NCBI RefSeq assembly: GCF_029203285.1
Contig: NZ_CP115669.1
Location: 1,612,001-1,676,000 of the forward strand
DNA: 64,000 bases
Direction of reading: 5' to 3'
Origin: Pseudomonas sp. PSE14
GTDB lineage: Bacteria; Pseudomonadota; Gammaproteobacteria; Pseudomonadales; Pseudomonadaceae
The translations under genes and the position numbers were made by a program. The notes beneath the pieces were generated by a model. That model did not search any database. It was not told the origin of the DNA and saw only the letters and a list, made by a program, of their open reading frames with translations. Shown one piece after another: positions 1 to 64,000 of the stretch (positions within the stretch are counted from its first letter, which is position 1; every line of letters begins with the position of its first letter).

Positions 1-135
1 AGTTGGCTTGCGGGGCGCCCTGCTGAGGTGCGTTGCTGGCGTATTCGCTGGCGGGGCGCTCTAGTATGCTTCGCGCCCTTCGGCCCCTGGTGGGGCTAGT
101 CTTATCAATGCGTTCGTCGAACAGGAGATGTGGTT

Positions 136-561
136 ATGTTCGTCCTGGATACCCGCCTGAAGCAGGACACCGTCCCGGTGGGGGATTTTCCATTGAGCAG
201 TCTGCTGCTGATGAATGACTCGCAGTATCCGTGGTTCATCCTGGTGCCCCGGCGCGAAGACGTCAGCGAGCTGTTCCAGCTCGATCCCGAGGATCAGCAG
301 CAGCTCTGGAGGGAAGCCACGCAACTGGCCGAGACCCTCAAGGACACCTTCTGCGCCGACAAGATGAACGTCGCCAATCTCGGCAACGTCGTCAGCCAAT
401 TACATGTGCACGTGATCGTCCGTCGCCGTAGCGACGTGGCCTGGCCAGGTCCGGTGTGGGGGCGGCATCCGGCGGTGCCATACAGTGCCGAGGAGCTCGC
501 CCGCCTGCGCGAGAAGCTGCGCATGGTGTTGGGTGACGAGTTCCGATTCGCACAGGAGTGA
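136..561 (+). CDS. HIT-family (histidine triad) nucleotide hydrolase/transferase-like protein
   Basis: A 141-residue protein of normal HIT-family length. HIT proteins bind nucleotides and hydrolyse or transfer nucleoside phosphate groups in the cytoplasm; the substrate here is not known. The signature at residues 88-93 reads QLHVHV, so the first His of the canonical triad is Gln while the two following His, including the usual catalytic one, are kept. The ATG at 136 is chosen because AGGAG at 123-127 sits 8 nt upstream; an in-frame GTG at 130 is too close to that site. The stop lies just before slyX, so the two probably form one transcript ending at the 793-820 terminator. Confidence 0.88.
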   Translation: MFVLDTRLKQDTVPVGDFPLSSLLLMNDSQYPWFILVPRREDVSELFQLDPEDQQQLWREATQLAETLKDTFCADKMNVANLGNVVSQLHVHVIVRRRSDVAWPGPVWGRHPAVPYSAEELARLREKLRMVLGDEFRFAQE

Positions 562-564
562 GTG

Positions 565-771
565 ATGGAGCTGGAAGATCGGGTTGCCGACCTGGAGAGT
601 CGACTGGCATTCCAGGATGACGCTTTGCAGACCTTGAGTGATGTGGTCTACGAGCAAGAACGGGTGATCGAGCGCCTGCGTCTGCAGATGCAGGCCTTGA
701 TCAAGCGTCTCGAGGATCTGCAGGGGCAGGTTGGTGTCGCGGATGACGAGGCGCCGCCACCGCACTACTGA
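565..771 (+). CDS. slyX: SlyX-family small coiled-coil protein
   Basis: A 68-residue protein almost entirely of heptad-patterned helix (residues about 3-55), ending in the Asp/Glu-rich tail and PPPHY terminus typical of SlyX. The molecular role of SlyX is unknown; in Escherichia coli it is named for linkage to slyD, not for an activity. The ATG at 565 follows an in-frame GTG at 562; AGGAG within the end of the preceding HIT gene fits the ATG. It lies 3 nt after the HIT gene stop, so the two are coupled, and a strong hairpin with a T-tract follows. Confidence 0.88.
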
Positions 772-792
772 TCTCTTGAAAACGAAGCCAAT

Positions 793-820
793 AAAAAGCC
801 CGCCAATCGGCGGGCTTTTT
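793..820. terminator. Bidirectional rho-independent terminator (slyX / cold-shock gene)
   Basis: A 12-bp stem, A5-GCCCGCC pairing with GGCGGGC-T5, closes a 4-nt loop. It has a T-tract on both strands, so it serves slyX from the left and the minus-strand cold-shock gene from the right. Confidence 0.9.
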
Positions 821-829
821 ATTGGGTGT

Positions 830-1423
830 TCAGCGGCGGTTGGGCAGGGCCGCTATCACGTCTTCGGCCTGCAATCCCTTGTCGCGCTGGACGACGGAGA
901 ACTCCACTCGCTGGCCTTCGATCAGGATACGGTGACCCTCGCCGCGGATGGCGCGGAAGTGCACGAAGATGTCTTCCCCGGTGTCGCGGGAGATGAAGCC
1001 GAAGCCCTTGGAGGTGTTGAACCACTTCACGGTGCCGGTTTCGCGGTTTTCGTCGCTGATCGGCGCGGCGGCAAGGTCGGTGGGCTTGTTCAGGCTGGCG
1101 GCCCATTGCAGGACGACGGCGACGGCCAGGCTCAGCAGTGGCAGCAGAATGGCCGGCTGCTCGCCGATGAAGGGTAGCGGTGCAAGCAGGATAAGCACTT
1201 GCAGCACGACGGCCAGAACCACCAGTGCGGTCGACAGGCTTTGCAGGGCGGCGGGTTGCTTGAGGCTGCTGCCAGGGGCGAGCAGCAGGCTGGTCAGGCC
1301 GAGCAGGGCGAGATAGATGGCATCGCTTTGCTGCAGGTAGGGCAGGGCATCGCTGCGCAAACTGGGAACGAACGACAGCAAGAGTGCTGCGACGCCCGTC
1401 AGGAGATGGACGACTTTCAACAT
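830..1423 (-). CDS. Membrane-anchored cold-shock-domain protein
   Basis: A 197-residue protein. Residues 1-110 contain about four hydrophobic segments (near 3-20, 36-50, 62-84 and 90-108), so the N-terminal half should sit in the inner membrane. Residues 129-195 form a complete cold-shock domain with RNP1 KGFGFI (139-144) and RNP2 DIFVHF (151-156), which bind single-stranded nucleic acid. The start at 1423 opens the first hydrophobic helix; a longer in-frame extension to 1528 lacks coding character. The equivalent P. aeruginosa gene is, from memory, PA0961, annotated only as a probable cold-shock protein. A function at the membrane is inferred, not shown. Confidence 0.87.
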
Positions 1424-1596
1424 GGCTACAGATTCACCTTGAGCGGGTAACGAAGAAGCAGCCGTCCCGTGATGCGACGCCGAATAGGGAAATGAAAGCG
1501 TGCCGGACGGCCTATGCGCGAAACGCACGGCGGTTATTTAACAGCAAACCACTTGCCTTCACAAATCAACCGCTTAGGCCATTCGTAGGGGGAGGA

Positions 1597-1620
1597 AAAG
1601 CCCGCCTGTGGGCGGGCTTT
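1597..1620. terminator. Terminator downstream of the dps-like gene
   Basis: Perfect 10-bp stem AAAGCCCGCC/GGCGGGCTTT with a TGTG loop. On the minus strand it is followed by a T-run, fitting termination of the Dps gene that ends at 1642. Confidence 0.85.
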
Positions 1621-1641
1621 CTTCTATCTATTAAGGAAGGT

Positions 1642-2112
1642 TCAGTCGGCGAGGAGGCTGCGGAGCATCCAGGCGGTCTTTTCATGCACCTGCATGCGCT
1701 GGGTGAGCAGGTCGGCGGTGGGCTCGTCGTTAACCTTGTCCAGCAAGGGGAAAAGATTCCGGGCGGTGCGGACCACCGCTTCCTGTCCCTGTACCAGCAG
1801 GCGGATCATTTCCCTGGCCTCCGGTACGCCTTCCTCTTCCTGGATCGAGGACAGGCGTGCGTAGGCGGCGTAAGTCCCGGGTGCGGGGAAGCCCAGTGCG
1901 CGAATGCGCTCGGCGATGCTGTCCACGGCCAGTGCCAGTTCGGTGTATTGCCCTTCGAACATCAGGTGCAGGGTGTTGAACATCGGTCCGGTGACGTTCC
2001 AGTGGAAGTTGTGGGTCTTCAGATACAGGGTGTAGGTGTCGGCCAGTAGTCGGGAAAGGCCGTCGGCAATGGCGGCGCGGTCCTGTTCGGCGATTCCGAT
2101 GTTGATTTCCAT
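1642..2112 (-). CDS. dps: Dps-family DNA-binding ferritin-like protein
   Basis: A 156-residue protein with full Dps architecture. Dps forms a dodecameric shell that oxidises and stores iron with peroxide and protects DNA. The ferroxidase residues are visible: HW at 38-39, the LHxxFE motif (H49, E53) and DxxxE (D64, E68 in the VDSIAERI helix). The N-terminus is short and lacks the Lys-rich tail of E. coli Dps, so DNA binding may be weak. It is a single gene with its own terminator at 1597-1620 and AGG-rich sequence upstream. P. aeruginosa has a homologue at the same place (about PA0962). Induction by oxidative stress is typical for the family, but no OxyR site could be assigned. Confidence 0.92.
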
Positions 2113-2271
2113 GGCGACCTCCGTGGGGCTGCGTGTTTGTCGATTCGGTACTTGGAGGTCAGGCTAACATCGGCGGGTTTGTGGGGCTCTTGGCTTGTGT
2201 CAAGGCAATCGATAGAGTCCTTCTATTGTTTTCTGGCTGGCAAAGCGTGCGTCAGCGAGCAGGGGAGGCGG

Positions 2272-2301
2272 CTGCAAGCCTTGGTTTTTTCAGGCTATAA
2301 T
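2272..2301 (+). promoter_or_regulatory. Sigma-70 promoter for fmdB-aspS
   Basis: A perfect -10 hexamer TATAAT at 2296-2301 lies 55 nt before the fmdB start. The best -35 candidate is CTGCAA at 2272-2277 with an 18-nt spacer, which is weak. The -10 is the more reliable half. Confidence 0.65.
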
Positions 2302-2355
2302 CCCGCCTTTGCCGCGGGATGCGGGCCCGTGGCGCTGTCTCAGCCAAGGTGTCCG

Positions 2356-2625
2356 ATGCCGATTTACGAATACCAGTGCCAATCCTGTGCACATCAGCTG
2401 GAAGCCATTCAGAAGTTCAGCGATGCGCCGTTGGTCGATTGTCCGGCCTGCAAGGCTCCCGAATTGAAGAAGATGTTGTCGGCGCCAGGCTTCCGCCTGG
2501 GCGGCGGCGGTTGGTACGAGACCGACTTCAAGACCGGTGCGAAGAAAAACCTGGCCTCCGGCGATACTCCTGCGGCCTGTCCGGCCACCGGTTGCGGTGG
2601 TGGCGGCTGCTCCGCCAGCGAATGA
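2356..2625 (+). CDS. FmdB-family zinc-ribbon regulatory protein
   Basis: An 89-residue protein beginning MPIYEYQC. It has a zinc ribbon of Cys8, Cys11, Cys29 and Cys32, then a Gly-rich C-terminus with further Cys residues (CGGGGC near the end). The family (PF09723) takes its name from the formamidase regulator FmdB, but the function of this conserved proteobacterial member is unknown. The start at 2356 is set by AAGGTG at 2346-2351 and by the conserved N-terminus; upstream in-frame sequence overlaps the promoter. It lies 43 nt before aspS and is probably co-transcribed with it, a conserved arrangement in Pseudomonas. Confidence 0.9.
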
Positions 2626-2668
2626 GCGGTTCCCTAGAATTCAAGACTTTCGAGAAGCGAAACACACC

Positions 2669-4447
2669 ATGATGCGCAGCCACTATTGCGGCCAATTGAA
2701 CGAGAGCCTGGACGGTCAGGTAGTCACTCTTTGCGGTTGGGTACATCGCCGCCGCGACCACGGCGGGGTGATCTTCCTCGACGTGCGTGATCGTGAAGGT
2801 CTGGCCCAGGTGGTGTTCGACCCGGATCGCGTCGAGACCTTCGCCAAGGCCGACCGCGTGCGCAGCGAGTACGTGGTGAAGATCACCGGCAAGGTGCGCC
2901 TGCGCCCCGAAGGCGCGCGCAACGCCAACATGGCTTCCGGCGCAATCGAAGTGCTGGGTCATGAACTGGAAGTGCTGAACCAGGCCGAGACTCCGCCGTT
3001 CCCGCTGGACGAATACTCCGACGTGGGCGAGGAAACCCGCCTGCGCTACCGCTTCATCGACCTGCGTCGCCCGGAGATGGCCGCCAAGCTGAAGCTGCGC
3101 GCGCGCATCACCAGCAGCATCCGCCGCTACCTGGACGAGAACGGCTTCCTCGACGTGGAAACCCCGATCCTCGGTCGTCCGACCCCGGAAGGCGCGCGTG
3201 ACTATCTGGTGCCGAGCCGCACCTACCCGGGCCACTTCTTCGCCCTGCCGCAGTCGCCCCAGCTGTTCAAGCAGCTGCTGATGGTGGCCGGCTTCGACCG
3301 TTACTACCAGATCGCCAAATGCTTCCGCGACGAAGACCTGCGTGCCGACCGCCAGCCGGAATTCACCCAGATCGACATCGAGACCAGCTTCCTGGAAGAA
3401 AGCGACATCATCGAGATCACCGAGAAGATGGTTCGCCAGCTGTTCAAGGAAGTGCTGAACGTCGAGTTTGACGAATTCCCGCACATGCCCTTCGAAGAAG
3501 CCATGCGCCGTTACGGTTCGGACAAGCCGGACCTGCGCATCCCGCTGGAACTGGTCGACGTTGCCGATCAGCTGAAGGAAGTGGAGTTCAAGGTCTTCTC
3601 CGGTCCGGCGAACGATCCGAAGGGCCGCGTTGCCGCCCTGCGCGTACCGGGCGCTGCCTCCATGCCGCGCAGCCAGATCGACGACTACACCAAGTTCGTC
3701 GGCATCTACGGTGCCAAGGGCCTGGCCTACATCAAGGTCAACGAGCGCGCCAAGGGCGTGGAAGGCCTGCAGTCTCCGATCGTCAAGTTCATCCCGGAAG
3801 CCAACCTGAACGTGATCCTCGATCGCGTCGGCGCGGTTGACGGCGACATCGTGTTCTTCGGCGCCGACAAGGCCAAGATCGTCTGCGACGCCCTGGGCGC
3901 GCTGCGCATCAAGGTCGGCCATGACCTCAAGCTGCTCACCAAGGAGTGGGCGCCGATGTGGGTCGTGGACTTCCCGATGTTCGAAGAGAACGACGATGGC
4001 AGCCTGACGTCCCTGCACCACCCGTTCACCGCGCCCAAGTGCACTCCGGAAGAGCTCGAGGCCAATCCGGCCAACAAGCTGTCCCGTGCCTACGACATGG
4101 TGCTCAACGGCACCGAACTGGGCGGCGGCTCCATCCGCATCCACGACAAGGCCATGCAGCAGGCGGTGTTCCGCGTGCTGGGCATCGATGATGCGGAACA
4201 GGAAGAGAAGTTCGGCTTCCTCCTCGACGCCCTCAAGTACGGTGCACCGCCCCACGGCGGCTTGGCCTTCGGCCTGGACCGCCTGGTGATGCTGATGACC
4301 GGTGCGGCGTCGATCCGCGAAGTCATCGCCTTCCCGAAAACCCAGAGCGCGGGCGACGTCATGACCCAGGCGCCGGGTACCGTGGACGGCAAGGCGCTGC
4401 GCGAGCTGCACATCCGTCTGCGCGAGCAGCAGAAGGCCGCCGAGTAA
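2669..4447 (+). CDS. aspS: Aspartate-tRNA(Asp/Asn) ligase (non-discriminating AspRS)
   Basis: A 592-residue class IIb aminoacyl-tRNA synthetase. It has an N-terminal OB-fold anticodon domain (about 1-110), motif 2 around CFRDEDLR-x4-QPEFTQ, a bacterial GAD insertion in the middle and motif 3 GLDRLVM near 545. It charges tRNA-Asp, and in Pseudomonas, which lacks AsnRS, also tRNA-Asn for amidation by GatCAB. The HGG at residues 31-33 carries the His31 associated with non-discriminating behaviour in P. aeruginosa AspRS, where discriminating enzymes usually have Leu. The start is ATG 2669; ATG 2672 directly after is equally possible. Confidence 0.97.
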
Positions 4448-4516
4448 GTCGATTCAAATTGCAGCGGCGCCCGCATCCGGGTGTCGCATGCCGAAACAAG
4501 TGATACGGAGTGAGTT

Positions 4517-5263
4517 ATGGCGGGTCATTCTAAATGGGCCAACATCAAACACCGCAAGGAACGTCAGGACGCCAAGAAGGGCAAGATCTTCACCAAGCTC
4601 ATTCGTGAGCTGACCGTCGCTGCCAAGCAGGGCGGCGGGGTCCCGGCGGACAACCCACGTCTGCGCCTGGCCGTGGACAAGGCGCTGACCGCCAACATGA
4701 CCCGCGACACCATTGATCGCGCCATCCAGCGCGGCGTGGGCTCCAGCGAAGCGGACAACATGGCCGAGCTGACCTATGAAGGTTACGCGCCCAGCGGCGT
4801 GGCGATCATCGTTGAAGCCATGACCGACAACCGCAACCGCACCGCGGCCGAAGTGCGCCATGCCTTCAGCAAGTGCGGGGGCAACCTGGGCACTGACGGT
4901 TCCGTTGCCTACATGTTCGAGCGCAAGGGCCAGATCAGCTATGCACCTGGCGTGAATGAAGAAGCCCTGATGGATGCCGCGCTGGAAGCCGGCGCCGACG
5001 ATGTGGTGGTCAACGACGACGGTTCCATCGACGTGTTCACCAGCTTCGCCGACTTCATCTCGGTCAACGAAGCGTTGACCGAAGCCGGCTTCAAGGGTGA
5101 GGAAGCGGAGATCACCATGATCCCCTCGACCACCGCGACCCTGGATCTGGAAACCGCGCAGAAGGTCCTCAAGCTGATCGACATGCTGGAAGACCTGGAC
5201 GACGTGCAGAACGTCTACTCCAACGCGGACATCCCGGACGAGGTGATGGCCCAACTGGGCTGA
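4517..5263 (+). CDS. pmpR: YebC/PmpR-family regulatory protein
   Basis: A 248-residue full-length YebC/TACO1-family protein starting with the family hallmark [14 protein letters not shown]. In P. aeruginosa this orthologue (PA0964, PmpR) was described as a negative regulator of the quinolone-signal regulator gene pqsR. YebC-family proteins have also been linked to translation of difficult sequences. GGAG at 4507-4510 precedes ATG 4517. It lies between aspS and ruvC as in most gammaproteobacteria and is followed by its own terminator. The pqs genes themselves are not in this window, so a pqs role cannot be assumed here. Confidence 0.93.
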
Positions 5264-5288
5264 TCCCTCCGCCGGCGATGCTCTGAAG

Positions 5289-5335
5289 CCGGAAGCGGGA
5301 GTGGTCATGAGTGGCGCCTCCCGCTTCCGGTTTTT
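5289..5335 (+). terminator. Rho-independent terminator after pmpR
   Basis: Perfect 13-bp stem CCGGAAGCGGGAG/CTCCCGCTTCCGG with a 16-nt loop and T5 tail at 5331-5335. It separates pmpR from ruvCAB, although read-through may occur. Confidence 0.9.
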
Positions 5336-5379
5336 GTTATTTGAAGTGCGCGTGACGGACAAGGTTTGATCGGACGGAC

Positions 5380-5904
5380 ATGACCCTGATTCTCGGTATC
5401 GACCCAGGTTCGCGGATTACCGGCTTCGGCGTGGTGCGCGACACCGGCCGCGGCTGCGAATACGTGGCCTCGGGTTGCATCCGCACCGGCAATGGCGAGC
5501 TTTTCGAGCGCCTGCAGATCGTCTTCCGCGGCGTGCGCGAGGTTATCCAGACGTACAAGCCGACCATGATGGGCATCGAGCAGGTGTTCATGGCGCGCAA
5601 TGCCGACTCGGCGCTGAAGCTCGGTCAGGCGCGTGGCGCGGCCATAGTCGCGGCGGCGGAAGAGGGGCTGCAGATCGCCGAGTACACAGCCAGCCAGGTC
5701 AAGCAGGCCATCGCCGGCACCGGCGGTGCGGATAAGCAACAGGTGCAGATGATGGTGATGCATCTGCTCAAGCTGACGCAGAAGCCGCAGATCGATGCCT
5801 CCGACGCCCTGGCCATCGCGCTGTGCCATGCGCACACCCGGCAGAGCCTGGTGCCGCACGGCCTGTTGGGCGCTCGCCGACGTGGCGGCCGCCTGCGCCT
5901 GTGA
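5380..5904 (+). CDS. ruvC: Crossover junction endodeoxyribonuclease RuvC
   Basis: A 174-residue Holliday-junction resolvase that nicks four-way junctions symmetrically during recombinational repair, working with RuvAB. All four acidic catalytic residues are visible: D8 in GIDPG, E67 in GIEQVF, and D139 and D142 in [15 protein letters not shown]. Length is normal for the family (about 173). It starts at ATG 5380 and is followed 31 nt later by ruvA. Confidence 0.97.
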
Positions 5905-5935
5905 TCCCGAATCTAGCAATTAAGGACGCTTACCT

Positions 5936-6541
5936 GTGATTGGACGCCTGCGTGGCACCCTGGCGGAAAAACAGCCGCCGCACCTGATCGTCGATGTGAA
6001 TGGGGTGGGCTACGAGCTCGAAGTGCCGATGACCACGCTCTATCGCCTGCCCGGCATCGGCGAGGCGGTGACGCTGCATACGCACCTGGTGGTGCGTGAA
6101 GACGCTCACCTGCTCTATGGCTTCGCCGAGAAGCGCGAGCGCGAGCTGTTCCGCGAGCTGATCCGCCTTAACGGGGTGGGGCCGAAACTTGCTCTTGCAC
6201 TGATGTCGGGTCTGGAAGTCGACGAACTGGTACGCTGCGTCCAGGCGCAGGATACTTCCACCCTGGTGAAGATCCCGGGGGTGGGCAAGAAGACCGCTGA
6301 GCGCCTGCTGGTTGAGCTCAAGGATCGTTTCAAGGCGTGGGAAAATATTCCGTCGATCGCGCCGCTGGTGGTGGAACCCAAACTGGTCGCCGCAGTCTCA
6401 AGCGCCGAATCCGATGCAGTCAGTGCCCTGATCGCCCTGGGCTTCAAACCCCAGGAGGCGAGCCGCGCTGTAGCCGCCGTGCAGGAAGAAGGCTTGTCCA
6501 GCGAAGAACTCATCCGCCGTTCCCTCAAGGGCATGGTCTAG
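5936..6541 (+). CDS. ruvA: Holliday junction branch-migration protein RuvA
   Basis: A 201-residue protein with the typical MIGRLRGTL start (OB-fold, about 1-62), two helix-hairpin-helix segments ([10 protein letters not shown] and [12 protein letters not shown], about 70-135) and a C-terminal domain III (about 155-201) that contacts RuvB. RuvA tetramers bind the junction and load the RuvB motor. The start codon is GTG at 5936. Ten nt separate its stop from ruvB. Confidence 0.96.
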
Positions 6542-6551
6542 GTAGACACTG

Positions 6552-7610
6552 ATGATCGAAGCCGATCGCCTGATTTCCTCAGCTTCCAGTCGCGACCGCG
6601 AAGAGCAGTTCGACCGCGCTATCCGCCCGCTCAAGCTGGCGGACTATGTCGGCCAGCCGGTGGTGCGCGAGCAGATGGAGCTGTTCATCCAGGCGGCCCG
6701 TGGGCGTCAGGAAGCTCTCGATCACACGCTGATCTTCGGCCCGCCTGGCCTGGGCAAGACCACTCTGGCGAACATCATCGCCCAGGAGATGGGGGTTTCG
6801 ATCAAGAGCACGTCCGGCCCGGTGCTGGAGCGCCCCGGCGACCTGGCGGCGATTCTGACCAACCTCGAACCGAACGACGTGCTATTCGTCGATGAGATCC
6901 ATCGCCTCTCGCCCATCGTCGAAGAAGTGCTGTACCCGGCGATGGAAGATTTCCAGCTGGACATCATGATCGGCGAAGGCCCGGCAGCGCGCTCCATCAA
7001 GCTCGACCTGCCGCCCTTCACCCTTGTAGGGGCAACGACGCGCGCCGGCATGCTGACCAACCCGCTGCGTGACCGGTTCGGTATCGTCCAGCGTCTCGAG
7101 TTCTACGGTGTAGATGACCTGTCCAGCATCGTCGCTCGCTCGGCGGGGATACTCGGCCTTGAGATCGAGCCGGCGGGAGCCTACGAGATCGCCCGTCGCG
7201 CCCGCGGCACGCCGCGGATCGCCAACCGCCTGCTGCGCCGTGTTCGGGACTTCGCCGAGGTGCGTGGCACCGGACATATCAGCAGCGACATCGCTGATAA
7301 GGCGCTGAACCTGCTGGACGTTGACGAGCGTGGTTTCGATCATCAGGATCGCCGCCTGCTGCTGACCATGATCGACAAGTTCGACGGTGGGCCGGTGGGT
7401 ATCGACAACCTGGCGGCGGCCATCAGTGAAGAAAGACACACGATTGAAGACGTGCTGGAGCCCTATCTGATCCAGCAAGGCTATATCATGCGCACTCCAC
7501 GGGGCCGTGTAGTAACCCGGCATGCATACCTGCATTTCGGCCTGAACGTGCCGAAGCGGATGGGGGAGGGGGCGACACCGGATATGTTTGCCCCTGAAGA
7601 TAGTAATTAA
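6552..7610 (+). CDS. ruvB: Holliday junction ATP-dependent DNA helicase RuvB
   Basis: A 352-residue AAA+ motor that drives branch migration. Walker A is GPPGLGKTT (63-71), Walker B is LFVDEIH (near 115), sensor 1 is GATTRAGML (near 160), and the C-terminal winged-helix domain ends near 337. The family length is about 335-350. It is the last of the ruvCAB cluster, and the tol genes follow on the same strand without an obvious terminator. Confidence 0.97.
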
Positions 7611-7659
7611 TTGCATTTGCGGGCGATTGCCGATTGGCAAAGCCTTTACTTGGTTCTAG

Positions 7660-8109
<450 letters not shown>

Positions 8110-8110
8110 C

Positions 8111-8806
8111 GTGGAACCGAACGTCGTCGACCATACTTCCATGTGGAGCTTGATCAGTAACGCCAGCATCGTGGTACAGCTGGTCATGCTGACCCTGGTG
8201 GCCGCCTCGGTCACTTCGTGGATCATGATTTTCCAGCGCAGCAACATGATGCGCTCGGCCAAGAAGGCCCTGGAAACCTTCGAAGAGCGCTTCTGGTCGG
8301 GTATCGACCTGTCCAAGCTCTACCGCCAGGCCGGCAGCAACCCTGACCCGGATTCGGGCGTCGAGCAGATCTTCCGTGCCGGCTTCAAGGAATTCTCCCG
8401 TCTGCGCCAGCAGGCCGGCGTCGATCCGGATGCGGTGATGGAAGGCGTTTCCCGCGCCATGCGCGTCGCCATCTCCCGCGAGGAAGAGAAGCTGGAAACC
8501 AGCCTGCCGTTCCTCGCCACCGTCGGTTCCACCAGCCCGTACATCGGTCTGTTCGGCACCGTGTGGGGCATCATGAACTCCTTCCGCGGCCTGGCCCAGG
8601 TGCAGCAGGCAACCCTCGCCACCGTGGCGCCGGGCATTGCCGAAGCGCTGATTGCCACCGCCATCGGCCTGTTCGCGGCCATCCCCGCGGTCATCGCCTA
8701 CAACCGTTTCTCCGCTCGCTCGGAAACCCTGATCGGCCGTTACTACACCTTCGCCGACGAGTTCCAGGCCATCCTGCACCGCAAAGTGCACACCAGCGAC
8801 GATTGA
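8111..8806 (+). CDS. tolQ: Tol-Pal system proton-channel subunit TolQ
   Basis: A 231-residue inner-membrane protein of the ExbB/MotA/TolQ family. It has a first transmembrane helix near 18-40, a large cytoplasmic loop, and two further helices near 135-160 and 170-195 (TVGSTSPYIGLFGTVWG and PGIAEALIATAIGLFAAIPAV). With TolR it forms the proton channel that energises TolA during outer-membrane constriction at division. The start is GTG 8111, set by AGGAGATT at 8099-8106 and by the conserved MEPNVVDHTSMW N-terminus. It is tightly coupled to ybgC. Confidence 0.96.
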   Translation: MEPNVVDHTSMWSLISNASIVVQLVMLTLVAASVTSWIMIFQRSNMMRSAKKALETFEERFWSGIDLSKLYRQAGSNPDPDSGVEQIFRAGFKEFSRLRQQAGVDPDAVMEGVSRAMRVAISREEEKLETSLPFLATVGSTSPYIGLFGTVWGIMNSFRGLAQVQQATLATVAPGIAEALIATAIGLFAAIPAVIAYNRFSARSETLIGRYYTFADEFQAILHRKVHTSDD

Positions 8807-8829
8807 AGACGACCAAGAGGTAAGCCGTC

Positions 8830-9294
8830 ATGGCAAGAGTTCGTCACAAGCGCAAGCCGGTCGCCGAAATGAACGTGGTGCCTTACATCGACGTGATGTT
8901 GGTACTGCTGGTCATTTTCATGGTGACCGCGCCGATGCTCAACCAGGGGGTCAAGGTCGACCTGCCCAAGGTTTCCAGCGAAGCGCTGCCGCAGGATAAC
9001 GATTCCCGCGTGCTCACCATCTCCATCAAGGCCGACAAGACCTACTACTGGAACATGGGCTCGGAAGTGGACCCGGATCAGGGCAAGGGCAGCCAGACTG
9101 CGGTTTCCCTCGACCAACTGGTCAGTGCCGCCTCCGGCATCATGGCCGAGAACAGCCGCCAGGGTAAGAAAGTCCAGGTCTTCGTCCGGGGTGACAAGGC
9201 CGTCGACTATGGTTCGGTCATGGCCGTCATGGGTGGCCTGCAGAAAGCCGGGGTCGGCAACGTCGGTCTGATTACCGAGGCGCCGGGGACTTGA
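8830..9294 (+). CDS. tolR: Tol-Pal system protein TolR
   Basis: A 154-residue bitopic inner-membrane protein. A short cytoplasmic N-terminus leads into a single helix (about 17-38) carrying the PYIDVMLVLLVIF motif, whose Asp is the proton-conducting residue of the TolQR channel. The rest is periplasmic. It is a few residues longer than the roughly 146 I recall for PAO1, apparently from extra residues around the DPDQGKGSQ segment (about 80-88). Its TGA overlaps the tolA ATG in TGATG, giving translational coupling. Confidence 0.95.
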   Translation: MARVRHKRKPVAEMNVVPYIDVMLVLLVIFMVTAPMLNQGVKVDLPKVSSEALPQDNDSRVLTISIKADKTYYWNMGSEVDPDQGKGSQTAVSLDQLVSAASGIMAENSRQGKKVQVFVRGDKAVDYGSVMAVMGGLQKAGVGNVGLITEAPGT

Positions 9295-10331
9295 TGCACC
9301 AGCTCGAGCGCTCTCCTTCGGAAAGCTACTTCTGGCCGATCGTTCTGGCCGTAGCGCTGCACGTCCTGATCTTCGCCATGCTCTTCGTCAGCTGGGCCAT
9401 GACGCCTGAACTGCCGCCTTCGCGGCCGATCGTTCAGGCCACCCTGTACCAGCTGAAGTCCAAGAGCCAGGCGACCCAGCAGACCAACCAGAAGATTGCC
9501 GGCGAAGCCAAGAAGACCTCGTCTCGGCAGTACGAGCAGGAGCAGCTCGAGCAGAAGAAGGCCGAACAGCAGGCTATCGCAGCGGCCAAGGCCGAGGAAC
9601 AAAAGAAGGCCGACGCTGCTCAAAAGGCGGCTGAAGCCAAGAAAGAGGCTGAAGCCAAGAAGGCGGATGAGGCCAAGAAGGCCGCCGATGCTGCCGCGGC
9701 CAAGAAAGAAGCTGAGGCCAAGGCTGCTGCCGAGAAGCAGCAGGCCGACATTGCCAAGAAGAAGGCCGAGGAAGAAGCCAAGAAGCAAGCCGCTGAGGAC
9801 GCCAAGAAAAAGGCGGCGGAAGAGGCCAAGAAGAAGGCTGCCGAGGACGCGAAGAAGAAAGCCGCTGCTGACGAGGCCAAGAAGAAGGCCGCCGCGGTCG
9901 AGGCTGCCAAGAAGAAGGCAGCTGCGGCTGCCGCTCGCAAGGCGCAGGAAGACAAGAAGGCTCAGGCTCTGGCCGAGCTGCTGTCGGACGATACGCAGCG
10001 ACAACAGGCTTTGGCTGACGAGCAAGGTAACGAGGTCGCTGGTAGCCTTGACGACTTGATCGTGAAACTGGTGAGCGAGCAGTGGAACCGCCCGCCATCG
10101 GCACGTAACGGAATGAGCGTAGAGGTGCTGATCCAGATGCTGCCGGATGGCACCATCACCAACGCCAGCGTGACCCGCTCGAGTGGCGACAAGCCGTTCG
10201 ATGCTTCCGCGGTGGCGGCGGTGCGGAACGTCGGCCGGATTCCCGAGATGCAACAACTGGATCGTGCGACCTTTGATCAGCTCTACCGTCAGCGCCGCAT
10301 CGTCTTCAAACCGGAGGATTTAAGTCTGTGA
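9294..10331 (+). CDS. tolA: Tol-Pal system envelope-spanning protein TolA
   Basis: A 345-residue three-domain protein: one N-terminal membrane helix (about 14-35), a very long Ala/Lys/Glu-rich helical domain II (about 60-225) made of many [13 protein letters not shown]-type repeats, and a C-terminal globular domain III (about 240-345) that contacts TolB and colicins or pyocins. It transmits proton-motive force from TolQR to Pal at the outer membrane. The start is ATG 9294, overlapping the tolR stop by one base; an in-frame TTG at 9291 is less likely. Its stop overlaps tolB. Confidence 0.95.
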
Positions 10332-11626
10332 GTACCCTGATTCGCTTCGCGCTGTTCGCCCTGGCCCTGGTGGCCGGCGTCGCGCAGGCCGCCGACCCGC
10401 TGGTGATTTCCAGCGGTCGCGATTCGGCCGTCCCGATTGCCGTGGTTCCGTTCGGCTGGCAGGGCGGCAACGTCCTGCCCGAGGACATGTCCAACATCAT
10501 CGGCAACGACCTGCGCAATTCCGGATACTTCGAGCCGATTCCGCGGCAGAACATGATCAGCCAGCCGGCCCAGCCCAGCGAAGTGATCTACCGCGACTGG
10601 CAGGCACTGGGTGCCCAGTACGTGCTGATCGGCAACATCGTGCCGGCGGGTGGCCGCCTGCAGATCCAGTACGGCCTGTTCAACGTGGCGACCCAGCAGC
10701 AGGTCCTGACCGGCAGCGTGGGCGGCACCACCGACCAGTTGCGCGACATGTCGCACTACATCGCCGACCAGTCCTTCGAGAAGCTCACCGGCATCAAGGG
10801 CGCGTTTTCCACCAAGCTGCTCTACGTGACTGCCGAGCGCTTCTCCGTGGACAACACCCGCTACACCCTGCAGCGCTCCGACTATGACGGTGCGCGCCCG
10901 GTGACTCTGCTGCAGTCCCGCGAGCCGATCCTCTCGCCGCGCTTCTCGCCCGATGGCCGCCGCATTGCCTATGTCTCCTTCGAGCAGAAGCGTCCGCGCA
11001 TCTTCATGCAGTACGTCGACACTGGCCGTCGCGAGCAGATATCCAACTTCGAGGGCCTCAACGGCGCCCCGGCCTTCTCGCCGGATGGCAACCGCCTGGC
11101 CTTCGTGCTGTCGCGCGATGGCAACCCGGAGATCTACGTGATGGACCTGGGCAGCCGCCAGCTGCGTCGCCTGACCAACAACCAGGCGATCGACACCGAA
11201 CCCTTCTGGGGCGCGGACGGTTCGACCCTGTACTTCACCTCCGACCGTGGCGGCAAGCCGCAGATCTACAAGATGAACGTCAACTCGGGCGCTACCGATC
11301 GCGTGACTTTCATTGGCAACTACAACGCCAACCCGAAACTTTCCGCGGATGAGAAGACGCTGGTAATGGTTCACCGCCAGGATGGTTTCACCAACTTCCA
11401 GATCGCGGCCCAAGACCTTCAGCGCGGCAATCTGCGCGTGCTTTCCAACACCACGCTGGACGACTCGCCCACTGTTGCGCCCAATGGCACGATGCTAATA
11501 TACGCCACCCGCCAGCAGGACCGGGGCGTGCTGATGCTCGTCAGCATCAATGGACGCGTTCGGTTGCCAATTCCCACCGCTCAGGGCGATGTTCGCGAGC
11601 CTTCCTGGTCCCCTTACCTGAACTGA
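10328..11626 (+). CDS. tolB: Periplasmic beta-propeller protein TolB
   Basis: A 432-residue secreted protein with a cleavable signal peptide (cleavage near residues 20-22, [11 protein letters not shown]). It has an N-terminal domain (to about 160) and a six-bladed propeller made of WD40-like TolB repeats such as [11 protein letters not shown] and [12 protein letters not shown]. TolB shuttles between Pal and TolA. The start is GTG 10328, overlapping the tolA stop as GTGA, so tolA-tolB translation is coupled. Confidence 0.95.
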
Positions 11627-11678
11627 CGGTTGCCAACTGTTTCAAACTTATACACTGGGGTTCATTAGGAGTTACATG

Positions 11679-12185
11679 ATGGAAATGCTGAAATTCGGCA
11701 AATTTGCCGTTATCGCCCTCGCCATGGCCGTAGCCGTAGGTTGCTCGTCCAAGAAAGGCGATGCTACTGGTGAAGGCGCCAATGGCGGCGTTGACCCGAA
11801 CGCTGGCTACGGCGCCAACAGCGGTGCCGTTGACGGCTCCCTGAGCGACGAAGCCGCTCTGCGCGCTATCACCACCTTCTACTTCGAGTACGACAGCTCC
11901 GACCTGAAGCCGGAAGCCATGCGCGCTCTGGACGTACACGCCAAGGACCTGAAAGGTTCCGGCCAGCGCGTTGTCCTGGAAGGTCACACTGACGAGCGCG
12001 GCACCCGCGAGTACAACATGGCTCTGGGCGAGCGTCGTGCCAAGGCCGTTCAGCGCTACCTGGTACTGCAGGGCGTTTCCCCGGCTCAGCTGGAACTGGT
12101 TTCCTACGGTAAAGAGCGTCCGGTTGCCACTGGCCACGACGAGCAGTCCTGGGCCCAGAACCGTCGCGTTGAGCTGAAGAAGTAA
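11679..12185 (+). CDS. oprL: Peptidoglycan-associated outer-membrane lipoprotein Pal (OprL)
   Basis: A 168-residue lipoprotein. The signal peptide ends in the lipobox AVAVGC, with lipidated Cys at 22. A short linker is followed by an OmpA-like peptidoglycan-binding domain (about 65-168) with [12 protein letters not shown] and [14 protein letters not shown]. Pal tethers the outer membrane to peptidoglycan and binds TolB. ATG 11679 is preferred over ATG 11676 because AGGAG at 11667-11671 is then 7 nt away. The 52-nt gap after tolB holds a TTGCCA and TATACA pair that could be an extra promoter, but the spacing is short. Confidence 0.95.
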
Positions 12186-12191
12186 TACGTG

Positions 12192-13040
12192 ATGCCGATG
12201 CGCCTGCGTTTTCTGACCTTGATCGCATGCGGCCTGCCCCTGATGGCGGCGGCCGCGGTTCCGGTACAGGACGGCAATGATGGCGGTTACGCCAGTCAGC
12301 CGCCCTCGGGTTATGGCACCGCAGGCGCTGAGGGCGCCTATGCCGGAGGCGGGATGACTAGTCAGCCCGTCTCCGGACAGGCACAGCTGTTCATGCAGCT
12401 GCAGCAGATGCAGGACGAAATGTCCCGTCTGCGCGGCATGCTCGAAGAGCAGCAAAACCAGATCCAACAGATGAAGCAGGAAAACCTGGAGCGCTACCAG
12501 GACCTCGACAGCCGCATTTCCAGCGGTGCGGGTGCCGGCGCGGCCGGTGCTGCTCAACAGAATTCTCCCGCTGCCGGCGCCGCTGCCGGAGCTGTCGCGG
12601 GTGCCGGCGCAGCCGCCGCTGCACAACAGCAGCCCGCTGCCGCCAGCAACGAGCCGGGTGACCCGGCAAAGGAAAAACTCTACTACGACGCCGCCTTCGA
12701 CCTGATCAAGGCCAAGGACTTCGACAAGGCCAGCCAGGCCTTCGGCGCTTTCCTGCGCAAGTACCCCAACAGCCAGTACGCCGGTAACGCGCAATACTGG
12801 TTGGGCGAGGTGAACCTCGCCAAGGGCGACCTGCAGGGCGCTGGCCAGGCCTTCGCCCGCGTCAGCCAAGCCTATCCGAGCAGCGCCAAGGTGCCGGACT
12901 CGCTGTACAAGCTGGCCGACGTCGAGCGTCGTCTGGGCAACACCGACAAGGCACGTGGCATCCTGCAGCAGGTGATCGCCCAATACCCGGGCAGCTCCGC
13001 CGCACAGCTGTCCCAGCGCGATCTGAAGAACCTCAAGTAA
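12192..13040 (+). CDS. cpoB: Cell-division coordinator CpoB (YbgF)
   Basis: A 282-residue periplasmic protein. It has a signal peptide (about 1-21), a coiled coil rich in Gln/Glu (about 60-100) used for trimerisation, a long Ala/Gly/Gln linker (about 112-155), then TPR repeats (about 160-282) including YDAAFDLIKAKDFDKASQAF and YAGNAQYWLGEV. In E. coli CpoB binds TolA and coordinates PBP1B activity with Tol-driven constriction. ATG 12192 is used; GTG 12189 directly before is an alternative. It ends the tol cluster with a strong terminator. Confidence 0.93.
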   Translation: MPMRLRFLTLIACGLPLMAAAAVPVQDGNDGGYASQPPSGYGTAGAEGAYAGGGMTSQPVSGQAQLFMQLQQMQDEMSRLRGMLEEQQNQIQQMKQENLERYQDLDSRISSGAGAGAAGAAQQNSPAAGAAAGAVAGAGAAAAAQQQPAAASNEPGDPAKEKLYYDAAFDLIKAKDFDKASQAFGAFLRKYPNSQYAGNAQYWLGEVNLAKGDLQGAGQAFARVSQAYPSSAKVPDSLYKLADVERRLGNTDKARGILQQVIAQYPGSSAAQLSQRDLKNLK

Positions 13041-13061
13041 GGCTCCTCAACGACGCTTTCT

Positions 13062-13088
13062 AAAACCCGCGCTAGTCGCGGGTTTTTT
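13062..13088 (+). terminator. Rho-independent terminator after cpoB
   Basis: Stem AAAACCCGCG/CGCGGGTTTT with a CTAGT loop and T6 run, ending the tol-oprL-cpoB unit. Confidence 0.9.
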
Positions 13089-13239
13089 CGTTAGAATTCC
13101 CGCCCCCGGAAAGCCACAGTGGTTTCAGCTCGGCTGATGTCTGCTGCATTCCGGGCTTGCCGGGCGCCCCGTGGGCGCGCCCACGACTCCAACGCAACGG
13201 AGGCGGATGGCCTGTATCGCCGTCACGCCCGTGGCTGAT

Positions 13240-13887
13240 ATGCAACAGACTCTGCGAATCACCGAGATTTTCTACTCGTTGCAGGGGGAAACGCGCACCG
13301 CCGGCTTGCCGACAGTGTTCGTGCGCCTGACCGGCTGTCCCCTGCGCTGCCAGTACTGCGATACCGCCTATGCCTTCAGTGGCGGTGAGATCCAGTCCCT
13401 CGACGCCATCCTCGAGCGCGTCGCCGCTTACAAGCCGCGCTACGTCTGCGTCACCGGTGGCGAGCCGTTGGCCCAGCCTAACTGCATCCCGCTGCTGCAA
13501 CGCCTCTGCGACGCCGGCTACGACGTGTCGCTGGAAACCGGCGGCGCTCTGGATATCTCCCCCACCGACCGCCGCGTCAGCCGTGTGCTGGACCTGAAGA
13601 CTCCGGGCTCCGGCGAGGTCTTGCGCAACCGCTACGAGAATATCGGGGAGCTCACGCCCAACGACCAGGTGAAGTTCGTCATCTGCTCGCGCCAGGACTA
13701 CGACTGGGCGGTCTCCAAGCTGATCGAGTACCGCCTGGAGCAGCGTGCCGGCGAGGTGCTGTTCTCGCCCAGCCACCGGCAGGTGGATGCCCGTGCGCTG
13801 GCTGACTGGATCGTCAGCGACAACCTGCCGGTACGCCTGCAGCTGCAACTGCACAAGATTCTCTGGAACGACGAGCCGGGCCACTGA
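13240..13887 (+). CDS. queE: 7-carboxy-7-deazaguanine synthase QueE
   Basis: A 215-residue radical-SAM enzyme that contracts 6-carboxytetrahydropterin to 7-carboxy-7-deazaguanine in queuosine biosynthesis. The cluster-binding motif C-x3-C-x2-C is at Cys33, Cys37 and Cys40 (CPLRCQYC), followed by the CVTGGEPL segment that contacts SAM. ATG 13240 matches the usual [17 protein letters not shown] start; ATG 13207 has a better GGAGG site (13199-13203) but would add 11 unusual residues, so the start is uncertain. queC follows 20 nt later. Confidence 0.92.
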
Positions 13888-13907
13888 GCGCGGAGGAGAC
13901 CTGTTTT

Positions 13908-14600
13908 ATGTCCAATCAGAAAACCGCGAACGACAAGAAAGCCGTGATCCTGCTCTCCGGGGGGCTGGACTCCGCGACCGTGGTCGCCCTGGCCAAGGCC
14001 GATGGCTACGACTGCTACACCATGAGCTTCGATTACGGCCAGCGCCACCGCGCCGAATTGCAGGCCGCTGAGCGCGTGGCGCGTCAGCTGGGTGTCATCG
14101 AGCACAAGGTGATTGGTCTGAACCTGAACGGCATCGGTGGCTCGGCCCTGACCGACAGCAGCATCGATGTGCCGGAGGCGCCGGGCGAAGGCATTCCGGT
14201 GACCTACGTGCCGGCGCGCAATACCGTGTTCCTGTCGCTGGCCTTGGGGTGGGCAGAGGTGTTGGGCGCGCGGGATATCTTCATCGGCGTTAACGCGGTG
14301 GACTATTCCGGCTACCCGGATTGCCGTCCGGAGTTCGTCGAGGCTTTCGAGCGCATGGCCAACCTGGCCACCAAGGCCGGCGTAGAGGGGGAGGGGTTCC
14401 GCATCCAGGCGCCGCTGCAGTTCCTCTCCAAGGCGCAGATCGTGCAGGCGGGCATCGCCCAGGGCGTGGACTACAGCCTTACGGTTTCCTGCTATCAGGC
14501 AGACGATGACGGGCGCGCATGTGGCAAGTGCGACAGCTGTCGGCTGCGGGCTGACGGCTTCCGCGCGGCCGGGATTGAAGACCCAACGCGATATTTCTGA
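13908..14600 (+). CDS. queC: 7-cyano-7-deazaguanine synthase QueC
   Basis: A 230-residue ATP-dependent enzyme that converts 7-carboxy-7-deazaguanine to preQ0 using ammonia. The PP-loop SGGLDSAT (17-24) binds ATP, and the C-terminal CYQ...CGKCDSC cluster binds zinc. GGAGGAG at 13892-13898 precedes ATG 13908. It is paired with queE, giving two consecutive steps of the queuosine pathway; the queD step is not in this window. Confidence 0.96.
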
Positions 14601-14619
14601 AAAAAGTTTTCGTGGGGTG

Positions 14620-14647
14620 TTGTTTTTACGTTAGAAATCAGTATTAT
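14620..14647 (+). promoter_or_regulatory. Promoter of tRNA-Lys
   Basis: -35 TTGTTT (14620-14625), 16-nt spacer, -10 TATTAT (14642-14647). The tRNA 5' end is 13 nt downstream, so the leader would be only a few bases. Confidence 0.7.
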
Positions 14648-14659
14648 ACGCACCACGTC

Positions 14660-14735
14660 GGGTCGTTAGCTCAGTCGGTAGAGCAGTTGGCTTTTAACCA
14701 ATTGGTCGTAGGTTCGAATCCTACACGACCCACCA
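14660..14735 (+). tRNA. tRNA-Lys(TTT)
   Basis: A 76-nt cloverleaf. Acceptor GGGTCGT pairs with ACGACCC, the anticodon loop CTTTTAA gives anticodon TTT, the T-arm is GGTTCGAATCC, and CCA is encoded. In P. aeruginosa a tRNA-Lys at this position (PA0976.1) is a known integration site of PAPI-1-type islands; here no island follows, only a terminator and nadA. Confidence 0.97.
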
Positions 14736-14746
14736 TCAAATCCTGC

Positions 14747-14780
14747 AAAAGCCCCGTGATCGAAAGGTCACGGGGCTTTT
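14747..14780 (+). terminator. Terminator after tRNA-Lys
   Basis: 13-bp stem AAAAGCCCCGTGA/TCACGGGGCTTTT with an 8-nt loop, starting 12 nt after the tRNA CCA end. Confidence 0.9.
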
Positions 14781-14893
14781 GCTATGCGCCGGAAAAAGTC
14801 CGCCGTGCGGCCGCCGATGGCGCGTCGCCCGTAGGGCGGTGGTGATAAAATCGTCGGCATAATCAGATCCGAGCCTGTAGAGGTTTCCACACG

Positions 14894-15952
14894 ATGTCCC
14901 AGATTTCTGAACGCCTGCTGGTTCAGGCTCACCTCGCTGCCAAGCAGCCTCGGGTGCTGAGCGCGCAGGAAGAGGCCGATTACCGTGCGGCCATTGCGGC
15001 CGAGCTGAAGGCACAGAACGCCGTGTTGGTTGCGCATTACTACTGCGACCCGGTGATCCAGGCGCTGGCCGAGGAAACCGGTGGCTGCGTGTCCGACTCG
15101 CTGGAAATGGCCCGCTTCGGCAACCAGCATCCGGCGCAGACCGTGGTGGTGGCCGGGGTTCGCTTCATGGGTGAGACCGCCAAGATCCTCAATCCGGAAA
15201 AGCGCGTGCTGATGCCGACCCTGGAGGCGACCTGCTCGCTGGATCTGGGCTGCCCGGTGGACGAATTCTCGGCGTTCTGCGATCAGCATCCGGAGCGTAC
15301 CGTGGTGGTCTATGCGAACACTTCGGCGGCGGTGAAGGCGCGCGCGGACTGGGTGGTGACCTCCAGTTGCGCCGTGGAAATCGTCGAGCACCTGATGGAC
15401 AACGGCGAGCCGATCCTCTGGGCGCCGGACCAGCACCTGGGTCGCTATATCCAGCGCGAGACCGGTGCGGACATGCTGCTCTGGGACGGTGCCTGCATCG
15501 TCCATGAAGAGTTCAAGGCCAAGCAGCTGGAAGATCTCAAGGCGATCTATCCGGATGCCGCGATCCTGGTGCACCCGGAGTCGCCCGAGGCGGTGGTCGA
15601 GCTGGCCGATGCGGTGGGCTCCACCAGCCAGCTGATCAAGGCGGCGCAGACGATGCCGAACAAGCGCTTCATCGTCGCAACCGATCGCGGCATCTTCTAC
15701 AAGATGCAGCAGCTGTGCCCGGACAAGGAGTTCATCGAGGCCCCCACCGCCGGCAACGGCGCTGCTTGCCGCAGCTGCGCGCACTGCCCGTGGATGGCCA
15801 TGAACACCCTGGAGCGCACTCTGGCGTGCCTGAAGGAAGGGAGTGGGGAGATCTTCGTCGACCCGGCCCTGATTCCCAAGGCCATCAAGCCGCTCAAGCG
15901 CATGCTCGACTTCACCCAGGCCGCCAGGCTGAAAGTGGCGGGCAACGCCTGA
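14894..15952 (+). CDS. nadA: Quinolinate synthase NadA
   Basis: A 352-residue [4Fe-4S] enzyme that condenses iminoaspartate with dihydroxyacetone phosphate to quinolinate in de novo NAD synthesis. Three pseudo-symmetric domains are visible, with conserved segments [11 protein letters not shown] (near 46), [12 protein letters not shown] (near 92) and the C-terminal [13 protein letters not shown] (about 291-303), which contains a cluster Cys. The upstream GAGG before ATG 14894 supports the start. nadB is elsewhere. It is a single gene between two terminators. Confidence 0.96.
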
Positions 15953-15967
15953 TCAGGTACGGCAAAG

Positions 15968-15996
15968 AAAAAGCCCGGCGAGTGCCGGGCTTTTTT
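15968..15996. terminator. Bidirectional terminator (nadA / bepA-like gene)
   Basis: GCCCGGC/GCCGGGC stem with a GAGT loop, flanked by A-tract and T6, between two genes that converge (nadA ends 15952, bepA-like ends 16014). Confidence 0.88.
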
Positions 15997-16013
15997 GTGT
16001 CTGGGTGTCAGGG

Positions 16014-17450
16014 TTAGCGGCCCATCATCTGCTTCAGCAGCTGCTCCTGTTCGCGGAACTCCTGCTGACGTGCATCCAGGCGCGCAGCCAGGGTGAAGTT
16101 GCCGCCTGCGCGACGCTTGGCGAAGTCCAGTTGCTCGATGGCGTGCTTGTAGTCGCCGGTCAGCGCGTAGAACTCCGCGCGCGCCTGGTACACGCCGATG
16201 GCATTGCCGCTGAGGGTGCAGGCGTCGGCCAGGCGGCTCCAGACATCGGGGTCGAGCGGGCGCTTCTGCGACAGTTTGAACAGCGTCTTCTCGGCGTCGG
16301 CGGCGCGGTTGGTCTTCATCATCAGGTCGGCCTGGGCCTGGATCAGCGGATAGCTGTCCGGGTACTGGCCGAGTAGCCGCTGTACCCGCGCCTGGGCGTC
16401 GGGCAGCTTGTTGGCGGTGATGTCCACATCGACCATCGCCAGGTTGTAGCTGATGTCATTGGGTGCCTTGGCCAGCAATTGCTGGAGGCCGCTGCGTGCA
16501 TCGTTGAGCTGGCCGATCCGGGTCTGCGAGAGGGCCAGGCCATAGCGTGCGGCGTCGTTCTTCGGGTCTTCGTCGAGCTGTGCGCGGAACTGCTTGCTGG
16601 CCATGCCCGGGGTGTCTTCGAACATCTGCTGGACGCGGGCGCGCATCAGCTCGTAGCGCAAGGTGTCTTCCTTGCCGCCCTTGGGGTACTGCTCGGCGCG
16701 GTTGCGGGTGTCGGCGATGCGCGAGTCGGTAACCGGGTGGGTCAGCAGGAATTCTGGTGGCTTGCCCTCGTAGCGATACTGGCGGGCGAGACGTTCGAAC
16801 ATGTTGGGCATGGAGCGCGGGTCGTAGCCGGCGCGCACCATGGTGGTGACGCCGACCCGGTCGGCTTCCTGTTCGTTCTGCCGGGAGAAGCGCAGCTGGT
16901 TCTGGATCGCTGCCGCCTGGGTCGAGGCGATCGCGGCGATGCCGGCATCACCGGCGCCGGCCGCGGCGGCGACGATGCCGGCCAGCATGGCCGCCATCAC
17001 GGGCACCTGCATGCGCTGCTGGGCTTCGATGCCGCGGGCGAAGTGGCGTTGGCTCAGGTGACCCAGTTCGTGGGCCAGTACGGCGATGTATTCGCCTTCG
17101 CTCTGGGCATAGAGGAACAAGCCACCGTTGACGCCCACGACCCCGCCGGGAGCGGCGAAGGCGTTGATCTGCTTGTCGCGGATCAGGATGAACGCCAGGC
17201 GGTGATCCTGCAGTTCGCTGGATTCGGCCAGGCGGTAGACGGTGGACTCGACGTAGTCCTTGAGTTGCGGGTCGTTGAGCGTATCGACCTGGCTGCGCAG
17301 CATGCTCAGCCAGGCGCGGCCGAGCTGGAACTCCTGCTCCGGGGATACGATGGACGAGCTGGCGTCGCCCAGGGATGGCAGATCGTCCGACATCGCGGGC
17401 GCTGCGAGGGCGCAGGCGATGGTGAGCAGGGCAGGGCGCAGTACTTTCAT
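16014..17450 (-). CDS. BepA/YfgC-family periplasmic M48 metalloprotease with TPR domain
   Basis: A 478-residue protein: signal peptide (1-22), an M48 zinc protease domain with HELGH at 127-131 and a downstream EADRVG supplying the third ligand, then TPR repeats over the last 200 residues. The E. coli relative BepA acts as chaperone and protease on outer-membrane assembly intermediates such as LptD and BamA. The ATG at 17450 is chosen; a TTG two codons upstream is in frame but unlikely. It is transcribed towards nadA. The role in Pseudomonas is inferred from homology and architecture. Confidence 0.92.
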   Translation of the reverse strand: MKVLRPALLTIACALAAPAMSDDLPSLGDASSSIVSPEQEFQLGRAWLSMLRSQVDTLNDPQLKDYVESTVYRLAESSELQDHRLAFILIRDKQINAFAAPGGVVGVNGGLFLYAQSEGEYIAVLAHELGHLSQRHFARGIEAQQRMQVPVMAAMLAGIVAAAAGAGDAGIAAIASTQAAAIQNQLRFSRQNEQEADRVGVTTMVRAGYDPRSMPNMFERLARQYRYEGKPPEFLLTHPVTDSRIADTRNRAEQYPKGGKEDTLRYELMRARVQQMFEDTPGMASKQFRAQLDEDPKNDAARYGLALSQTRIGQLNDARSGLQQLLAKAPNDISYNLAMVDVDITANKLPDAQARVQRLLGQYPDSYPLIQAQADLMMKTNRAADAEKTLFKLSQKRPLDPDVWSRLADACTLSGNAIGVYQARAEFYALTGDYKHAIEQLDFAKRRAGGNFTLAARLDARQQEFREQEQLLKQMMGR

Positions 17451-17677
17451 GTACAAGAGGCTCGTTCCGAGAAAGGCTCTACTTTAGCCGTACGCTATTG
17501 CCAATGCCTAGGTTGTGCGGTGCGACTGCTGCGCAAATCGAAGTCGGCTGTTTTCGCGCGACCTGCGCGCCAGGCCGCGGCGCTGACGGCTTCGTACGGG
17601 ACGCCGGATGTCGTGGGCCCTGGTTACTTTTCCAAGGCTTTCGGTATTCTTGAACGCCATTGCCGGAGTTTGTTTCG

Positions 17678-17929
17678 ATGTCCGATTCCACACCGCCCAT
17701 TCCCGCTTGTGACGCGGAGCTGGATGCCAGCGGTCTCAATTGTCCGCTGCCCCTGCTCAAGGCCAAGCTCGAGCTGAACCGCCTGCCTAGCGGAGCGGTG
17801 CTCAAGGTGACCGCCACCGATGCCGGGTCCCAGCGCGATTTCCGCGCATTCGCCGACCTCGCCGGGCACTCGCTGCTGCATGAGGAGGTCGAAGCAGGCG
17901 TCTATCGCTACTGGCTGCGCAAGAAGTAG
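17678..17929 (+). CDS. TusA-like sulfur-carrier protein (PA1006-like)
   Basis: An 83-residue SirA/TusA-fold protein with the conserved LNCPLPLLKAK segment (about 19-29), whose Cys carries persulfide sulfur. In P. aeruginosa the equivalent gene (PA1006) is reported to affect molybdenum-enzyme function and nitrate respiration; transfer of that role here is inference from position and sequence. GGAG at 17665-17668, 9 nt before ATG 17678, sets the start. It is followed 53 nt later by the permease gene, probably in one transcript. Confidence 0.9.
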   Translation: MSDSTPPIPACDAELDASGLNCPLPLLKAKLELNRLPSGAVLKVTATDAGSQRDFRAFADLAGHSLLHEEVEAGVYRYWLRKK

Positions 17930-17982
17930 CCCTCGATTCCGGATAACCGGGACGTTACCCCTTTCGTTTCGCAGGTCTGTTC

Positions 17983-19062
17983 ATGCTCAAGGTTTTGCAG
18001 GACTGGATGCAGCGCTATTTCTCCGACGAGGAGGCGATAGTGCTGGCGGTCATTCTGGTACTGGGTTTCAGCGTCATCCTGGCCTTTGGCGGCATGCTCG
18101 CGCCGGTGCTGGCGGCGATGGTGATCGCCTTCCTGATCCAGGGCCTGGTGGGCGTGCTGGAGCGCGTGCGCCTGCCGCACCTGTTCGCCGTCTGGCTGGT
18201 CTATTCGCTGTTCCTCGGGCTGCTCGCCGTGTTCCTGCTGGTGCTGGTGCCGCTGGTCTGGAAGCAGCTGTTCACCCTGCTCAACGAACTGCCGCGAATG
18301 CTCGGCGAGTGGCAGGCCACGCTGCTGATGCTGCCCGAACGCTACCCGGACATGATCACCGAGGAGCAGGTACTGCGCACTGTCGAGGCGGCGCGCAGTG
18401 AGCTGGGCCAGCTCGGTCAGTGGGCGCTGACCTTCTCGCTGTCCGGGTTGCCGGTGGTGGTCAACATCATGATCTACCTGGTGCTGGTGCCGATCCTGGT
18501 GTTCTTCTTCCTCAAGGACCGCCGCCGCTTCTACCACTGGTTCCGTCGCTACCTGCCGCGTGAGCGGGGGCTGATGAAGCAGGTGTGGAATGAGATGAAC
18601 CAGCAGATCGCCAACTACATCCGTGGCAAGGTCATCGAGATATTCATCACCGGTGTGGCGACCTACATTGCCTTCGCAGTGCTGGGGCTCAACTATGCGG
18701 CGCTGCTGGCCTTGCTGGTCGGTCTGTCGGTGGTGGTGCCCTACATCGGCGCTGTGGTGGTAACGGTGCCGGTGGCGCTGATCGCGCTGTTCCAGTGGGG
18801 CTGGAGCGACCAGTTCATCTACCTGATGGCCGCCCACGCGATCATCCAGGCGCTGGACGGCAACGTGCTGGTGCCGCTGCTGTTCTCCGAGGCGGTGAAC
18901 CTGCACCCGGTGGCGATCATCTGCGCGGTGCTGCTGTTCGGCGGCCTGTGGGGCTTCTGGGGCGTGTTCTTCGCCATTCCGCTGGCGACGCTGGTGAAGG
19001 CCGTGCTGGATGCCTGGCCGAGGCAGCCGGAGCCGGAGCGGCAGGTCAGTCCGATGATGTGA
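17983..19062 (+). CDS. AI-2E family (PerM-like) transporter
   Basis: A 359-residue membrane protein with about eight hydrophobic helices. Two lie near the N-terminus (17-55 and 65-90), then a soluble stretch rich in Glu/Arg (95-140), then a cluster of helices to about 340 with the family's NYIRGKVIEIFITG and VPYIGAVVVTVP segments. The family (PF01594) includes the AI-2 exporter TqsA and many members of unknown substrate, so the substrate is left open. It ends at a strong shared terminator. Confidence 0.9.
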   Translation: MLKVLQDWMQRYFSDEEAIVLAVILVLGFSVILAFGGMLAPVLAAMVIAFLIQGLVGVLERVRLPHLFAVWLVYSLFLGLLAVFLLVLVPLVWKQLFTLLNELPRMLGEWQATLLMLPERYPDMITEEQVLRTVEAARSELGQLGQWALTFSLSGLPVVVNIMIYLVLVPILVFFFLKDRRRFYHWFRRYLPRERGLMKQVWNEMNQQIANYIRGKVIEIFITGVATYIAFAVLGLNYAALLALLVGLSVVVPYIGAVVVTVPVALIALFQWGWSDQFIYLMAAHAIIQALDGNVLVPLLFSEAVNLHPVAIICAVLLFGGLWGFWGVFFAIPLATLVKAVLDAWPRQPEPERQVSPMM

Positions 19063-19067
19063 CAAAG

Positions 19068-19096
19068 AAAAAGGCCGCTGAAACAGCGGCCTTTTT
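19068..19096. terminator. Bidirectional terminator (permease / bcp)
   Basis: 13-bp perfect stem AAAAAGGCCGCTG/CAGCGGCCTTTTT with a 3-nt loop between convergent genes. Confidence 0.92.
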
Positions 19097-19112
19097 CATG
19101 CGGCTCGGTGAC

Positions 19113-19586
19113 TCAGGCCTTGTTCAGCGCCTGGGCCGCGGCGAGCACGGCATCGACGTGACCGGGCACTTTCACGCCGCGCCACTCCTGGCGCAGCACG
19201 CCCTTGGCATCGATCAGGAAGGTACTGCGGTCCACACCCATGTATTCCTTGCCATAGAGCTTCTTCAGCTTGATCACGTCGAACAGCTGGCAGACAGCTT
19301 CGTCCTTGTCGCTGATCAGCTCGAAGGGGAAGCACTGCTTGGCCTTGAAGTTCTCGTGGGACTTGATGCCGTCGCGGGACACGCCGAAGACGACGGTATT
19401 GGCCTTGGCGAAGTCATCGATCTTGTCGCGGAAGCCCTGGCCCTCGGTAGTGCAGCCGGGGGTGCTGTCCTTGGGATAGAAATACAGCACGACCTGCTTG
19501 CCTTTGAGTTCCGACAGACGGAATTCGATTCCGCTGGTGGCAGGGGCCTGGAAGTCGGCGACGGCTTTGTTCAGTTCAACGGCCAT
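19113..19586 (-). CDS. bcp: Thioredoxin-dependent peroxiredoxin Bcp/PrxQ
   Basis: A 157-residue cytoplasmic peroxiredoxin that reduces hydroperoxides. The peroxidatic Cys45 is in the TPGCTTE motif. The resolving Cys found five residues later in E. coli Bcp is replaced by Gln50, so this protein must work as a 1-Cys enzyme or use another Cys (candidates Cys84 in KQCFPF and Cys98 in AVCQLF). AAGGAGAG before ATG 19586 supports the start. It lies 12 nt after gcvR on the same strand, forming an operon. Confidence 0.94.
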   Translation of the reverse strand: MAVELNKAVADFQAPATSGIEFRLSELKGKQVVLYFYPKDSTPGCTTEGQGFRDKIDDFAKANTVVFGVSRDGIKSHENFKAKQCFPFELISDKDEAVCQLFDVIKLKKLYGKEYMGVDRSTFLIDAKGVLRQEWRGVKVPGHVDAVLAAAQALNKA

Positions 19587-19598
19587 GGGGCTCTCTCC

Positions 19599-20156
19599 TT
19601 AGGGATGCTGCGGGCGCCAGGGCTCGATCAGCGCGTCCAGGTTCAGCGCGTCGGCGAAATCCAGGAACTGGTCGCGCAGCCAGCTGATCTGGGTGCCGGC
19701 CGGCAGGGTCACGGTGATGGTGGCGTTGAGCATGCTGGTGTTGGTGTGCGGCGCCTGGTAGGTGTCGCAGGTGAGGTTCTCCAGTTCGATGTTGTGGTCG
19801 ATGAAGAACTGGCACAGCTCATTGAGGATGTCCGGACGGTACACGGCGCTGACATAGGCCACATAGGGCAGGGCCTGGGCGCGGGTGACGTGGACGTTGC
19901 TGCGGGTGACGCTGAGGGTGAAGCCGTGGCGCTTGGCCAGCGGCGGCAGGCCGCCTTCCAGGCGGGCCAGGGCGTCCCAGCTGCCGGCGACCTGCAGGAC
20001 CAGCGCGCTGAACTCGCCGTGGCGGGTCAGGCGGCTGCTGATCACCGAGCAACGGTTATCGACGCAGGTGCGGCACAGCACGCTGGTCAGCTCCATCGGG
20101 TTCGGGCCCAGCGCACTGATCAGGAGAAATTGTTCACGAGGGTGGGAGGTGGACAT
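19599..20156 (-). CDS. gcvR: Glycine cleavage system transcriptional repressor (ACT-domain protein)
   Basis: A 185-residue protein made of two ACT domains (about 8-80 and 95-175), the architecture of GcvR. In E. coli GcvR binds GcvA and blocks activation of the glycine cleavage operon when glycine is scarce. Pseudomonas members at this locus, next to bcp and dapA, are annotated the same way, but direct evidence of that role is thin. It is divergent from dapA; the 171-bp gap holds the dapA promoter. Confidence 0.88.
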   Translation of the reverse strand: MSTSHPREQFLLISALGPNPMELTSVLCRTCVDNRCSVISSRLTRHGEFSALVLQVAGSWDALARLEGGLPPLAKRHGFTLSVTRSNVHVTRAQALPYVAYVSAVYRPDILNELCQFFIDHNIELENLTCDTYQAPHTNTSMLNATITVTLPAGTQISWLRDQFLDFADALNLDALIEPWRPQHP

Positions 20157-20266
20157 GCAGCTTTCCTGGGAATGGCGGCCAAGCGGGCCGCATCGACAAA
20201 GGGGGAAGGGTAGCGAAAAGCGCCGATGAGGGGAATGACCGAGCGCTCGCGGGTCGCTGCGTCACC

Positions 20267-20295
20267 TTGTGCGTGGCCGGTGGCGACAGTACCAT
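20267..20295 (+). promoter_or_regulatory. Candidate dapA promoter
   Basis: -35 TTGTGC (20267-20272), 17-nt spacer, -10 TACCAT (20290-20295), placing transcription start about 26 nt before dapA. Confidence 0.5.
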
Positions 20296-20327
20296 TACGG
20301 CTTTCTTTTTCCGGCAGGAGCGGTTGC

Positions 20328-21206
20328 ATGATTGCGGGCAGTATGGTGGCGCTGGTCACCCCCTTCGATGCTCAGGGTCGACTGGATTGGGACAGCCTCG
20401 CGAAGCTGGTGGACTTCCACCTGCAGGAAGGCACCAACGCCATCGTTGCGGTCGGCACCACGGGTGAGTCGGCCACGCTGGACGTGAGCGAGCACCTGGA
20501 AGTGATCCGTCGCGTGGTCGACCAGGTCAATGGCCGCATTCCGGTGATCGCCGGTACCGGCGCCAACTCCACCCGCGAAGCGGTCGAGCTGACCGAGGCC
20601 GCCAAGAGCGGCGGCGCCGACGCCTGCCTGCTGGTGACCCCGTACTACAACAAGCCGACTCAGGAAGGCCTGTACCAGCACTTCCGCCACATCGCCGAAG
20701 CCGTGGCCATCCCGCAGATCCTCTACAACGTGCCGGGCCGCACCGCCTGCGACATGCTGCCGGAGACCGTCGAGCGCCTGTCCAAGGTGCCAAACATCGT
20801 CGGCATCAAGGAAGCCACCGGTGACCTGCAGCGCGGCAAGGAAGTACTCGACCGCGTCGGCAAGGACTTCCTGGTCTATTCCGGCGACGACGCCACCGCC
20901 GTCGAACTGATGCTGATGGGCGGCAAGGGCAACATCTCGGTGACCGCCAACGTCGCCCCGCGCGCCATGAGCAACCTGTGCGCCGCCGCCATGCGTGGCG
21001 ATGCCGGCGAAGCCCGCGCCATCAACGACCGCCTGATGCCGCTGCACAAGGCCCTGTTCATCGAATCCAACCCGATTCCGGTGAAGTTCGCCCTGCACGA
21101 AATGGGGCTGATCCCCGAAGGTATTCGCCTGCCCCTGACCTGGCTGAGCCCGCGTTGCCACGAACCGCTGCGTCAGGCCATGCGCCAGACCGGCGTGCTG
21201 GCTTAA
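20328..21206 (+). CDS. dapA: 4-hydroxy-tetrahydrodipicolinate synthase
   Basis: A 292-residue class I aldolase-fold enzyme that condenses pyruvate with aspartate semialdehyde in lysine and diaminopimelate synthesis. The Schiff-base Lys161 (GIKEATGD) and Tyr133 (LYNVPGRT) are visible, as is the GTTGES substrate loop at 43-48. ATG 20328 follows CAGGAG at 20315-20320 and gives the normal length. bamC begins 13 nt after its stop, as in E. coli (dapA-bamC). Confidence 0.97.
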
Positions 21207-21219
21207 GGAGCCCCCTCGC

Positions 21220-22413
21220 ATGAAGCGACTGGCAGGACTGACTGCGCTCGCCCTGGTCATCGGCAACACCTCCGGCTGCGGCTGGCTGTGGGGCCCGGAT
21301 GGCTATTTCCGTGACCGTGGCGACGACTACCTCAACGCCCGCGAAACGGCGCCGATGAAGGTGCCCGAAGGCCTGCAGAGCAAGCCGCTCGACCCGCTGC
21401 TGCCGGTGCCGATGAACGTCGCCACCAGCACCGAGAAGGAAGGCGAGTTCGAAGTGCCGCGTCCGCAGCCGCTGGCTGGCGGTGCCGGTGAGGTCAGCGA
21501 CTTCAGCCTGCAGAAAAGCGGCGACTCGCGTTGGCTGATCGCCCAGCGTCCGCCGGCGGAAGTCTGGCCGGTGGCCCACCAGTTCTTCCAGGACAACGGC
21601 TTCTCCATCGCCAACGAGCGCCCGCAGACCGGCGAGTTCAGTACCAACTGGCAGCCGCTCTCGCAGCTCTCCGCGCCCCTGGCGCGCCGCCTGAGCAGCC
21701 GTGTCTCCGGCGTCGAGCCCGACAGCGAAGCGCGTGTGCGCGTGCGCATCGAGCCGGGCGTGGAAACCAACACCAGTGAAGTCTATGTGCTGAGCGAAAC
21801 CCGCCCGGCCGGCAGCACTGCCAGCGCCGACTGGCCGGCCAAGCCGATGGTGCCGAGCCTGGACGCCGCACTGCTCGACGAAATGCTGGCCAGCATGGCG
21901 ACCAGCGCCGAGAAGGGCGGTTCGGTCTCCCTGCTCGCCGCGCACTCCGCCTATGACACGCCCGGCACCGCCGAGCTGAGCAAGGACGGCAGCGGCAACC
22001 CGGTACTCACCGTGGATTCCGACTTCGACCGTGCCTGGGTCAGCGTTGGCCGGGCGCTGGATCGCGCCGACATCCGTGTCGACGACCTCAACCGCAGCCT
22101 GGGCGTGTACTACGTCAACATCGCCGAAGGCGCGAAGAAGAAGGACGAAGACAAGCCTGGCTTCTTCAGCCGCATGTTCGGCGGCGGCGAGAAGACCAAG
22201 GAAGAGGAAGACGCCAAGGCGCAGCGTTACCAGCTTCGTCTGACCAGCGTGAACAACACGGTGCAGATCACCGTCGACAAAGACATCAACACCTCCGCGC
22301 CGGCCGATGTCGCGCAGGGCGTGCTGGAAAAACTCCAGGAGAGTATGCGCAGTGCACTTCGCGGTCCTGGGGAGCGGAAGCCGGGGCAATTCGGCCTTGG
22401 TGAGCAGTTCTGA
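21220..22413 (+). CDS. bamC: Outer-membrane assembly lipoprotein BamC
   Basis: A 397-residue lipoprotein with lipobox NTSGC (lipidated Cys20), an N-terminal unstructured region (about 25-90) and two helix-grip domains. BamC is an accessory of the BAM complex that inserts beta-barrel proteins. AAGGAG at 21205-21210 sets the start. The reading frame runs 62 nt past the start of the following hydrolase gene, ending in a basic Gly-rich tail; BamC usually ends near the VLEKLQ helix, so the last residues may be an extension. Confidence 0.9.
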
Positions 22414-23110
22414 CACCCGGATACTGATCGATTGCGGCTTCCCGCTGCGTGAAACCATCCGCCGTCTGGCGCGCCTGGGCGTAGAGCCCGGGCAGCTGGA
22501 CGCAGTTCTGGTCACGCACGAGCACTCCGATCACATCAACGGCGTCGAACTGCTGGCCCGGCACCATCGAATACCCGTGTACCTCAGCGCCGGCACCCTG
22601 CAGGGAATGCGCAAGCCGGTGGAACCGGCGGGGCTGCTCAAGGGCGGCGACCGCCTCCAGCTGAAAGACCTGGAAGTCACTGCGGTGAGCGTTTCCCACG
22701 ATGCGCGGGAGCCCCTGCAGTACGTGTTTTCCGATGGCCGGAAGCGCTTTGGCCAGCTCACCGATCTGGGAGCCGCCACGGCGCAGGTGCTGGAGTGCTA
22801 TCGTGGCCTCGATGCGTTGATCATCGAGGCAAATCACGATACCGACATGCTGGCCCGCGGTCCGTATCCCTACCCACTCAAAGCCCGCGTCGGCGGCCAG
22901 TGGGGACATTTGAACAACCGGCAGGCCGCCGAACTGGTGGCCCAGCTGGGCTGGGAAAGCCTGCAACACCTGGTGCTGGCGCATCTCAGTGAAAAGAACA
23001 ACTCGCCGCAGCTGGCCCGGCAAAGCTTCGTCGACACCCTGGGGTGCGACCCGGACTGGCTGCAGGTGGCCGATCAGCATTCGGGACTCGACTGGCGCAC
23101 CATCGCCTGA
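22352..23110 (+). CDS. Metallo-beta-lactamase-fold hydrolase (YycJ/PhnP-like)
   Basis: A 252-residue protein with N-terminal [14 protein letters not shown] and metal site THEHSDH (55-61), plus downstream Asp and His segments ([14 protein letters not shown]). Relatives include YycJ-type DNA hydrolases and PhnP-type phosphodiesterases, so the substrate is uncertain. The start is GTG 22352 within the 3' end of bamC; AGGAG at 22337-22341 lies 10 nt upstream. The 62-nt overlap with bamC means coupled expression. purC follows 30 nt later. Confidence 0.85.
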
Positions 23111-23140
23111 GCCCATCCATTCAAGCAAGCGGAGCCCATC

Positions 23141-23851
23141 ATGGAAAAACGCGAAGAACTCTATCGCGGCAAAGCCAAGTCGGTTTACACCACCGATGAC
23201 GCCGACCGCCTCGTCCTGCTGTTCCGCAACGACACCTCGGCGTTCGACGGCAAGCGCATCGAGCAACTGGATCGCAAAGGCATGGTGAACAACAAGTTCA
23301 ACGCCTTCATCATGCAGAAGCTCGAAGCCGCCGGTATCCCGACCCAGTTCGACGCCCTGCTGTCGGACAACGAAGTGCTGGTCAAGAAGCTCGCCATGAT
23401 CCCGGTCGAGTGCGTCGTGCGTAACTACGCCGCCGGCAGCCTGGTGCGCCGCCTGGGCGTGGAAGAGGGCCTGCAGCTCACTCCGCCGACCTTCGAACTG
23501 TTCCTGAAGAACGACGCCCTGGGCGACCCCTTCATCAACGAATCCCACGTCCAGGCCTTCGGCTGGGCGACCCTGGAGCAACTGGCCGAAATGAAGGCCT
23601 ACTCCTTCAAGGTCAACGAAGTGCTGAGCAAGCTGTTCGACGACGCCGGCCTGCTGCTGGTGGACTTCAAGCTGGAATTCGGCCTGTTCCACGGCAAGAT
23701 CGTCCTGGGCGACGAGTTCAGCCCGGACGGCTGCCGCCTGTGGGACAAGGAAACCCGCAAGAAGATGGACAAGGACCGCTTCCGCCAGGGCCTGGGTGAC
23801 GTGATCGAGGCCTACGAAGAAGTGGCTCACCGTCTGGGCGTGCCGCTGTAA
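23141..23851 (+). CDS. purC: Phosphoribosylaminoimidazole-succinocarboxamide synthase
   Basis: A 236-residue SAICAR synthetase that joins aspartate to CAIR with ATP in purine biosynthesis. The N-terminal [14 protein letters not shown] motif, the [13 protein letters not shown] segment and the VDFKLEFG motif of the ATP/metal site are present, and the length equals the family norm. GGAG at 23131-23134 precedes ATG 23141. It is the last protein gene before tRNA-Ser. Confidence 0.97.
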
Positions 23852-23905
23852 AACGGCGAAATCACGCAAGCGCCTGATACCACGTAAAAAAATCCGAAAC
23901 AGGGC

Positions 23906-23934
23906 TTCGCCTTCGGACTTCAAGCTGGTATCAT
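23906..23934 (+). promoter_or_regulatory. Candidate tRNA-Ser promoter
   Basis: -10 TATCAT at 23929-23934, 11 nt before the tRNA 5' end, with a weak -35 TTCGCC at 23906-23911 and a 17-nt spacer. TGGTATCA here is inverted against TGATACCA near 23876. Confidence 0.45.
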
Positions 23935-23945
23935 GCGCGCCGCAC

Positions 23946-24035
23946 GGAGAGATGCCGGAGTGGTCGAACGGGACGGATTCGAAATCCGTTGAGTCAGCAA
24001 TGGCTCCTAGGGTTCAAATCCCTATCTCTCCGCCA
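23946..24035 (+). tRNA. tRNA-Ser(CGA)
   Basis: A 90-nt class II tRNA with a long variable arm. Acceptor GGAGAGA/TCTCTCC, anticodon loop TTCGAAA (anticodon CGA, reading UCG), T-arm GGGTTCAAATCCC, discriminator G and encoded CCA. Confidence 0.96.
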
Positions 24036-24048
24036 TTACATAATGGCC

Positions 24049-24083
24049 AAACCCCCTGAAATGCTTAGCGTTTCAGGGGTTTT
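24049..24083 (+). terminator. Terminator after tRNA-Ser
   Basis: Stem of CCCCTGAAA with TTTCAGGGG and a T4 tail, 13 nt after the tRNA. Confidence 0.85.
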
Positions 24084-24122
24084 GTCTTTTCTGGCGTCGA
24101 TATTTCCCTCCTGCCGCTTCAA

Positions 24123-24539
24123 TCACCCGCAATACCCATCCATCTTCTCCCGATTTCTCTCCGTGGGTTCCGCCTGATATTGCTGCCGCCAGAATTGGCA
24201 TGGCGTGCTGTTGAAGCGCTTGTCCTGCTCCGCTTGCTCGATCTCGCGGTTCTGCTGTTCTTGCACGGTCTGCTGGCGTTGCTGGTACTGCTGGAACATC
24301 TCTTCACTGCTGCGTGGAGCAGGGGGAGTGGCGGGCGGTGTCGCTGGCGGTGTGGTGGGATGGCTGGCCACGATGGGTGGAAACGCGCGATAGATCAGCC
24401 AGCCGGTGGCCGCCACGGCCATGCTGCCGAGCAAGATGCCGGCGGCGATGCTGAGGATGAGTTTCCAGGCGCTGAGGTGGGTGGGTGTCTGGGGCATGGG
24501 GGGATGGGGATGGCTGGGTGAGTCCCACTGATACCCCAT
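24123..24539 (-). CDS. Hypothetical single-pass membrane protein
   Basis: A 138-residue protein of no recognised family. A Pro/His-rich N-terminus (1-22) is followed by one strong transmembrane helix (about 27-50), then a Pro/Thr-rich linker (about 58-75) with repeated TPPA units, a Gln/Glu-rich helix (about 78-108) that could be a coiled coil, and a conserved-looking Cys-containing end (CQFWRQQYQ near 114 and a final YCG). The helical tail is probably periplasmic. Coding bias is convincing, but there is no clear ribosome site at 24539. Function unknown. Confidence 0.7.
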   Translation of the reverse strand: MGYQWDSPSHPHPPMPQTPTHLSAWKLILSIAAGILLGSMAVAATGWLIYRAFPPIVASHPTTPPATPPATPPAPRSSEEMFQQYQQRQQTVQEQQNREIEQAEQDKRFNSTPCQFWRQQYQAEPTERNREKMDGYCG

Positions 24540-24564
24540 CGTTGCCGATCCGGAAAGAGGCGGG

Positions 24565-24591
24565 CCCGCGACGCCGTGCTAGCGTCGCGGG
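24565..24591 (-). terminator. Hairpin downstream of the AhpD-like gene
   Basis: 10-bp perfect stem CCCGCGACGC/GCGTCGCGGG with a 7-nt loop just past the stop of the gene ending at 24599. The tail is T-poor, so termination strength is uncertain. Confidence 0.55.
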
Positions 24592-24598
24592 CGGGGCT

Positions 24599-24943
24599 TT
24601 ATTTCTGTGCGGAGGACTCGAAGGCCTCCATGGCGCGCAGGGAGTAGACGTAGGCGGCACCGGCGTTCATGGCGATGGCGGTAGCCAGGGCCTGGGCGAC
24701 TTCGGCTTCGGTAGCGCCGGCCCGGCGTGCGGCTTCGGCGTGGACGCCGATACAGCCGTCGCAGCGGGTGGTGATGGCCACGGCCATGGAGATCAGTTCG
24801 CGGGTCTTGGCATCCAGAGCATCACCGTCGGCCGCTGCGGCGTCGAGGGCCTGGTAGGCGGCGATCATCTTCGGGTGTTTCTTGCCCAGGGCGCCGAAGG
24901 CTTTTTTCACGGCGGGGACGTATTCGGACCAGTTGAACAGCAT
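24599..24943 (-). CDS. Carboxymuconolactone decarboxylase/AhpD-family protein
   Basis: A 114-residue all-helical AhpD-like protein. The redox motif CDGCIGVH places Cys61, Cys64 and His68 as in peroxidase-type AhpD domains, rather than the decarboxylase proper. Members are small oxidoreductases with unclear electron donors. AAGGAG before ATG 24943 is a very good ribosome site; seven more in-frame codons upstream are ignored. It stands alone between hairpins. Confidence 0.9.
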   Translation of the reverse strand: MLFNWSEYVPAVKKAFGALGKKHPKMIAAYQALDAAAADGDALDAKTRELISMAVAITTRCDGCIGVHAEAARRAGATEAEVAQALATAIAMNAGAAYVYSLRAMEAFESSAQK

Positions 24944-25059
24944 GGTGCTTCTCCTTGAGGCCACGGAAGAAAAGGGTGTGGCCTTGAAGCTTAGTCTGCG
25001 TCAGCCGGTCGGCTCGGTATTGTCTGTTCCGCTCGTTTTTTTCATGCCGCCCGGAGCTA

Positions 25060-25542
25060 TCAGTAGGCGTCGAGGATTTCGTAGCGCTGGCGGGCGTTGC
25101 CCAGGCCGATTTCCAGTTCGTCACCGGGCAGGCGATGGAGCAGGGCGCTGCCCAGTGGGGCGCGGCTGGTGATGACGAGGATTTCAGCGCCCTCGTGCTG
25201 CACTTTCAGGCCGGCGGCATCGGGGCCGAGGAAGACCCAGCGGTGCTGGCCACTTTCGTTGACCAGTTCCACCAGGGCGCTGGTCTGGATACCTGACTGC
25301 TCGTCGAAGTCGCGCAGTTGCAGATTCTCGAACAGCGACAGCGCCTGGCGGATCTCCTCGACACGGCGCGATTGGCCTGCGGCGAGGTAGGCCGCTTCGA
25401 GGCCGAGGGTGTCGTACTTGTTCTCGGCGACGTTTTCTTCGTGGGTGGCCGTTTCGTGAGCGGTCCTGGCGGCGCGCACGGCGATCTCCAGGTCCTGCGC
25501 GAGCCTGGCGAGAATGTGTTGGTAGACCTGCTGCTTGTTCAT
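25060..25542 (-). CDS. GreA/GreB-family transcription elongation factor-like protein
   Basis: A 160-residue protein with a predicted N-terminal helical hairpin (about 8-75, including EENKYDTLGLEAAYLA) and a C-terminal FKBP-like GreA/GreB fold (about 85-160, with AALGLKVQ-type strands, SRAPLGSALL and GDELEI). Gre factors stimulate transcript cleavage by stalled RNA polymerase. The hairpin tip here is atypical, so it may bind polymerase without the cleavage function. ATG 25542 is used; the ribosome site is weak. Confidence 0.72.
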   Translation of the reverse strand: MNKQQVYQHILARLAQDLEIAVRAARTAHETATHEENVAENKYDTLGLEAAYLAAGQSRRVEEIRQALSLFENLQLRDFDEQSGIQTSALVELVNESGQHRWVFLGPDAAGLKVQHEGAEILVITSRAPLGSALLHRLPGDELEIGLGNARQRYEILDAY

Positions 25543-25634
25543 CACGGGGGAGTCGTCGGTCGGGCTGTGTATTCTGCTGGCTTTACTACCGTAAGGCGAA
25601 AGATGCCGTTGGGGTGGTTGCTGGGTTCGTGTTT

Positions 25635-25664
25635 TTTCAGCATTCAGTGGTATATTTGCTGAAA
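25635..25664 (+). promoter_or_regulatory. Likely operator and promoter of the Xre-RES module
   Basis: Perfect 8-bp inverted repeat TTTCAGCA (25635-25642) and TGCTGAAA (25657-25664) separated by 14 nt. The spacer holds TATATT, a candidate -10. The antitoxin start is 21 nt downstream, so binding here would block transcription, as expected for autoregulation. Confidence 0.6.
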
Positions 25665-25685
25665 GTTCACGATTAGGAGATCGCC

Positions 25686-26054
25686 ATGAGCGCCCTGTTA
25701 CGCGAAAGCCCCGCAGCCGATGCCGTACTGGCCAAGGCGGTACTCACGGCGCGCGAACACCTGGCGATGACCCAGCAGGAGCTGGCGGCGATCGTGGGAG
25801 TGGAACGTAGCGCCGTCAGCCGCTGGAAGCAAGGCGGACTGCGGGTGGACAGCAAGACCGGTGAATTGGCCCTGCTGCTGGTGCGGGTCTATCGCGCGCT
25901 GTTCGCCCTGTTCGGCGGCAACCTGGAGGACATGCGCCACTTCCTGCGTACCGAGAACCGTCACTTGAACGGTGTGCCGCTGCAGTTGATGGAGCAGGTG
26001 CAGGGACTGGTGGCGGTGGTCGAGTACCTGGACGCCATCCGGGGCAAGGTCTGA
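25686..26054 (+). CDS. Xre/MbcA/ParS-type antitoxin
   Basis: A 122-residue protein with an N-terminal helix-turn-helix (about 26-52, TQQELAAIVGVERSAVSRWK) and a C-terminal DUF2384-like toxin-binding domain (about 60-120, with NLEDMRHFLRTENRHLNGVP, where the family usually has an xxLNxxP-type motif). The antitoxin binds the RES toxin and represses its own promoter. AGGAG lies 5-10 nt before the ATG. Its TGA directly abuts the toxin ATG, a standard TA layout. Confidence 0.88.
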   Translation: MSALLRESPAADAVLAKAVLTAREHLAMTQQELAAIVGVERSAVSRWKQGGLRVDSKTGELALLLVRVYRALFALFGGNLEDMRHFLRTENRHLNGVPLQLMEQVQGLVAVVEYLDAIRGKV

Positions 26055-26825
26055 ATGTCCTTCGAGACGGGCGCCCAGATCTGGGCACGGCATGCGCCGG
26101 AGTCGGTCGTCAGCCCCATTCGTGGACGCCTGGTGCGCCTGGTGGAAAGTCAGGGGCAGGTGGCCACGCTGCAACTGGTGGACACCCTGGCCGAGCAGGC
26201 ACTGCTTGAGGAGTTGCTGGAAACCAGCAAGCCGCATGTGCCGCCCCCCGCCGAGCACCTGCACTATCTATTGAAGACACCGTTTCGCTATCCACCGCTG
26301 CGTTGGGGCTCGCGCTTCGGCCGGCGGCATGAGCCGAGCCTGTTCTATGCGGCGCTGAAGCTGGATACGGCGATGGCGGAATCGGCTTTCTACCGCTACG
26401 TGCTGTGGGAGGGGATGAGTTCGCCGCCGCCAAGCGGGCGGATTCTCTCCGAACATGCGTCCTTCGAGGCGCGCTTCCAGGTGCAGCGCGGCGTGCGTTT
26501 GCAATTGCCGCCGTTCCGCGAGTACGAGCCGGCGCTGCGCGATCCGTCGGATTACCGCGTTGCCCAGGGGCTGGGCAGCGCCATGCGCGAGGCCGGGGTC
26601 GAGGCGTTCGAGTACCGCTCGGCGCGCTGCCCGCACGCTGGGGTGAACGTGGCGTTGTTCGCGCCGTCGGCCTTCACCGAGAAGCGTCCGCGCAACCTGA
26701 TGCCCTGGCTGTGCGAGACCACGGCGGAGTACGTCGCCTTCAAGCACGCCCAGGTGCCGGATACTCCGCGCCTGTTCCCGCGGGCTCAGTTCCTGGTGGA
26801 TGGGCACCTGCCGTATCCGGCCTGA
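26055..26825 (+). CDS. RES-domain toxin (NAD+-degrading)
   Basis: A 256-residue RES-domain protein. The residues that name the fold are visible: Arg in WGSRFG (about 93), Glu in AMAES (about 111) and Ser later in the domain. RES toxins studied in Pseudomonas putida, Photorhabdus and Mycobacterium consume NAD+ and stop growth. The antitoxin gene lies immediately upstream. At 256 residues it is somewhat longer than many RES toxins because of an N-terminal helical extension (about 1-75). It is intact, so the pair is probably active. Confidence 0.87.
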   Translation: MSFETGAQIWARHAPESVVSPIRGRLVRLVESQGQVATLQLVDTLAEQALLEELLETSKPHVPPPAEHLHYLLKTPFRYPPLRWGSRFGRRHEPSLFYAALKLDTAMAESAFYRYVLWEGMSSPPPSGRILSEHASFEARFQVQRGVRLQLPPFREYEPALRDPSDYRVAQGLGSAMREAGVEAFEYRSARCPHAGVNVALFAPSAFTEKRPRNLMPWLCETTAEYVAFKHAQVPDTPRLFPRAQFLVDGHLPYPA

Positions 26826-26901
26826 CCGTTTGTCGTGCCACGGCATGCCGTTGCCGGCATCGGTGTAAGGTGCGGGATGGTCACGCAGGGAGTGCCAAAC
26901 C

Positions 26902-27111
26902 TTGGATATACGGATAGCTGTCCACCCCAGCGACAGTCGCCGCTGGCGGGTCTACCTGAATCAGTTCTTCTTCGATTGCGATAGCCGCAGCGCGGCTGAA
27001 CGCGCCTTTGCGCGGGCCTGCGCCGCTGAGCAGCAAACGGCTCTGCTGCCCAGTCCGCCCAAGGTCATCCGCTCCGAGCGGCGGCGCTCCCGGCGACTGG
27101 AGTGGGCATGA
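26902..27111 (+). CDS. Small hypothetical protein, TTG start
   Basis: A 69-residue possible gene beginning with TTG at 26902; AGGGAG at 26887-26892 lies 9 nt upstream. The composition (WRVYLNQFFFDCDSRSAAERAF) resembles small Pseudomonas proteins with a beta-hairpin followed by a helix, and codon use is Pseudomonas-like. No domain is recognised, and the last 20 residues are basic (RSERRRSRRLEWA). It lies after the RES toxin on the same strand but 76 nt away, so linkage is uncertain. Confidence 0.5.
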   Translation: MDIRIAVHPSDSRRWRVYLNQFFFDCDSRSAAERAFARACAAEQQTALLPSPPKVIRSERRRSRRLEWA

Positions 27112-27378
27112 GACGGCTGATCCTCCCTCCATCGAATTCATACCGGATGATCCGGATGTCGGCGCGGGCCTCGCCTGGCTGATTCGATCGTCTTTCGCTT
27201 TCCACTCCGTACTTCTCTTTCCGCTGCCCTGAAACGGGGCGGTCGGCTGCTCCTTGGCGCGCACTTGTGCACAGTGCTGATGCGCGCTGTCAAGCCCCTG
27301 CAATATTGCATTTAGCCACTTGCCTGTTTCTCTTGCGTTTTTTAACTTATTGAAAAATAAAGAAAATCTTCGTTGGTG
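27112..27378. other. Intergenic region without a gene, upstream of rmuC
   Basis: The gap between 27111 and rmuC at 27588 is 476 nt. The first half shows no gene. From about 27320 it becomes A/T-rich and contains TTTTTTAAC and a perfect hairpin TTGGTGA-AAAAA-TCACCAA at 27373-27391, leading into the repeated module annotated separately. Confidence 0.6.
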
Positions 27379-27473
27379 AAAAAATCACCAATCTGTCATG
27401 CGCCCCCGTCTGACTGGGGGTGGGGCGCTTTTTCATCACGTTTTCCACTAAGTTATCCACAGCTTCTGTGGAT
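27379..27473 (+). repeat. Duplicated DnaA-box-containing intergenic module, copy 1
   Basis: Begins with AAAAAATCACCAATCTGTC (27379-27397), continues 55 nt and ends with TTATCCACAG at 27453 followed by CTTCT and GTGGAT. ATCCACAG/CTGTGGAT (27455-27462 and 27466-27473) is a perfect inverted repeat; TTATCCACA equals the DnaA-box consensus. A second copy at 51028-51122 aligns without gaps: 17/19 in the first block, about 28/55 between, and TTATCCACAG plus GTGGAT identical in position. Between the blocks this copy has a GC-rich stem followed by T5 (27400-27433). Role unknown. Confidence 0.7.
27400..27433 (+). terminator. Terminator-like stem with T5 inside module copy 1
   Basis: GCGCCCC pairs with GGGGCGC around a mispaired centre and is followed by TTTTT. 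It could end a short transcript that starts in the A/T-rich region upstream; the matching part of copy 2 lacks such a strong stem. Confidence 0.5.
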
Positions 27474-27587
27474 TGTCCCGAGCGCTTGCTCAGGAGCCCT
27501 GTTCCAGGGCCTTTACAGGTGACAAGGCGCCTCCGGGTGGCCGCTGTTAGTATTGCGCGATTGTTTGTCACACCCCCGGAGTGCCGC

Positions 27588-29066
27588 ATGCCCCTCGACC
27601 TGTCCGCCCTGTTGCTCGGTGCGCTCGCCGGCCTGTTGCCCATGGCGGCGCTGGCCTGGCGCCTGCAGTCGCAGCGTGTCGCCACGGAGCAGGAGGCGAC
27701 CCTGCTGCGTGAGCGCCTGGCCAACGCGCAGCTCGCCCAGGACGGCTTGTCGGCCCAGGCTGAGGCGGATCGCGAAGCTTTCCAGCGCCTGAGCAGCCGG
27801 CATGGTGAGTTGTCCGCCGAGTCCGCCGCGCTGCGCCGCGAGGTCGAGTTGGGCAAGCAGGAGCGCGAGCGCCTGGGCGCGGCGGAGCAGGACTGGCAGG
27901 CCGAGCGTGCGGACAAGGAAGCAGAGCTGCGGCGCCTGTCCGCCGAGCACGCGGCCTTGTCCGCCGAACTGCGCGAGCAGCAGGACAACCACCAGCAGCG
28001 CCTGGGTGATCTGCAATCGGCACGGGATGAGTTGCGTGCCCAGTTCGCCGAACTGGCCGGGAAGATCTTCGACGAGCGCGAGCAGCGCTTCGCCGAGTCC
28101 AGCCAGCAGCGTCTGGGGCAATTGCTTGATCCGCTGAAGGAGCGCATCCAGTCCTTCGAGAAGCGTGTGGAGGAGAGCTACCAGGCCGAGGCCCGCGAGC
28201 GTTTCTCCCTGACCAAGGAGCTGGAGCGCCTGCAGCAGCTGAACCTGCGCCTGGGCGAGGAAGCCACCAACCTGACCCGCGCGCTGAAAGGCCAGAAGAC
28301 CCAGGGCAACTGGGGCGAACTGGTGTTGGAGCGGGTGCTGGAGCACGCCGGGCTGGAGAAGGGCCGCGAGTACGAGACTCAGGTCAGCCTGCGGGCGCCG
28401 GATGGCGAGCGCTTCCAGCCCGACGTGCTGATCCGCTTGCCCGGCGACAAGCAGGTGGTGGTGGATGCCAAGGTCAGTCTGACCGCCTACCAGCAGTTCA
28501 TCGCCGCCGAGGACGAGGTGATCCGTCAGCAGGCGCTGAAGGCCCACGTGCTGTCCCTGCGTAACCATGTGAAGGGGCTTTCCGGCAAGGACTACCGGCG
28601 CCTGGATGGTCTGCACAGCCTCGACTTCGTGCTGCTGTTCATGCCGGTGGAAGCCGCCTTCTCGGCGGCGTTGCAGGCCGAGCCGAACCTGTTCCAGGAA
28701 GCCTTCGAGCGCAACATTGTGATCGTCAGCCCGACCACCTTGCTGGCGACGCTACGGGTGATCGACAGCCTGTGGCGTCAGGAGCGGCAGAACCAGAACG
28801 CCCGCGAGATCGCCGAGCGCGCCGGGGCGTTGTACGACAAGTTCGTGCTCTTCGTGCAGGACCTGGACGAGATGGGCACTCGCCTGCAGCAGTTGGACAA
28901 GACGTACGCGGCGGCGCGCAACAAGCTCTGTGAAGGGCGCGGCAATCTGATCAGCCGTGCCGAGCAGGTGAAGTTGCTGGGTGCGCGGGCCAGCAAGAAC
29001 CTGCCGACCGACTGGCTGGAGCGCGCGTTGAGTGATGATTCGCCGGTGGTGGAAGAGGGCAAGTAG
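27588..29066 (+). CDS. rmuC: DNA recombination protein RmuC
   Basis: A 492-residue protein. It has an N-terminal membrane helix (about 5-22), a long coiled coil rich in Glu/Arg/Gln (about 25-200), and the RmuC nuclease-like domain (about 215-440) with QGNWGELVLERVLEHAGLEKGREYE and VDAKVSLTAYQQF, the VDAK matching a PD-(D/E)xK-type core. RmuC limits recombination at inverted repeats in E. coli; its biochemistry is unclear. ATG 27588 has GGAG at 27578-27581; a 56-residue in-frame extension overlaps the DnaA-box module and is rejected. Confidence 0.93.
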   Translation: MPLDLSALLLGALAGLLPMAALAWRLQSQRVATEQEATLLRERLANAQLAQDGLSAQAEADREAFQRLSSRHGELSAESAALRREVELGKQERERLGAAEQDWQAERADKEAELRRLSAEHAALSAELREQQDNHQQRLGDLQSARDELRAQFAELAGKIFDEREQRFAESSQQRLGQLLDPLKERIQSFEKRVEESYQAEARERFSLTKELERLQQLNLRLGEEATNLTRALKGQKTQGNWGELVLERVLEHAGLEKGREYETQVSLRAPDGERFQPDVLIRLPGDKQVVVDAKVSLTAYQQFIAAEDEVIRQQALKAHVLSLRNHVKGLSGKDYRRLDGLHSLDFVLLFMPVEAAFSAALQAEPNLFQEAFERNIVIVSPTTLLATLRVIDSLWRQERQNQNAREIAERAGALYDKFVLFVQDLDEMGTRLQQLDKTYAAARNKLCEGRGNLISRAEQVKLLGARASKNLPTDWLERALSDDSPVVEEGK

Positions 29067-29100
29067 CGCGAGCCTGCGTGTCGCCCGAATACCTGATTCC

Positions 29101-29330
29101 CCTGTAGGAGCAACTGTCTTCTTCTGATCGTTCGTGCCTTGGATTTGCCCTCTCCCTAACCCTCTCCCTGAAGGGAGAGGGGACTGGAGCGGTGCCGGCT
29201 GAAACAGTGGCTTCAGCCGGCACGGATAGCTCCCTCTCCCTTCAGGGAGAGGGTGGGGAGAGGGGCCCCCACGCGCAGTGGTTTCCAAGCAGGCATGCCC
29301 GCGATCGCGCGCATGGCGCGCTCCTGCAGG
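29101..29330. repeat. Composite REP/MITE-like element with nested inverted repeats
   Basis: Ends are imperfect inverted repeats CCTGTAGGAGC (29101-29111) and GCTCCTGCAGG (29320-29330). Inside, a CCCTCTCCC-rich block with internal palindrome (29148-29182) faces its inverted copy (29231-29265), and the centre is a perfect 12-bp hairpin GTGCCGGCTGAA/TTCAGCCGGCAC (29192-29223). The whole 230 bp is noncoding and can fold into one long cruciform. It fits the REP-derived, non-autonomous repeats common in Pseudomonas and separates rmuC from the convergent FAD oxidoreductase gene. Confidence 0.8.
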
Positions 29331-29339
29331 AGTAATCCG

Positions 29340-30686
29340 TCAGAACAATGAGTAGGGCTTGCCCGCCGTTCCATCGGCAAAGCGCCGCAGCCGAAAGGCA
29401 TGCAGGTCCATTCCCGCCTCGCCCTTGTGAATCCACTGGCTCATCAGTTGCCCGACGATGGGCCCCATGGCGAAGCCGTGGCCGCAGAAGCCGGTGGCGA
29501 TCAGCAGGCCGGGAATTTCCGGCGGAGCGTCGAGCACCGGGATGCCGTCGGGCAGCACGTCGATCAGGCCTGCCCAGCTTTCCACCACCTTCACATCGCG
29601 TAGCGCGGGGAATGCCTTGGCGAGGTTGATCTGCGCCTGGAGCACGCGTGAGGTGTTCGCCTTTGCCTGCGGATCACGTTCGCCGAGGACCGGCCCGTTC
29701 ACACCGCGCTCGGAGCCGGGCAGGCGCTGGCGCAGGTCATGCAGCAGTGCGCCATTGAGCTTGAACGAGAAGCTCGCGCGGTTGGCCGGCAGGTGCGGCA
29801 GGTAGTGCCTGGCGCCGCGCAGGTAGTCGAGGCTGAGGTCGATATCGGCCTGGGTTTCGTCGGCGAGGTTGAGGCTGCCGTCGGCGCGCTGGCGGAAGCC
29901 GATGCCGTGGCCGATGAAGCTCTGCGCGCCGACGTCCGGGCCGGGGCTGGTGCGCGAGACGGTGCAGCGCACGGCCTGTTGCGGCAGCTCCAGGCCGAGG
30001 CTTTCCACCAGTCGCCAGCTGCTGGCGCCGGCGGAGATCAGCAAATGTTTGGTCTTCACGTAGCCACGCTCGGTCTGCACGCCGCAGACGGCGCCAGCGG
30101 CACGATCGATGCCGGTGACGCCGCAGCCCTCGACGAACAGCGCGCCACGCTCGATGGCGCGCAGCGCATAGCCGGGAGCGACCCGGCGCGGTTCGGCCTG
30201 GCCGTCGTTGGCGGTGTACAGGGCGCCGAGCGCCGGATCGGCCAGCGAAGGCATCAATTTCGCGACTTCGCCATGGCTGAGCAGGCGGGTGTCGAGGCCG
30301 AAGTTGTTCGCCACCTTGAGCCAGTCCTCATATTTTTGCCGTTGCTCCGGGGTTTCGGCGAGGTACAGGCAGCCGCCCTGGCGCCATTCCAGCGGCAGTT
30401 GCAGGTCTTCTTCCAGACGTTCCCACAGCGGAATACAGGCCATCATCAGCGGCACTTCCGCCGGGTCGCGCGCCTGCTGGCGGACGAAGCCCCAGGCACG
30501 GGTGGATTGCTGGCTGGCGATGCCGGCCTTGTCCAGCACCAGCACGCTCATGCCCTGGCCGGCGAGGTACCAGGCGCTGGCGCAGCCCATGATGCCGCTG
30601 CCGGCGATGACCACGTCGACCTGCTCCGGCAGGCGTTCCACGCGGGAGGAAAGGGCGGGGTGAAGCGGGTAGGTTCCCATCGGCAT
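29340..30686 (-). CDS. FAD-dependent oxidoreductase (DAO family)
   Basis: A 448-residue flavoprotein of the D-amino-acid-oxidase fold. The dinucleotide motif VVIAGSGIMGCASAWYLA (about 24-41) binds FAD, the following helix LVLDKAGIASQQSTRAWG is typical, and the C-terminal PGLLIATGFCGHGFAMGPIVG closes the FAD site. Pseudomonas has many such enzymes, acting on polyamine derivatives, sarcosine, D-amino acids or glycine-type substrates; the substrate cannot be read from sequence. ATG 30686 with AGGGA upstream is chosen over ATG 30680. Upstream in-frame codons lack conservation features. Confidence 0.85.
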   Translation of the reverse strand: MPMGTYPLHPALSSRVERLPEQVDVVIAGSGIMGCASAWYLAGQGMSVLVLDKAGIASQQSTRAWGFVRQQARDPAEVPLMMACIPLWERLEEDLQLPLEWRQGGCLYLAETPEQRQKYEDWLKVANNFGLDTRLLSHGEVAKLMPSLADPALGALYTANDGQAEPRRVAPGYALRAIERGALFVEGCGVTGIDRAAGAVCGVQTERGYVKTKHLLISAGASSWRLVESLGLELPQQAVRCTVSRTSPGPDVGAQSFIGHGIGFRQRADGSLNLADETQADIDLSLDYLRGARHYLPHLPANRASFSFKLNGALLHDLRQRLPGSERGVNGPVLGERDPQAKANTSRVLQAQINLAKAFPALRDVKVVESWAGLIDVLPDGIPVLDAPPEIPGLLIATGFCGHGFAMGPIVGQLMSQWIHKGEAGMDLHAFRLRRFADGTAGKPYSLF

Positions 30687-30771
30687 ACGGCGGCATCCCT
30701 GTAGGTGGCGGATGCCGCAGTATGCGATTGGCGTGCGCCGCGCGACCACTGCGCGGGCACGCCGGCAGGTG

Positions 30772-31662
30772 CTACGAAGCGCGCGCGGCCCGGCTGGCGG
30801 CCGGCGAGCGGGCCAGGTAGTCCAGCGCCTCCTGGGTATTGGCCTCATGGTCCGGGTGGTACCAGGGTTTGAAGTAGCGCAGGAAACTGGTGGCCAGCGA
30901 GCTGATCTTCGGCAGCACACCGGATCGGGAGCCATCGCGCCAGATGGCAGCGAAGGAGCGCGGCTGGGCGATAGTCGGGTCTTGCCGCGACAGGGTGCGA
31001 GTGCCGAAGGCGAACAGGTAGATGATCAGCGGCCACACCACGAACATCCACAACTGGCGGCTGATGAAGCTACCGCCCAGGTGCACGTGCAGGTCGTGGG
31101 CGACGTTGCGGTGCTCCACTTCTTCGGCGCCATGCCAGCGGAACAGGTCGAGCAGCACCGGGTCGGCCTTGGCACGGTCCAGCGCGTCAGCCTCGAGAAT
31201 CCACTTGCCGAGGATGCAGGTGAAGTGCTCCACCGCCGCGACGATGGCGCAGCGCTGGCCGATCCACCAGCGCTTGAGCCAGGGCGTGCGGTTGAACAGA
31301 TTGAAGCCCAGCGGCGTGTCGCTGAGCAGCTGTTCGAACAGGTAGTCCATGACCTTCAGGTAGCGGGTGGAGTCGATGCCGTGGTGGCTCAGGTAACGCT
31401 CCAGCGCGCCGGAGTGGGCGCGGGCGTGCATCGCTTCCTGGCGGATGAAGCCCTGCACGTCCTCGCGCAGGCGGCCTTCCTTCACGAAGGGCAGGGCCTT
31501 GTTGTACAGCCGGCAGAACCACAGCTCGCCGGCCGGCAACATCATGTGGATGACGTTGATCGCGTGGGACGCCTCGGGTTCGCCGGGAATCCAGTGCAGG
31601 GGCGAGTCGCTGTAGTCGAACTGCACCTTGCGTTGCACGAGCTTGTGATGATGATCGTTCAT
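30772..31662 (-). CDS. Predicted metal-dependent hydrolase (PF10118 family, diiron-like)
   Basis: A 296-residue protein. A ferritin-like set of metal ligands is visible: Glu46 in GELWF, EAMH (Glu76, His79), a Glu-His in AAVEHFT, and HGAEEVEH further on. Two hydrophobic segments (about 215-240) suggest membrane association. The family is named metal-dependent hydrolase, but its activity is unproven and the ligand pattern is closer to diiron oxygenases or desaturases. It follows the EphD-like gene by 8 nt, and its product probably works on the same substrate class. Confidence 0.85.
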   Translation of the reverse strand: MNDHHHKLVQRKVQFDYSDSPLHWIPGEPEASHAINVIHMMLPAGELWFCRLYNKALPFVKEGRLREDVQGFIRQEAMHARAHSGALERYLSHHGIDSTRYLKVMDYLFEQLLSDTPLGFNLFNRTPWLKRWWIGQRCAIVAAVEHFTCILGKWILEADALDRAKADPVLLDLFRWHGAEEVEHRNVAHDLHVHLGGSFISRQLWMFVVWPLIIYLFAFGTRTLSRQDPTIAQPRSFAAIWRDGSRSGVLPKISSLATSFLRYFKPWYHPDHEANTQEALDYLARSPAASRAARAS

Positions 31663-31670
31663 GGCAGTTC

Positions 31671-33443
31671 TCAGGCAGTGAGATTGAGGCGGGCGAACAG
31701 GCGCGACAGCCAGGGCATGAAGCGCCATTGCAGGGCGCCCAGGTGCACTTCGCTGCCGACCTTCACCACCGGCTGGTTGCGCTCCACGGCACGGGTGATG
31801 CGCTCGCCGACGGTGTCCGGGCTGAGCCGGCGTCGACGGTAGAAGCGCTGCACTTTCGCGCGGTGTTTGGCTTGTTGTTCGTCATCCAGGCCGGCGAAGC
31901 GTGTGGCCTGGACGATGCCGGTATCGACAAAGCCCGGGCACGCCGCGCTGACGCCGATGCCGTGACCGGCCAGCTCGGCGCGCAAGCACTCGCTGAGCAT
32001 CAATACCGCCGCCTTGCTGGTGGCGTAGGCCGGGTAGTTGCGCGACGGCGCAAAGGCCACGCCGGAGGCGACGTTGACCAGGTGCCCCGGTTTGCCGGCC
32101 TCGACCATCTGCTGGGCGAACAGCCGGCAGCCGTCGATCACGCTCCACAGGTTGATGCGCAGCAGGCGATCCCATTCCTGCGGCGTGGTCTTGAGCATCG
32201 GCCCGGCCATGCCGATGCCGGCGTTGCTGACCACCACGTCGGGCACGCCGAGGCTGTTCTTCACCCAGAGGGCGAAGCGTTCCATGGCGGCGCTGTCACC
32301 CACGTCAACGCAGTAGCTGTAGGCGCTGGCGCCGAGGGCGCGGGCCAGCTCCGCGCTGCGCTCGGCGGCGGCCGGGTCGATGTCCGCGGCCAGCACGCTG
32401 GCGCCGCGCTCGGCGAAGCTCAGCAGGGTCGAACGGCCGATACCGCCGCCCGCGCCGGTTACCACCACCAGCTTGCCGGCGAAGGGGCCAGCGCCGGGTT
32501 TCAGTGCGGCGCGTTGCAGCTCTGGTGTGGCTTCGCCGCCCTCGATGTGGCTGACGAACTCGTCGATCCAGTTGCCCAGCTGGGCCGGTTCGGCCAGCAG
32601 TTGCCAGTGTCCGGCGGTGACGTCGCGGCGCCACAGGCGCGGTGCCCACAGCGAGAGCTGCTGGAACAGTTGCTGGCCGACGTAGCGGTCGCGGGTCGGC
32701 ACGATGAGTTGCACCGGCACCTCGGTATGCCGTTTGCGCGGCTTGAAGATCGAGGTGATGAAGTTGGCCCGGTAAAGCTTCACCCCGTGTTCGCCGTCGC
32801 TGGCCTGGTGCGGGTTGCGTACCGGGTTGCGAATGCCTTCGACCTTGCGCAGGTATTGCGGCCACGCTTTCGCCGCGCCGAAGCGCCAGGACAGCGGCGG
32901 CAGCAGCGGCAGGTGGAAGTAGTAGATGTACCAGGAGTGCAGCAGCTGACTGAGCATCTGCAGCAGCGCACGTGGCGTCTTGCGGCGCAGGCGGTCACGC
33001 ATCCAGAAGCCGACGTGGTCCAGGCAGGGGCCGGAGACGCTGGTGTAGGAAGCGATGCGCGCGCGCAACTGCGGATCGGTGACGCTCTCCCAGGTCTGGA
33101 TCGAACCCCAGTCGTGGGCCACCAGGTGCACCGCGCGTTGCGGGCTGACCGCGTCGAGCACGGCCTTGAGGTCCTGGCTGAGCAGCTCCAGGCGGTAGTC
33201 GCGGGTCTTGCGCGGCTTGTCCGACTCGCCGGCGCCGCGTACGTCGTAGGCGACCAGCTGGAAGCGCCCGGCCAGGCGCTGGATCAGCGGCAGCCAGACT
33301 TCGTGGTTGTCCGGGTAACCGTGGACGAACAGCACCATCGGCAGGTGCGCCTCGCCCCAACGCCAGACGGCCAGACGCACGTTGCCGGACTGCACCTCCA
33401 GGCGTTCGGGCGTTGGCAGCGGGTTCTCCAGCATCGCGTTCAT
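31671..33443 (-). CDS. Fused alpha/beta-hydrolase (epoxide hydrolase-like) and short-chain dehydrogenase, EphD-like
   Basis: A 590-residue two-domain protein. The N-terminal half (about 10-300) has epoxide-hydrolase features: HGYP (41-44) oxyanion motif, nucleophile Asp111 in HDWGS and a candidate general-base His279. The C-terminal half (about 322-590) is a classical SDR with TGAGGGIG (329-336), NAG (408-410), Ser460, Tyr473 and Lys477. The same order and length occur in mycobacterial EphD, which acts on mycolic-acid lipids. GGGAGGTGG before ATG 33443 fits, and it overlaps the upstream M24 gene in ATGA. Confidence 0.9.
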   Translation of the reverse strand: MNAMLENPLPTPERLEVQSGNVRLAVWRWGEAHLPMVLFVHGYPDNHEVWLPLIQRLAGRFQLVAYDVRGAGESDKPRKTRDYRLELLSQDLKAVLDAVSPQRAVHLVAHDWGSIQTWESVTDPQLRARIASYTSVSGPCLDHVGFWMRDRLRRKTPRALLQMLSQLLHSWYIYYFHLPLLPPLSWRFGAAKAWPQYLRKVEGIRNPVRNPHQASDGEHGVKLYRANFITSIFKPRKRHTEVPVQLIVPTRDRYVGQQLFQQLSLWAPRLWRRDVTAGHWQLLAEPAQLGNWIDEFVSHIEGGEATPELQRAALKPGAGPFAGKLVVVTGAGGGIGRSTLLSFAERGASVLAADIDPAAAERSAELARALGASAYSYCVDVGDSAAMERFALWVKNSLGVPDVVVSNAGIGMAGPMLKTTPQEWDRLLRINLWSVIDGCRLFAQQMVEAGKPGHLVNVASGVAFAPSRNYPAYATSKAAVLMLSECLRAELAGHGIGVSAACPGFVDTGIVQATRFAGLDDEQQAKHRAKVQRFYRRRRLSPDTVGERITRAVERNQPVVKVGSEVHLGALQWRFMPWLSRLFARLNLTA

Positions 33444-34324
33444 GCCACCTCCCGCCGCGCCGGGGCGCTGGTCAGGCCACGGGCGACCCAGCGGCGCACG
33501 TGGGGCAGGTCGTCGTCGAGCCAGTAGGCATCGTCCTCGGTGACCACCAGCAGCTCCTCGAACTTGGCGCCGACGCCGCGCAGGCCCAGGTGCGGCTCTA
33601 CGGCCCAGAGGCCCGGCGTTGGCGCGTGTTGCGAACGGTCGTTGCTCGACCACAGCGGCGACCAGCCTTCGCGGCGGCCGGTGACCAGGGCGTTCTTCAT
33701 CAGGGTGGCAATGTTGCGCACGCCGAAGCGCGCCACTGAGGGACCGGTATTACGCGCGCCGAGTTTTTCCACGCGGTGCGCCAGCACTTCGAAGGGGTAG
33801 GCCTTGTGTCGGGGCAGGGTGCCCTGGCGATGGCAGAGACGGTCCACCGACTGGCTGACTTCCGCCAGCGGCAGGCGTTGGCGCACCTGCTCGACGATCA
33901 GGTTGCGGTGCGCCAGCAGGTCGTCCATCAGCCGTTCCACCAGCAGGTTGTGGCCCAATGCTCCGGAGTAGCCGACGTCGGCGGTGTAGGCGCCCAGGGT
34001 TGGCGCGCAGTCGAGGATGAAGGGCATGCCTTCCTCCAGGCGCTGCTTGCCGGGGTAGAAGGCCAGGTTGAAGCCGCCCAGGTGGCGCAGGCCGTCGAAA
34101 CCCTTGAACGAAGTGCGGGTGCCGAACCAGGCGAAGGGCTGGTGGAACCAGTCGCGCACGCCGTGATCGAGCAGCCAGGTCTTCATCAGGGCGGCGGTCT
34201 CGCGCTCGCTGATGCCCGGGCGCAGTTCGCCGGCAATGGTTTCGCAGCAGCGGTAGGCCAGTTGCTGAATCTCGCGGAAGTGCCGCAGGTCTTCGGGAGT
34301 GGGCACCCAGGCGCCTTGGGACAT
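33440..34324 (-). CDS. M24-family metallopeptidase-like protein
   Basis: A 294-residue pita-bread-fold protein. The M24 metal ligands can be placed: two Asp in ILDCAPTLGAYTADVGYS, a His in KAYPFEVLAHRV, and Glu in WAVEPHLG and AKFEELLVV. Known members are methionine aminopeptidases, Xaa-Pro peptidases and creatinase-type non-peptidases. Its place at the head of an operon with an epoxide hydrolase-SDR and a diiron-like enzyme makes peptidase activity doubtful. GGAG lies 8 nt before ATG 34324; a 16-residue extension to 34372 covers the operator and is rejected. Confidence 0.85.
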   Translation of the reverse strand: MSQGAWVPTPEDLRHFREIQQLAYRCCETIAGELRPGISERETAALMKTWLLDHGVRDWFHQPFAWFGTRTSFKGFDGLRHLGGFNLAFYPGKQRLEEGMPFILDCAPTLGAYTADVGYSGALGHNLLVERLMDDLLAHRNLIVEQVRQRLPLAEVSQSVDRLCHRQGTLPRHKAYPFEVLAHRVEKLGARNTGPSVARFGVRNIATLMKNALVTGRREGWSPLWSSNDRSQHAPTPGLWAVEPHLGLRGVGAKFEELLVVTEDDAYWLDDDLPHVRRWVARGLTSAPARREVA

Positions 34325-34352
34325 GACTTTCTCCAGGCTGGTTGTTGTTATC

Positions 34353-34372
34353 GTTACATCAAGCAATGTCAC
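34353..34372. promoter_or_regulatory. Candidate operator between the M24 operon and the merR-like gene
   Basis: Near-palindrome GTTACAT-CAAGCA-ATGTCAC, 6 of 7 pairs matching across a 6-nt centre. It lies 29 nt upstream of the M24 start and in the 272-bp divergent gap, a natural site for the MerR-type regulator encoded opposite. Confidence 0.5.
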
Positions 34373-34596
34373 GATCGATGCTGACCCATCGGCCGCCGTT
34401 GCGCCATGCCGTGCGCGGCGGGCCTGGAGTGTTACTGTCGCGGCAAGCCGCTGGCGGCGCGGCTTACGGGCGGGAGCCGGATTTCGGGCCGATGCAGTTC
34501 CCGCCTTTGGTTGGGCTTCGTGACTGAGCGGGCGGTCACGAATGGATTAATCCTTCGGATTGTTCGGAGGCTGATTCGCTGGCTATCATCCGGCCC

Positions 34597-35415
34597 ATGA
34601 GCACACCCCTGAACCTGCTGCAGCGCCTGCTCCAGCGCCCGGACGATGCCCCGTCGGCGCTTGAGGACGAGCGCGAGTACACGGTGGACGAACTGGCCCG
34701 CGAGGCCGGCAGCACCGTGCGCAACCTGCGCGCCTACCAGGATCGCGGCCTGCTGCCGCCGCCCGAGCGCCGTGGCCGCGCCGGGGTGTACTTCGCCAGC
34801 CATCTGCGCCGCCTGCGACTGATCAACCGCCTGCTGGAACGCGGCTACAACATCGCCAACATCAAGGAACTGCTGGAAAGCTGGGAGCGCGGCCATGACC
34901 TGGACCACGTGCTCGGCCTCGACGAGGCCATCGTCGGCCCGTGGAACCTGGAGTCCCCCGGCACCATCGAGTTCGGCGACCTGCAGGCGCTGTTCGGTGA
35001 CGAGTTGAACGACGCGGTAATCGACCAGGCGCTGGAGCAGGGCCTGCTGGCCTTCGATGGCGAGCGCATCAGCATCCCCAGCCCGCGCCTGTTCAATGCC
35101 GGCATCGAGCTGTACCGCGCCGGCATTCCGCTGGCCGCGCTGCTCGATCACCTGGCCGTGCTGCGCACCGATACCGAACACCTGGCCGCCGGCATCGTGC
35201 GCCTGGTGGTAACCCATCTGGTGGACAAGCCCGGTGCCGACCTGCTGCCCGGCGCGGCCGATCTGGAGCGCCTTGCCGAGGTGTTCCAGCGCCTGCGTCC
35301 GGTGGCCGAGCAGGTGGTGCTGGTGGAACTGGCGCGCGGATTGAAGCGCTCGGCCAATGAGATGCTGGGCGAGCGTGTCGGGGAAATCCTGCGCCGCCTG
35401 GAGACGCCGGAGTAA
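34597..35415 (+). CDS. MerR-family transcriptional regulator
   Basis: A 272-residue regulator. The MerR winged helix is at about 28-100 (YTVDELAREAGSTVRNLRAYQDRGLLPPP, then RLRLINRLLERGYNIANIKELLESW), followed by a long C-terminal effector domain of mostly helices (about 140-270) with no Cys cluster, so metal sensing is unlikely. It is divergent from the M24/EphD-like/PF10118 operon and probably controls it; the ligand is unknown but would be a hydrophobic or lipid-like compound if the operon assignment is right. Confidence 0.88.
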   Translation: MSTPLNLLQRLLQRPDDAPSALEDEREYTVDELAREAGSTVRNLRAYQDRGLLPPPERRGRAGVYFASHLRRLRLINRLLERGYNIANIKELLESWERGHDLDHVLGLDEAIVGPWNLESPGTIEFGDLQALFGDELNDAVIDQALEQGLLAFDGERISIPSPRLFNAGIELYRAGIPLAALLDHLAVLRTDTEHLAAGIVRLVVTHLVDKPGADLLPGAADLERLAEVFQRLRPVAEQVVLVELARGLKRSANEMLGERVGEILRRLETPE

Positions 35416-35422
35416 CGAGCGC

Positions 35423-36355
35423 TCAGGTCCTTCCGGCGGCCTGGGCCAGCCTGCCACGTAGCCAACGCCGCGCCGGGTCGTCCTCGCTGGTCTCGGACCA
35501 GATCTGCACGAAGTCGAAGCGCGCCAGTTGCAGCGGCGGTTCGAAGCTGGCCAGACCGTGGGCTTCGAGGTCGTCCGGCAGCATCCGTGCAGCGATGGTC
35601 AGGACCATATCAGTGCCCGCCAGCAGTCCCGGCGCAACACTGAAGTGCGGTACGGTGGCGGCGACCTGACGGCGGCGACCGAGCTTTTCCAGATGGCTGT
35701 CGATTTCTTCCGCCGGACTCTGTTGCAGCGCGACCCGCAGGTGTGGCGCGGCGAGGTAGTCGTCGAGGTCCATACGCTGGCGCCCGGCGAGGGTGTCGAC
35801 AGCACACAGGCAGACGAAGCGCTCCTCGAACAATCGTTGCGTACGCAGCCCCTCGGGCAAGAGCGGGAAGACGCCGAGGGCACCGTCCAGCTCGCCGCTG
35901 GCGACCTGTTCGGCCATGCCCAGGCGCGAGGCCTGGCGCACGTCGAGGTGAATGCCCGGCGCTTCGCGGCGCAGGATCGGCAGCAGTGCCGGCAGCACCA
36001 CCCAGGCGCCGTAGTCGGACATGCCCAGACGCAGCTCCAGTTCGGCACTGGCTGGGTCGAAGTCGTCGCCCAGCACCAGTCGGCGTACGCCGCCAAGAAT
36101 CTCCCGCAGCGGCCCGGCCAGTTCGAAGGCACGGCGGGTCAGCTGCATCTGGTTGCCGGTGCGTACCAGCAGCGGATCGTCCAGCAGGTCGCGCAGTCGG
36201 TTCAGCGCATGGCTGACGGCAGGCTGGGTCATGGCCAGGCGCTCGGCGGCACGGGAGACGTGGCGCTCGTCCAGCAGGACGTCGAGGATCACCAGCAGGT
36301 TGAGGTCGATGCGGCGTAAGTCATGAACTGAATGCATTTCCTGTGTACCAATCAT
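35423..36355 (-). CDS. LysR-family transcriptional regulator
   Basis: A 310-residue LysR regulator. The N-terminal helix-turn-helix is at about 19-78 (LLVILDVLLDERHVSRAAERLAM...SHALNRLRDLL), and the C-terminal periplasmic-binding-like effector domain is at about 100-305. The subgroup with an LRRIDLNLL start resembles NodD/NahR-type regulators of aromatic and related pathways. ATG 36355 has GGAAATG upstream; ATG 36337 is an alternative start closer to most homologues. It is divergent from the YdcZ-type transporter gene, which it probably regulates. Confidence 0.88.
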   Translation of the reverse strand: MIGTQEMHSVHDLRRIDLNLLVILDVLLDERHVSRAAERLAMTQPAVSHALNRLRDLLDDPLLVRTGNQMQLTRRAFELAGPLREILGGVRRLVLGDDFDPASAELELRLGMSDYGAWVVLPALLPILRREAPGIHLDVRQASRLGMAEQVASGELDGALGVFPLLPEGLRTQRLFEERFVCLCAVDTLAGRQRMDLDDYLAAPHLRVALQQSPAEEIDSHLEKLGRRRQVAATVPHFSVAPGLLAGTDMVLTIAARMLPDDLEAHGLASFEPPLQLARFDFVQIWSETSEDDPARRWLRGRLAQAAGRT

Positions 36356-36420
36356 TCATTTCCATGCGCCAGATGGATAGCAGAAGCTGAATGCCATCGA
36401 CAAGCAATGGAGGATTATCG

Positions 36421-36879
36421 ATGTCGAAACTGCTTCTGCTGCTGCCCGCCATCGGTGTGGGCGCCCTGGTGGCCTTGCAGGCGGGCAGCAACTCGTTGCT
36501 CGGCCGCCAGTTGGGTCATCCGCTGAGTGCCAGCCTGACCTCGCTGGGTGTGAGCCTCGCGGCGGTGATCATCGCGCTGCTGGCCTTCCGCGTGCCGTTG
36601 CCGGCGGCCACCGGTATTGCCACGACGCCCTGGTGGGGCTGGCTGGGCGGGATCTTTGGCGCGGCCTACCTGACGGTCGCGGTGATGCTGGCGCCGCAGC
36701 TGGGCGCGGCGACCTTCCTGGCCTGCGTGGTGGCGGGGCAGATGCTGATGTCGGCGCTGTGCGATCAATTCGGCTGGGCGGGTTTTTCGGTGCGGAGATT
36801 GTCGCCCGAAGGCTATCTGGCCATTGGGCTGATCATTGCCGGGGTAGTGTTGTTGCAGTGGCGCGGGAGGGTGGCATGA
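36421..36879 (+). CDS. YdcZ/DUF606-family DMT transporter
   Basis: A 152-residue membrane protein with five hydrophobic helices (about 4-22, 34-55, 66-92, 97-115 and 128-148), matching the small YdcZ type of the drug/metabolite transporter superfamily (PF04657). These half-size proteins are thought to pair. GGAGG at 36409-36413, 7 nt before ATG 36421, is decisive for the start. It is divergent from the LysR gene across 65 bp. Substrate unknown. Confidence 0.87.
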   Translation: MSKLLLLLPAIGVGALVALQAGSNSLLGRQLGHPLSASLTSLGVSLAAVIIALLAFRVPLPAATGIATTPWWGWLGGIFGAAYLTVAVMLAPQLGAATFLACVVAGQMLMSALCDQFGWAGFSVRRLSPEGYLAIGLIIAGVVLLQWRGRVA

Positions 36880-36906
36880 GCTGCCTTCTGCCGTGAGCGC
36901 TGGGCG

Positions 36907-36973
36907 GGTTCGCGAGCAAGCTCGCTCCTACAAAAGCCTGGGGGGAGTGTAGGAGCGAGCTTGCTCGCGAACC
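36907..36973. repeat. REPIN (paired inverted REP sequences)
   Basis: Two 26-bp perfect inverted copies, from GGTTCGCGAGCAAGCTCGCT at 36907 to TACA at 36932, and from TGTAGGAGCGAGCTTGCTCG at 36948 to AACC at 36973, around a 15-nt spacer. The CGCGAGCAAGCTCGCTCCTAC core is the well-known Pseudomonas REP. It lies between convergent genes (YdcZ-type end 36879, sensor kinase end 37004). Confidence 0.92.
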
Positions 36974-37003
36974 GACGCCGCTGCCACAGCACGGCTGTAC
37001 GAT

Positions 37004-40000
37004 CTATCTCAGGCTCAGATGCCGACTCAGCAACGCCCGCAACGCCGCCGGTTTCACCGGCTTGGGCAGGAAGTCCAACCCCGCCGCGTGAATCTGCGCC
37101 ACCAGTTCGGGCCGCGCATCGGCGCTGATCACCACACCCGGCACCGGCTCGCCCAGGCGGGTGCGTAGCCAGGCCATGAGATCGGTGCCCAGTTCGCCGT
37201 CGTCCAGGTGATAGTCGATCAGCGCCAGTTGCGGCCGGGCGTCGCCGTCCAGCAGCGCCTGGCATTCCTCGCGGCTGCGCGCGGTGAGTACGCGGCAACC
37301 CCAGCGGCTGAGCAGGCTGTTCATGCCGGTGAGGATGCTGTCCTCGTTGTCCACGCACAGCACCTGGGCGCCGTTGAGCTGTTCCGGGGTTTCCAGCTTG
37401 TGTCCGTTGATCTGCGCCGGCGCGGGCTGGCGGGCCAGCGGCACGCTGACGCTGAACACGCTGCCCTTGCCCGGCCAGGAGCGCACTTCCAGGCGGTGAC
37501 CGAGTACCTTGCACAGCCGGTCGGCGATTGCCAGGCCCAGGCCCAGGCCCTTCTCGGCGCGGGTCTGGTGGCTGTCCAGGCGTTTGAACTCCTCGAAGAT
37601 GACGTGGAGCTTGTCCGGCGGAATACCCGGACCGTGGTCCCAGACTTCCAGGCGCAGGTGCCCGGCCTCGCGGCGCACGCCCAGCAGCACATGGCCCTTG
37701 GCGTAGCGGAAAGCGTTGGTGAGGAAGTTCTGCAGCACCCGGCGCAGCAGCTTGATGTCGCTTTCGATGCGCAGCTTGCTGCCGCGCACATGGAAGTCGA
37801 TGCCATGCTCCTGGGCCAGCACGCGGAATTCCACGCCCAGGGTGTCGTACAGGTTGCTCAACGGGAAGGCCGTGACATCGGCGCTGACCCGTCCGCCTTC
37901 CAGGCGCGAGATGTCCAGCAGGTCGGTGATCAGGTCTTCCGCCGAGCGCAGGGACGAGTCCAGGTGGCGCACCAGTTCGGTGGCTTCCTCGGGCAGCTGT
38001 TCCTGGTGGGCGAGGGCGGCGGAGAACAGTCGCGCGGCGTTCAGCGGCTGCATCAGGTCGTGGCTGACCGCGGCGAGGAAGCGTGACTTGGACTGGTTGG
38101 CCGCTTCGGCGTTGCCCTTGGCCTCGGTGAGCGCCTGGTTCAGTTGCGAGAGTTCGAAGGTGCGCTCCTGCACGCGTTGCTCCAGGCCTTCGTTGGCATC
38201 TTTCAGGCCCTGCTCGGCATGCCGGTAGGCGGTGATGTCGGTGAAGCTCATGACGAAGCCGCCGCCAGGCATCGGGTTGCCGATCAGCTCGATCACCCGG
38301 CCATTGGGGAACAGCCGTTCGGAGGTGTGCGGGGTGCCCTGGCGCATCCAGTACAGGCGCTTGGCGACGTGCAGATCCGGGTCGCCCGGCCCGCACAGGC
38401 CGCGCTCGGCGTTGTAGCGGATGATGTCGGCGATGGGGCGGCCGACGTAGATCAGGCCGTCCGGGTACTCGAACAGTTCCAGGTAGCGGTGGTTCCAGGC
38501 CACCAGGCGCAGCGACTGGTCGACCACGCTGATGCCCTGGGTGATGTTCTCGATGGCGCCCTGCAGCAGCGCGCGATTGAACTGCAGTACCTCGGAGGCT
38601 TCGTCGGCGATCTTCACCACGTCCTCCACCTGCATCTCGCGGCCTTCGATGGCGGCCTTCACCACGGCACGCGCGGAGGAGGCGCCGAGCACGCCAGCGA
38701 GCAGGCGTTCGGTGTGGGCGATCCATTCGTCGTTGGCGTTCTGGCTGGGGCTGAAGCCCTTGCCCTGGCGATAGGCGAAACGGATGAAGCTCTGTCGCGC
38801 GCGCTCCTCGCCGACGAAACGGGCGGCGAGCATCAGCAGGTCTTCCAGCTGCACTGCAAGCATCGAGCGCGAGCTGAGCTTCTGGGAGATTTCCTGACCG
38901 ATGAAACGGCTGGCCTGCCAGTGCTCGGAAACGCGGGTGCGGGAGAACACCGAGACCAGCCCGAACAGGGCGAAGTTGCCGATCAGCGAGAGCAGCACGC
39001 CGAGGGTCAGCGGCTCGATCATCAGACCGAACGGGCGGCCGGCGAGCCAGGAAAGCCCCGGGAAGGTTTCCAGCGACCAGCCCAGGCCCTTGGCAACCAC
39101 CGGCAGCACCAGGGTGTAAGCCCACAGGAAGGAGCCAGCGGCCAGGCCGGCGAACACGCCGCGGCGGTTGGCTTGCTTCCAGTACAGCGCGCCGATCATG
39201 GCCGGGCCCAGCTGGGCGATGGCGGCGAAGGCGATCTGGCCGATGGTGGCCAGGCTCGCGGTGGAACCCAGCAGGCGGTAGCTGACGTAGGCCAGCAGGA
39301 GGATCAGCGCGATGCTCACCCGGCGCACGGTGAGCAGCCAGTGGCGGAACACCTCGAAGGGCTGCTCGGCCTCGCCTTTGCGGCGCAGCAGCCAGGGCAG
39401 CAGCATGTCGTTGGAGACCATGGTGGACAGCGCCACGCTGGCGACGATGACCATGCCGGTGGCCGCCGAGGCGCCGCCGATGAAGGCCAGCAGGGCCAGC
39501 GCCGGATGGGCTTCGGCCAGGGGCAGGCTGATCACGAAGGAGTCCGGCATCACGCCGGCGGGCAGGTGCATCTGCCCGGCCAGGGCGATGGGCACCACGA
39601 ACAGCGCAGCCAGCACCAGGTAGATCGGGAATACCCAGCGCGCCAGGTTGAGGTCGCGCGGCTCGATGTTTTCCACCACCAGCACGTGGAACTGACGCGG
39701 TAGGCACATGATGGCGGTCATCGCCACGCCGGTCTGCAGCAGCATCGCCGGCCAGTGCACGGTTTCCTTCCAGTATTCGTTGAGCTGCGGGGCGACGCGG
39801 GCCTTGTCCACCAGGTCGCCGAAGCCGTCGTAGAGGCCGTAGGTGACGAAGATGCCCACGGCGAGGAAGGCGGTGAGCTTGACCAGGGATTCGAAGGCGA
39901 TCGCCAGCACCATGCCGCGGTGGTGCTCGGTGACGTCCAGGTTGCGGGTGCCGAAGACGATGGTGAACAGGGCGAGGATCAGCGACACGATCAGCGCCGT

Positions 40001-40480
40001 GTCCTGGGCGCGGATGCCGCCCGAGTCGGGCCCGGCGCCGATCAGCAGGTTCACCCCGAGGACGATGCCCTTGAGCTGCAGGGCGATGTAGGGCAGCACG
40101 CAGACCACGCAGATCAGTGCCACCACCACCGCCAGCGCCTGGGACTTGCCGTAGCGCGCGGCGATGAAGTCGGCGATGGAGGTGATGTTCTCCTGCTTGC
40201 TGATCATGATCATCTTCTGCAGCACCCAGGGCGCGAAGAGCATCAGCAGCACGGGGCCGACGTAGATCGGCAGGAACGACCAGAGCTGGTCGGCAGCCTG
40301 GCCGACGGCGCCGAAGAAGGTCCAGCTGGTGCAGTACACCGCCAGGGACAGGCTGTAGACCCAGGCGCGAAGACGCGGCGAAAGAGGGGCGCGACGGCGG
40401 TCGCCATAGAACGCAATGGCGAACAGGACCGCCATGTAGAGCAGGGCGACCGTTGCGATCAACCCACTGGACAACGACAT
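37004..40480 (-). CDS. mxtR: Sodium:solute symporter-type hybrid sensor histidine kinase (MxtR/CrbS-like)
   Basis: An 1158-residue protein: an N-terminal SSS transporter domain with about 13 helices (1-500), a linker, a PAS domain (about 610-725), a coiled-coil connection, a HisKA domain with phospho-His in FLAAVSHDLMQPLNAARLF (about 778), a HATPase domain (NAFRYAKG, GLGLGLAI) and a C-terminal receiver with Asp in ALIDYHLDDG. This matches CbrA/CrbS relatives. In P. aeruginosa PA3271 (MxtR) has this form and, with ErdR, controls acetate use and affects MexEF-OprN and quinolone signalling. No partner regulator is encoded nearby. GGAG precedes ATG 40480. Confidence 0.85.
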   Translation of the reverse strand: MSLSSGLIATVALLYMAVLFAIAFYGDRRRAPLSPRLRAWVYSLSLAVYCTSWTFFGAVGQAADQLWSFLPIYVGPVLLMLFAPWVLQKMIMISKQENITSIADFIAARYGKSQALAVVVALICVVCVLPYIALQLKGIVLGVNLLIGAGPDSGGIRAQDTALIVSLILALFTIVFGTRNLDVTEHHRGMVLAIAFESLVKLTAFLAVGIFVTYGLYDGFGDLVDKARVAPQLNEYWKETVHWPAMLLQTGVAMTAIMCLPRQFHVLVVENIEPRDLNLARWVFPIYLVLAALFVVPIALAGQMHLPAGVMPDSFVISLPLAEAHPALALLAFIGGASAATGMVIVASVALSTMVSNDMLLPWLLRRKGEAEQPFEVFRHWLLTVRRVSIALILLLAYVSYRLLGSTASLATIGQIAFAAIAQLGPAMIGALYWKQANRRGVFAGLAAGSFLWAYTLVLPVVAKGLGWSLETFPGLSWLAGRPFGLMIEPLTLGVLLSLIGNFALFGLVSVFSRTRVSEHWQASRFIGQEISQKLSSRSMLAVQLEDLLMLAARFVGEERARQSFIRFAYRQGKGFSPSQNANDEWIAHTERLLAGVLGASSARAVVKAAIEGREMQVEDVVKIADEASEVLQFNRALLQGAIENITQGISVVDQSLRLVAWNHRYLELFEYPDGLIYVGRPIADIIRYNAERGLCGPGDPDLHVAKRLYWMRQGTPHTSERLFPNGRVIELIGNPMPGGGFVMSFTDITAYRHAEQGLKDANEGLEQRVQERTFELSQLNQALTEAKGNAEAANQSKSRFLAAVSHDLMQPLNAARLFSAALAHQEQLPEEATELVRHLDSSLRSAEDLITDLLDISRLEGGRVSADVTAFPLSNLYDTLGVEFRVLAQEHGIDFHVRGSKLRIESDIKLLRRVLQNFLTNAFRYAKGHVLLGVRREAGHLRLEVWDHGPGIPPDKLHVIFEEFKRLDSHQTRAEKGLGLGLAIADRLCKVLGHRLEVRSWPGKGSVFSVSVPLARQPAPAQINGHKLETPEQLNGAQVLCVDNEDSILTGMNSLLSRWGCRVLTARSREECQALLDGDARPQLALIDYHLDDGELGTDLMAWLRTRLGEPVPGVVISADARPELVAQIHAAGLDFLPKPVKPAALRALLSRHLSLR

Positions 40481-40753
40481 GCTGACTCCGGAAATGAACT
40501 GGCTCCCCCGCAGGAGCGCTTGCAGCAGTTTCGCACCAAAGTCCGGATGTGTCAGACGACTGCTACCAATGTCTCAGTGGCGCTGTGTCGCGCTTCTCAC
40601 TTGAGCCGCGCCGGTCGGGCTGATAGTTTGCCGGCCTTTGCGTGTCGCCCGTCTGTCGAGCCCCTGCGCGGGGACGGCACTTCGGGCTGCCGCTACGCTC
40701 TGAAATGAGCAAGATTTCACGTCGAGGTCGACGTACCCAGGAAGGAGGGCGCC

Positions 40754-41323
40754 ATGTTCAGACCGCTACCGATCACCTTGCAGCGCGGGGCCTTGCGCCT
40801 GGAGCCGATGGTGGAGGCCGACGTGCCCGAACTGGTGAGCCTGGCGGAAGCGAACCGCGAGGTGCTGCAGTTCATGAGCGCGCCGGGGCGTCCAGACTGG
40901 TACCGCCAGGGCCTTGCCGACCAGCGCGAGGGCCGTGCGCTGCCGCTGGTGGTGCGCCTGGGCAACGAGATCGTCGGCACCACGCGCTTCATGGACTTCC
41001 TCCCGGCGCTGCCGGCCTGTGAGATCGGCGCCACTTGGCTGGACCAGGCGCAGCACGGCAGCGGCCTGAACGCCACCATGAAGTACCTGATGCTGCGCCA
41101 TGCCTTCGACAGCTGGAAGATGGTCCGCGTGCAGATCAAGACCGCCGCCAGCAACCTGCGCTCGCAGCGCGCCATCGAGAAGCTCGGCGCGGTGCGCGAG
41201 GGCGTGCTGCGCAACCACCGCCGCCTGGCCGGCGGCCGCCTCGACGACACCATTCTCTACAGCATCACCGACCATGAGTGGCCGCAGGTGAAAGCCGCGC
41301 TGGAAGCCGGTTTCAACGGCTGA
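40754..41323 (+). CDS. GNAT-family N-acetyltransferase (RimJ/RimL-type)
   Basis: A 189-residue acetyltransferase. The acetyl-CoA loop QHGSGLNATMKYL (about 97-109) is the motif-A Q/R-x-x-G-x-G/A variant, and RVQIKTAASNLRSQRAIEKLG (about 127-147) is the typical RimJ/RimL second half. The acceptor is unknown (ribosomal proteins, metabolites or drugs are possible). AAGGAGG sits 7 nt before ATG 40754. It is divergent from the sensor kinase and precedes the AraC gene on the same strand. Confidence 0.87.
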   Translation: MFRPLPITLQRGALRLEPMVEADVPELVSLAEANREVLQFMSAPGRPDWYRQGLADQREGRALPLVVRLGNEIVGTTRFMDFLPALPACEIGATWLDQAQHGSGLNATMKYLMLRHAFDSWKMVRVQIKTAASNLRSQRAIEKLGAVREGVLRNHRRLAGGRLDDTILYSITDHEWPQVKAALEAGFNG

Positions 41324-41389
41324 GTGCGCGGTGTAAGGTGATCGACCCGCTCGTTTTCAGGCGCAGCGGTGCGACATCGGGGCAGGATC

Positions 41390-42241
41390 ATGACGGAACA
41401 TCACGCGAGCGGCGAAAGAACCCGCTTCTGGCGCGCCCAGGAGCTGGGCGGCGTCGAGCTGCTGCACGCGCGCTACATCGAGCAGGTGTTCGCGCCCCAC
41501 GTCCACGAGGGCTTCGCCTTCGTGATGATCGAGCAGGGCGCGCAGCGCTTCCACCATCGCGGCAGCGAGCATTTCGCCCCCACCGGCAGCGTGGTGCTGA
41601 TCAACCCCGACGAGGTGCACACCGGCTCCAAGGCCGATGAGGCGGGCTGGCTGTACCGCGGGTTCTACCCGGAGCTGGAGCAGGTTTCCGGGATTCTCGA
41701 CGAGCTCGAACTGGGTCGTTCCGGCACGCCGTCCTTTGCCGCCAGCGTGTTGCAGGACCCGGAGCTGGTCCAGGTGTTGCTCGGTGCCCATCGCCTGCTG
41801 GAGTCCGAGGCCACTGTGCTGCAGCGCCAGACCTGCTGGCGCGAAGCCTTGTTGCTGCTGTTCCAGCGCCACGCGCGGATTCCCGAGGTGCCGGCCGCCG
41901 GCAACGAACCCCTGGCGGTGGCGCGCGCTCGCGAGCTGCTGGGCGCGCGGCTGATCGATCCGCCATCGTTGGAAGAGCTGGCGGCGGCGGTCGCTCTGTC
42001 GCCGTTCCATTTCGCCCGGGTGTTCCGCAAGGCCACCGGCCTGCCGCCCCACGCCTGGCTCAAGCAGCGTCGCCTGGAGCAGGCTCGCGCCCTGCTCAAG
42101 CAGGGCTGCGCGCCGGTGAACGTGGCGATGCACCTGGGCTTCGCCGACCAGAGCCATCTCAGCCGCCAGTTCAAGCAGGCCTACGGCGTAGGCCCCGGCG
42201 AATACCGGCAGGCTTGCGCCCGATCGTTCAAGACGGCGTGA
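41390..42241 (+). CDS. AraC-family transcriptional regulator
   Basis: A 283-residue regulator with an N-terminal cupin sensing domain (about 15-160, including APHVHEGFAFVMIEQGAQRFHHRG with several His) and a C-terminal double helix-turn-helix (about 185-275: SLEELAAAVALSPFHFARVFRKATG, and VNVAMHLGFADQSHLSRQFKQAYG). ATG 41390 follows AGGA at 41384-41387; upstream in-frame codons are less likely. It is directly upstream of the TonB receptor gene in the same direction, so it may control uptake, but no specific ligand can be named. Confidence 0.9.
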   Translation: MTEHHASGERTRFWRAQELGGVELLHARYIEQVFAPHVHEGFAFVMIEQGAQRFHHRGSEHFAPTGSVVLINPDEVHTGSKADEAGWLYRGFYPELEQVSGILDELELGRSGTPSFAASVLQDPELVQVLLGAHRLLESEATVLQRQTCWREALLLLFQRHARIPEVPAAGNEPLAVARARELLGARLIDPPSLEELAAAVALSPFHFARVFRKATGLPPHAWLKQRRLEQARALLKQGCAPVNVAMHLGFADQSHLSRQFKQAYGVGPGEYRQACARSFKTA

Positions 42242-42302
42242 GCCTTGGCGTCCGCGCGGAGTGCAAAGACGAATCTGATCCATCCGGAAAAATATATCAT
42301 TT

Positions 42303-42321
42303 GATATAGATTTTCATTTAC
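42303..42321 (+). promoter_or_regulatory. Fur-box-like site upstream of the TonB receptor
   Basis: GATATAGATTTTCATTTAC matches 13 of 19 positions of the Fur consensus GATAATGATAATCATTATC and lies in an A/T-rich stretch 62 nt before the receptor start. It suggests iron repression of the receptor. Confidence 0.5.
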
Positions 42322-42382
42322 GAAATTTACGATTTGACGTACTTTGCGCCTCCTTCACGTAGTACCCGGGGGAGGGTGAAGC

Positions 42383-44548
42383 ATGTCGTCCGTTCGTTCA
42401 TGGTCGCGCCTGGCGATCGCCGTAACCTTGGCCACGCCGCTGCTGCCGGTCCAGGCCGAGGATGAGCCCCAGTCGCTGGAGGCCGTCACCGTGGTCGGCG
42501 ACTGGCTCGGCGATGCGGATCAGCAGGTGGTGCAGAACCACCCCGGCGCGCGCACCGTGGTGCGTCGCGAGAAAATGATCGAAGAGGGCGCGCAGAACGT
42601 GCGCGACGTGCTACGCGGCATTCCCGGCGTGCAGGTGCAGGACAACAACGGCACCGGCGGCAGCGATGTCTCCCTCAACGTCGGCGTGCGCGGCCTGACC
42701 TCGCGCCTCTCGCCGCGCTCTACCGTGCTCATCGATGGCGTGCCGGCCGCCGTGGCGCCCTACGGCCAGCCGCAGCTGTCGATGTTCCCGCTGTCGGTGG
42801 GCAACCTCGACAGTGTCGATGTGGTGCGTGGCGCCGGTTCCGTGCGCTATGGCCCGCAGAACGTCGGCGGGGTGATCAACTTCGTCACCCGGGCGATTCC
42901 CAAGGAATTCTCCGGCGACGTTGGCACCACCAGCGAAACCGCGTCCCACGGTGGCTGGAAGAACCTCTACAACGCCTTCCTGGGTGGCACCGCCGACAAC
43001 GGTATCGGCGCCGCGCTGCTGTATTCCGGTGTGAAGGGCGCGGGCTACCGCGACAGCAACGACTCCACCGACATTGACGACGTGATGCTCAAGACCCACT
43101 GGGCGCCGACCGAGGTCGACGAGTTCTCCGCCAACTTCCACTACTACGACGGCACCGCCGACATGCCCGGCGGCCTGACCCAGGCGCAGTTCGACGATGA
43201 TCCGTACCAGTCCGTGCGCGACTGGGACAACTTCACCGGCCGGCGCAAGGACTTCTCGCTCAAGTACAAGCGGCAGATCGACGATCTCACTCAAGTGGAA
43301 GTGCTGACCTACTACAGCGACAGCTTCCGTGGCAGCAACATCGCCAGCCGTGACCTCAAGACCCTGGTGTCCTATCCGCGCGACTACCACACCTTCGGCA
43401 TCGAGCCGCGGGTGTCGAAGATCTTCATGGTCGGCCCGACCACCCAGGAAGCCAGCATCGGCTATCGCTACCTCAAGGAAGCCATGCACGAGCGCGCCAG
43501 TCAGGTCGCCCTGGTGAACAACGTGCCGACGGTGAAGCCGGGGGCTGATGGCCACACTTACCAGGACCGCACCGGCGGCACCGAGGCCAACGCCATCTAC
43601 CTCGACGATAAGATCGACGTGGGCAACTGGACGGTGACTCCGGGCATCCGCTTCGAAAGCATCTCCACCGATTGGCACGATCGCCCGGTCATCGACAACA
43701 AGGGCAAGCCGGTCCAGGAGAAGAAGCGCAGCAAGGACTACAACGAGCCGCTGCCAGCGCTGGCAGTGATGTATCACCTGTCGGACGAGTGGAAGCTGTT
43801 CGCCAACTACGAAACCTCCTTTGGCAGCCTGCAGTACTTCCAGCTCGGCCAGGGCGGCAGCGGCAACGACACCGCCAACGGCCTGCAGCCGGAAAAGGCC
43901 AAGACCTACGAAGTGGGAACCCGCTACGACAACGGCGCGTGGGGCGGCGAGGTGACGCTGTTCTACATCGACTTCGACGATGAACTGCAGTTCATCAGCA
44001 ACGACGTGGGCTGGACCAACCTGGGCGCCACCAAGCACCAGGGCATCGAGACCTCGATGCACTACGACATGGCCGCGCTCGACCCGGTGCTGTCGGGCCT
44101 GACCGCCTACGGTACCTTCACCTACACCCGCGCTACCTACGAGGGCGATATCCCCAGCTTCGAGGGCCGTGACCTGCCGTTGTACTCGCGCCAGGTGGCC
44201 ACCGTCGGCCTGCGCTACGAGCATGACCGCTGGACCTACAACCTGGACGGCTTCGCCCAGTCCAAGCAGCGTTCGCCCGGTCCGACCACCGACTCCAAGG
44301 GCAACTTCACCGGCGACTACATCACCGAGCCGACCGCCGACGGCCAGTACGGCGACATCCCCGGCTACGTGCTGTGGAATGCCCGCGTGGGCTACGACTT
44401 CGGCCCGCAGGCGTCGAACCTGAAGGTCGCCGCCGGAGTGAAGAACATCTTCGACCAGATGAACTACACCCGCTCCAGCGACAACAACGCCGGTATCTAC
44501 CTGGGCGAGCCGCGCACCTTCTTCGTGCAGGGCAGCGTTGGTTTCTGA
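42383..44548 (+). CDS. TonB-dependent outer-membrane receptor
   Basis: A 721-residue receptor with signal peptide (1-25, cleaved near VQAED), a TonB box-like EAVTVVGDW (about 33-41), a plug domain (about 50-165, with NVRDVLRGIPGVQVQDNNG) and a 22-strand beta-barrel ending in Phe (FFVQGSVGF). It lacks the N-terminal signalling domain of FecA/FpvA-type receptors, so it does not drive its own sigma factor. The likely cargo is a siderophore or ferric complex, given the Fur-like box; the exact ligand is unknown. GGGAGGG precedes ATG 42383. Confidence 0.92.
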   Translation: MSSVRSWSRLAIAVTLATPLLPVQAEDEPQSLEAVTVVGDWLGDADQQVVQNHPGARTVVRREKMIEEGAQNVRDVLRGIPGVQVQDNNGTGGSDVSLNVGVRGLTSRLSPRSTVLIDGVPAAVAPYGQPQLSMFPLSVGNLDSVDVVRGAGSVRYGPQNVGGVINFVTRAIPKEFSGDVGTTSETASHGGWKNLYNAFLGGTADNGIGAALLYSGVKGAGYRDSNDSTDIDDVMLKTHWAPTEVDEFSANFHYYDGTADMPGGLTQAQFDDDPYQSVRDWDNFTGRRKDFSLKYKRQIDDLTQVEVLTYYSDSFRGSNIASRDLKTLVSYPRDYHTFGIEPRVSKIFMVGPTTQEASIGYRYLKEAMHERASQVALVNNVPTVKPGADGHTYQDRTGGTEANAIYLDDKIDVGNWTVTPGIRFESISTDWHDRPVIDNKGKPVQEKKRSKDYNEPLPALAVMYHLSDEWKLFANYETSFGSLQYFQLGQGGSGNDTANGLQPEKAKTYEVGTRYDNGAWGGEVTLFYIDFDDELQFISNDVGWTNLGATKHQGIETSMHYDMAALDPVLSGLTAYGTFTYTRATYEGDIPSFEGRDLPLYSRQVATVGLRYEHDRWTYNLDGFAQSKQRSPGPTTDSKGNFTGDYITEPTADGQYGDIPGYVLWNARVGYDFGPQASNLKVAAGVKNIFDQMNYTRSSDNNAGIYLGEPRTFFVQGSVGF

Positions 44549-44567
44549 CCCGCTCCTCGCCTGACCG

Positions 44568-44595
44568 AAAAGCCCGTCCCCGTGACGGGCTTTTT
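44568..44595 (+). terminator. Terminator after the TonB receptor
   Basis: Stem AAAAGCCCGTC/GACGGGCTTTT with a 5-nt loop and T5, 19 nt after the receptor stop. Confidence 0.9.
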
Positions 44596-44729
44596 CTTGC
44601 CCGCAGGAATTTCATGGGTAACCTGCGGCAGTGGAATTGTGCGGAAAATGTGGCTTTTCTTCAGGTCATTGCCGTCATATCCGTGCTGTCATTCCGGCCA
44701 CGCGGCCATCACGCAGGTAAACAAGGACG

Positions 44730-46604
44730 ATGACTGAACAATCGCAATTCGCCCTGCTGGGCAAGAAGCGTTTCCTGCCATTCTTCGTCACCCAGTTGCT
44801 GGGGGCGTTCAACGACAACATCTTCAAGCAATCGCTGATCCTGGCGATCCTCTACCACCTCACCGTCGCTGGCGACCGCAACCTGCTGGTCAACCTCTGC
44901 GCGCTGCTGTTCATCCTGCCGTTCTTCCTGTTCTCCGCCCTGGGCGGACAGTTCGGCGAGAAGTTCAACAAGGACGCGCTGATGCGCGCGCTGAAGCTGG
45001 CCGAGGTGGGGATCATGCTGGTGGGGGCCGCCGGCTTCGTGCTGGGCAGCCTGCCGCTGCTGTTCCTCGCGCTGTTCGCCATGGGCACCCACTCGGCGCT
45101 GTTCGGTCCGGTGAAGTATTCGATCCTGCCGCAGCACTTGCAGGAGAACGAGCTGGTGGGCGGCAACGCCCTGGTGGAGATGGGCACCTTCCTCGCCATC
45201 CTCGCCGGCACCATCGGCGCCGGCATGCTGATGTCGCGCCAGGACTATGCCGCCGGCGTCGGCATCGCCGTGGTGCTGGTGGCCGCCTGCGGCTACCTCG
45301 CCAGCCGCAACATTCCCCGCGCGGCGGCTGCGCTGCCGGAGCTGGTGATCGACTGGAACATCTTCCGCCAGTCCTGGAGCATCCTCATGCTCGGCCTGCG
45401 CCAGCGTCCGGCGGTGTCGCGCTCGCTGGTGGGCAACTCCTGGTTCTGGTTCCTTGGCGCGGTCTACCTCACCCAGATCCCGACCTACGCCAAGGAACTG
45501 CTGCACGGCGACGAGAGCGTGGTGACGCTGATCCTCACCGTGTTCTCGGTGGGCATCGCGCTGGGTTCGATGCTCTGCGAAAAGCTTTCGGGCAAGAAGG
45601 TGGAAATCGGCCTGGTGCCCTTCGGCTCCATCGGCCTGAGCCTGTTCGGCATCCTGCTGTGGTGGCATTCCGGAGATTTCCCCAAGGGGGAACAGCCCTA
45701 CCACTGGCTGGCGGTGCTGGAGCATTCGCAATCCTGGGCGGTGCTGGCCGACATCCTCGGCATCGGCATCTTCGGTGGCTTCTACATCGTGCCGCTGTAC
45801 GCGCTGATCCAGGCGCGGACCGAGGAAGACAAGCGAGCGCGGGTGATCGCGGCGAACAACATCCTCAACGCGTTGTTCATGGTGGTCGCAGCGATCGTCT
45901 CGATCCTGCTGCTGTCGGTGGCGAAGCTGTCGATCCCCCAGCTGTTCCTCGTGCTGTCGCTGATGAACGTCGCGGTGAACGTGTACATCTTCAAGATCGT
46001 TCCCGAGTTCACCATGCGCTTCCTGGTGTGGCTGCTGACTCACTCGATGTACCGGGTCGACCACCGCAACCTCGAAGCCATCCCCGATGAAGGCCCGGTA
46101 GTGCTGGTATGCAACCATGTGTCCTTCGTCGATGCGCTGCTGATCGCCGGCTCCGTGCGCCGTCCGGTGCGCTTCGTCATGTACTACAAGATCTTCCGCA
46201 TCCCGGTGCTCAACTTCATCTTCCGCACCGCCGGCGCAGTGCCGATCGCCGGGCGTAACGAGGACGCCGAGACCTACGAGAAGGCCTTCGCCAAGGTCGC
46301 CGAGTATCTGCGCGAAGGGGAGGTGGTGTGCATCTTCCCTGAGGGCATGCTGACCCTGGACGGCGAGATGAACGAGTTCCGTAGCGGCGTGGAGCGGATC
46401 ATCGAGGAGACCCCGGTGCCGGTGATCCCGATGGCCTTGCAAGGTCTGTGGGGCAGCTTCTTCAGCCGCGATCCGAGCAAGGGTTTCTTCCGCCGCATCT
46501 GGTCGCGGGTGTGCCTGGTGGCTGGCCAGCCGGTGCCGCCGGAAGACGCCAAGCGCCTGGCGTTGCAGGAGCAGGTCGCGGCCTTGCGTGGCGCGGCCCG
46601 CTGA
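44730..46604 (+). CDS. MFS transporter-acyltransferase fusion (LplT-PlsC type)
   Basis: A 624-residue fusion. Residues 1-415 form a 12-helix MFS domain similar to the lysophospholipid flippase LplT (LGAFNDNIFKQSLIL start, HSALFGPVKYSILPQ). The C-terminal 190 residues are a PlsC-type acyltransferase with NHVSFVD and IFPEGMLTLDG. In E. coli LplT and the bifunctional Aas recycle lysophospholipid: flipping it inward and re-acylating it. This fusion lacks the acyl-ACP synthetase part, so the acyl donor must come from elsewhere. AAGGA lies very close to ATG 44730. Confidence 0.88.
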   Translation: MTEQSQFALLGKKRFLPFFVTQLLGAFNDNIFKQSLILAILYHLTVAGDRNLLVNLCALLFILPFFLFSALGGQFGEKFNKDALMRALKLAEVGIMLVGAAGFVLGSLPLLFLALFAMGTHSALFGPVKYSILPQHLQENELVGGNALVEMGTFLAILAGTIGAGMLMSRQDYAAGVGIAVVLVAACGYLASRNIPRAAAALPELVIDWNIFRQSWSILMLGLRQRPAVSRSLVGNSWFWFLGAVYLTQIPTYAKELLHGDESVVTLILTVFSVGIALGSMLCEKLSGKKVEIGLVPFGSIGLSLFGILLWWHSGDFPKGEQPYHWLAVLEHSQSWAVLADILGIGIFGGFYIVPLYALIQARTEEDKRARVIAANNILNALFMVVAAIVSILLLSVAKLSIPQLFLVLSLMNVAVNVYIFKIVPEFTMRFLVWLLTHSMYRVDHRNLEAIPDEGPVVLVCNHVSFVDALLIAGSVRRPVRFVMYYKIFRIPVLNFIFRTAGAVPIAGRNEDAETYEKAFAKVAEYLREGEVVCIFPEGMLTLDGEMNEFRSGVERIIEETPVPVIPMALQGLWGSFFSRDPSKGFFRRIWSRVCLVAGQPVPPEDAKRLALQEQVAALRGAAR

Positions 46605-46621
46605 CTTTCCTTCGCGCAAAG

Positions 46622-46650
46622 AAAAAGCCCCGGCAGTGCCGGGGCTTTTT
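46622..46650. terminator. Bidirectional terminator (LplT-PlsC / capB)
   Basis: 13-bp stem AAAAAGCCCCGGC/GCCGGGGCTTTTT with an AGT loop between convergent genes. Confidence 0.92.
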
Positions 46651-46667
46651 CATGGGCGTGTCGCGGT

Positions 46668-46877
46668 TCAGATGACCTGAACTTCGTCAGCCTGCAGGCC
46701 CTTCTGGCCTTCAACAACGATGAAGGAGACCTTCTGGCCTTCCTGCAGCGATTTGAAGCCGGTGCCCTGGATGGAGCGGAAGTGCACGAAGACATCGTTG
46801 CCGCTTTCCGGAGTGATGAAGCCGAAGCCCTTGGCGTCGTTGAACCACTTGACGGTGCCGGTCTGACGATTCGACAT
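46668..46877 (-). CDS. capB: Cold-shock protein CapB
   Basis: A 69-residue single cold-shock-domain protein, with RNP1 KGFGFI and RNP2 VFVHF, binding single-stranded RNA or DNA as an RNA chaperone. Length is the family norm. AAGGTG lies upstream of ATG 46877; a 50-residue in-frame extension upstream is noncoding. The leader is long (at least 100 nt before any gene) and contains the inverted repeat AACAAT/ATTGTT (46892-46908), in keeping with post-transcriptional control known for csp mRNAs. Confidence 0.95.
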
Positions 46878-47081
46878 GGAAATACACCTTGAACAATTGA
46901 ATATTGTTGTGCGGAAAAGCCCGCGCTCGTCCTGAGTTGCAAGGTGCAGTCGAAGCCGGGTGATGGGGAATGGCCCCATCAGGTCACGAGCCACAGTGAC
47001 GCAAGCAAACACAGTGGGCCGCAGCATACCGACAAATTTTCGGGAAAGCGACAGCCCGCCGGCATCGAAATCGATGCAGCG

Positions 47082-47396
47082 TCAGTGGCTGAGTTTCAGG
47101 CCAACCAGTCCGAACAGGATCAGCGCAACGCTGAGCATACGGACCGGCGCCATGGATTCGCCGAACAGCCAGATGCCAACGGCAACGGTGCCCAGCGCGC
47201 CAATGCCGGTCCAGATGGCGTAGGCGGTGCCCAGCGGCAGGTTCTTCATGGCCAGGCCCAGCAGGCCTACGCTGGCGGCCATTGCCAGGGCGGTGAGCAC
47301 TGAGGGAACCAGGCGGGTGAAACCTTCGGTGTACTTCAGGCCGACGGCCCAGGCGACTTCGAACAGGCCGGCGACGAACAGAATGATCCAGGACAT
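47082..47396 (-). CDS. gdx: SMR-family guanidinium exporter (Gdx/SugE)
   Basis: A 104-residue protein with four transmembrane helices and the membrane-embedded Glu at position 13 ([16 protein letters not shown]), which matches the SugE/Gdx branch rather than EmrE. Gdx proteins export guanidinium in exchange for protons. The upstream guanidine-II riboswitch supports this. GGAG lies 7 nt before ATG 47396. It is a single gene. Confidence 0.92.
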
Positions 47397-47423
47397 GCGG
47401 GACTCCAGACGGTGGATGGATTG

Positions 47424-47471
47424 AAGGGCCGTCCCCGCTGGAACACCGGAAGGTGGTGAGGTCGTCCTCAC
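47424..47471 (-). ncRNA. Guanidine-II (mini-ykkC) riboswitch upstream of gdx
   Basis: On the minus strand two small hairpins with ACGR loops occur in tandem: GTGAGG-ACGA-CCTCAC (47456-47471, perfect stem) and GGGG-ACGG-CCCT (47425-47436). The linker is about 19 nt. This is the defining pattern of guanidine-II riboswitches, which free the ribosome site of exporters when guanidinium binds. The gdx start is 28 nt downstream of the second hairpin. Confidence 0.88.
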
Positions 47472-47497
47472 AATGTGCATTATTTTGCACAAATGCG

Positions 47498-47520
47498 CGA
47501 CGCCGGGCAACCCGGCGTCG
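47498..47520 (-). terminator. Hairpin terminator after the BASS transporter gene
   Basis: Perfect 10-bp stem CGACGCCGGG/CCCGGCGTCG with a 3-nt loop directly after the transporter stop. A strong T-tract is lacking, so it may be only partly efficient. Confidence 0.65.
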
Positions 47521-47533
47521 AAGCATGGCCCTG

Positions 47534-48487
47534 TTACGAGGCTTGTTCCTGGACGGATGGCTCGTCGGTCATGCGGCGGAACACCGCCGCCAGGATGGAG
47601 CCGGAGAGGTTGTGCCAGACGCTGAACAGCGCGCTGGGTACAGCGGCCAGAGGGGAGAAGTGAGCGTTGGCCAACGCCGCTCCCAGGCCCGAGTTCTGCA
47701 TGCCGACCTCGATGGCCAGCGCCTTGCGCTGGGCCAGCGGCATGGCGGTCAGGCGCCCGGTCAGGTAGCCCAACATCAGTCCGAGCGCGTTATGCAGCAT
47801 CACCACTGCGAGTATCAGCAGTCCGGACTCGGCGATCTTCGCCTGGCTGGCAGCTACCACGGCGGCAATGATCACCACGATGCTGATCACTGAAACCAGC
47901 GGCAGCACATCCACCGCCACACGGGTGCGCTCTCCGAGCATGCGCTGGACGATGAAGCCCAGCGCGATTGGCAGCAGGACGACCTCCACGATCGACAGGA
48001 ACATGGCGCTGAACGAGACCGGCAGCCAGGCGGAGGCGAGCAGCCATACCAGCGCGGGAGTGACCAGCGGTGCAAGCAGTGTGGTGACCGAGGTGATCGC
48101 GACCGACAGCGCGACGTCGCCGCGGGACAGCCAGGTCATGACGTTGGAGGCGGTACCGCCGGGACAGCAACCAACCAGAATGACGCCCACCGCGATTTCG
48201 TCGGGTAGCGCCAGCAGCTTGCAGAGCAGCCAGGCCGTACCCGGCATGATGATGAACTGCGCCAGGACGCCGATGATCACTCGCCCGGGATGGCGTCCGA
48301 CTTCACGGAAGTCCTCCGCCTTGAGCGTCAGTCCCATGCCGAACATCACCAGCCCTAGCAGAGGCACGATGGCCACCGTCAGCCCCTTGAACCAGGCGGG
48401 CTGGAAAAAGGCCAGAACGGCGAACAGCAGAACCCAGAGAGGAAAGGTGTTGCCGCAGAAGCGGCTGAGGGAGGCGAGGGCACGCAT
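47534..48487 (-). CDS. Bile acid:sodium symporter-family (BASS) transporter
   Basis: A 317-residue membrane protein with about ten helices and the signature segments [11 protein letters not shown] and [22 protein letters not shown], the latter being the crossing-helix motif of PF01758. Bacterial members move keto-acids, pantoate (PanS) or organic anions with sodium, not usually bile acids; the substrate here is unknown. AAGGAAAG before ATG 48487 fits. It lies 53 nt downstream of rdgC with a hairpin between. Confidence 0.88.
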
Positions 48488-48510
48488 GGGACTTTCCTTC
48501 TTATTGTGTC

Positions 48511-48532
48511 GGGCGCCGCAAGCGCGGCGCCC
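48511..48532 (-). terminator. Hairpin between rdgC and the BASS gene
   Basis: 9-bp GC stem GGGCGCCGC/GCGGCGCCC with an AAGC loop, without a T-tail. It could attenuate or stabilise the rdgC transcript. Confidence 0.5.
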
Positions 48533-48539
48533 GCCGGGG

Positions 48540-49460
48540 TCAGATGCCTTCCGGAATCGCCTCGCCGCCCAGGGCTTCGATCAGCGCCGGGAGGAATTCG
48601 GCAAAGGTCAGCATCATCAGGGTGAAGCTGGCATCGAGCTGGCCGAGGGCGTCTTCGCCGCCGTCCTGTTCCGCCTTCTCCTGCAGCAGGTCTTCGAAGC
48701 GCAGGCGTTTGATCACCACCTTGTCGTCGAGAACGAAGGACAGCTTGTCCGACCAGGCCAGGGACAGCTGGGTGACCAGCTTGCCGGAGGTCAGGTGCAG
48801 CTGGATTTCCTCGCTGGTCAGGTCCTGGCGCTTGCAGCGCACCACGCCGCCGTCTTCGTGGGTGTCGCGCAGTTCGCACTCGTCGAGGACGAAGAAGTCG
48901 CCGGCGGCTTCCTGGGTCTTGACCCATTCGGTGAGGGTGGCGGTCGGCGCGACCTTCACGGTCAACGGGCGTACTGGCAGCGAGCCCAGGGCTTCGCGCA
49001 GTGTGGACAGCAGGTCTTCGGCCTTCTTCGCGCTGGAGGAGTCGACCAGGATCAGGCCGAGGCTCGGGGCGATAGCGGCGAAGGTCGCCGAGCGGCGGAT
49101 GAAGGCGCGCGGCAGCAGGGTCTGGACGATCTCGTCCTTGAGCTGGTCGCGTTCCTTCTTATAGACCTTGCGCATCTGCGCGGTCTCGATTTCGTCGACC
49201 TTGTCCTTCAGGGCGTCACGCACGACGCTGCCAGGCAGGATGCGCTCTTCCTTGCGTGCGCTGATCAGGAAGAAGCCCTCGCTGGCGTGGACCAGCGGCG
49301 CGTCCGGACCCTTGCCGAAGGGCGCGGAGAAACCGTAGGTGGTGAGCTCCTGGCTGGCGCAGGGGCGCGCCGGCTTGCTGGCCAGGGCCTTCTCCAGGGC
49401 ATCGGCGTCGATCTGCAGATCCTGAGTGAGGCGGTATACGAGCAGGTTGCGGAACCACAT
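48540..49460 (-). CDS. rdgC: Recombination-associated protein RdgC
   Basis: A 306-residue protein, the usual RdgC length, with the family's [12 protein letters not shown] start. RdgC forms a dimeric ring on double-stranded DNA and modulates RecA. ATG 49460 is used, with CCAGGAG upstream; a 7-codon extension to 49481 is not conserved. It is transcribed towards the BASS gene. Confidence 0.95.
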
Positions 49461-49588
49461 GAGGGGCGAACTCCTGGACACAAAGAACCCATTATTCCGT
49501 CAGGCGCTTTCCAGGCCAACCCCGTTTTGTCTTTCACGCACTTCATCTAAGCCTTTGGAACATCTGAAAATTTTTTTCATCCGAGGGC

Positions 49589-49617
49589 TTGCCAGGTGCA
49601 AATCTCCTCCGTAGAAT
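49589..49617 (+). promoter_or_regulatory. Promoter of tRNA-Val-tRNA-Asp
   Basis: -35 TTGCCA (49589-49594), 17-nt spacer, -10 TAGAAT (49612-49617), then a GC-rich discriminator GCGCCCC, a pattern linked to stringent control. The first tRNA begins 21 nt downstream. Confidence 0.8.
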
Positions 49618-49638
49618 GCGCCCCACTTCGAGAGTGAA

Positions 49639-49714
49639 GGGTGATTAGCTCAGCTGGGAGAGCATCTGCCTTACAAGCAGAGGGTCGGCGGTTCGATCCC
49701 GTCATCACCCACCA
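49639..49714 (+). tRNA. tRNA-Val(TAC)
   Basis: A 76-nt cloverleaf: acceptor GGGTGAT/ATCACCC, anticodon loop CTTACAA (TAC), T-arm GGTTCGATCCC, encoded CCA. It is co-transcribed with tRNA-Asp 15 nt downstream. Confidence 0.97.
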
Positions 49715-49729
49715 AACTCGAGGTCCGAC

Positions 49730-49806
49730 GCAGCGGTAGTTCAGTCGGTTAGAATACCGGCCTGTCACGCCGGGGGTCGCGGGTTCGAGTCCCGTCCGCT
49801 GCGCCA
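49730..49806 (+). tRNA. tRNA-Asp(GTC)
   Basis: A 77-nt cloverleaf: acceptor GCAGCGG/CCGCTGC, anticodon loop CTGTCAC (GTC), T-arm GGGTTCGAGTCCC, discriminator G and encoded CCA. As a queuosine-type tRNA it is a substrate of the queE/queC pathway found elsewhere in the window. Confidence 0.97.
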
Positions 49807-49813
49807 TATTTCG

Positions 49814-49848
49814 AAAAGCCCTCAGGTAGCAATACCTGAGGGCTTTTT
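49814..49848 (+). terminator. Terminator after tRNA-Asp
   Basis: 15-bp perfect stem AAAAGCCCTCAGGTA/TACCTGAGGGCTTTT with a GCAA tetraloop and a T-tail. Confidence 0.93.
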
Positions 49849-50049
49849 CTTTGCGTTCGAAAAAGCCGCGCTGCTTCGTATTCCTTCGACCTTTTTTCCG
49901 AACATATCCTGTTAATTTTCCTATAAGTTTGCTGTGGGAACTTCTCCCGTGGCAGGGGTTCCTATTGCCCATAGCCACTGGCCACGAGCGCCTGATAAGC
50001 TCGCGGCTTCAAAGACCCTGCCATGACGGCGCAAAGACAAGGATTCAGC

Positions 50050-50796
50050 ATGAAACAACATCGGTTGGCGGCAGCGATCGCGCTGGTCGGCCTGGTTCTC
50101 GCGGGCTGCGACAAGCAAGCCGCTGAAGTGGAACTGAAGACCCCCGCGCAGAAAGCCTCCTACGGCATCGGCCTGAACATGGGCAAGAGTCTGGCCCAGG
50201 AAGGCATGAATGATCTCGACTCCAAGGCCGTGGCCCTGGGCATCGAGGACGCTGTTGGCAAGCAGAAGCAGAAGCTGACCGACGAAGAGCTGACCGAAGC
50301 CTTCTCCTTCCTGCAGAAGCGCGCTGAAGAGCAACTGGCCAAGAAGAACTCCGAAGCGCTGGAAGCCGGCAAGAAGTTCCTCGAGACCAACGGCAAGCGC
50401 GAAGGCGTAGTGACCACCAAGTCCGGCCTGCAGTACGAAGTCGTGAAGAAGGCCGACGGCCCGCAGCCCAAGGCTACCGACGTGGTTACCGTTCACTACG
50501 AAGGCAAGCTGGTCGACGGCACCGTGTTCGACAGCTCCATCCAGCGTGGCAGCCCGATCGATCTGCCGGTTGGCGGCGTGATTCCGGGTTGGGTCGAAGC
50601 CCTGCAACTGATGCACGTGGGCGAGAAGATCAAGCTCTACATCCCGAGCGAACTGGCCTACGGCGCACAGAGCCCGAGCCCGACCATCCCGGCGAACTCC
50701 GTGCTGGTGTTCGACCTGGAACTGCTGGCTATCAAGGATCAGAATCAGCCTGAAGAGGCTCCGGAAGCGACCCAGGAAGCTCCGAAGAAAAACTGA
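50050..50796 (+). CDS. fklB: FKBP-type peptidyl-prolyl isomerase lipoprotein (FklB)
   Basis: A 248-residue protein: lipobox VLAGC (lipidated Cys20), a helical dimerisation domain (about 30-115), and an FKBP domain (about 125-232) with TVHYEGKLVDGTVFDSS and GVIPGWVEALQLM. It catalyses proline isomerisation in the periplasm and helps fold envelope proteins. AAGGA at 50038-50042 is 7 nt before ATG 50050. It has its own terminator. Confidence 0.93.
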   Translation: MKQHRLAAAIALVGLVLAGCDKQAAEVELKTPAQKASYGIGLNMGKSLAQEGMNDLDSKAVALGIEDAVGKQKQKLTDEELTEAFSFLQKRAEEQLAKKNSEALEAGKKFLETNGKREGVVTTKSGLQYEVVKKADGPQPKATDVVTVHYEGKLVDGTVFDSSIQRGSPIDLPVGGVIPGWVEALQLMHVGEKIKLYIPSELAYGAQSPSPTIPANSVLVFDLELLAIKDQNQPEEAPEATQEAPKKN

Positions 50797-50810
50797 GTAC
50801 CTTCGTACCA

Positions 50811-50849
50811 ATGAAAACGCCCCGTTACCCACGGGGCGTTTTCATTTTT
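50811..50849 (+). terminator. Terminator after fklB
   Basis: 15-bp perfect stem ATGAAAACGCCCCGT/ACGGGGCGTTTTCAT and T-tail, 14 nt after the stop. Confidence 0.93.
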
Positions 50850-51027
50850 GCGGGACCAGCTCTGGAACGGGAGGCTGACCCGAAGGTCTGTTTGAGGGTA
50901 GGCTGCCCCCTGTTGTTACGCTTATGCACATATTTGCCGCAGTTGCTCTGATGTCAGGGGCTTGACATCCAGGTGGCCATCGAATAGCCGCAACTGCATG
51001 ATTTTTAACGCATTTGTCAGGCTGGAT
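50850..51027. other. Intergenic region with inverted repeats upstream of the ykvA-like gene
   Basis: The gene-free gap runs from 50797 to 51166 (370 nt). After the fklB terminator it holds nested inverted repeats: GCAGTTGC (near 50939) against GCAACTGC (near 50989), and inside them GATGTCA/TGACATC (50950-50969), which overlaps a TTGACA at 50962-50967. A structured RNA or a regulator site is possible; no open reading frame is convincing. Confidence 0.55.
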
Positions 51028-51122
51028 AAAAAATCGCCTATCTGTCTGGAACCCTCATGGTTCGGGCCTTTGGGCGATGTTGAAGCTTTCTTTCAACAGA
51101 GTTATCCACAGTAAAGGTGGAT
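51028..51122 (+). repeat. Duplicated DnaA-box-containing intergenic module, copy 2
   Basis: Begins AAAAAATCGCCTATCTGTC (51028-51046) and after exactly 55 nt reaches TTATCCACAG (51102-51111), N5, GTGGAT. TTATCCAC/GTGGATAA (51102-51109 and 51117-51124) is a perfect inverted repeat; TGTTGAA/TTCAACA (51078-51098) forms a second hairpin just before. It aligns ungapped to copy 1 at 27379-27473. It lies 42 nt before the ykvA-like gene. Confidence 0.7.
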
Positions 51123-51166
51123 AACCTGAAGCATTCCCGTCTGAGTATTCCTATCGGGGTGAAGTG

Positions 51167-51586
51167 ATGAAAAAACCTCCGGGATTCGATCGCTACCTGG
51201 ACCTCGCCGGACGATTCCTGGCTCGTGGCCGGGTGCCGGCGTTGCTGTTCGCGGTGGCGCGCAAGAGCGGCCGTCTGAAGTTGGCCCGCAATGACCTGAA
51301 GCTGCTGCAGGAACTGCTGGTGGCCTGGGTGCGCGGTGATTATCGCGGTGTCAGTTCCCAGGCGCTGGTGTCCGTCGTGGCGGCGTTGCTGTATTTCCTG
51401 GCGCCGGTGGATCTGGTGCCCGACTGGCTGCTGGGTGTGGGGTTCCTCGATGACCTGGCGGTGCTGGCCTGGGTCGTGCGCCGTTGGCAGTCCGAGCTGG
51501 ATGCCTTCAAGGTGTGGCGGGACGGTCAGGGTATGGAAACCCGCGAGGCGCTCAAGCAACTGCCGGCGCCGGTTCAGCGCCGCTGA
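51167..51586 (+). CDS. YkvA/DUF1232-family membrane protein
   Basis: A 139-residue protein with a soluble N-terminus and the DUF1232 core (about 65-105), LLYFLAPVDLVPDWLLGVGFLDDLAVLAWVVRRW, the conserved PxDLxPD-x-GFLDD pattern. The function is unknown. GGGGTGAAG precedes ATG 51167 (GTG 51164 is an alternative). The last 13 nt overlap the 3' end of the convergent binding-protein gene. Confidence 0.85.
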   Translation: MKKPPGFDRYLDLAGRFLARGRVPALLFAVARKSGRLKLARNDLKLLQELLVAWVRGDYRGVSSQALVSVVAALLYFLAPVDLVPDWLLGVGFLDDLAVLAWVVRRWQSELDAFKVWRDGQGMETREALKQLPAPVQRR

Positions 51587-52332
51587 CGCAACAGCTGGTT
51601 CTGCTGGGTAAGCATGCGCTGGATGGAGCCGTCGTCTACCAGCGTCTGCAACGCCGCGTCGAGACGCTCGGCGGGGATGGGCAGTGTCGGGCCGTACGAG
51701 CAGCGGATCGAATAGCGTTGCAGGACGCCGGGATTGACCTGGATGCTCAGGTTGGGATGCTCCTGTAACAGGAATTCCAGCGACCGGCGCATGTCGACGA
51801 TGGCGTCCAGGCGCTTGTGTTCGAGCATGTGCAGGCGGGTTTCGAGGTCGCGCACGTCGCTGCGGCGGACGGTGTTGCTGGCGAAGGCCTTCATCAGGGC
51901 CGGCAGGTAGACGTAGCCGAGGCTGGTGCCGACCGTGCGGCCGCGAAGGGCGTCGAGGTCGTTCAGGGGCGGCGCATCGCTGCGTTGTGCCAGAACGTCT
52001 TCTTCCTCGAACAGGCTGGGCGACCAGTGCAGTTTCTCGGGGGCGTTCATCCACTGCGGGTTGTTGATGCACAGCAACTGGATGCTGCCCTGTTGCAGGG
52101 AGCTTTCTACGCGCTTGTCCGGCGTTTCGATGAAGCGAACCTCGAGGTTCAGAAGCTGTCCGACTCTTTCGCCCAGGTCGCGGACGAAACCATGCGCCAA
52201 TTCGTGGTCAATACTTTCCACGTAGGGCATCCCGTTGCTTGGCGAATAGCCCCAGCGCAGTTCTTCGGCGCCGCAGAGGGCGCTCGTCAGGCAGAGGCAG
52301 ATCAGGAGAAGACGCTGCAAGTCGGTCCCCAT
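51574..52332 (-). CDS. Periplasmic substrate-binding protein-like (SBP_bac_3 family)
   Basis: A 252-residue secreted protein. After a signal peptide (about 1-21, ending LCGAEE), two lobes of an SBP_bac_3-type amino-acid-binding fold are recognisable, with RWGYSPSNGMPYVE and LRGRTVGTSLGYVYLPAL. No ABC permease or ATPase is nearby and no sensor domain is fused, so it may be an orphan sensor input or a degraded transporter component. It ends convergently, overlapping the ykvA-like gene by 13 nt. Confidence 0.8.
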   Translation of the reverse strand: MGTDLQRLLLICLCLTSALCGAEELRWGYSPSNGMPYVESIDHELAHGFVRDLGERVGQLLNLEVRFIETPDKRVESSLQQGSIQLLCINNPQWMNAPEKLHWSPSLFEEEDVLAQRSDAPPLNDLDALRGRTVGTSLGYVYLPALMKAFASNTVRRSDVRDLETRLHMLEHKRLDAIVDMRRSLEFLLQEHPNLSIQVNPGVLQRYSIRCSYGPTLPIPAERLDAALQTLVDDGSIQRMLTQQNQLLRQRR

Positions 52333-52419
52333 GTTCGGCGGGAGGTGACGGCAGCAGCAGTATAGCCGGCACAGGTGCCGGTCAGGCTGTTAAGATGGCG
52401 GCCTGCAAGGAGTGTTGTC

Positions 52420-52737
52420 ATGAACGTGCAAGTCATCATGCGTGACGGCGAGGCGGAATACGCCGTTGTTCCCTGGGCCGAGTACCAGGCACTGTTGGCC
52501 GCCGCCGGCCGCGGCGCCGCTCAGGTGGTCCAGCCTGCCACAGCACCCGTATCCGATGAGGCGCCGAACTGGAAGTCCCTGCGCGAGGCGCGCGGGCTTT
52601 CCATCGAGACGCTGGCGCGTGCGGTGGGCATCAGTCCGTCCTACCTCGCTCTTATCGAAAACGGCGAGCGCGAGGCCAGCGACGCCATCCAGCACGGTTT
52701 GCGCCGTGCCCTGGGCAGTGGGGAGTCCGGGTCTTGA
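52420..52737 (+). CDS. Xre-family helix-turn-helix protein with antitoxin-like N-terminus
   Basis: A 105-residue protein. The N-terminal 30 residues (MNVQVIMRDGEAEYAVVPWAEYQALL) resemble the antitoxin fold that binds a partner protein, and residues about 48-98 are a Cro/C1-type helix-turn-helix (LREARGLSIETLARAVGISPSYLALIENGERE). AAGGAG at 52407-52412 is 7 nt before the ATG. Its TGA overlaps the TTG start of the next gene, so the two are translationally coupled. The partner is not a recognised toxin. Confidence 0.82.
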   Translation: MNVQVIMRDGEAEYAVVPWAEYQALLAAAGRGAAQVVQPATAPVSDEAPNWKSLREARGLSIETLARAVGISPSYLALIENGEREASDAIQHGLRRALGSGESGS

Positions 52738-53099
52738 GCGTACAGATCAGCCGCAAACACTGGGATGGCCTGCTCGGTGAGCTGGAAGACGCACGCCGCC
52801 AGCGCCATCTGTTGACCTACCGGGCGCTGATCGAGCGCCTGCAGTTGCCGACGCCGGCAATGACCACCCTGACCGCTGCCCTCGAACATCTCGCGGCCCT
52901 GGATGCCCGCGCAGGGCGTCCGCTGCGCAGTTCGCTGGTGATCAGCCAGGGGGCGAGCCGCCTGCCGCGTACCGGCTTCTTCGAATGCGTGGAGCGCCTG
53001 GGGCGCTTCTCCGGCGCGCCGGATGGTCCTGCCGCGGCGGGTTGGCATGCGGCGGAAGTGGCGCGGGTGTTCGAGTTCGAGTACCCGGAGGAGCTCTGA
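52734..53099 (+). CDS. Hypothetical protein coupled to the Xre gene
   Basis: A 121-residue protein of no recognised family, starting TTG at 52734 in the overlap TTGA. Its first 80 residues are helical with a conserved-looking HLLTYRALIERLQLPTPAMTTLTAALEHLAALDARAG stretch; the C-terminus has strands and a final acidic FEFEYPEEL. The small size and coupling to an Xre protein resemble a TA layout, but no toxin motif is seen. The next gene starts 1 nt after its stop. Confidence 0.75.
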   Translation: MSVQISRKHWDGLLGELEDARRQRHLLTYRALIERLQLPTPAMTTLTAALEHLAALDARAGRPLRSSLVISQGASRLPRTGFFECVERLGRFSGAPDGPAAAGWHAAEVARVFEFEYPEEL

Positions 53100-53100
53100 G

Positions 53101-53586
53101 GTGGCGACGCCCCGTGAGCTGTACTGGCGCTTGCGCGCGCGGCTGACCTACGCCGTGGCGCGGCGTCTGATGGGCTGGCCCTGGCTGGTGCGCCAGCCGC
53201 GCGCCTGGCAGTGGATGCAGGGGCAGTATTCGCGCATGGCCAGCCTGGGCGATACCGCCGCGCAGAGTTTCTACGGCCACCTGCTGCTGTTCCGTGGGCA
53301 AGGTCTGGGCGCTCGCGAGGAAGGGTTGCGCTTGCTGCGCCTGGCCGCCAGCGGAGGCGATGCCAAGGCGGCCTACCAGGTTGGCGTGCAGTCGCTCAAG
53401 GGCGATACGCGGCACGCCGCCGATGCGCAGGAAGCCGCGCACTACTGGGCGCAGGCTGCAGAGGCTGGCCATCCACTGGCGGCGCGCCAGCTGATGGAAC
53501 TGTACCGCAGTGGTGGCCCGGGTCTGCCGCCCGATGAAGCGCAGGCCGCGCGCTTTGAGGCGCGCGCCCATCAGCTGGGGCTCTGA
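53101..53586 (+). CDS. Sel1-repeat (SLR/TPR-like) protein
   Basis: A 161-residue protein with three to four Sel1-like repeats (about 45-150), for example GDTAAQSFYGHLLLFRGQGLGAREEGLRLLRLAASGGDAKAAYQVG and AAHYWAQAAEAGHPLAARQLMELY. Sel1 repeats make solenoid protein-protein interfaces. There is no signal peptide, so it is cytoplasmic. The start is GTG 53101, one nt after the previous stop, with GGAGGAG 6-12 nt upstream. Confidence 0.85.
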   Translation: MATPRELYWRLRARLTYAVARRLMGWPWLVRQPRAWQWMQGQYSRMASLGDTAAQSFYGHLLLFRGQGLGAREEGLRLLRLAASGGDAKAAYQVGVQSLKGDTRHAADAQEAAHYWAQAAEAGHPLAARQLMELYRSGGPGLPPDEAQAARFEARAHQLGL

Positions 53587-53588
53587 AT

Positions 53589-55337
53589 TCAGTCGGCGCT
53601 GAGGATGTGCAGGCTGTAGCCTGGCACCGCCTTGGCATGCCGCTTGGCCTCCGAGGCCAGTCCCGCCAGTTGTCCGGCATCCAGGCGCGCGCAGGCGCCG
53701 GGCGTCAGATGCACGACACCGATCGACAGTGACAGCAGCGGAAACTCCTCGCGCTGTCCCTGGCGATTGTGCGAGACGAAGCAGCCCGCTTCGAGGTGCT
53801 CGCGGCTGTAGAAGCGCCGGCATTGTCCCTGGAAATCTTCCAGCAAGTGATTGAGGCGTTCGCGCCAGTCCCGCGTACCCAGGACAAGCATGAAATCGTC
53901 GCCGCCGATATGGCCGACGAAGTCCTGTGCCGGGTCCACCCGCTCACCCAGGCATTGGGCCAGGCACAGCAGCACTTCGTCGCCGCGCGCATAGCCGTAG
54001 AGGTCGTTGAAGGGCTTGAAGCTGTCGATGTCCACGTAGCACACCACGGCTTCCCGGCCCTGTTGCAGCAGCCGGCCCAGGCACTGCTGGATCGGCACGT
54101 TGCCGGGCAGCAGGGTCAGCGGGTTGGCGTGGCGCGCCTGGCGGATCTTCTGTTCGGTGATCAGCTTAAGCACGTCGATCACCCGGCCCAGCCCCAGGTA
54201 GCGGCCGTTCAGGGTAATGATGAAGTCTTCCTCGATGCGCTGCCGGGCACGGCTGGTCAGCAGCCGGCTGACTTGTTGCAACGATTGGCTGCGCTCGACG
54301 GCGAGGAAGTCGCCGCTCATCAGCCGGCTGATCGGCTTGCGCGCGTAAAGCTCCGGGGCGAAGGGCTTGAGCAGCGCATCGGACAGCGCATGTCGATGCA
54401 CGATGCCCACCGGCCGGCCGTGCGGGTCGAGTACTGCCAGAGAGTTCAGGTTGGCCTGGGCGCGGAAGGCCTCCAGCACGTCATGGGTCGGGGTGTCGTC
54501 GCGTACCGCCGGTTGTTCCAGCAGCAGCGGCTGCAGGTCGGCGGGCTCGTCGGCGAGCAGGCTGCCGGTGGAGTCCACCTCCGGCAGCAGGTTGCGTGCA
54601 TCGCGCGGCGGCTGTTCGCTGGGGCGGCCGAACAGGTAGCCCTGCACCAGGTCGACACCCATTTCCGAGAGCACCGCGAGCTCTTCCGCCAGCTCGATGC
54701 CTTCGGCGATGACCTGGGCGCGCGAGGCGTGGGCCATCTTCAGGATGGAGCCGACGAATTCGCGCTTCACCGCGTCCAGGTGGATGCCTTCGATGAAGTG
54801 GCGGTCGATCTTCACGTAGTCGGGGCGCAGCTCCGACCACAGACGCAGGCTGGAATACCCCGCACCGAGGTCGTCCAGGGCGATGGAGAAGCCCATCGCC
54901 CGGTAGTGGTGCAGCGCGGTGTCGAGCAGGCTGAAATCCTCGATGGGGGTCTGCTCGGTGAGCTCAATCACCACGTCGTTGGGCGAGATGCCGAAGGTCT
55001 GCAGCAATTGCAGGGTGCGGCCGGGCTGGTGGGTGGGTTCCAGCAGCGACTCGGGGGATACGTTGAGAAACAACTTGCCGTCCAGGTTCAGCTCACGGAA
55101 GCGGGCGCAGGCCTGGCGCCGGCAGAGCAGTTCGAGCTGGCTCAGGCGGCCGCTGCTGCGGGCGATGCTGAACAGGGGCAGGGGCGAGTGCAGGGGGCCG
55201 TTGGAGGGCCCGCGGGTGAGGGCTTCGTAGCCCACCAGGCGCCGTTCGGAGAGCGACAGGATGGGCTGGAACAGGCAGTGCAGGTCGCCGTGAGCGAGGA
55301 TCTGGTCCAGCGCGCTCAACTGCTCGGTGACGGTCAT
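53589..55337 (-). CDS. Cyclic-di-GMP protein: EAL, tandem CBS and degenerate GGDEF
   Basis: A 582-residue cytoplasmic protein. The EAL domain (about 15-250) is intact: EALTR (38-42), the NVSP segment, ELTEQ, DDLGAGYSS, KIDRHF and EGIE, so c-di-GMP phosphodiesterase activity is likely. Two CBS domains follow (about 285-405). The C-terminal GGDEF domain (about 420-570) carries GGDDF, with Asp in place of the catalytic Glu, so cyclase activity is doubtful. The P. aeruginosa counterpart is PA3258. It lies downstream of prc, separated by a terminator. Confidence 0.9.
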   Translation of the reverse strand: MTVTEQLSALDQILAHGDLHCLFQPILSLSERRLVGYEALTRGPSNGPLHSPLPLFSIARSSGRLSQLELLCRRQACARFRELNLDGKLFLNVSPESLLEPTHQPGRTLQLLQTFGISPNDVVIELTEQTPIEDFSLLDTALHHYRAMGFSIALDDLGAGYSSLRLWSELRPDYVKIDRHFIEGIHLDAVKREFVGSILKMAHASRAQVIAEGIELAEELAVLSEMGVDLVQGYLFGRPSEQPPRDARNLLPEVDSTGSLLADEPADLQPLLLEQPAVRDDTPTHDVLEAFRAQANLNSLAVLDPHGRPVGIVHRHALSDALLKPFAPELYARKPISRLMSGDFLAVERSQSLQQVSRLLTSRARQRIEEDFIITLNGRYLGLGRVIDVLKLITEQKIRQARHANPLTLLPGNVPIQQCLGRLLQQGREAVVCYVDIDSFKPFNDLYGYARGDEVLLCLAQCLGERVDPAQDFVGHIGGDDFMLVLGTRDWRERLNHLLEDFQGQCRRFYSREHLEAGCFVSHNRQGQREEFPLLSLSIGVVHLTPGACARLDAGQLAGLASEAKRHAKAVPGYSLHILSAD

Positions 55338-55356
55338 GACGGTTCTCGGTGGATGA

Positions 55357-55392
55357 AAATGCACAGGGCCGGTTTCCCGGCCCTGTGCATTT
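55357..55392 (-). terminator. Terminator between prc and the EAL gene
   Basis: 16-bp perfect stem AAATGCACAGGGCCGG/CCGGCCCTGTGCATTT with a 4-nt loop. On the minus strand it is followed by TTTTC. Confidence 0.9.
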
Positions 55393-55426
55393 CACGACAG
55401 CGTCATGACTGTTTGATTACATCCGA

Positions 55427-57505
55427 TCAGTGTTTGGCGACCTGAGAATCCAGATTCAGGTAGTCGATCAGGATGTGTCCGGACTCGGTCAGGTAGGCGT
55501 CGTCCTGCGGCTTGGTCTTGTCTTCCTCCGGCAGGGCGTTCTCGTCTTCCTTCTTCAGTTCCTTGAGCGGTTCCTGGCCCTTGGATTTGCGCAGGGTGTT
55601 CTCCATGGCCAGCTGACGGTTCTCGATGCTGGTCTGCTGGGCACGACGCTTGGCTTCGTTGAGGCTGACGGTCTTCTCTTTCATCAGCTCCTGGGCCAGC
55701 GCCAGACGCTCGCGGGCATAGACGAAGTCGGCGTTGTTCGCGGTGCGCGCGTCATGCCGGCTGCGCAGCTGGTCGAGGAACGGCTTGAACGGATCGGCCT
55801 GGGCCTTGAGCACCGGCTTGATGGTGTCCCAGGGCATGGAGTCGGGCAGGGCGCTCTCGCCGATTTCCTTGTCGTCGACGATGGACGGGTAGCTGATGTC
55901 CGGGATCACGCCCTGGTGCTGGGTGCTCTGGCCGGAGACGCGGTAGAACTTGGCCAGGGTCAGCTTCAACTCGCCGTGGTTCAGCGGCTGGATGGTCTGC
56001 ACGGTGCCCTTGCCGAAGGTCTGGCCGCCGACGATCAGTGCGCGGTGGTAGTCCTGCATGGCGCCGGCGAAGATCTCCGAGGCCGAGGCGGACAGGCGAT
56101 TGACCAGCACGGTCATCGGGCCGGTGTAGAAGGCCTTGCCTTCGTCATCGTTGAGCACGTCGACGCGGCCGTCGCTGTTGCGCACCAGCACGGTCGGGCC
56201 CTGGTCGATGAACAGGCCGGTCAGCTCGGTGGCTTCCTGCAGGGAGCCGCCGCCGTTGTTGCGCAGGTCGATGACGATGCCGTCGACGTTGTCCTTCTGC
56301 AGCTCGCCGATCAGCTTCTTCACGTCGCGGGTGGTGGACTTGTAGTCCGGATCGCCCGCGCGGTAGGCCTTGAAGTCGAGGTAGAAGGCCGGCACGTCGA
56401 TGATGCCCAGCTTATAGGCCTTGCCTTCGTGGTCGAGGGTGATTTCCGACTTCTTCGCCGCCTGGTCTTCCAGCTTCACCGCTTCGCGGGTGATGGTGAC
56501 GATCTTGCTGGTCTGGTCGTTCGGCGCGTTGCTCGCCGGAATCACTTCCAGGCGTACCTGCGAGCCTTTCGGGCCGCGGATCAGCTTGACCACTTCGTCC
56601 AGGCGCCAGCCGACCACGTCGACCATTTCACCCTTGCCCTGGGCAACGCCGACGATCTTGTCGGAGGTGGCGATCTGCTTGCTCTTCTCGGCCGGGCCTG
56701 CCGGCACCAGGCGCACGACCTTCACGTAGTCGTTGTCGCTCTGCAGCACGGCGCCGATGCCTTCCAGCGACAGGCTCATGTTGATGTCGAAGTTTTCCGC
56801 GCTGTCCGGCGACAGGTACTGGGTGTGCGGATCGTAGGTCTGCGCGAAGGCGTTGATGTAGGCCTGGAAGATGTCCTCGCTGCGGGTCTGTTCCAGACGC
56901 ATCAGCTGGTTCTTGTAGCGCTTGGTGAGCTGTTCCTGGATGGCCTTGTTGTCCTTGCCGGCGATCTTCAGGCGCAGGACTTCGTCCTTCACCTTCTTGC
57001 GCCACAGGTCGTCCAGTTCGGCGCTATTCTTCGCCCAGGGAGACTTCTCGCGGTCGATCTCGAGGGATTCGTTGGTGGTGAAGTCGATCTTGTCGACGCC
57101 CTTGCCGAGCATCGCCAGGGCGAAGTCCAGGCGCTCTTTCAGGCGGTCGAGATGACGCTTGTAGATGGTGAAGCCGGGCTCCAGCTCGCCGCTTTTCAGG
57201 AAGTCGTCGAACTGGGTGCGCCAGGGGGCGAACTGGTCGATGTCGGCGGCAGTGAAGTACATGCGCGCCGGGTCGAGGATCTTCAGGTAGCTGTCGTAGA
57301 TCTTCGCCGAGCGATCGTCGTTCAGCGGCGGCTTGTTGTAGTGATGGCGCTTGAGCAGCTCAACGATGTTGAGGCTGGCGATCACCTGGTCCCGGTCCGG
57401 CTGCAGGCCATCCCAGACGTTCGGATTGCTGGTGGCAGCGAACGAGGACAGGGCGGTCGCGCCGAGGATGAACAACAGGGCGGTACGGGGCAAAAATCGC
57501 TTCAT
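55427..57505 (-). CDS. prc: Tail-specific periplasmic protease Prc (AlgO)
   Basis: A 692-residue protease: signal peptide (about 1-24), a helical region, a PDZ domain (about 235-320), and an S41 protease core with Ser in LSASASEIFAGA and Lys in GQTFGKGTVQT as the Ser-Lys dyad, ending in a long helical tail. Prc trims or degrades periplasmic proteins with exposed nonpolar C-termini. In P. aeruginosa it (PA3257, AlgO) degrades truncated MucA, promoting alginate. ATG 57505 is chosen; ATG 57538 would add 11 residues before the signal peptide. Confidence 0.93.
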   Translation of the reverse strand: MKRFLPRTALLFILGATALSSFAATSNPNVWDGLQPDRDQVIASLNIVELLKRHHYNKPPLNDDRSAKIYDSYLKILDPARMYFTAADIDQFAPWRTQFDDFLKSGELEPGFTIYKRHLDRLKERLDFALAMLGKGVDKIDFTTNESLEIDREKSPWAKNSAELDDLWRKKVKDEVLRLKIAGKDNKAIQEQLTKRYKNQLMRLEQTRSEDIFQAYINAFAQTYDPHTQYLSPDSAENFDINMSLSLEGIGAVLQSDNDYVKVVRLVPAGPAEKSKQIATSDKIVGVAQGKGEMVDVVGWRLDEVVKLIRGPKGSQVRLEVIPASNAPNDQTSKIVTITREAVKLEDQAAKKSEITLDHEGKAYKLGIIDVPAFYLDFKAYRAGDPDYKSTTRDVKKLIGELQKDNVDGIVIDLRNNGGGSLQEATELTGLFIDQGPTVLVRNSDGRVDVLNDDEGKAFYTGPMTVLVNRLSASASEIFAGAMQDYHRALIVGGQTFGKGTVQTIQPLNHGELKLTLAKFYRVSGQSTQHQGVIPDISYPSIVDDKEIGESALPDSMPWDTIKPVLKAQADPFKPFLDQLRSRHDARTANNADFVYARERLALAQELMKEKTVSLNEAKRRAQQTSIENRQLAMENTLRKSKGQEPLKELKKEDENALPEEDKTKPQDDAYLTESGHILIDYLNLDSQVAKH

Positions 57506-57594
57506 GCTGATTCGACTGATCGCGGAGTTATGACGCATATTAGGCCGTAATTGGCGGCGCCGGGTTCAATCGTTGGTGAATTCGGCGCGAAGAA

Positions 57595-57621
57595 AGGGCC
57601 CGACCTTACGGATCGGGCCCT
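57595..57621 (+). other. Perfect hairpin in the leader of the quinone oxidoreductase gene
   Basis: Inverted repeat AGGGCCCGA (57595-57603) and TCGGGCCCT (57613-57621) with a 9-nt loop, 23 nt before the GTG start. A T-tail is lacking, so it is not a terminator; a role in mRNA stability or protein binding is possible. Confidence 0.55.
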
Positions 57622-57643
57622 GCAAGGTCACTATGGAGGCAGC

Positions 57644-58606
57644 GTGAAAGCATTGCAAGGTATCGAAGGGCGGGTGGAGTGGGGGGAGCGTCCCTCTCCG
57701 ACCTGCACACAGGGGCAGATCCGCATTCAGGTCGCTGCCGCCGGTCTCAACCGTGCCGACCTGCTGCAGGTGGCCGGGCTCTACCCGCCGCCGCCGGGGG
57801 CCAGCGACATCATTGGCCTGGAGTGTTCCGGGGTGGTCACCGAGGTGGGCGCCGGCAGTACCTGGCAGGTGGGCGACCGGGTCTGCGCGCTGCTGGCTGG
57901 CGGCGGCATGGCCGAGGAAGTGGTGGTGGACGAGCGCCACGCCCTGCCGGTGCCGGCAGGCCTTTCCCTGGCTGACGCCGCAGCCCTGCCCGAGGTGTAC
58001 GCCACCGCCTGGCTGAACCTGTTCATGCTCGGTGCGCTGCAACCCGGCGAGAAGGTGTTGTTGCATGCCGGCGCCAGCGGCGTCGGCTCGGCCGGTATCC
58101 AATTGTGCAAGGCCTTTGGCAACCCGTGCTGGGTCAGTGTCGGCAGTGCCGAGCGCCTGGCCTACTGTGAGGGCCTGGGCGCCGAGGGCGGCGCGCTGCG
58201 CGGCGAGAGTCTCGAAACGCTTCGGGATTTCGCGCCGTTCGACGTGATCCTCGATCCGGTGGGGGCCAACTACGCCGCCCTGGACCTGGAAATCCTCGGT
58301 CGCGATGGCCGATGGGTGGTCATTGGCCTGATGGGTGGTCGCAAGGCCGAGCTGGATCTGGCCCTGCTGCTGGGCAAGCGCATCCAGTTGATCGGCTCGA
58401 CCCTGCGTTCGCGCGATGCGGACTTCAAGGCGCAGCTGATGGCGGAGCTGGGGCAGAAGGTCTGGCCATTGTTCGAAACTGCGAAACTGAGCCCGCAACT
58501 GGAGCGAACCTACCCGGTCGGCCAGGCACAGAAGGCCTTCGATGCGCTGGCCAGCAACCAGGTGCAGGGCAAGGTGGTGGTGCTGATCGACGAGAGCCTG
58601 AAGTAA
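57644..58606 (+). CDS. NADPH:quinone oxidoreductase-type MDR protein
   Basis: A 320-residue medium-chain dehydrogenase/reductase of the zinc-free quinone oxidoreductase class. It has a GroES-like domain (about 10-120, LNRADLLQVAGLYPPPPG), then a Rossmann NADPH-binding domain with LLHAGASGVGSAGIQL (about 140-155). It reduces quinones or alkenals with NADPH; the substrate is unspecified. The start is GTG 57644 with GGAGG at 57635-57639; a 31-residue in-frame extension overlaps a hairpin and is rejected. It is divergent from prc. Confidence 0.88.
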   Translation: MKALQGIEGRVEWGERPSPTCTQGQIRIQVAAAGLNRADLLQVAGLYPPPPGASDIIGLECSGVVTEVGAGSTWQVGDRVCALLAGGGMAEEVVVDERHALPVPAGLSLADAAALPEVYATAWLNLFMLGALQPGEKVLLHAGASGVGSAGIQLCKAFGNPCWVSVGSAERLAYCEGLGAEGGALRGESLETLRDFAPFDVILDPVGANYAALDLEILGRDGRWVVIGLMGGRKAELDLALLLGKRIQLIGSTLRSRDADFKAQLMAELGQKVWPLFETAKLSPQLERTYPVGQAQKAFDALASNQVQGKVVVLIDESLK

Positions 58607-58634
58607 TCAGGCGCCGGACGCAGGGAGTGCGAGC

Positions 58635-59798
58635 ATGGCGGAGACAAGGGAGGTCGCCGTTCACGGCGAAGCGGCGAGTGACTTCTGGAGCTTGCCGGGC
58701 TGGCTCAATGGGCTGCTCTGGCTGCTCCAGTTCAGCCTGAGCGCAGCAGCGGGCGCGTTGGCGGTGCTGCTGTCCATGTTGTGGCTGCCCGGGGGAGCGA
58801 TCTGGAGTCTGTCGGGCATAGTCGCCGGCCTCTGCATCGTTTATCTGTCCGTCGTCGTCCATGAACTGGGCCATTTGCTGGCGGCACGCTGGGCCGGCAT
58901 GACGGTCCTGCGCATGCGTGTCGGACGCCTGGATGTCCGACTGTTGCGCAAAGGCTGGAAACTGGGCTTTGCGCCGCGCACGCAAAAGCGCCTGCAGGGC
59001 TTCGTCATGGCTTTCGCCGACCCACGCGCTGCCTGGCGGCGGCAGCATATGGGCTTCGTTGCCGGCGGGCCGCTGGCGAATCTGATTCTTGCCGTGCTGG
59101 CTGGCGCCCTGGGCGCGTGGCTGGCTCCCGGCGCCGCCCACGGAATGCTGCTGGCATTCGCCGCTTGCAACGCCTGCATCGGCGTCGCCAATCTGCTGCC
59201 GGTGGAGCGCAAGCCGCAGGTCAGTGATGGGCTCTGGCTGTTGCGCTGGTGGCGTGGTCTGGATGTCGCTCATCCCAAGCTGGCCTTCGCCCGACTGATG
59301 GGGGCCGCCTGTGCGGGGCTGTGCGCCGATCAGGCGGACCCGGCGGATCTGCAATTGCTGGAGGCTCAGGGGCAACCCATGTCACTGCTGGCCCTGTACA
59401 TCCGCCTCAGGGGGCTGTTGGTGCAGGGGCGCTGGGAGGAAGCGGCTGCGCTGGACGCGATGTTCCAGGCGCAGCGTTCGGCGCTGCCGGAGGCGATGCT
59501 GCGTCCGTTGTACGATCTCTTGCGGTTGATGGAAACCGAACTGGCCTTCGCCCGGGCGATGGCCAGCAGGAGTGCCGTTGGCCTGTTCGACGAACTGCTG
59601 CCGAGCCGGCTGCAACGGGAATACACCAGCACCTGGGCGCGCTGCCTGGCTCTGCGTGCGGTGCTGGCCGGTGACGACGGGGAGCTTCGCCGTCAGCTGG
59701 CGCGGGGGCTCGAGCATGCCGCGCGGTCACCCGATCTTTCCATGGAGAAAGAGGAGGCGCGCATTCAGCAGGGCATGCTCCGGTTCCTGGGTGGCTGA
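58635..59798 (+). CDS. Site-2-protease-like (M50) membrane metallopeptidase with C-terminal extension
   Basis: A 387-residue protein. The M50 zinc motif HELGH (about 76-80) lies in a transmembrane helix, and NLLPVERKPQVSDG (about 188-201) is the second metal motif, similar to NxxPxxxxDG. Membrane helices are near 26-45, 50-75, 140-165 and 170-192. The last 170 residues are soluble, helical and rich in Leu/Arg/Glu, with a faint TPR-like pattern; no known site-2 protease family has this tail, as far as I recall. GGGAG precedes ATG 58635. It ends 6 nt from the convergent HAD gene. Substrate unknown. Confidence 0.8.
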   Translation: MAETREVAVHGEAASDFWSLPGWLNGLLWLLQFSLSAAAGALAVLLSMLWLPGGAIWSLSGIVAGLCIVYLSVVVHELGHLLAARWAGMTVLRMRVGRLDVRLLRKGWKLGFAPRTQKRLQGFVMAFADPRAAWRRQHMGFVAGGPLANLILAVLAGALGAWLAPGAAHGMLLAFAACNACIGVANLLPVERKPQVSDGLWLLRWWRGLDVAHPKLAFARLMGAACAGLCADQADPADLQLLEAQGQPMSLLALYIRLRGLLVQGRWEEAAALDAMFQAQRSALPEAMLRPLYDLLRLMETELAFARAMASRSAVGLFDELLPSRLQREYTSTWARCLALRAVLAGDDGELRRQLARGLEHAARSPDLSMEKEEARIQQGMLRFLGG

Positions 59799-59804
59799 GT
59801 CGGC

Positions 59805-60458
59805 TCAGCTCCAGGCGAGACTGTCCCAGCCCATCTTCTGTGCATGCTCCAGCAGCACCGGATCGGCGTTCACCACATGCGGATGGCCGACCAGCTTGAG
59901 CAGCGGCAGGTCGTTGCGCGAGTCGGAGTAGAAGTGCGCGTCGGCCAACTGGCTGTCGTCCCCCTCCAGCAAATCGAGCAGGCGCAGGACCTTGCCCTCG
60001 CGGTAGGTGAGCACGCCGACGGTGCGGCCGGTGTAGTGGCCGTTCAGCACTTCCAGGTCGATCGCCAGCACCTCGTCGATACCGATGCGCTCGGCGATCG
60101 GTTGCACCAGGTGCACGCCGGAGGCCGAGATCACCAGCGGGCGGTCGCCGGCCTCGCGGTGGCGGGCGAGGGTGGCGCAGGCGTCGCTGTGGATCAGCGG
60201 CTCGATCACGTCCTCGACGAAGGTTTCCACTTCACGCTCGATTTCCTCGACGCTGCGCCCGGCCATCGGCTCCAGGGCGAAGGCCATGTAGTCCTCCATG
60301 GGCAGCTTGCCCTGCGCGTACAGCGCCATGAGTTCGGCGTCGCGCTTGAGGAACGACTCCGCGTCGACCCAACCGAGATCGGCCATGCGCTGGCTCCACA
60401 GGCTCGCGCAGTCGCCGTCGATCAGGGTGTCGTCGAGGTCGAAAATCACCAGGGCCAT
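59805..60458 (-). CDS. HAD-superfamily hydrolase (IB, SerB-like)
   Basis: A 217-residue HAD-IB hydrolase. Motif I is FDLDDTLIDGD (nucleophile Asp7), motif II is VISASG, and motif III/IV is FYSDSRNDLPLL. It resembles phosphoserine-phosphatase-like hydrolases. Its ATG overlaps the TGA of the ABC ATPase as TGATG, so it is the last gene of that operon. It may remove phosphate from the imported compound or an intermediate; the substrate is unknown. Confidence 0.9.
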   Translation of the reverse strand: MALVIFDLDDTLIDGDCASLWSQRMADLGWVDAESFLKRDAELMALYAQGKLPMEDYMAFALEPMAGRSVEEIEREVETFVEDVIEPLIHSDACATLARHREAGDRPLVISASGVHLVQPIAERIGIDEVLAIDLEVLNGHYTGRTVGVLTYREGKVLRLLDLLEGDDSQLADAHFYSDSRNDLPLLKLVGHPHVVNADPVLLEHAQKMGWDSLAWS

Positions 60459-61453
60459 CAGGCCACCTCCCGAATGCTTTCAAGGTCTATTTGCAGGCCG
60501 AGCGGGGTGCCGGCCGGGTACAGGCGCTCGGCGCTGCGGTTGAGGACGTCCACGGTCAGTTCGACGCCGGCGGCGTCCACCCGGTAACGGATCACGTTGC
60601 CCAGCAGGCTGTGGGAGAGTACCCGAACCGGGATGCCGTCGCCCGCGTCGGGGCTCAGGCGCAGGGACTCGGGGCGGATCGCCACCTGCTGGCGGAAGGG
60701 CCGGTCCAGCAGCTTCGTCGCCTGGGCGGCGTCAAGCAGGTTGTAGTTGCCGATGAAGCCAGCGGCGAAGGCATTTTCCGGCGCGGTGTAGAGGGTTTCG
60801 GCGTCGCCGCTCTGGACGATGCGCCCGGCGTTCATCAGCACGATGCGGTCGGACAGCGTCAGCGCTTCTTCCTGGTCGTGGGTGACGAACACCGTGGTCA
60901 GTTTCAGCTCCTGCTGGATGCGTCGGATCTGCTCGCGCAGGTGCTTGCGGATACGGGCGTCCAGTGCCGACAGCGGCTCGTCGAGCAGCAGCAGGCGCGG
61001 GCGGGTGACCAGCGAGCGGGCCAGGGCGACGCGCTGGCACTGGCCGCCGGAGAGCTGATGCGGGTAGCGCGCGGCCAGCGGGCCGAGTTCGACCATCTCC
61101 AGTACCTCGCGCACCCGCTGGGCGGATTCCGCCGCCGGCACTTTCTGCATGCGCAGGCCGAAGGCGACGTTCTGTTCCACGGTCATGTTGGGGAACAGCG
61201 CGTAGCTCTGGAACACCATGGCGATGCCGCGCTTCTGCGGGCTCTTGGGCACGATGTCCTCGCCGTCCAGCAGGATGCGCCCGCTGTCCACCGGAGTGAG
61301 GCCGGCGATGCAGCGCAGCAGGGTGGATTTGCCGCAGCCGCTGGGGCCGAGTAGGGTGACGAACTCGCCGCGCTCGGCGGCGAAGTCGATGTCCTGGAAC
61401 ACCGTGGTGCTGCTGTAGCTCTTGTTCAGTGTCTCGACGTTGAGGAAGCTCAT
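60458..61453 (-). CDS. ABC transporter ATP-binding protein (PotA/PhnT-like)
   Basis: A 331-residue ATPase: Walker A GPSGCGKST (about 36-44), ABC signature LSGGQCQR (about 135), Walker B RLLLLDEP (about 154) and a C-terminal TOBE domain (about 255-325). The form is that of polyamine, iron or 2-aminoethylphosphonate importers. Its TGA overlaps the HAD gene start, and its ATG overlaps the stop of the upstream permease (ATGA), so all are translationally coupled. Confidence 0.93.
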   Translation of the reverse strand: MSFLNVETLNKSYSSTTVFQDIDFAAERGEFVTLLGPSGCGKSTLLRCIAGLTPVDSGRILLDGEDIVPKSPQKRGIAMVFQSYALFPNMTVEQNVAFGLRMQKVPAAESAQRVREVLEMVELGPLAARYPHQLSGGQCQRVALARSLVTRPRLLLLDEPLSALDARIRKHLREQIRRIQQELKLTTVFVTHDQEEALTLSDRIVLMNAGRIVQSGDAETLYTAPENAFAAGFIGNYNLLDAAQATKLLDRPFRQQVAIRPESLRLSPDAGDGIPVRVLSHSLLGNVIRYRVDAAGVELTVDVLNRSAERLYPAGTPLGLQIDLESIREVA

Positions 61454-62238
61454 GCCTTGTCCTTGTTAAGACGGTTCGCCGCCCAGGTGAGCAGCAGGAC
61501 GAAGAGGAAATACGAGACCACCACCGCGCTGGTGTAGTGGCCGCTGCTGTTGCGCATGTTGTTGAGGAACACCTGCAGCGTTTCGTAGCGGGTGCCCACC
61601 AGCAGGTTGGCGAAGACGAACTCGCCGATGAGGAAGCTGAAGGACAGGAACAGCGCCACCATCAGGCCCTTGCGCAGGTTCGGCAGCACCACCAGCAGGG
61701 CGGCCTGCCAGGTGCTGGCGCCGAGCAGGTGGGCGGCGTCCATCAGGTCGTGCAGGTTGATCGCCTGCAGGTTGTTGCTGATCGCCCGGTACATGAAGGG
61801 CAGGGCGATGGTGAAGTAGCAGCCGATCAGCACCCAGGGCGTACCGATCAACGGCAGCGGGCCTGCGGCATAGAGTTGCAGCAGGCCGACCGACGACACC
61901 ACCGGCGGTACCGCGAAGGGCAGCAGGATCAGCACGTTCATCAGTGCGTCCAGGCGCGGGAAGTAGTAGTGCACGACGAACATCAGCGGCAGCACCAGCA
62001 CCACGCTGAGCACCAGCGAGCCGAAGCACACCAGCAGCGACTGGCCGAAGGCGGTGAGGAAGCGCGGGTCGCTCCACAGCGTGAAGTACCACTTCAGGGT
62101 CAGGCCGTCGGGCAGTACGCTGGCGCTCCAGGAGGTGGCCAGCGAGTAGAGCAGGGTGGCGGCCAGCGGCAGCAGCAGGATCAGGAACAGCGCATACACC
62201 ACCACGCGGTGGTAGATGTGGTTAGCGTTTCGCGACAT
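61450..62238 (-). CDS. ABC transporter permease 2
   Basis: A 262-residue inner-membrane permease with six helices and the EAA-like loop DAAHLLGASTWQAALLVVLPNLRKG (about 165-189) that contacts the ATPase. It forms the second permease of an importer of the PotBC/AEP class. It begins shortly after the first permease; the two overlap (62222-62238). Confidence 0.93.
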   Translation of the reverse strand: MSRNANHIYHRVVVYALFLILLLPLAATLLYSLATSWSASVLPDGLTLKWYFTLWSDPRFLTAFGQSLLVCFGSLVLSVVLVLPLMFVVHYYFPRLDALMNVLILLPFAVPPVVSSVGLLQLYAAGPLPLIGTPWVLIGCYFTIALPFMYRAISNNLQAINLHDLMDAAHLLGASTWQAALLVVLPNLRKGLMVALFLSFSFLIGEFVFANLLVGTRYETLQVFLNNMRNSSGHYTSAVVVSYFLFVLLLTWAANRLNKDKA

Positions 62239-63064
62239 GGTAGCTCCGGCGCAGCAGCCACTGATGGGCGAGGGTGATCAGGGTCATCAGGCCGACCAGG
62301 AACATCGCCAGTGCGCTGGCCATGTTCGGATCGAGGAACACGTCGCCCGAGACCAGGCCGGCGATACGGATCGGCACCACGTTGAAGTTGCCGGTGGTCA
62401 GCGAATACACCGTGGCGTAGGCGCCCAGGGCGTTGGCCAGGAGGATGACGAAGGTGCCCAGCAGCGCCGGGGTCAGCACCGGGATGCCGATGTGCCGCCA
62501 GAACGCCCAGTGGCTGGCGCCCAGCAGTGCGGCGGATTCGCGCCAGTCCTCGCGCAGGGCGTCGAAGGCCGGGTAGAGCAGCATCACCCCCAGTGGAATC
62601 TGGAAGTAGGTGTAGAGGATGATCAGGCCGGTCTTCGAGTAGAGGTTGAAGTCCTCGATGATTCCCGACTGCTTGAGCAGCAGGGTGATGGCGCCGTTGA
62701 AGCCGAGGATGATGATGAAGGCGAAGGCCAGCGGCACCCCGGCGAAGTTGCTGGTCATGTTGGCGAAGGCCATCACGAAGTCGCGCAGCTTGCTGTCCAC
62801 CTGGCGCAGCGAATAGCTGCCGAGCACGGCGATGAGCAGGCCGATCAGGCTCGACCAGATCGATATTTCCAGGCTGTAGCGGATCGCCTGGCGGTAGAAG
62901 GGCGAGCCGAGGATTTCGGTGAAGTTGCCCAGGCCCCAGGTATCGCTGGTGCGCAGGCTGTTCACCGCAACCCAGAGCAGCGGGGCTACCTGGAAGGCGA
63001 TGAAGAACACCGCGAAGGGCAGCAGGCAGAGCAGGGCGATGAGTTTTCCGCGATTCGATCTCAT
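62222..63064 (-). CDS. ABC transporter permease 1
   Basis: A 280-residue permease with a first helix at about 10-30 and five more helices. The EAA-like loop ESAALLGASHWAFWRHIGIPVLTPALLG is at about 185-212. ATG 63064 overlaps the hydrolase stop (ATGA). A 23-residue in-frame extension upstream lies in the hydrolase gene and is rejected. It works with permease 2 and the ATPase. Confidence 0.93.
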   Translation of the reverse strand: MRSNRGKLIALLCLLPFAVFFIAFQVAPLLWVAVNSLRTSDTWGLGNFTEILGSPFYRQAIRYSLEISIWSSLIGLLIAVLGSYSLRQVDSKLRDFVMAFANMTSNFAGVPLAFAFIIILGFNGAITLLLKQSGIIEDFNLYSKTGLIILYTYFQIPLGVMLLYPAFDALREDWRESAALLGASHWAFWRHIGIPVLTPALLGTFVILLANALGAYATVYSLTTGNFNVVPIRIAGLVSGDVFLDPNMASALAMFLVGLMTLITLAHQWLLRRSYHVAKR

Positions 63065-63870
63065 GCCTTGAGCAGCTCCCGGCAGACGGGTTTGTCGTGG
63101 GCTGCACCAAGGATTTCGCACAGTGTGCCGCACAGCTCGACCTGGCGTGGGCGCGCCTGGTCATCGAGGCTGAAGGCGTCGCCGAAGACGAACAGCGGCA
63201 CTTCGCGCTCCTCCGGCAGGATGCCGCCGTGGCTGCGGTCGTCGTTCATGCCGTGGTCGGCGGTGACCATCACCTGGTAGCCGGCGGCCAGCCACTGGTG
63301 CAGGTACTCGGAGAGGATGATGTCGACGTGTCGCGCGCTGTTGCGGTACTGCGGTGTGCCCAGGCCGTGCTTGTGCCCGGCGTCGTCGATGTTCATCGGG
63401 TGCACCAGCAGGCAGTTCGGCGTGTGGCGGCGGCGCAGCGACTCGGCGTCGGTGAACAGGTGCGAGTCGGGGTAGTGGTCGGTCCAGTAGAAGTGGCCGT
63501 ACTGGATCGGCAGGGATTCGTCGTCGGTGTGGCGGTCGCGGGCCGGGTCGAAGGGGGTGCGGTTGTACAGCTCGCTCACCCAGTGGTACGCCGCTGCGGC
63601 AGTGGACAGGCCGGCGGCGCGGGCGTAGTGGAACAGGCTGCGCTGGTTCGACAGGCGCGATACGTCGTTGTGCAGGATGCCGCTGTCGATGGGCGGCACT
63701 CCGGTGAGGATGCATTCGTAGAGCGGTCGGGACAGCGAGGGCAGCTCGCATTCCAGCCGGTAGAGCTGGCCGCGGCCGGCGTTGCACAGGGCCTGCAGGT
63801 GGCCCATGCAGTCGTGGGCGACGCTGTAGTTGAGGCCGTCGAGAACGACCAGGATGACGTCGTGGCGCAT
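63061..63870 (-). CDS. Alkaline-phosphatase-superfamily hydrolase (nucleotide pyrophosphatase/phosphodiesterase-like)
   Basis: A 269-residue protein of the alkaline phosphatase superfamily. Metal ligands can be placed: Asp11 in VVLDGLN, a Ser/Thr nucleophile in PSLSRPLYE (about 44-52), Asp and His in NIDDAGHKHG (about 160-169), and Asp-His in TADHGMND (about 196-203). There is no signal peptide, so it works in the cytoplasm on the imported compound. Members hydrolyse phosphomono- or diesters or phosphonates; the substrate is not readable. It lies between the binding-protein gene and the permeases. Confidence 0.85.
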   Translation of the reverse strand: MRHDVILVVLDGLNYSVAHDCMGHLQALCNAGRGQLYRLECELPSLSRPLYECILTGVPPIDSGILHNDVSRLSNQRSLFHYARAAGLSTAAAAYHWVSELYNRTPFDPARDRHTDDESLPIQYGHFYWTDHYPDSHLFTDAESLRRRHTPNCLLVHPMNIDDAGHKHGLGTPQYRNSARHVDIILSEYLHQWLAAGYQVMVTADHGMNDDRSHGGILPEEREVPLFVFGDAFSLDDQARPRQVELCGTLCEILGAAHDKPVCRELLKA

Positions 63871-63898
63871 GGGGCGGGGCCTTTGTCGGAACGCGAAA

Positions 63899-63920
63899 CC
63901 GCCCCGGCGAACCGGGGCGG
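63899..63920 (-). terminator. Hairpin between the binding-protein gene and the rest of the operon
   Basis: 9-bp stem CCGCCCCGG/CCGGGGCGG with a TTCG loop on the minus strand, just after the binding-protein stop. Such hairpins let binding proteins be made in excess over the membrane parts. Confidence 0.65.
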
Positions 63921-63927
63921 CCGGGCG

Positions 63928-64000
63928 TTACTGCATGTTGATGATGACGTTTTCCTGCCACATGCGCGGCAGACGCTTGGAGGTCTCTTCCCAGGCCTTG
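63928..64000 (-). CDS. ABC transporter substrate-binding protein (C-terminal fragment)
   Basis: Only the last 23 codons are in the window, ending NVIINMQ and a TAA at 63928-63930; the 5' part lies beyond 64000. The position before the hydrolase and permease genes and the KAWEETSKRLPRMWQ helix fit the C-terminus of an extracellular solute-binding protein of the PotD/AEP class. Confidence 0.7.
   Translation of the reverse strand, partial: KAWEETSKRLPRMWQENVIINMQ

Follow-up and report, generated by a model that had tools for sequence, protein, structure and literature searches.

The window analysed here is a stretch of 64,000 nucleotides, positions 1,612,001-1,676,000 of the 5,977,163-bp single-contig genome of Pseudomonas sp. 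PSE14 (G000). It carries two related modules, which lie 23.6 kb apart and have the same orientation. The first (27343-27475) is located upstream of rmuC (27588-29066, + strand; Pfam PF02646, E 1.9e-108), the second (50991-51124) upstream of a gene for a YkvA/DUF1232 protein (51167-51586, + strand; Pfam PF06803, E 1e-11). They are referred to as the rmuC copy and the ykvA copy.

Anatomy of the two modules

An earlier note on this DNA had described two 19-mers (27379-27397 and 51028-51046) that agree at 17 of 19 bases, each followed by a gap of exactly 55 nt with about 28 gapless matches and then by TTATCCACAG-N5-GTGGAT, in front of rmuC and a YkvA-type gene. This description holds in full: the 19-mers have two differences, 28 of the 55 gap positions agree, and TTATCCACAG-N5-GTGGAT is present after the gap in both copies. 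In the first 43 nt of the gap, which lie 5′ of the DnaA boxes, 20 positions are identical, compared with 11.8 (sd 2.8) when one of the copies is shuffled. The note had estimated that about 95 bp are related. The relatedness is real but the extent was underestimated, as the module is longer: in each copy a third DnaA box is found 3 nt 5′ of TTATCCACA (12 bases further left), box I extends to 9 bases, and an IHF-like site is present further upstream.

The core of each module is a triple DnaA box with the layout 9-3-9-5-9, in which boxes III and II are direct and box I is inverted. The rmuC core reads TTTTCCACT aag TTATCCACA gcttc TGTGGATTG and consists of box III (27441-27449, + strand, 7/9 matches), box II (27453-27461, + strand, 9/9) and box I (27467-27475, - strand, 7/9). 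The ykvA core reads CTTTCAACA gag TTATCCACA gtaaa GGTGGATAA, with box III at 51090-51098 (+ strand, 6/9), box II at 51102-51110 (+ strand, 9/9) and box I at 51116-51124 (- strand, 8/9).

The IHF-like sites (27343-27355 and 50991-51003, both - strand; top strand TAACTTATTGAAA and CAACTGCATGATT) match 12 of 13 positions of WATCAANNNNTTR, which we take to be the IHF consensus and which is the basis of all IHF-like calls. They lie 19-20 nt 5′ of a Fis-like site and 23-24 nt 5′ of the 19-mer. The Fis-like site is GGTGAAAAAATCACC in the rmuC copy (27375-27389) and GGATAAAAAATCGCC in the ykvA copy (51024-51038), with two mismatches and one mismatch, respectively, to the consensus GnnYAnnnnnTRnnC as printed in PMC10380432; in the window copies, the Fis-like and IHF-like sites are consensus matches only. 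As the 19-mer starts at -74 (counted from the first base of box II), it represents most of the Fis-like site, which starts at -78, together with its downstream flank.

Within the window, this arrangement is confined to the two modules. When up to 3 mismatches are allowed, the inverted-box pattern is found there only, once per strand in each module; these 4 matches compare with a mean of 0.14 and a maximum of 2 in 100 window shuffles. The 19-mer pattern, also with up to 3 mismatches, is likewise restricted to the two modules (shuffle mean 0.02, maximum 1).

Two more three-box sites, which are not accompanied by the 19-mer, occur in the same genome: L001 1489-1523 (969124-969158, + strand) and L004 (5486636-5486670, - strand). 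Both recur in 4 other genus genomes, and an IHF-like match is seen by eye at the equal offset in L004. The 19-mer-like matches in the genome with 2-3 mismatches (8 of 10; reversed control 3) were rejected as being near chance and having no core, with one exception near dnaA. This sequence (L020, 5972154-5972172 of the genome) reads AAAAAATAGCCAATCGGTG, and is followed after about 80 nt by TTTCTGTGGATAACC. The contig ends about 5 kb further on, and on the circle the sequence is close to dnaA; it may be an origin-proximal relative of the distal site.

Conservation in genus, family and class

Conservation was analysed in the genus, in the family (taken as Pseudomonadaceae) and in the class (taken as Gammaproteobacteria in the GTDB sense). 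A strict pattern, consisting of the 19-mer core, a gap allowed to vary from 45 to 65 nt, and TTATCCACAG, occurs 38 times in 22 of the 25 genus genomes, and the gap is 55 nt in all 38 cases. Although box I is not part of this pattern, GTGGAT follows TTATCCACAG after exactly 5 nt in all 39 distinct strict matches (the 38 and one from another genus). The bare inverted repeat (exact TTATCCACAGN5GTGGAT) is found in every genus genome (25 of 25, 62 occurrences).

The 63 distinct sites that were gathered belong to an rmuC class (26), a ykvA class (24) and others (13). The earlier note would have been refuted by a search yielding chance matches only, or by a lack of conservation at orthologous loci. 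Instead, RmuC adjoins 26 of 26 rmuC-class sites and YkvA adjoins 24 of 24 ykvA-class sites, and the spacing is fixed. The pair lies on one strand, 19-25 kb apart, in 21 of the 25 genus genomes; among the remaining four, the sites are on different contigs in two and far apart in G012, while the exact repeat occurs only once in G018.

A sequence-only profile (R1) was built from 50 genus sites. At E<=0.1 it matches all 148 family genomes, 18 of which are from the training genus, and among the matches listed most are full length. At E<=0.001 it matches 180 of the 232 class genomes (two of them family members), with no match in the other 52. The palindrome TTATCCAC-N7-GTGGATAA is exact in 98 of the 232 class genomes (0 for the reversed-pattern control) and in its exact form absent from 134.

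RmuC or YkvA is encoded beside 29 of the 30 best-scoring family loci, a set that leans to close relatives, with 18 of the 30 from the training genus. Thirteen further family stretches are short (L242, L243, L247-L257); 5 of these reach RmuC or YkvA, and the other 8 show neither gene, many having too little flank to tell. Outside the family, neither RmuC nor YkvA was detected at E 1e-4 at any of 58 class-level loci (1.6-3.1 kb each). Thus, the element is not tied to rmuC or ykvA.

Fis-like and IHF-like sites at fixed distance

Class sites were chosen by the core palindrome alone, in order to avoid circular selection for the distal motif. There are at least 75 palindrome places outside the family, of which 74 were fetched (one near a contig end was omitted) and 72 passed the length filter. 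Counts refer to the 70 of these (49 genomes) that have a clear box III on one of their sides. They were oriented by the better box III, which inflates the figures for box III but not those for the distal sites.

At offset -78, the Fis consensus is exact in 20 of the 70 class sites (mean over all offsets 0.14) and has at most one mismatch in 40 (mean 0.9), while a near-consensus match at this offset is missing in 30. On the other strand, the IHF consensus is matched at -110 with at most one mismatch in 23 of the 70 sites (mean 0.29); all of these means include the peaks themselves. In genus and family, counting only sites with at least 5 matches in box III (n = 82), the Fis consensus is matched with at most one mismatch in 29 and with exactly two in 34. 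The IHF consensus is matched with at most one mismatch in 59 of these sites, a count that is inflated by taking the best of 7 offsets. As a prediction from consensus matches, the assignment to Fis holds well across the class and less well for the rmuC copy itself.

Comparison with DARS1, DARS2, datA and oriC of E. coli

The earlier note knew of no named element with such a layout, but the three boxes are arranged as in the core of DARS (DnaA-reactivating sequences). The review PMC5742627 describes a common core of three DnaA boxes with equal spacing and box I in opposite orientation; according to another review, boxes I and II in head-to-head orientation are essential for function. The same 9-3-9-5-9 layout with an inverted box I is seen in DARS1 (TAATACACA tgg TTATCCACA ggaat AGTGGATAA) and in DARS2 (TTCTTCACA act CTATCCACA gaaaa GGTGAATAA). 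The limits of DARS2 were taken from published deletion primers. The double boxes of both DARSs were taken from a ChIP-seq table, which includes them among the DnaA-bound regions of E. coli.

A layout scan (at least 5 matches per box and at least 21 in total) of 24,005 bases of E. coli, comprising the oriC, datA, DARS1 and DARS2 loci, found only the two DARSs; these loci, two of which overlap by about 0.5 kb, were picked for their known sites, and specificity refers to those bases alone. When the window was scanned at a total of at least 19, only the two modules were found, and there were none in 60 Markov-resampled windows.

Profile R1 aligns to DARS1 without gaps over model positions 8-97 (90 positions, 22.8-22.9 bits, E 8.5e-6 in 107 kb). 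It aligns to DARS2 over 65 positions (15.4 bits), and to datA over model positions 41-88 with 16.4 bits, which is slightly above DARS2 and covers the double box only. As datA outscores DARS2, the profile score fails to separate DARS from datA, and R1 was rejected as the sole classifier. It is the inverted box that separates them: at the place of box I, datA has 4 and oriC has 2 of 9 matches.

DARS1, located in the bioD/uvrB interval and given as 101 bp long in PMC5742627, resembles the modules by its gapless profile match, which includes CGCCAAT at the place of the 19-mer. It differs in these flanking sites: judged by eye, just 2 of the 6 positions that the Fis consensus specifies agree at -78, and the IHF-like match at -111 has two mismatches. 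DARS1 has been reported to be active in vitro without added factors.

DARS2 is located in the rppH/mutH interval. A consensus scan places IHF-like and Fis-like matches on the same side as its box III, and it is reported to be activated by IHF and Fis. Its length is given as 455 bp in PMC5742627, and it has additional DnaA boxes. The order is core-IHF-Fis in DARS2, whereas it is core-Fis-IHF within about 133 bp in the modules, and an IHF-like match of DARS2 is at -99, 11 bp nearer to the core than -110. As they differ from DARS2 in order and compactness, the modules represent a variant form of DARS if they belong to this kind. A further DnaA-box pair was noted in the E. coli DARS2 region (L081 3429-3474; R1 11.5 bits, small gaps).

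What datA shares with the modules is the double DnaA box with a 3-nt gap, and IHF, which is also described as part of datA. It differs by having no inverted box I and by being nearer to oriC. By layout and position, the modules do not match a cluster of the datA kind, where a head-to-head box at the place of box I is lacking and oriC is near. They are also not an origin lying beside dnaA, which is located at G000:C1:16-1527, 1.64 Mb away.

Chromosomal position and protein partners

The distance of both sites from dnaA is 0.51-0.64 of the half-genome in 10 genus genomes that consist of a single contig (three of these genomes have rounded lengths, and distances were measured from dnaA, not from the terminus). 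This includes G012, where the sites are on opposite sides of dnaA. In E. coli, the corresponding values from oriC are 0.66 for DARS1, 0.41 for DARS2 and 0.20 for datA. The modules are well away from oriC, as expected for DARS, and a position effect of DARS has been reported for E. coli. It may be that the position is kept only through conserved gene order.

The genome encodes DnaA, Hda, Fis, IHF-alpha and IHF-beta. The gene for the DnaA inactivator, hda (L271 167-871; 1600166-1600870 of the genome), precedes the rmuC element by about 39 kb. In 8 of the 10 single-contig genus genomes, an Hda-like match (DnaA family) is found 38-71 kb from the rmuC element; the distance is about 200 kb in G012, and in G005 the match is far off.

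Proposed function and alternatives

We consider it probable, from sequence and by analogy, that the two modules are DARS-type elements of a compact IHF-Fis-core form, which would release ADP from DnaA. This reading builds on what was observed: sequence anatomy, spacing, conservation, distance from dnaA and the presence of the partner genes. Among the possibilities offered by the earlier note, the sequence evidence, within its limits, supports a protein-binding regulatory element with DnaA boxes.

DnaA would occupy boxes III and II by cooperative binding, with another DnaA placed head-to-head on the inverted box I. If the analogy with E. coli holds, the ADP-DnaA of this complex would release its ADP, and the apo-DnaA would leave, bind ATP and raise the initiation capacity. 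Fis near -78 and IHF near -110 would bend the flank and gate the element by growth phase and cell cycle; such gating has been reported for E. coli DARS2. Binding of DnaA, Fis and IHF, release of ADP and an effect on initiation timing are predictions carried over from the E. coli work. Counting against the DARS reading, box III is weak in the window copies (6-7 of 9 matches), the Fis-like site of the rmuC copy has two mismatches, and 52 of the 232 class genomes have no R1 match.

The main rival, which we regard as improbable but which survives best, is that the boxes store DnaA or promote ATP hydrolysis, as in datA, and do not serve ADP release. The double box with gagTTATCCACAg is common to datA and oriC, R1 detects the double box of datA, and IHF belongs to datA too. 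On the other hand, an inverted box is lacking in datA and oriC at the place where 39 of 39 strict sites, all of them chosen without box I, have one, and the modules are at 0.51-0.64 of the half-genome, compared with 0.20 for datA. Box I and position have only weakened the case for a datA-like role.

It is clearly unlikely, in our view, that the modules exert DnaA-, Fis- and IHF-dependent promoter control of rmuC and ykvA, which would couple DNA repair or a DUF1232 protein to replication. The sites do lie upstream of these genes (26 of 26 rmuC-class sites, 24 of 24 ykvA-class sites, 29 of 30 for the best family loci), about 40 nt separate the ykvA copy from the start codon, and a TTGACA is found upstream of this copy. 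However, the distance to rmuC ranges from 97 to 703 nt, a crude scan scored no sigma-70-like promoter in either region, and 58 class-level loci outside the family have neither gene, all of which makes promoter control less likely. The first base of this TTGACA (50962-50967, + strand) is 29 nt 5′ of the IHF-like site in the ykvA copy, and by eye most ykvA-class sequences retain the motif. Given this, the element of the ykvA copy may sit in a transcribed leader.

A structured RNA, either an sRNA or a leader, is highly improbable. It is suggested by a hairpin followed by T's in the rmuC copy, a terminator-like stem (27404-27425, + strand) located in the filler that separates the Fis-like site from box III. 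When 18 of the 26 rmuC-class sequences are compared, 82.6% of the cells pair (reached by 1 of 500 shuffles), 7 cells have changed on both sides (5 of 500) and the covariation score is 0.183 (19 of 500); these 18 were hand-chosen, the omitted 8 being 3 near-duplicates and 5 without the stem by eye (L082, L084, L085, L088, L091). Yet the count of pairs changed on both sides is reached by 105 of 500 shuffles, the stem belongs to the variable filler, and by eye 5 of the 26 rmuC-class sequences do not have it. No terminator was scored inside the ykvA module, and the one in the rmuC region is close to the shuffle mean of 0.8. In Rfam 15 scans, run on the whole window and in relaxed form on the two sites, no match at either site reached gathering score, so that the small RNA family considered in the earlier note finds no support there. 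As the hairpin is not present in all rmuC-class sequences and is unscored in the ykvA copy, an RNA fails to explain the pair.

That the modules are remnants of an old interspersed repeat, as also considered in the note, can practically be dismissed: there are two copies in one orientation 23.6 kb apart, but equal spacing with diverged filler in genus, family and class, together with orthologous positions, argues for selection on the sites and not for recent copying. The pair may nevertheless go back to a functional element that was duplicated in ancient times.

DARS-type elements remain our preferred reading, and the comparison invites an evolutionary extension to which we give even chances. 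The compact IHF(-110)-Fis(-78)-triple-box arrangement would be the ancestral DARS of Gammaproteobacteria, with one to several copies per genome. DARS1, with degenerate Fis and IHF sites, and DARS2, with a rearranged and stretched flank, would be derived, while Pseudomonas would keep a linked pair that controls timing. As the same layout, often with Fis-like and IHF-like sites at fixed distance, occurs in many relatives, the corresponding control of replication timing may be of ancient origin and broadly distributed.

DARS as a kind of element is already known. The control of DnaA by DARS has been worked out in E. coli, a comparison of DARS2 covers seven E. coli-proximal species, and DARS-like sequences are said in a review to be conserved in many proteobacteria. 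No Pseudomonas DARS is described in the portions covered of the DARS literature (PMC4245941, PMC5742627, PMC4585315, PMC12371093, PMC11317965, PMC10380432, PMC8682772, PMC4285127, PMC10218098, PMC7858055), a set that includes neither Fujimitsu 2009 nor Sugiyama 2019. For this reason, and because of the proteobacterial DARS-like sequences mentioned in the review, we make no claim of priority. If the DARS reading is true, Pseudomonas has a pair of recharge sites which can be deleted and tested. The IHF-Fis-core geometry would then provide a simple search profile for DARSs in many genomes and would allow one to ask how the DARS pair of E. coli evolved.

Further features of the window

Upstream of the rmuC element, at 25686-26825 (+ strand), an Xre/MbcA/ParS-type antitoxin is followed by a RES-domain protein, likely an Xre-RES toxin-antitoxin pair. 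A Guanidine-II riboswitch (mini-ykkC) is found at 47424-47473 (- strand), above the Rfam gathering score.
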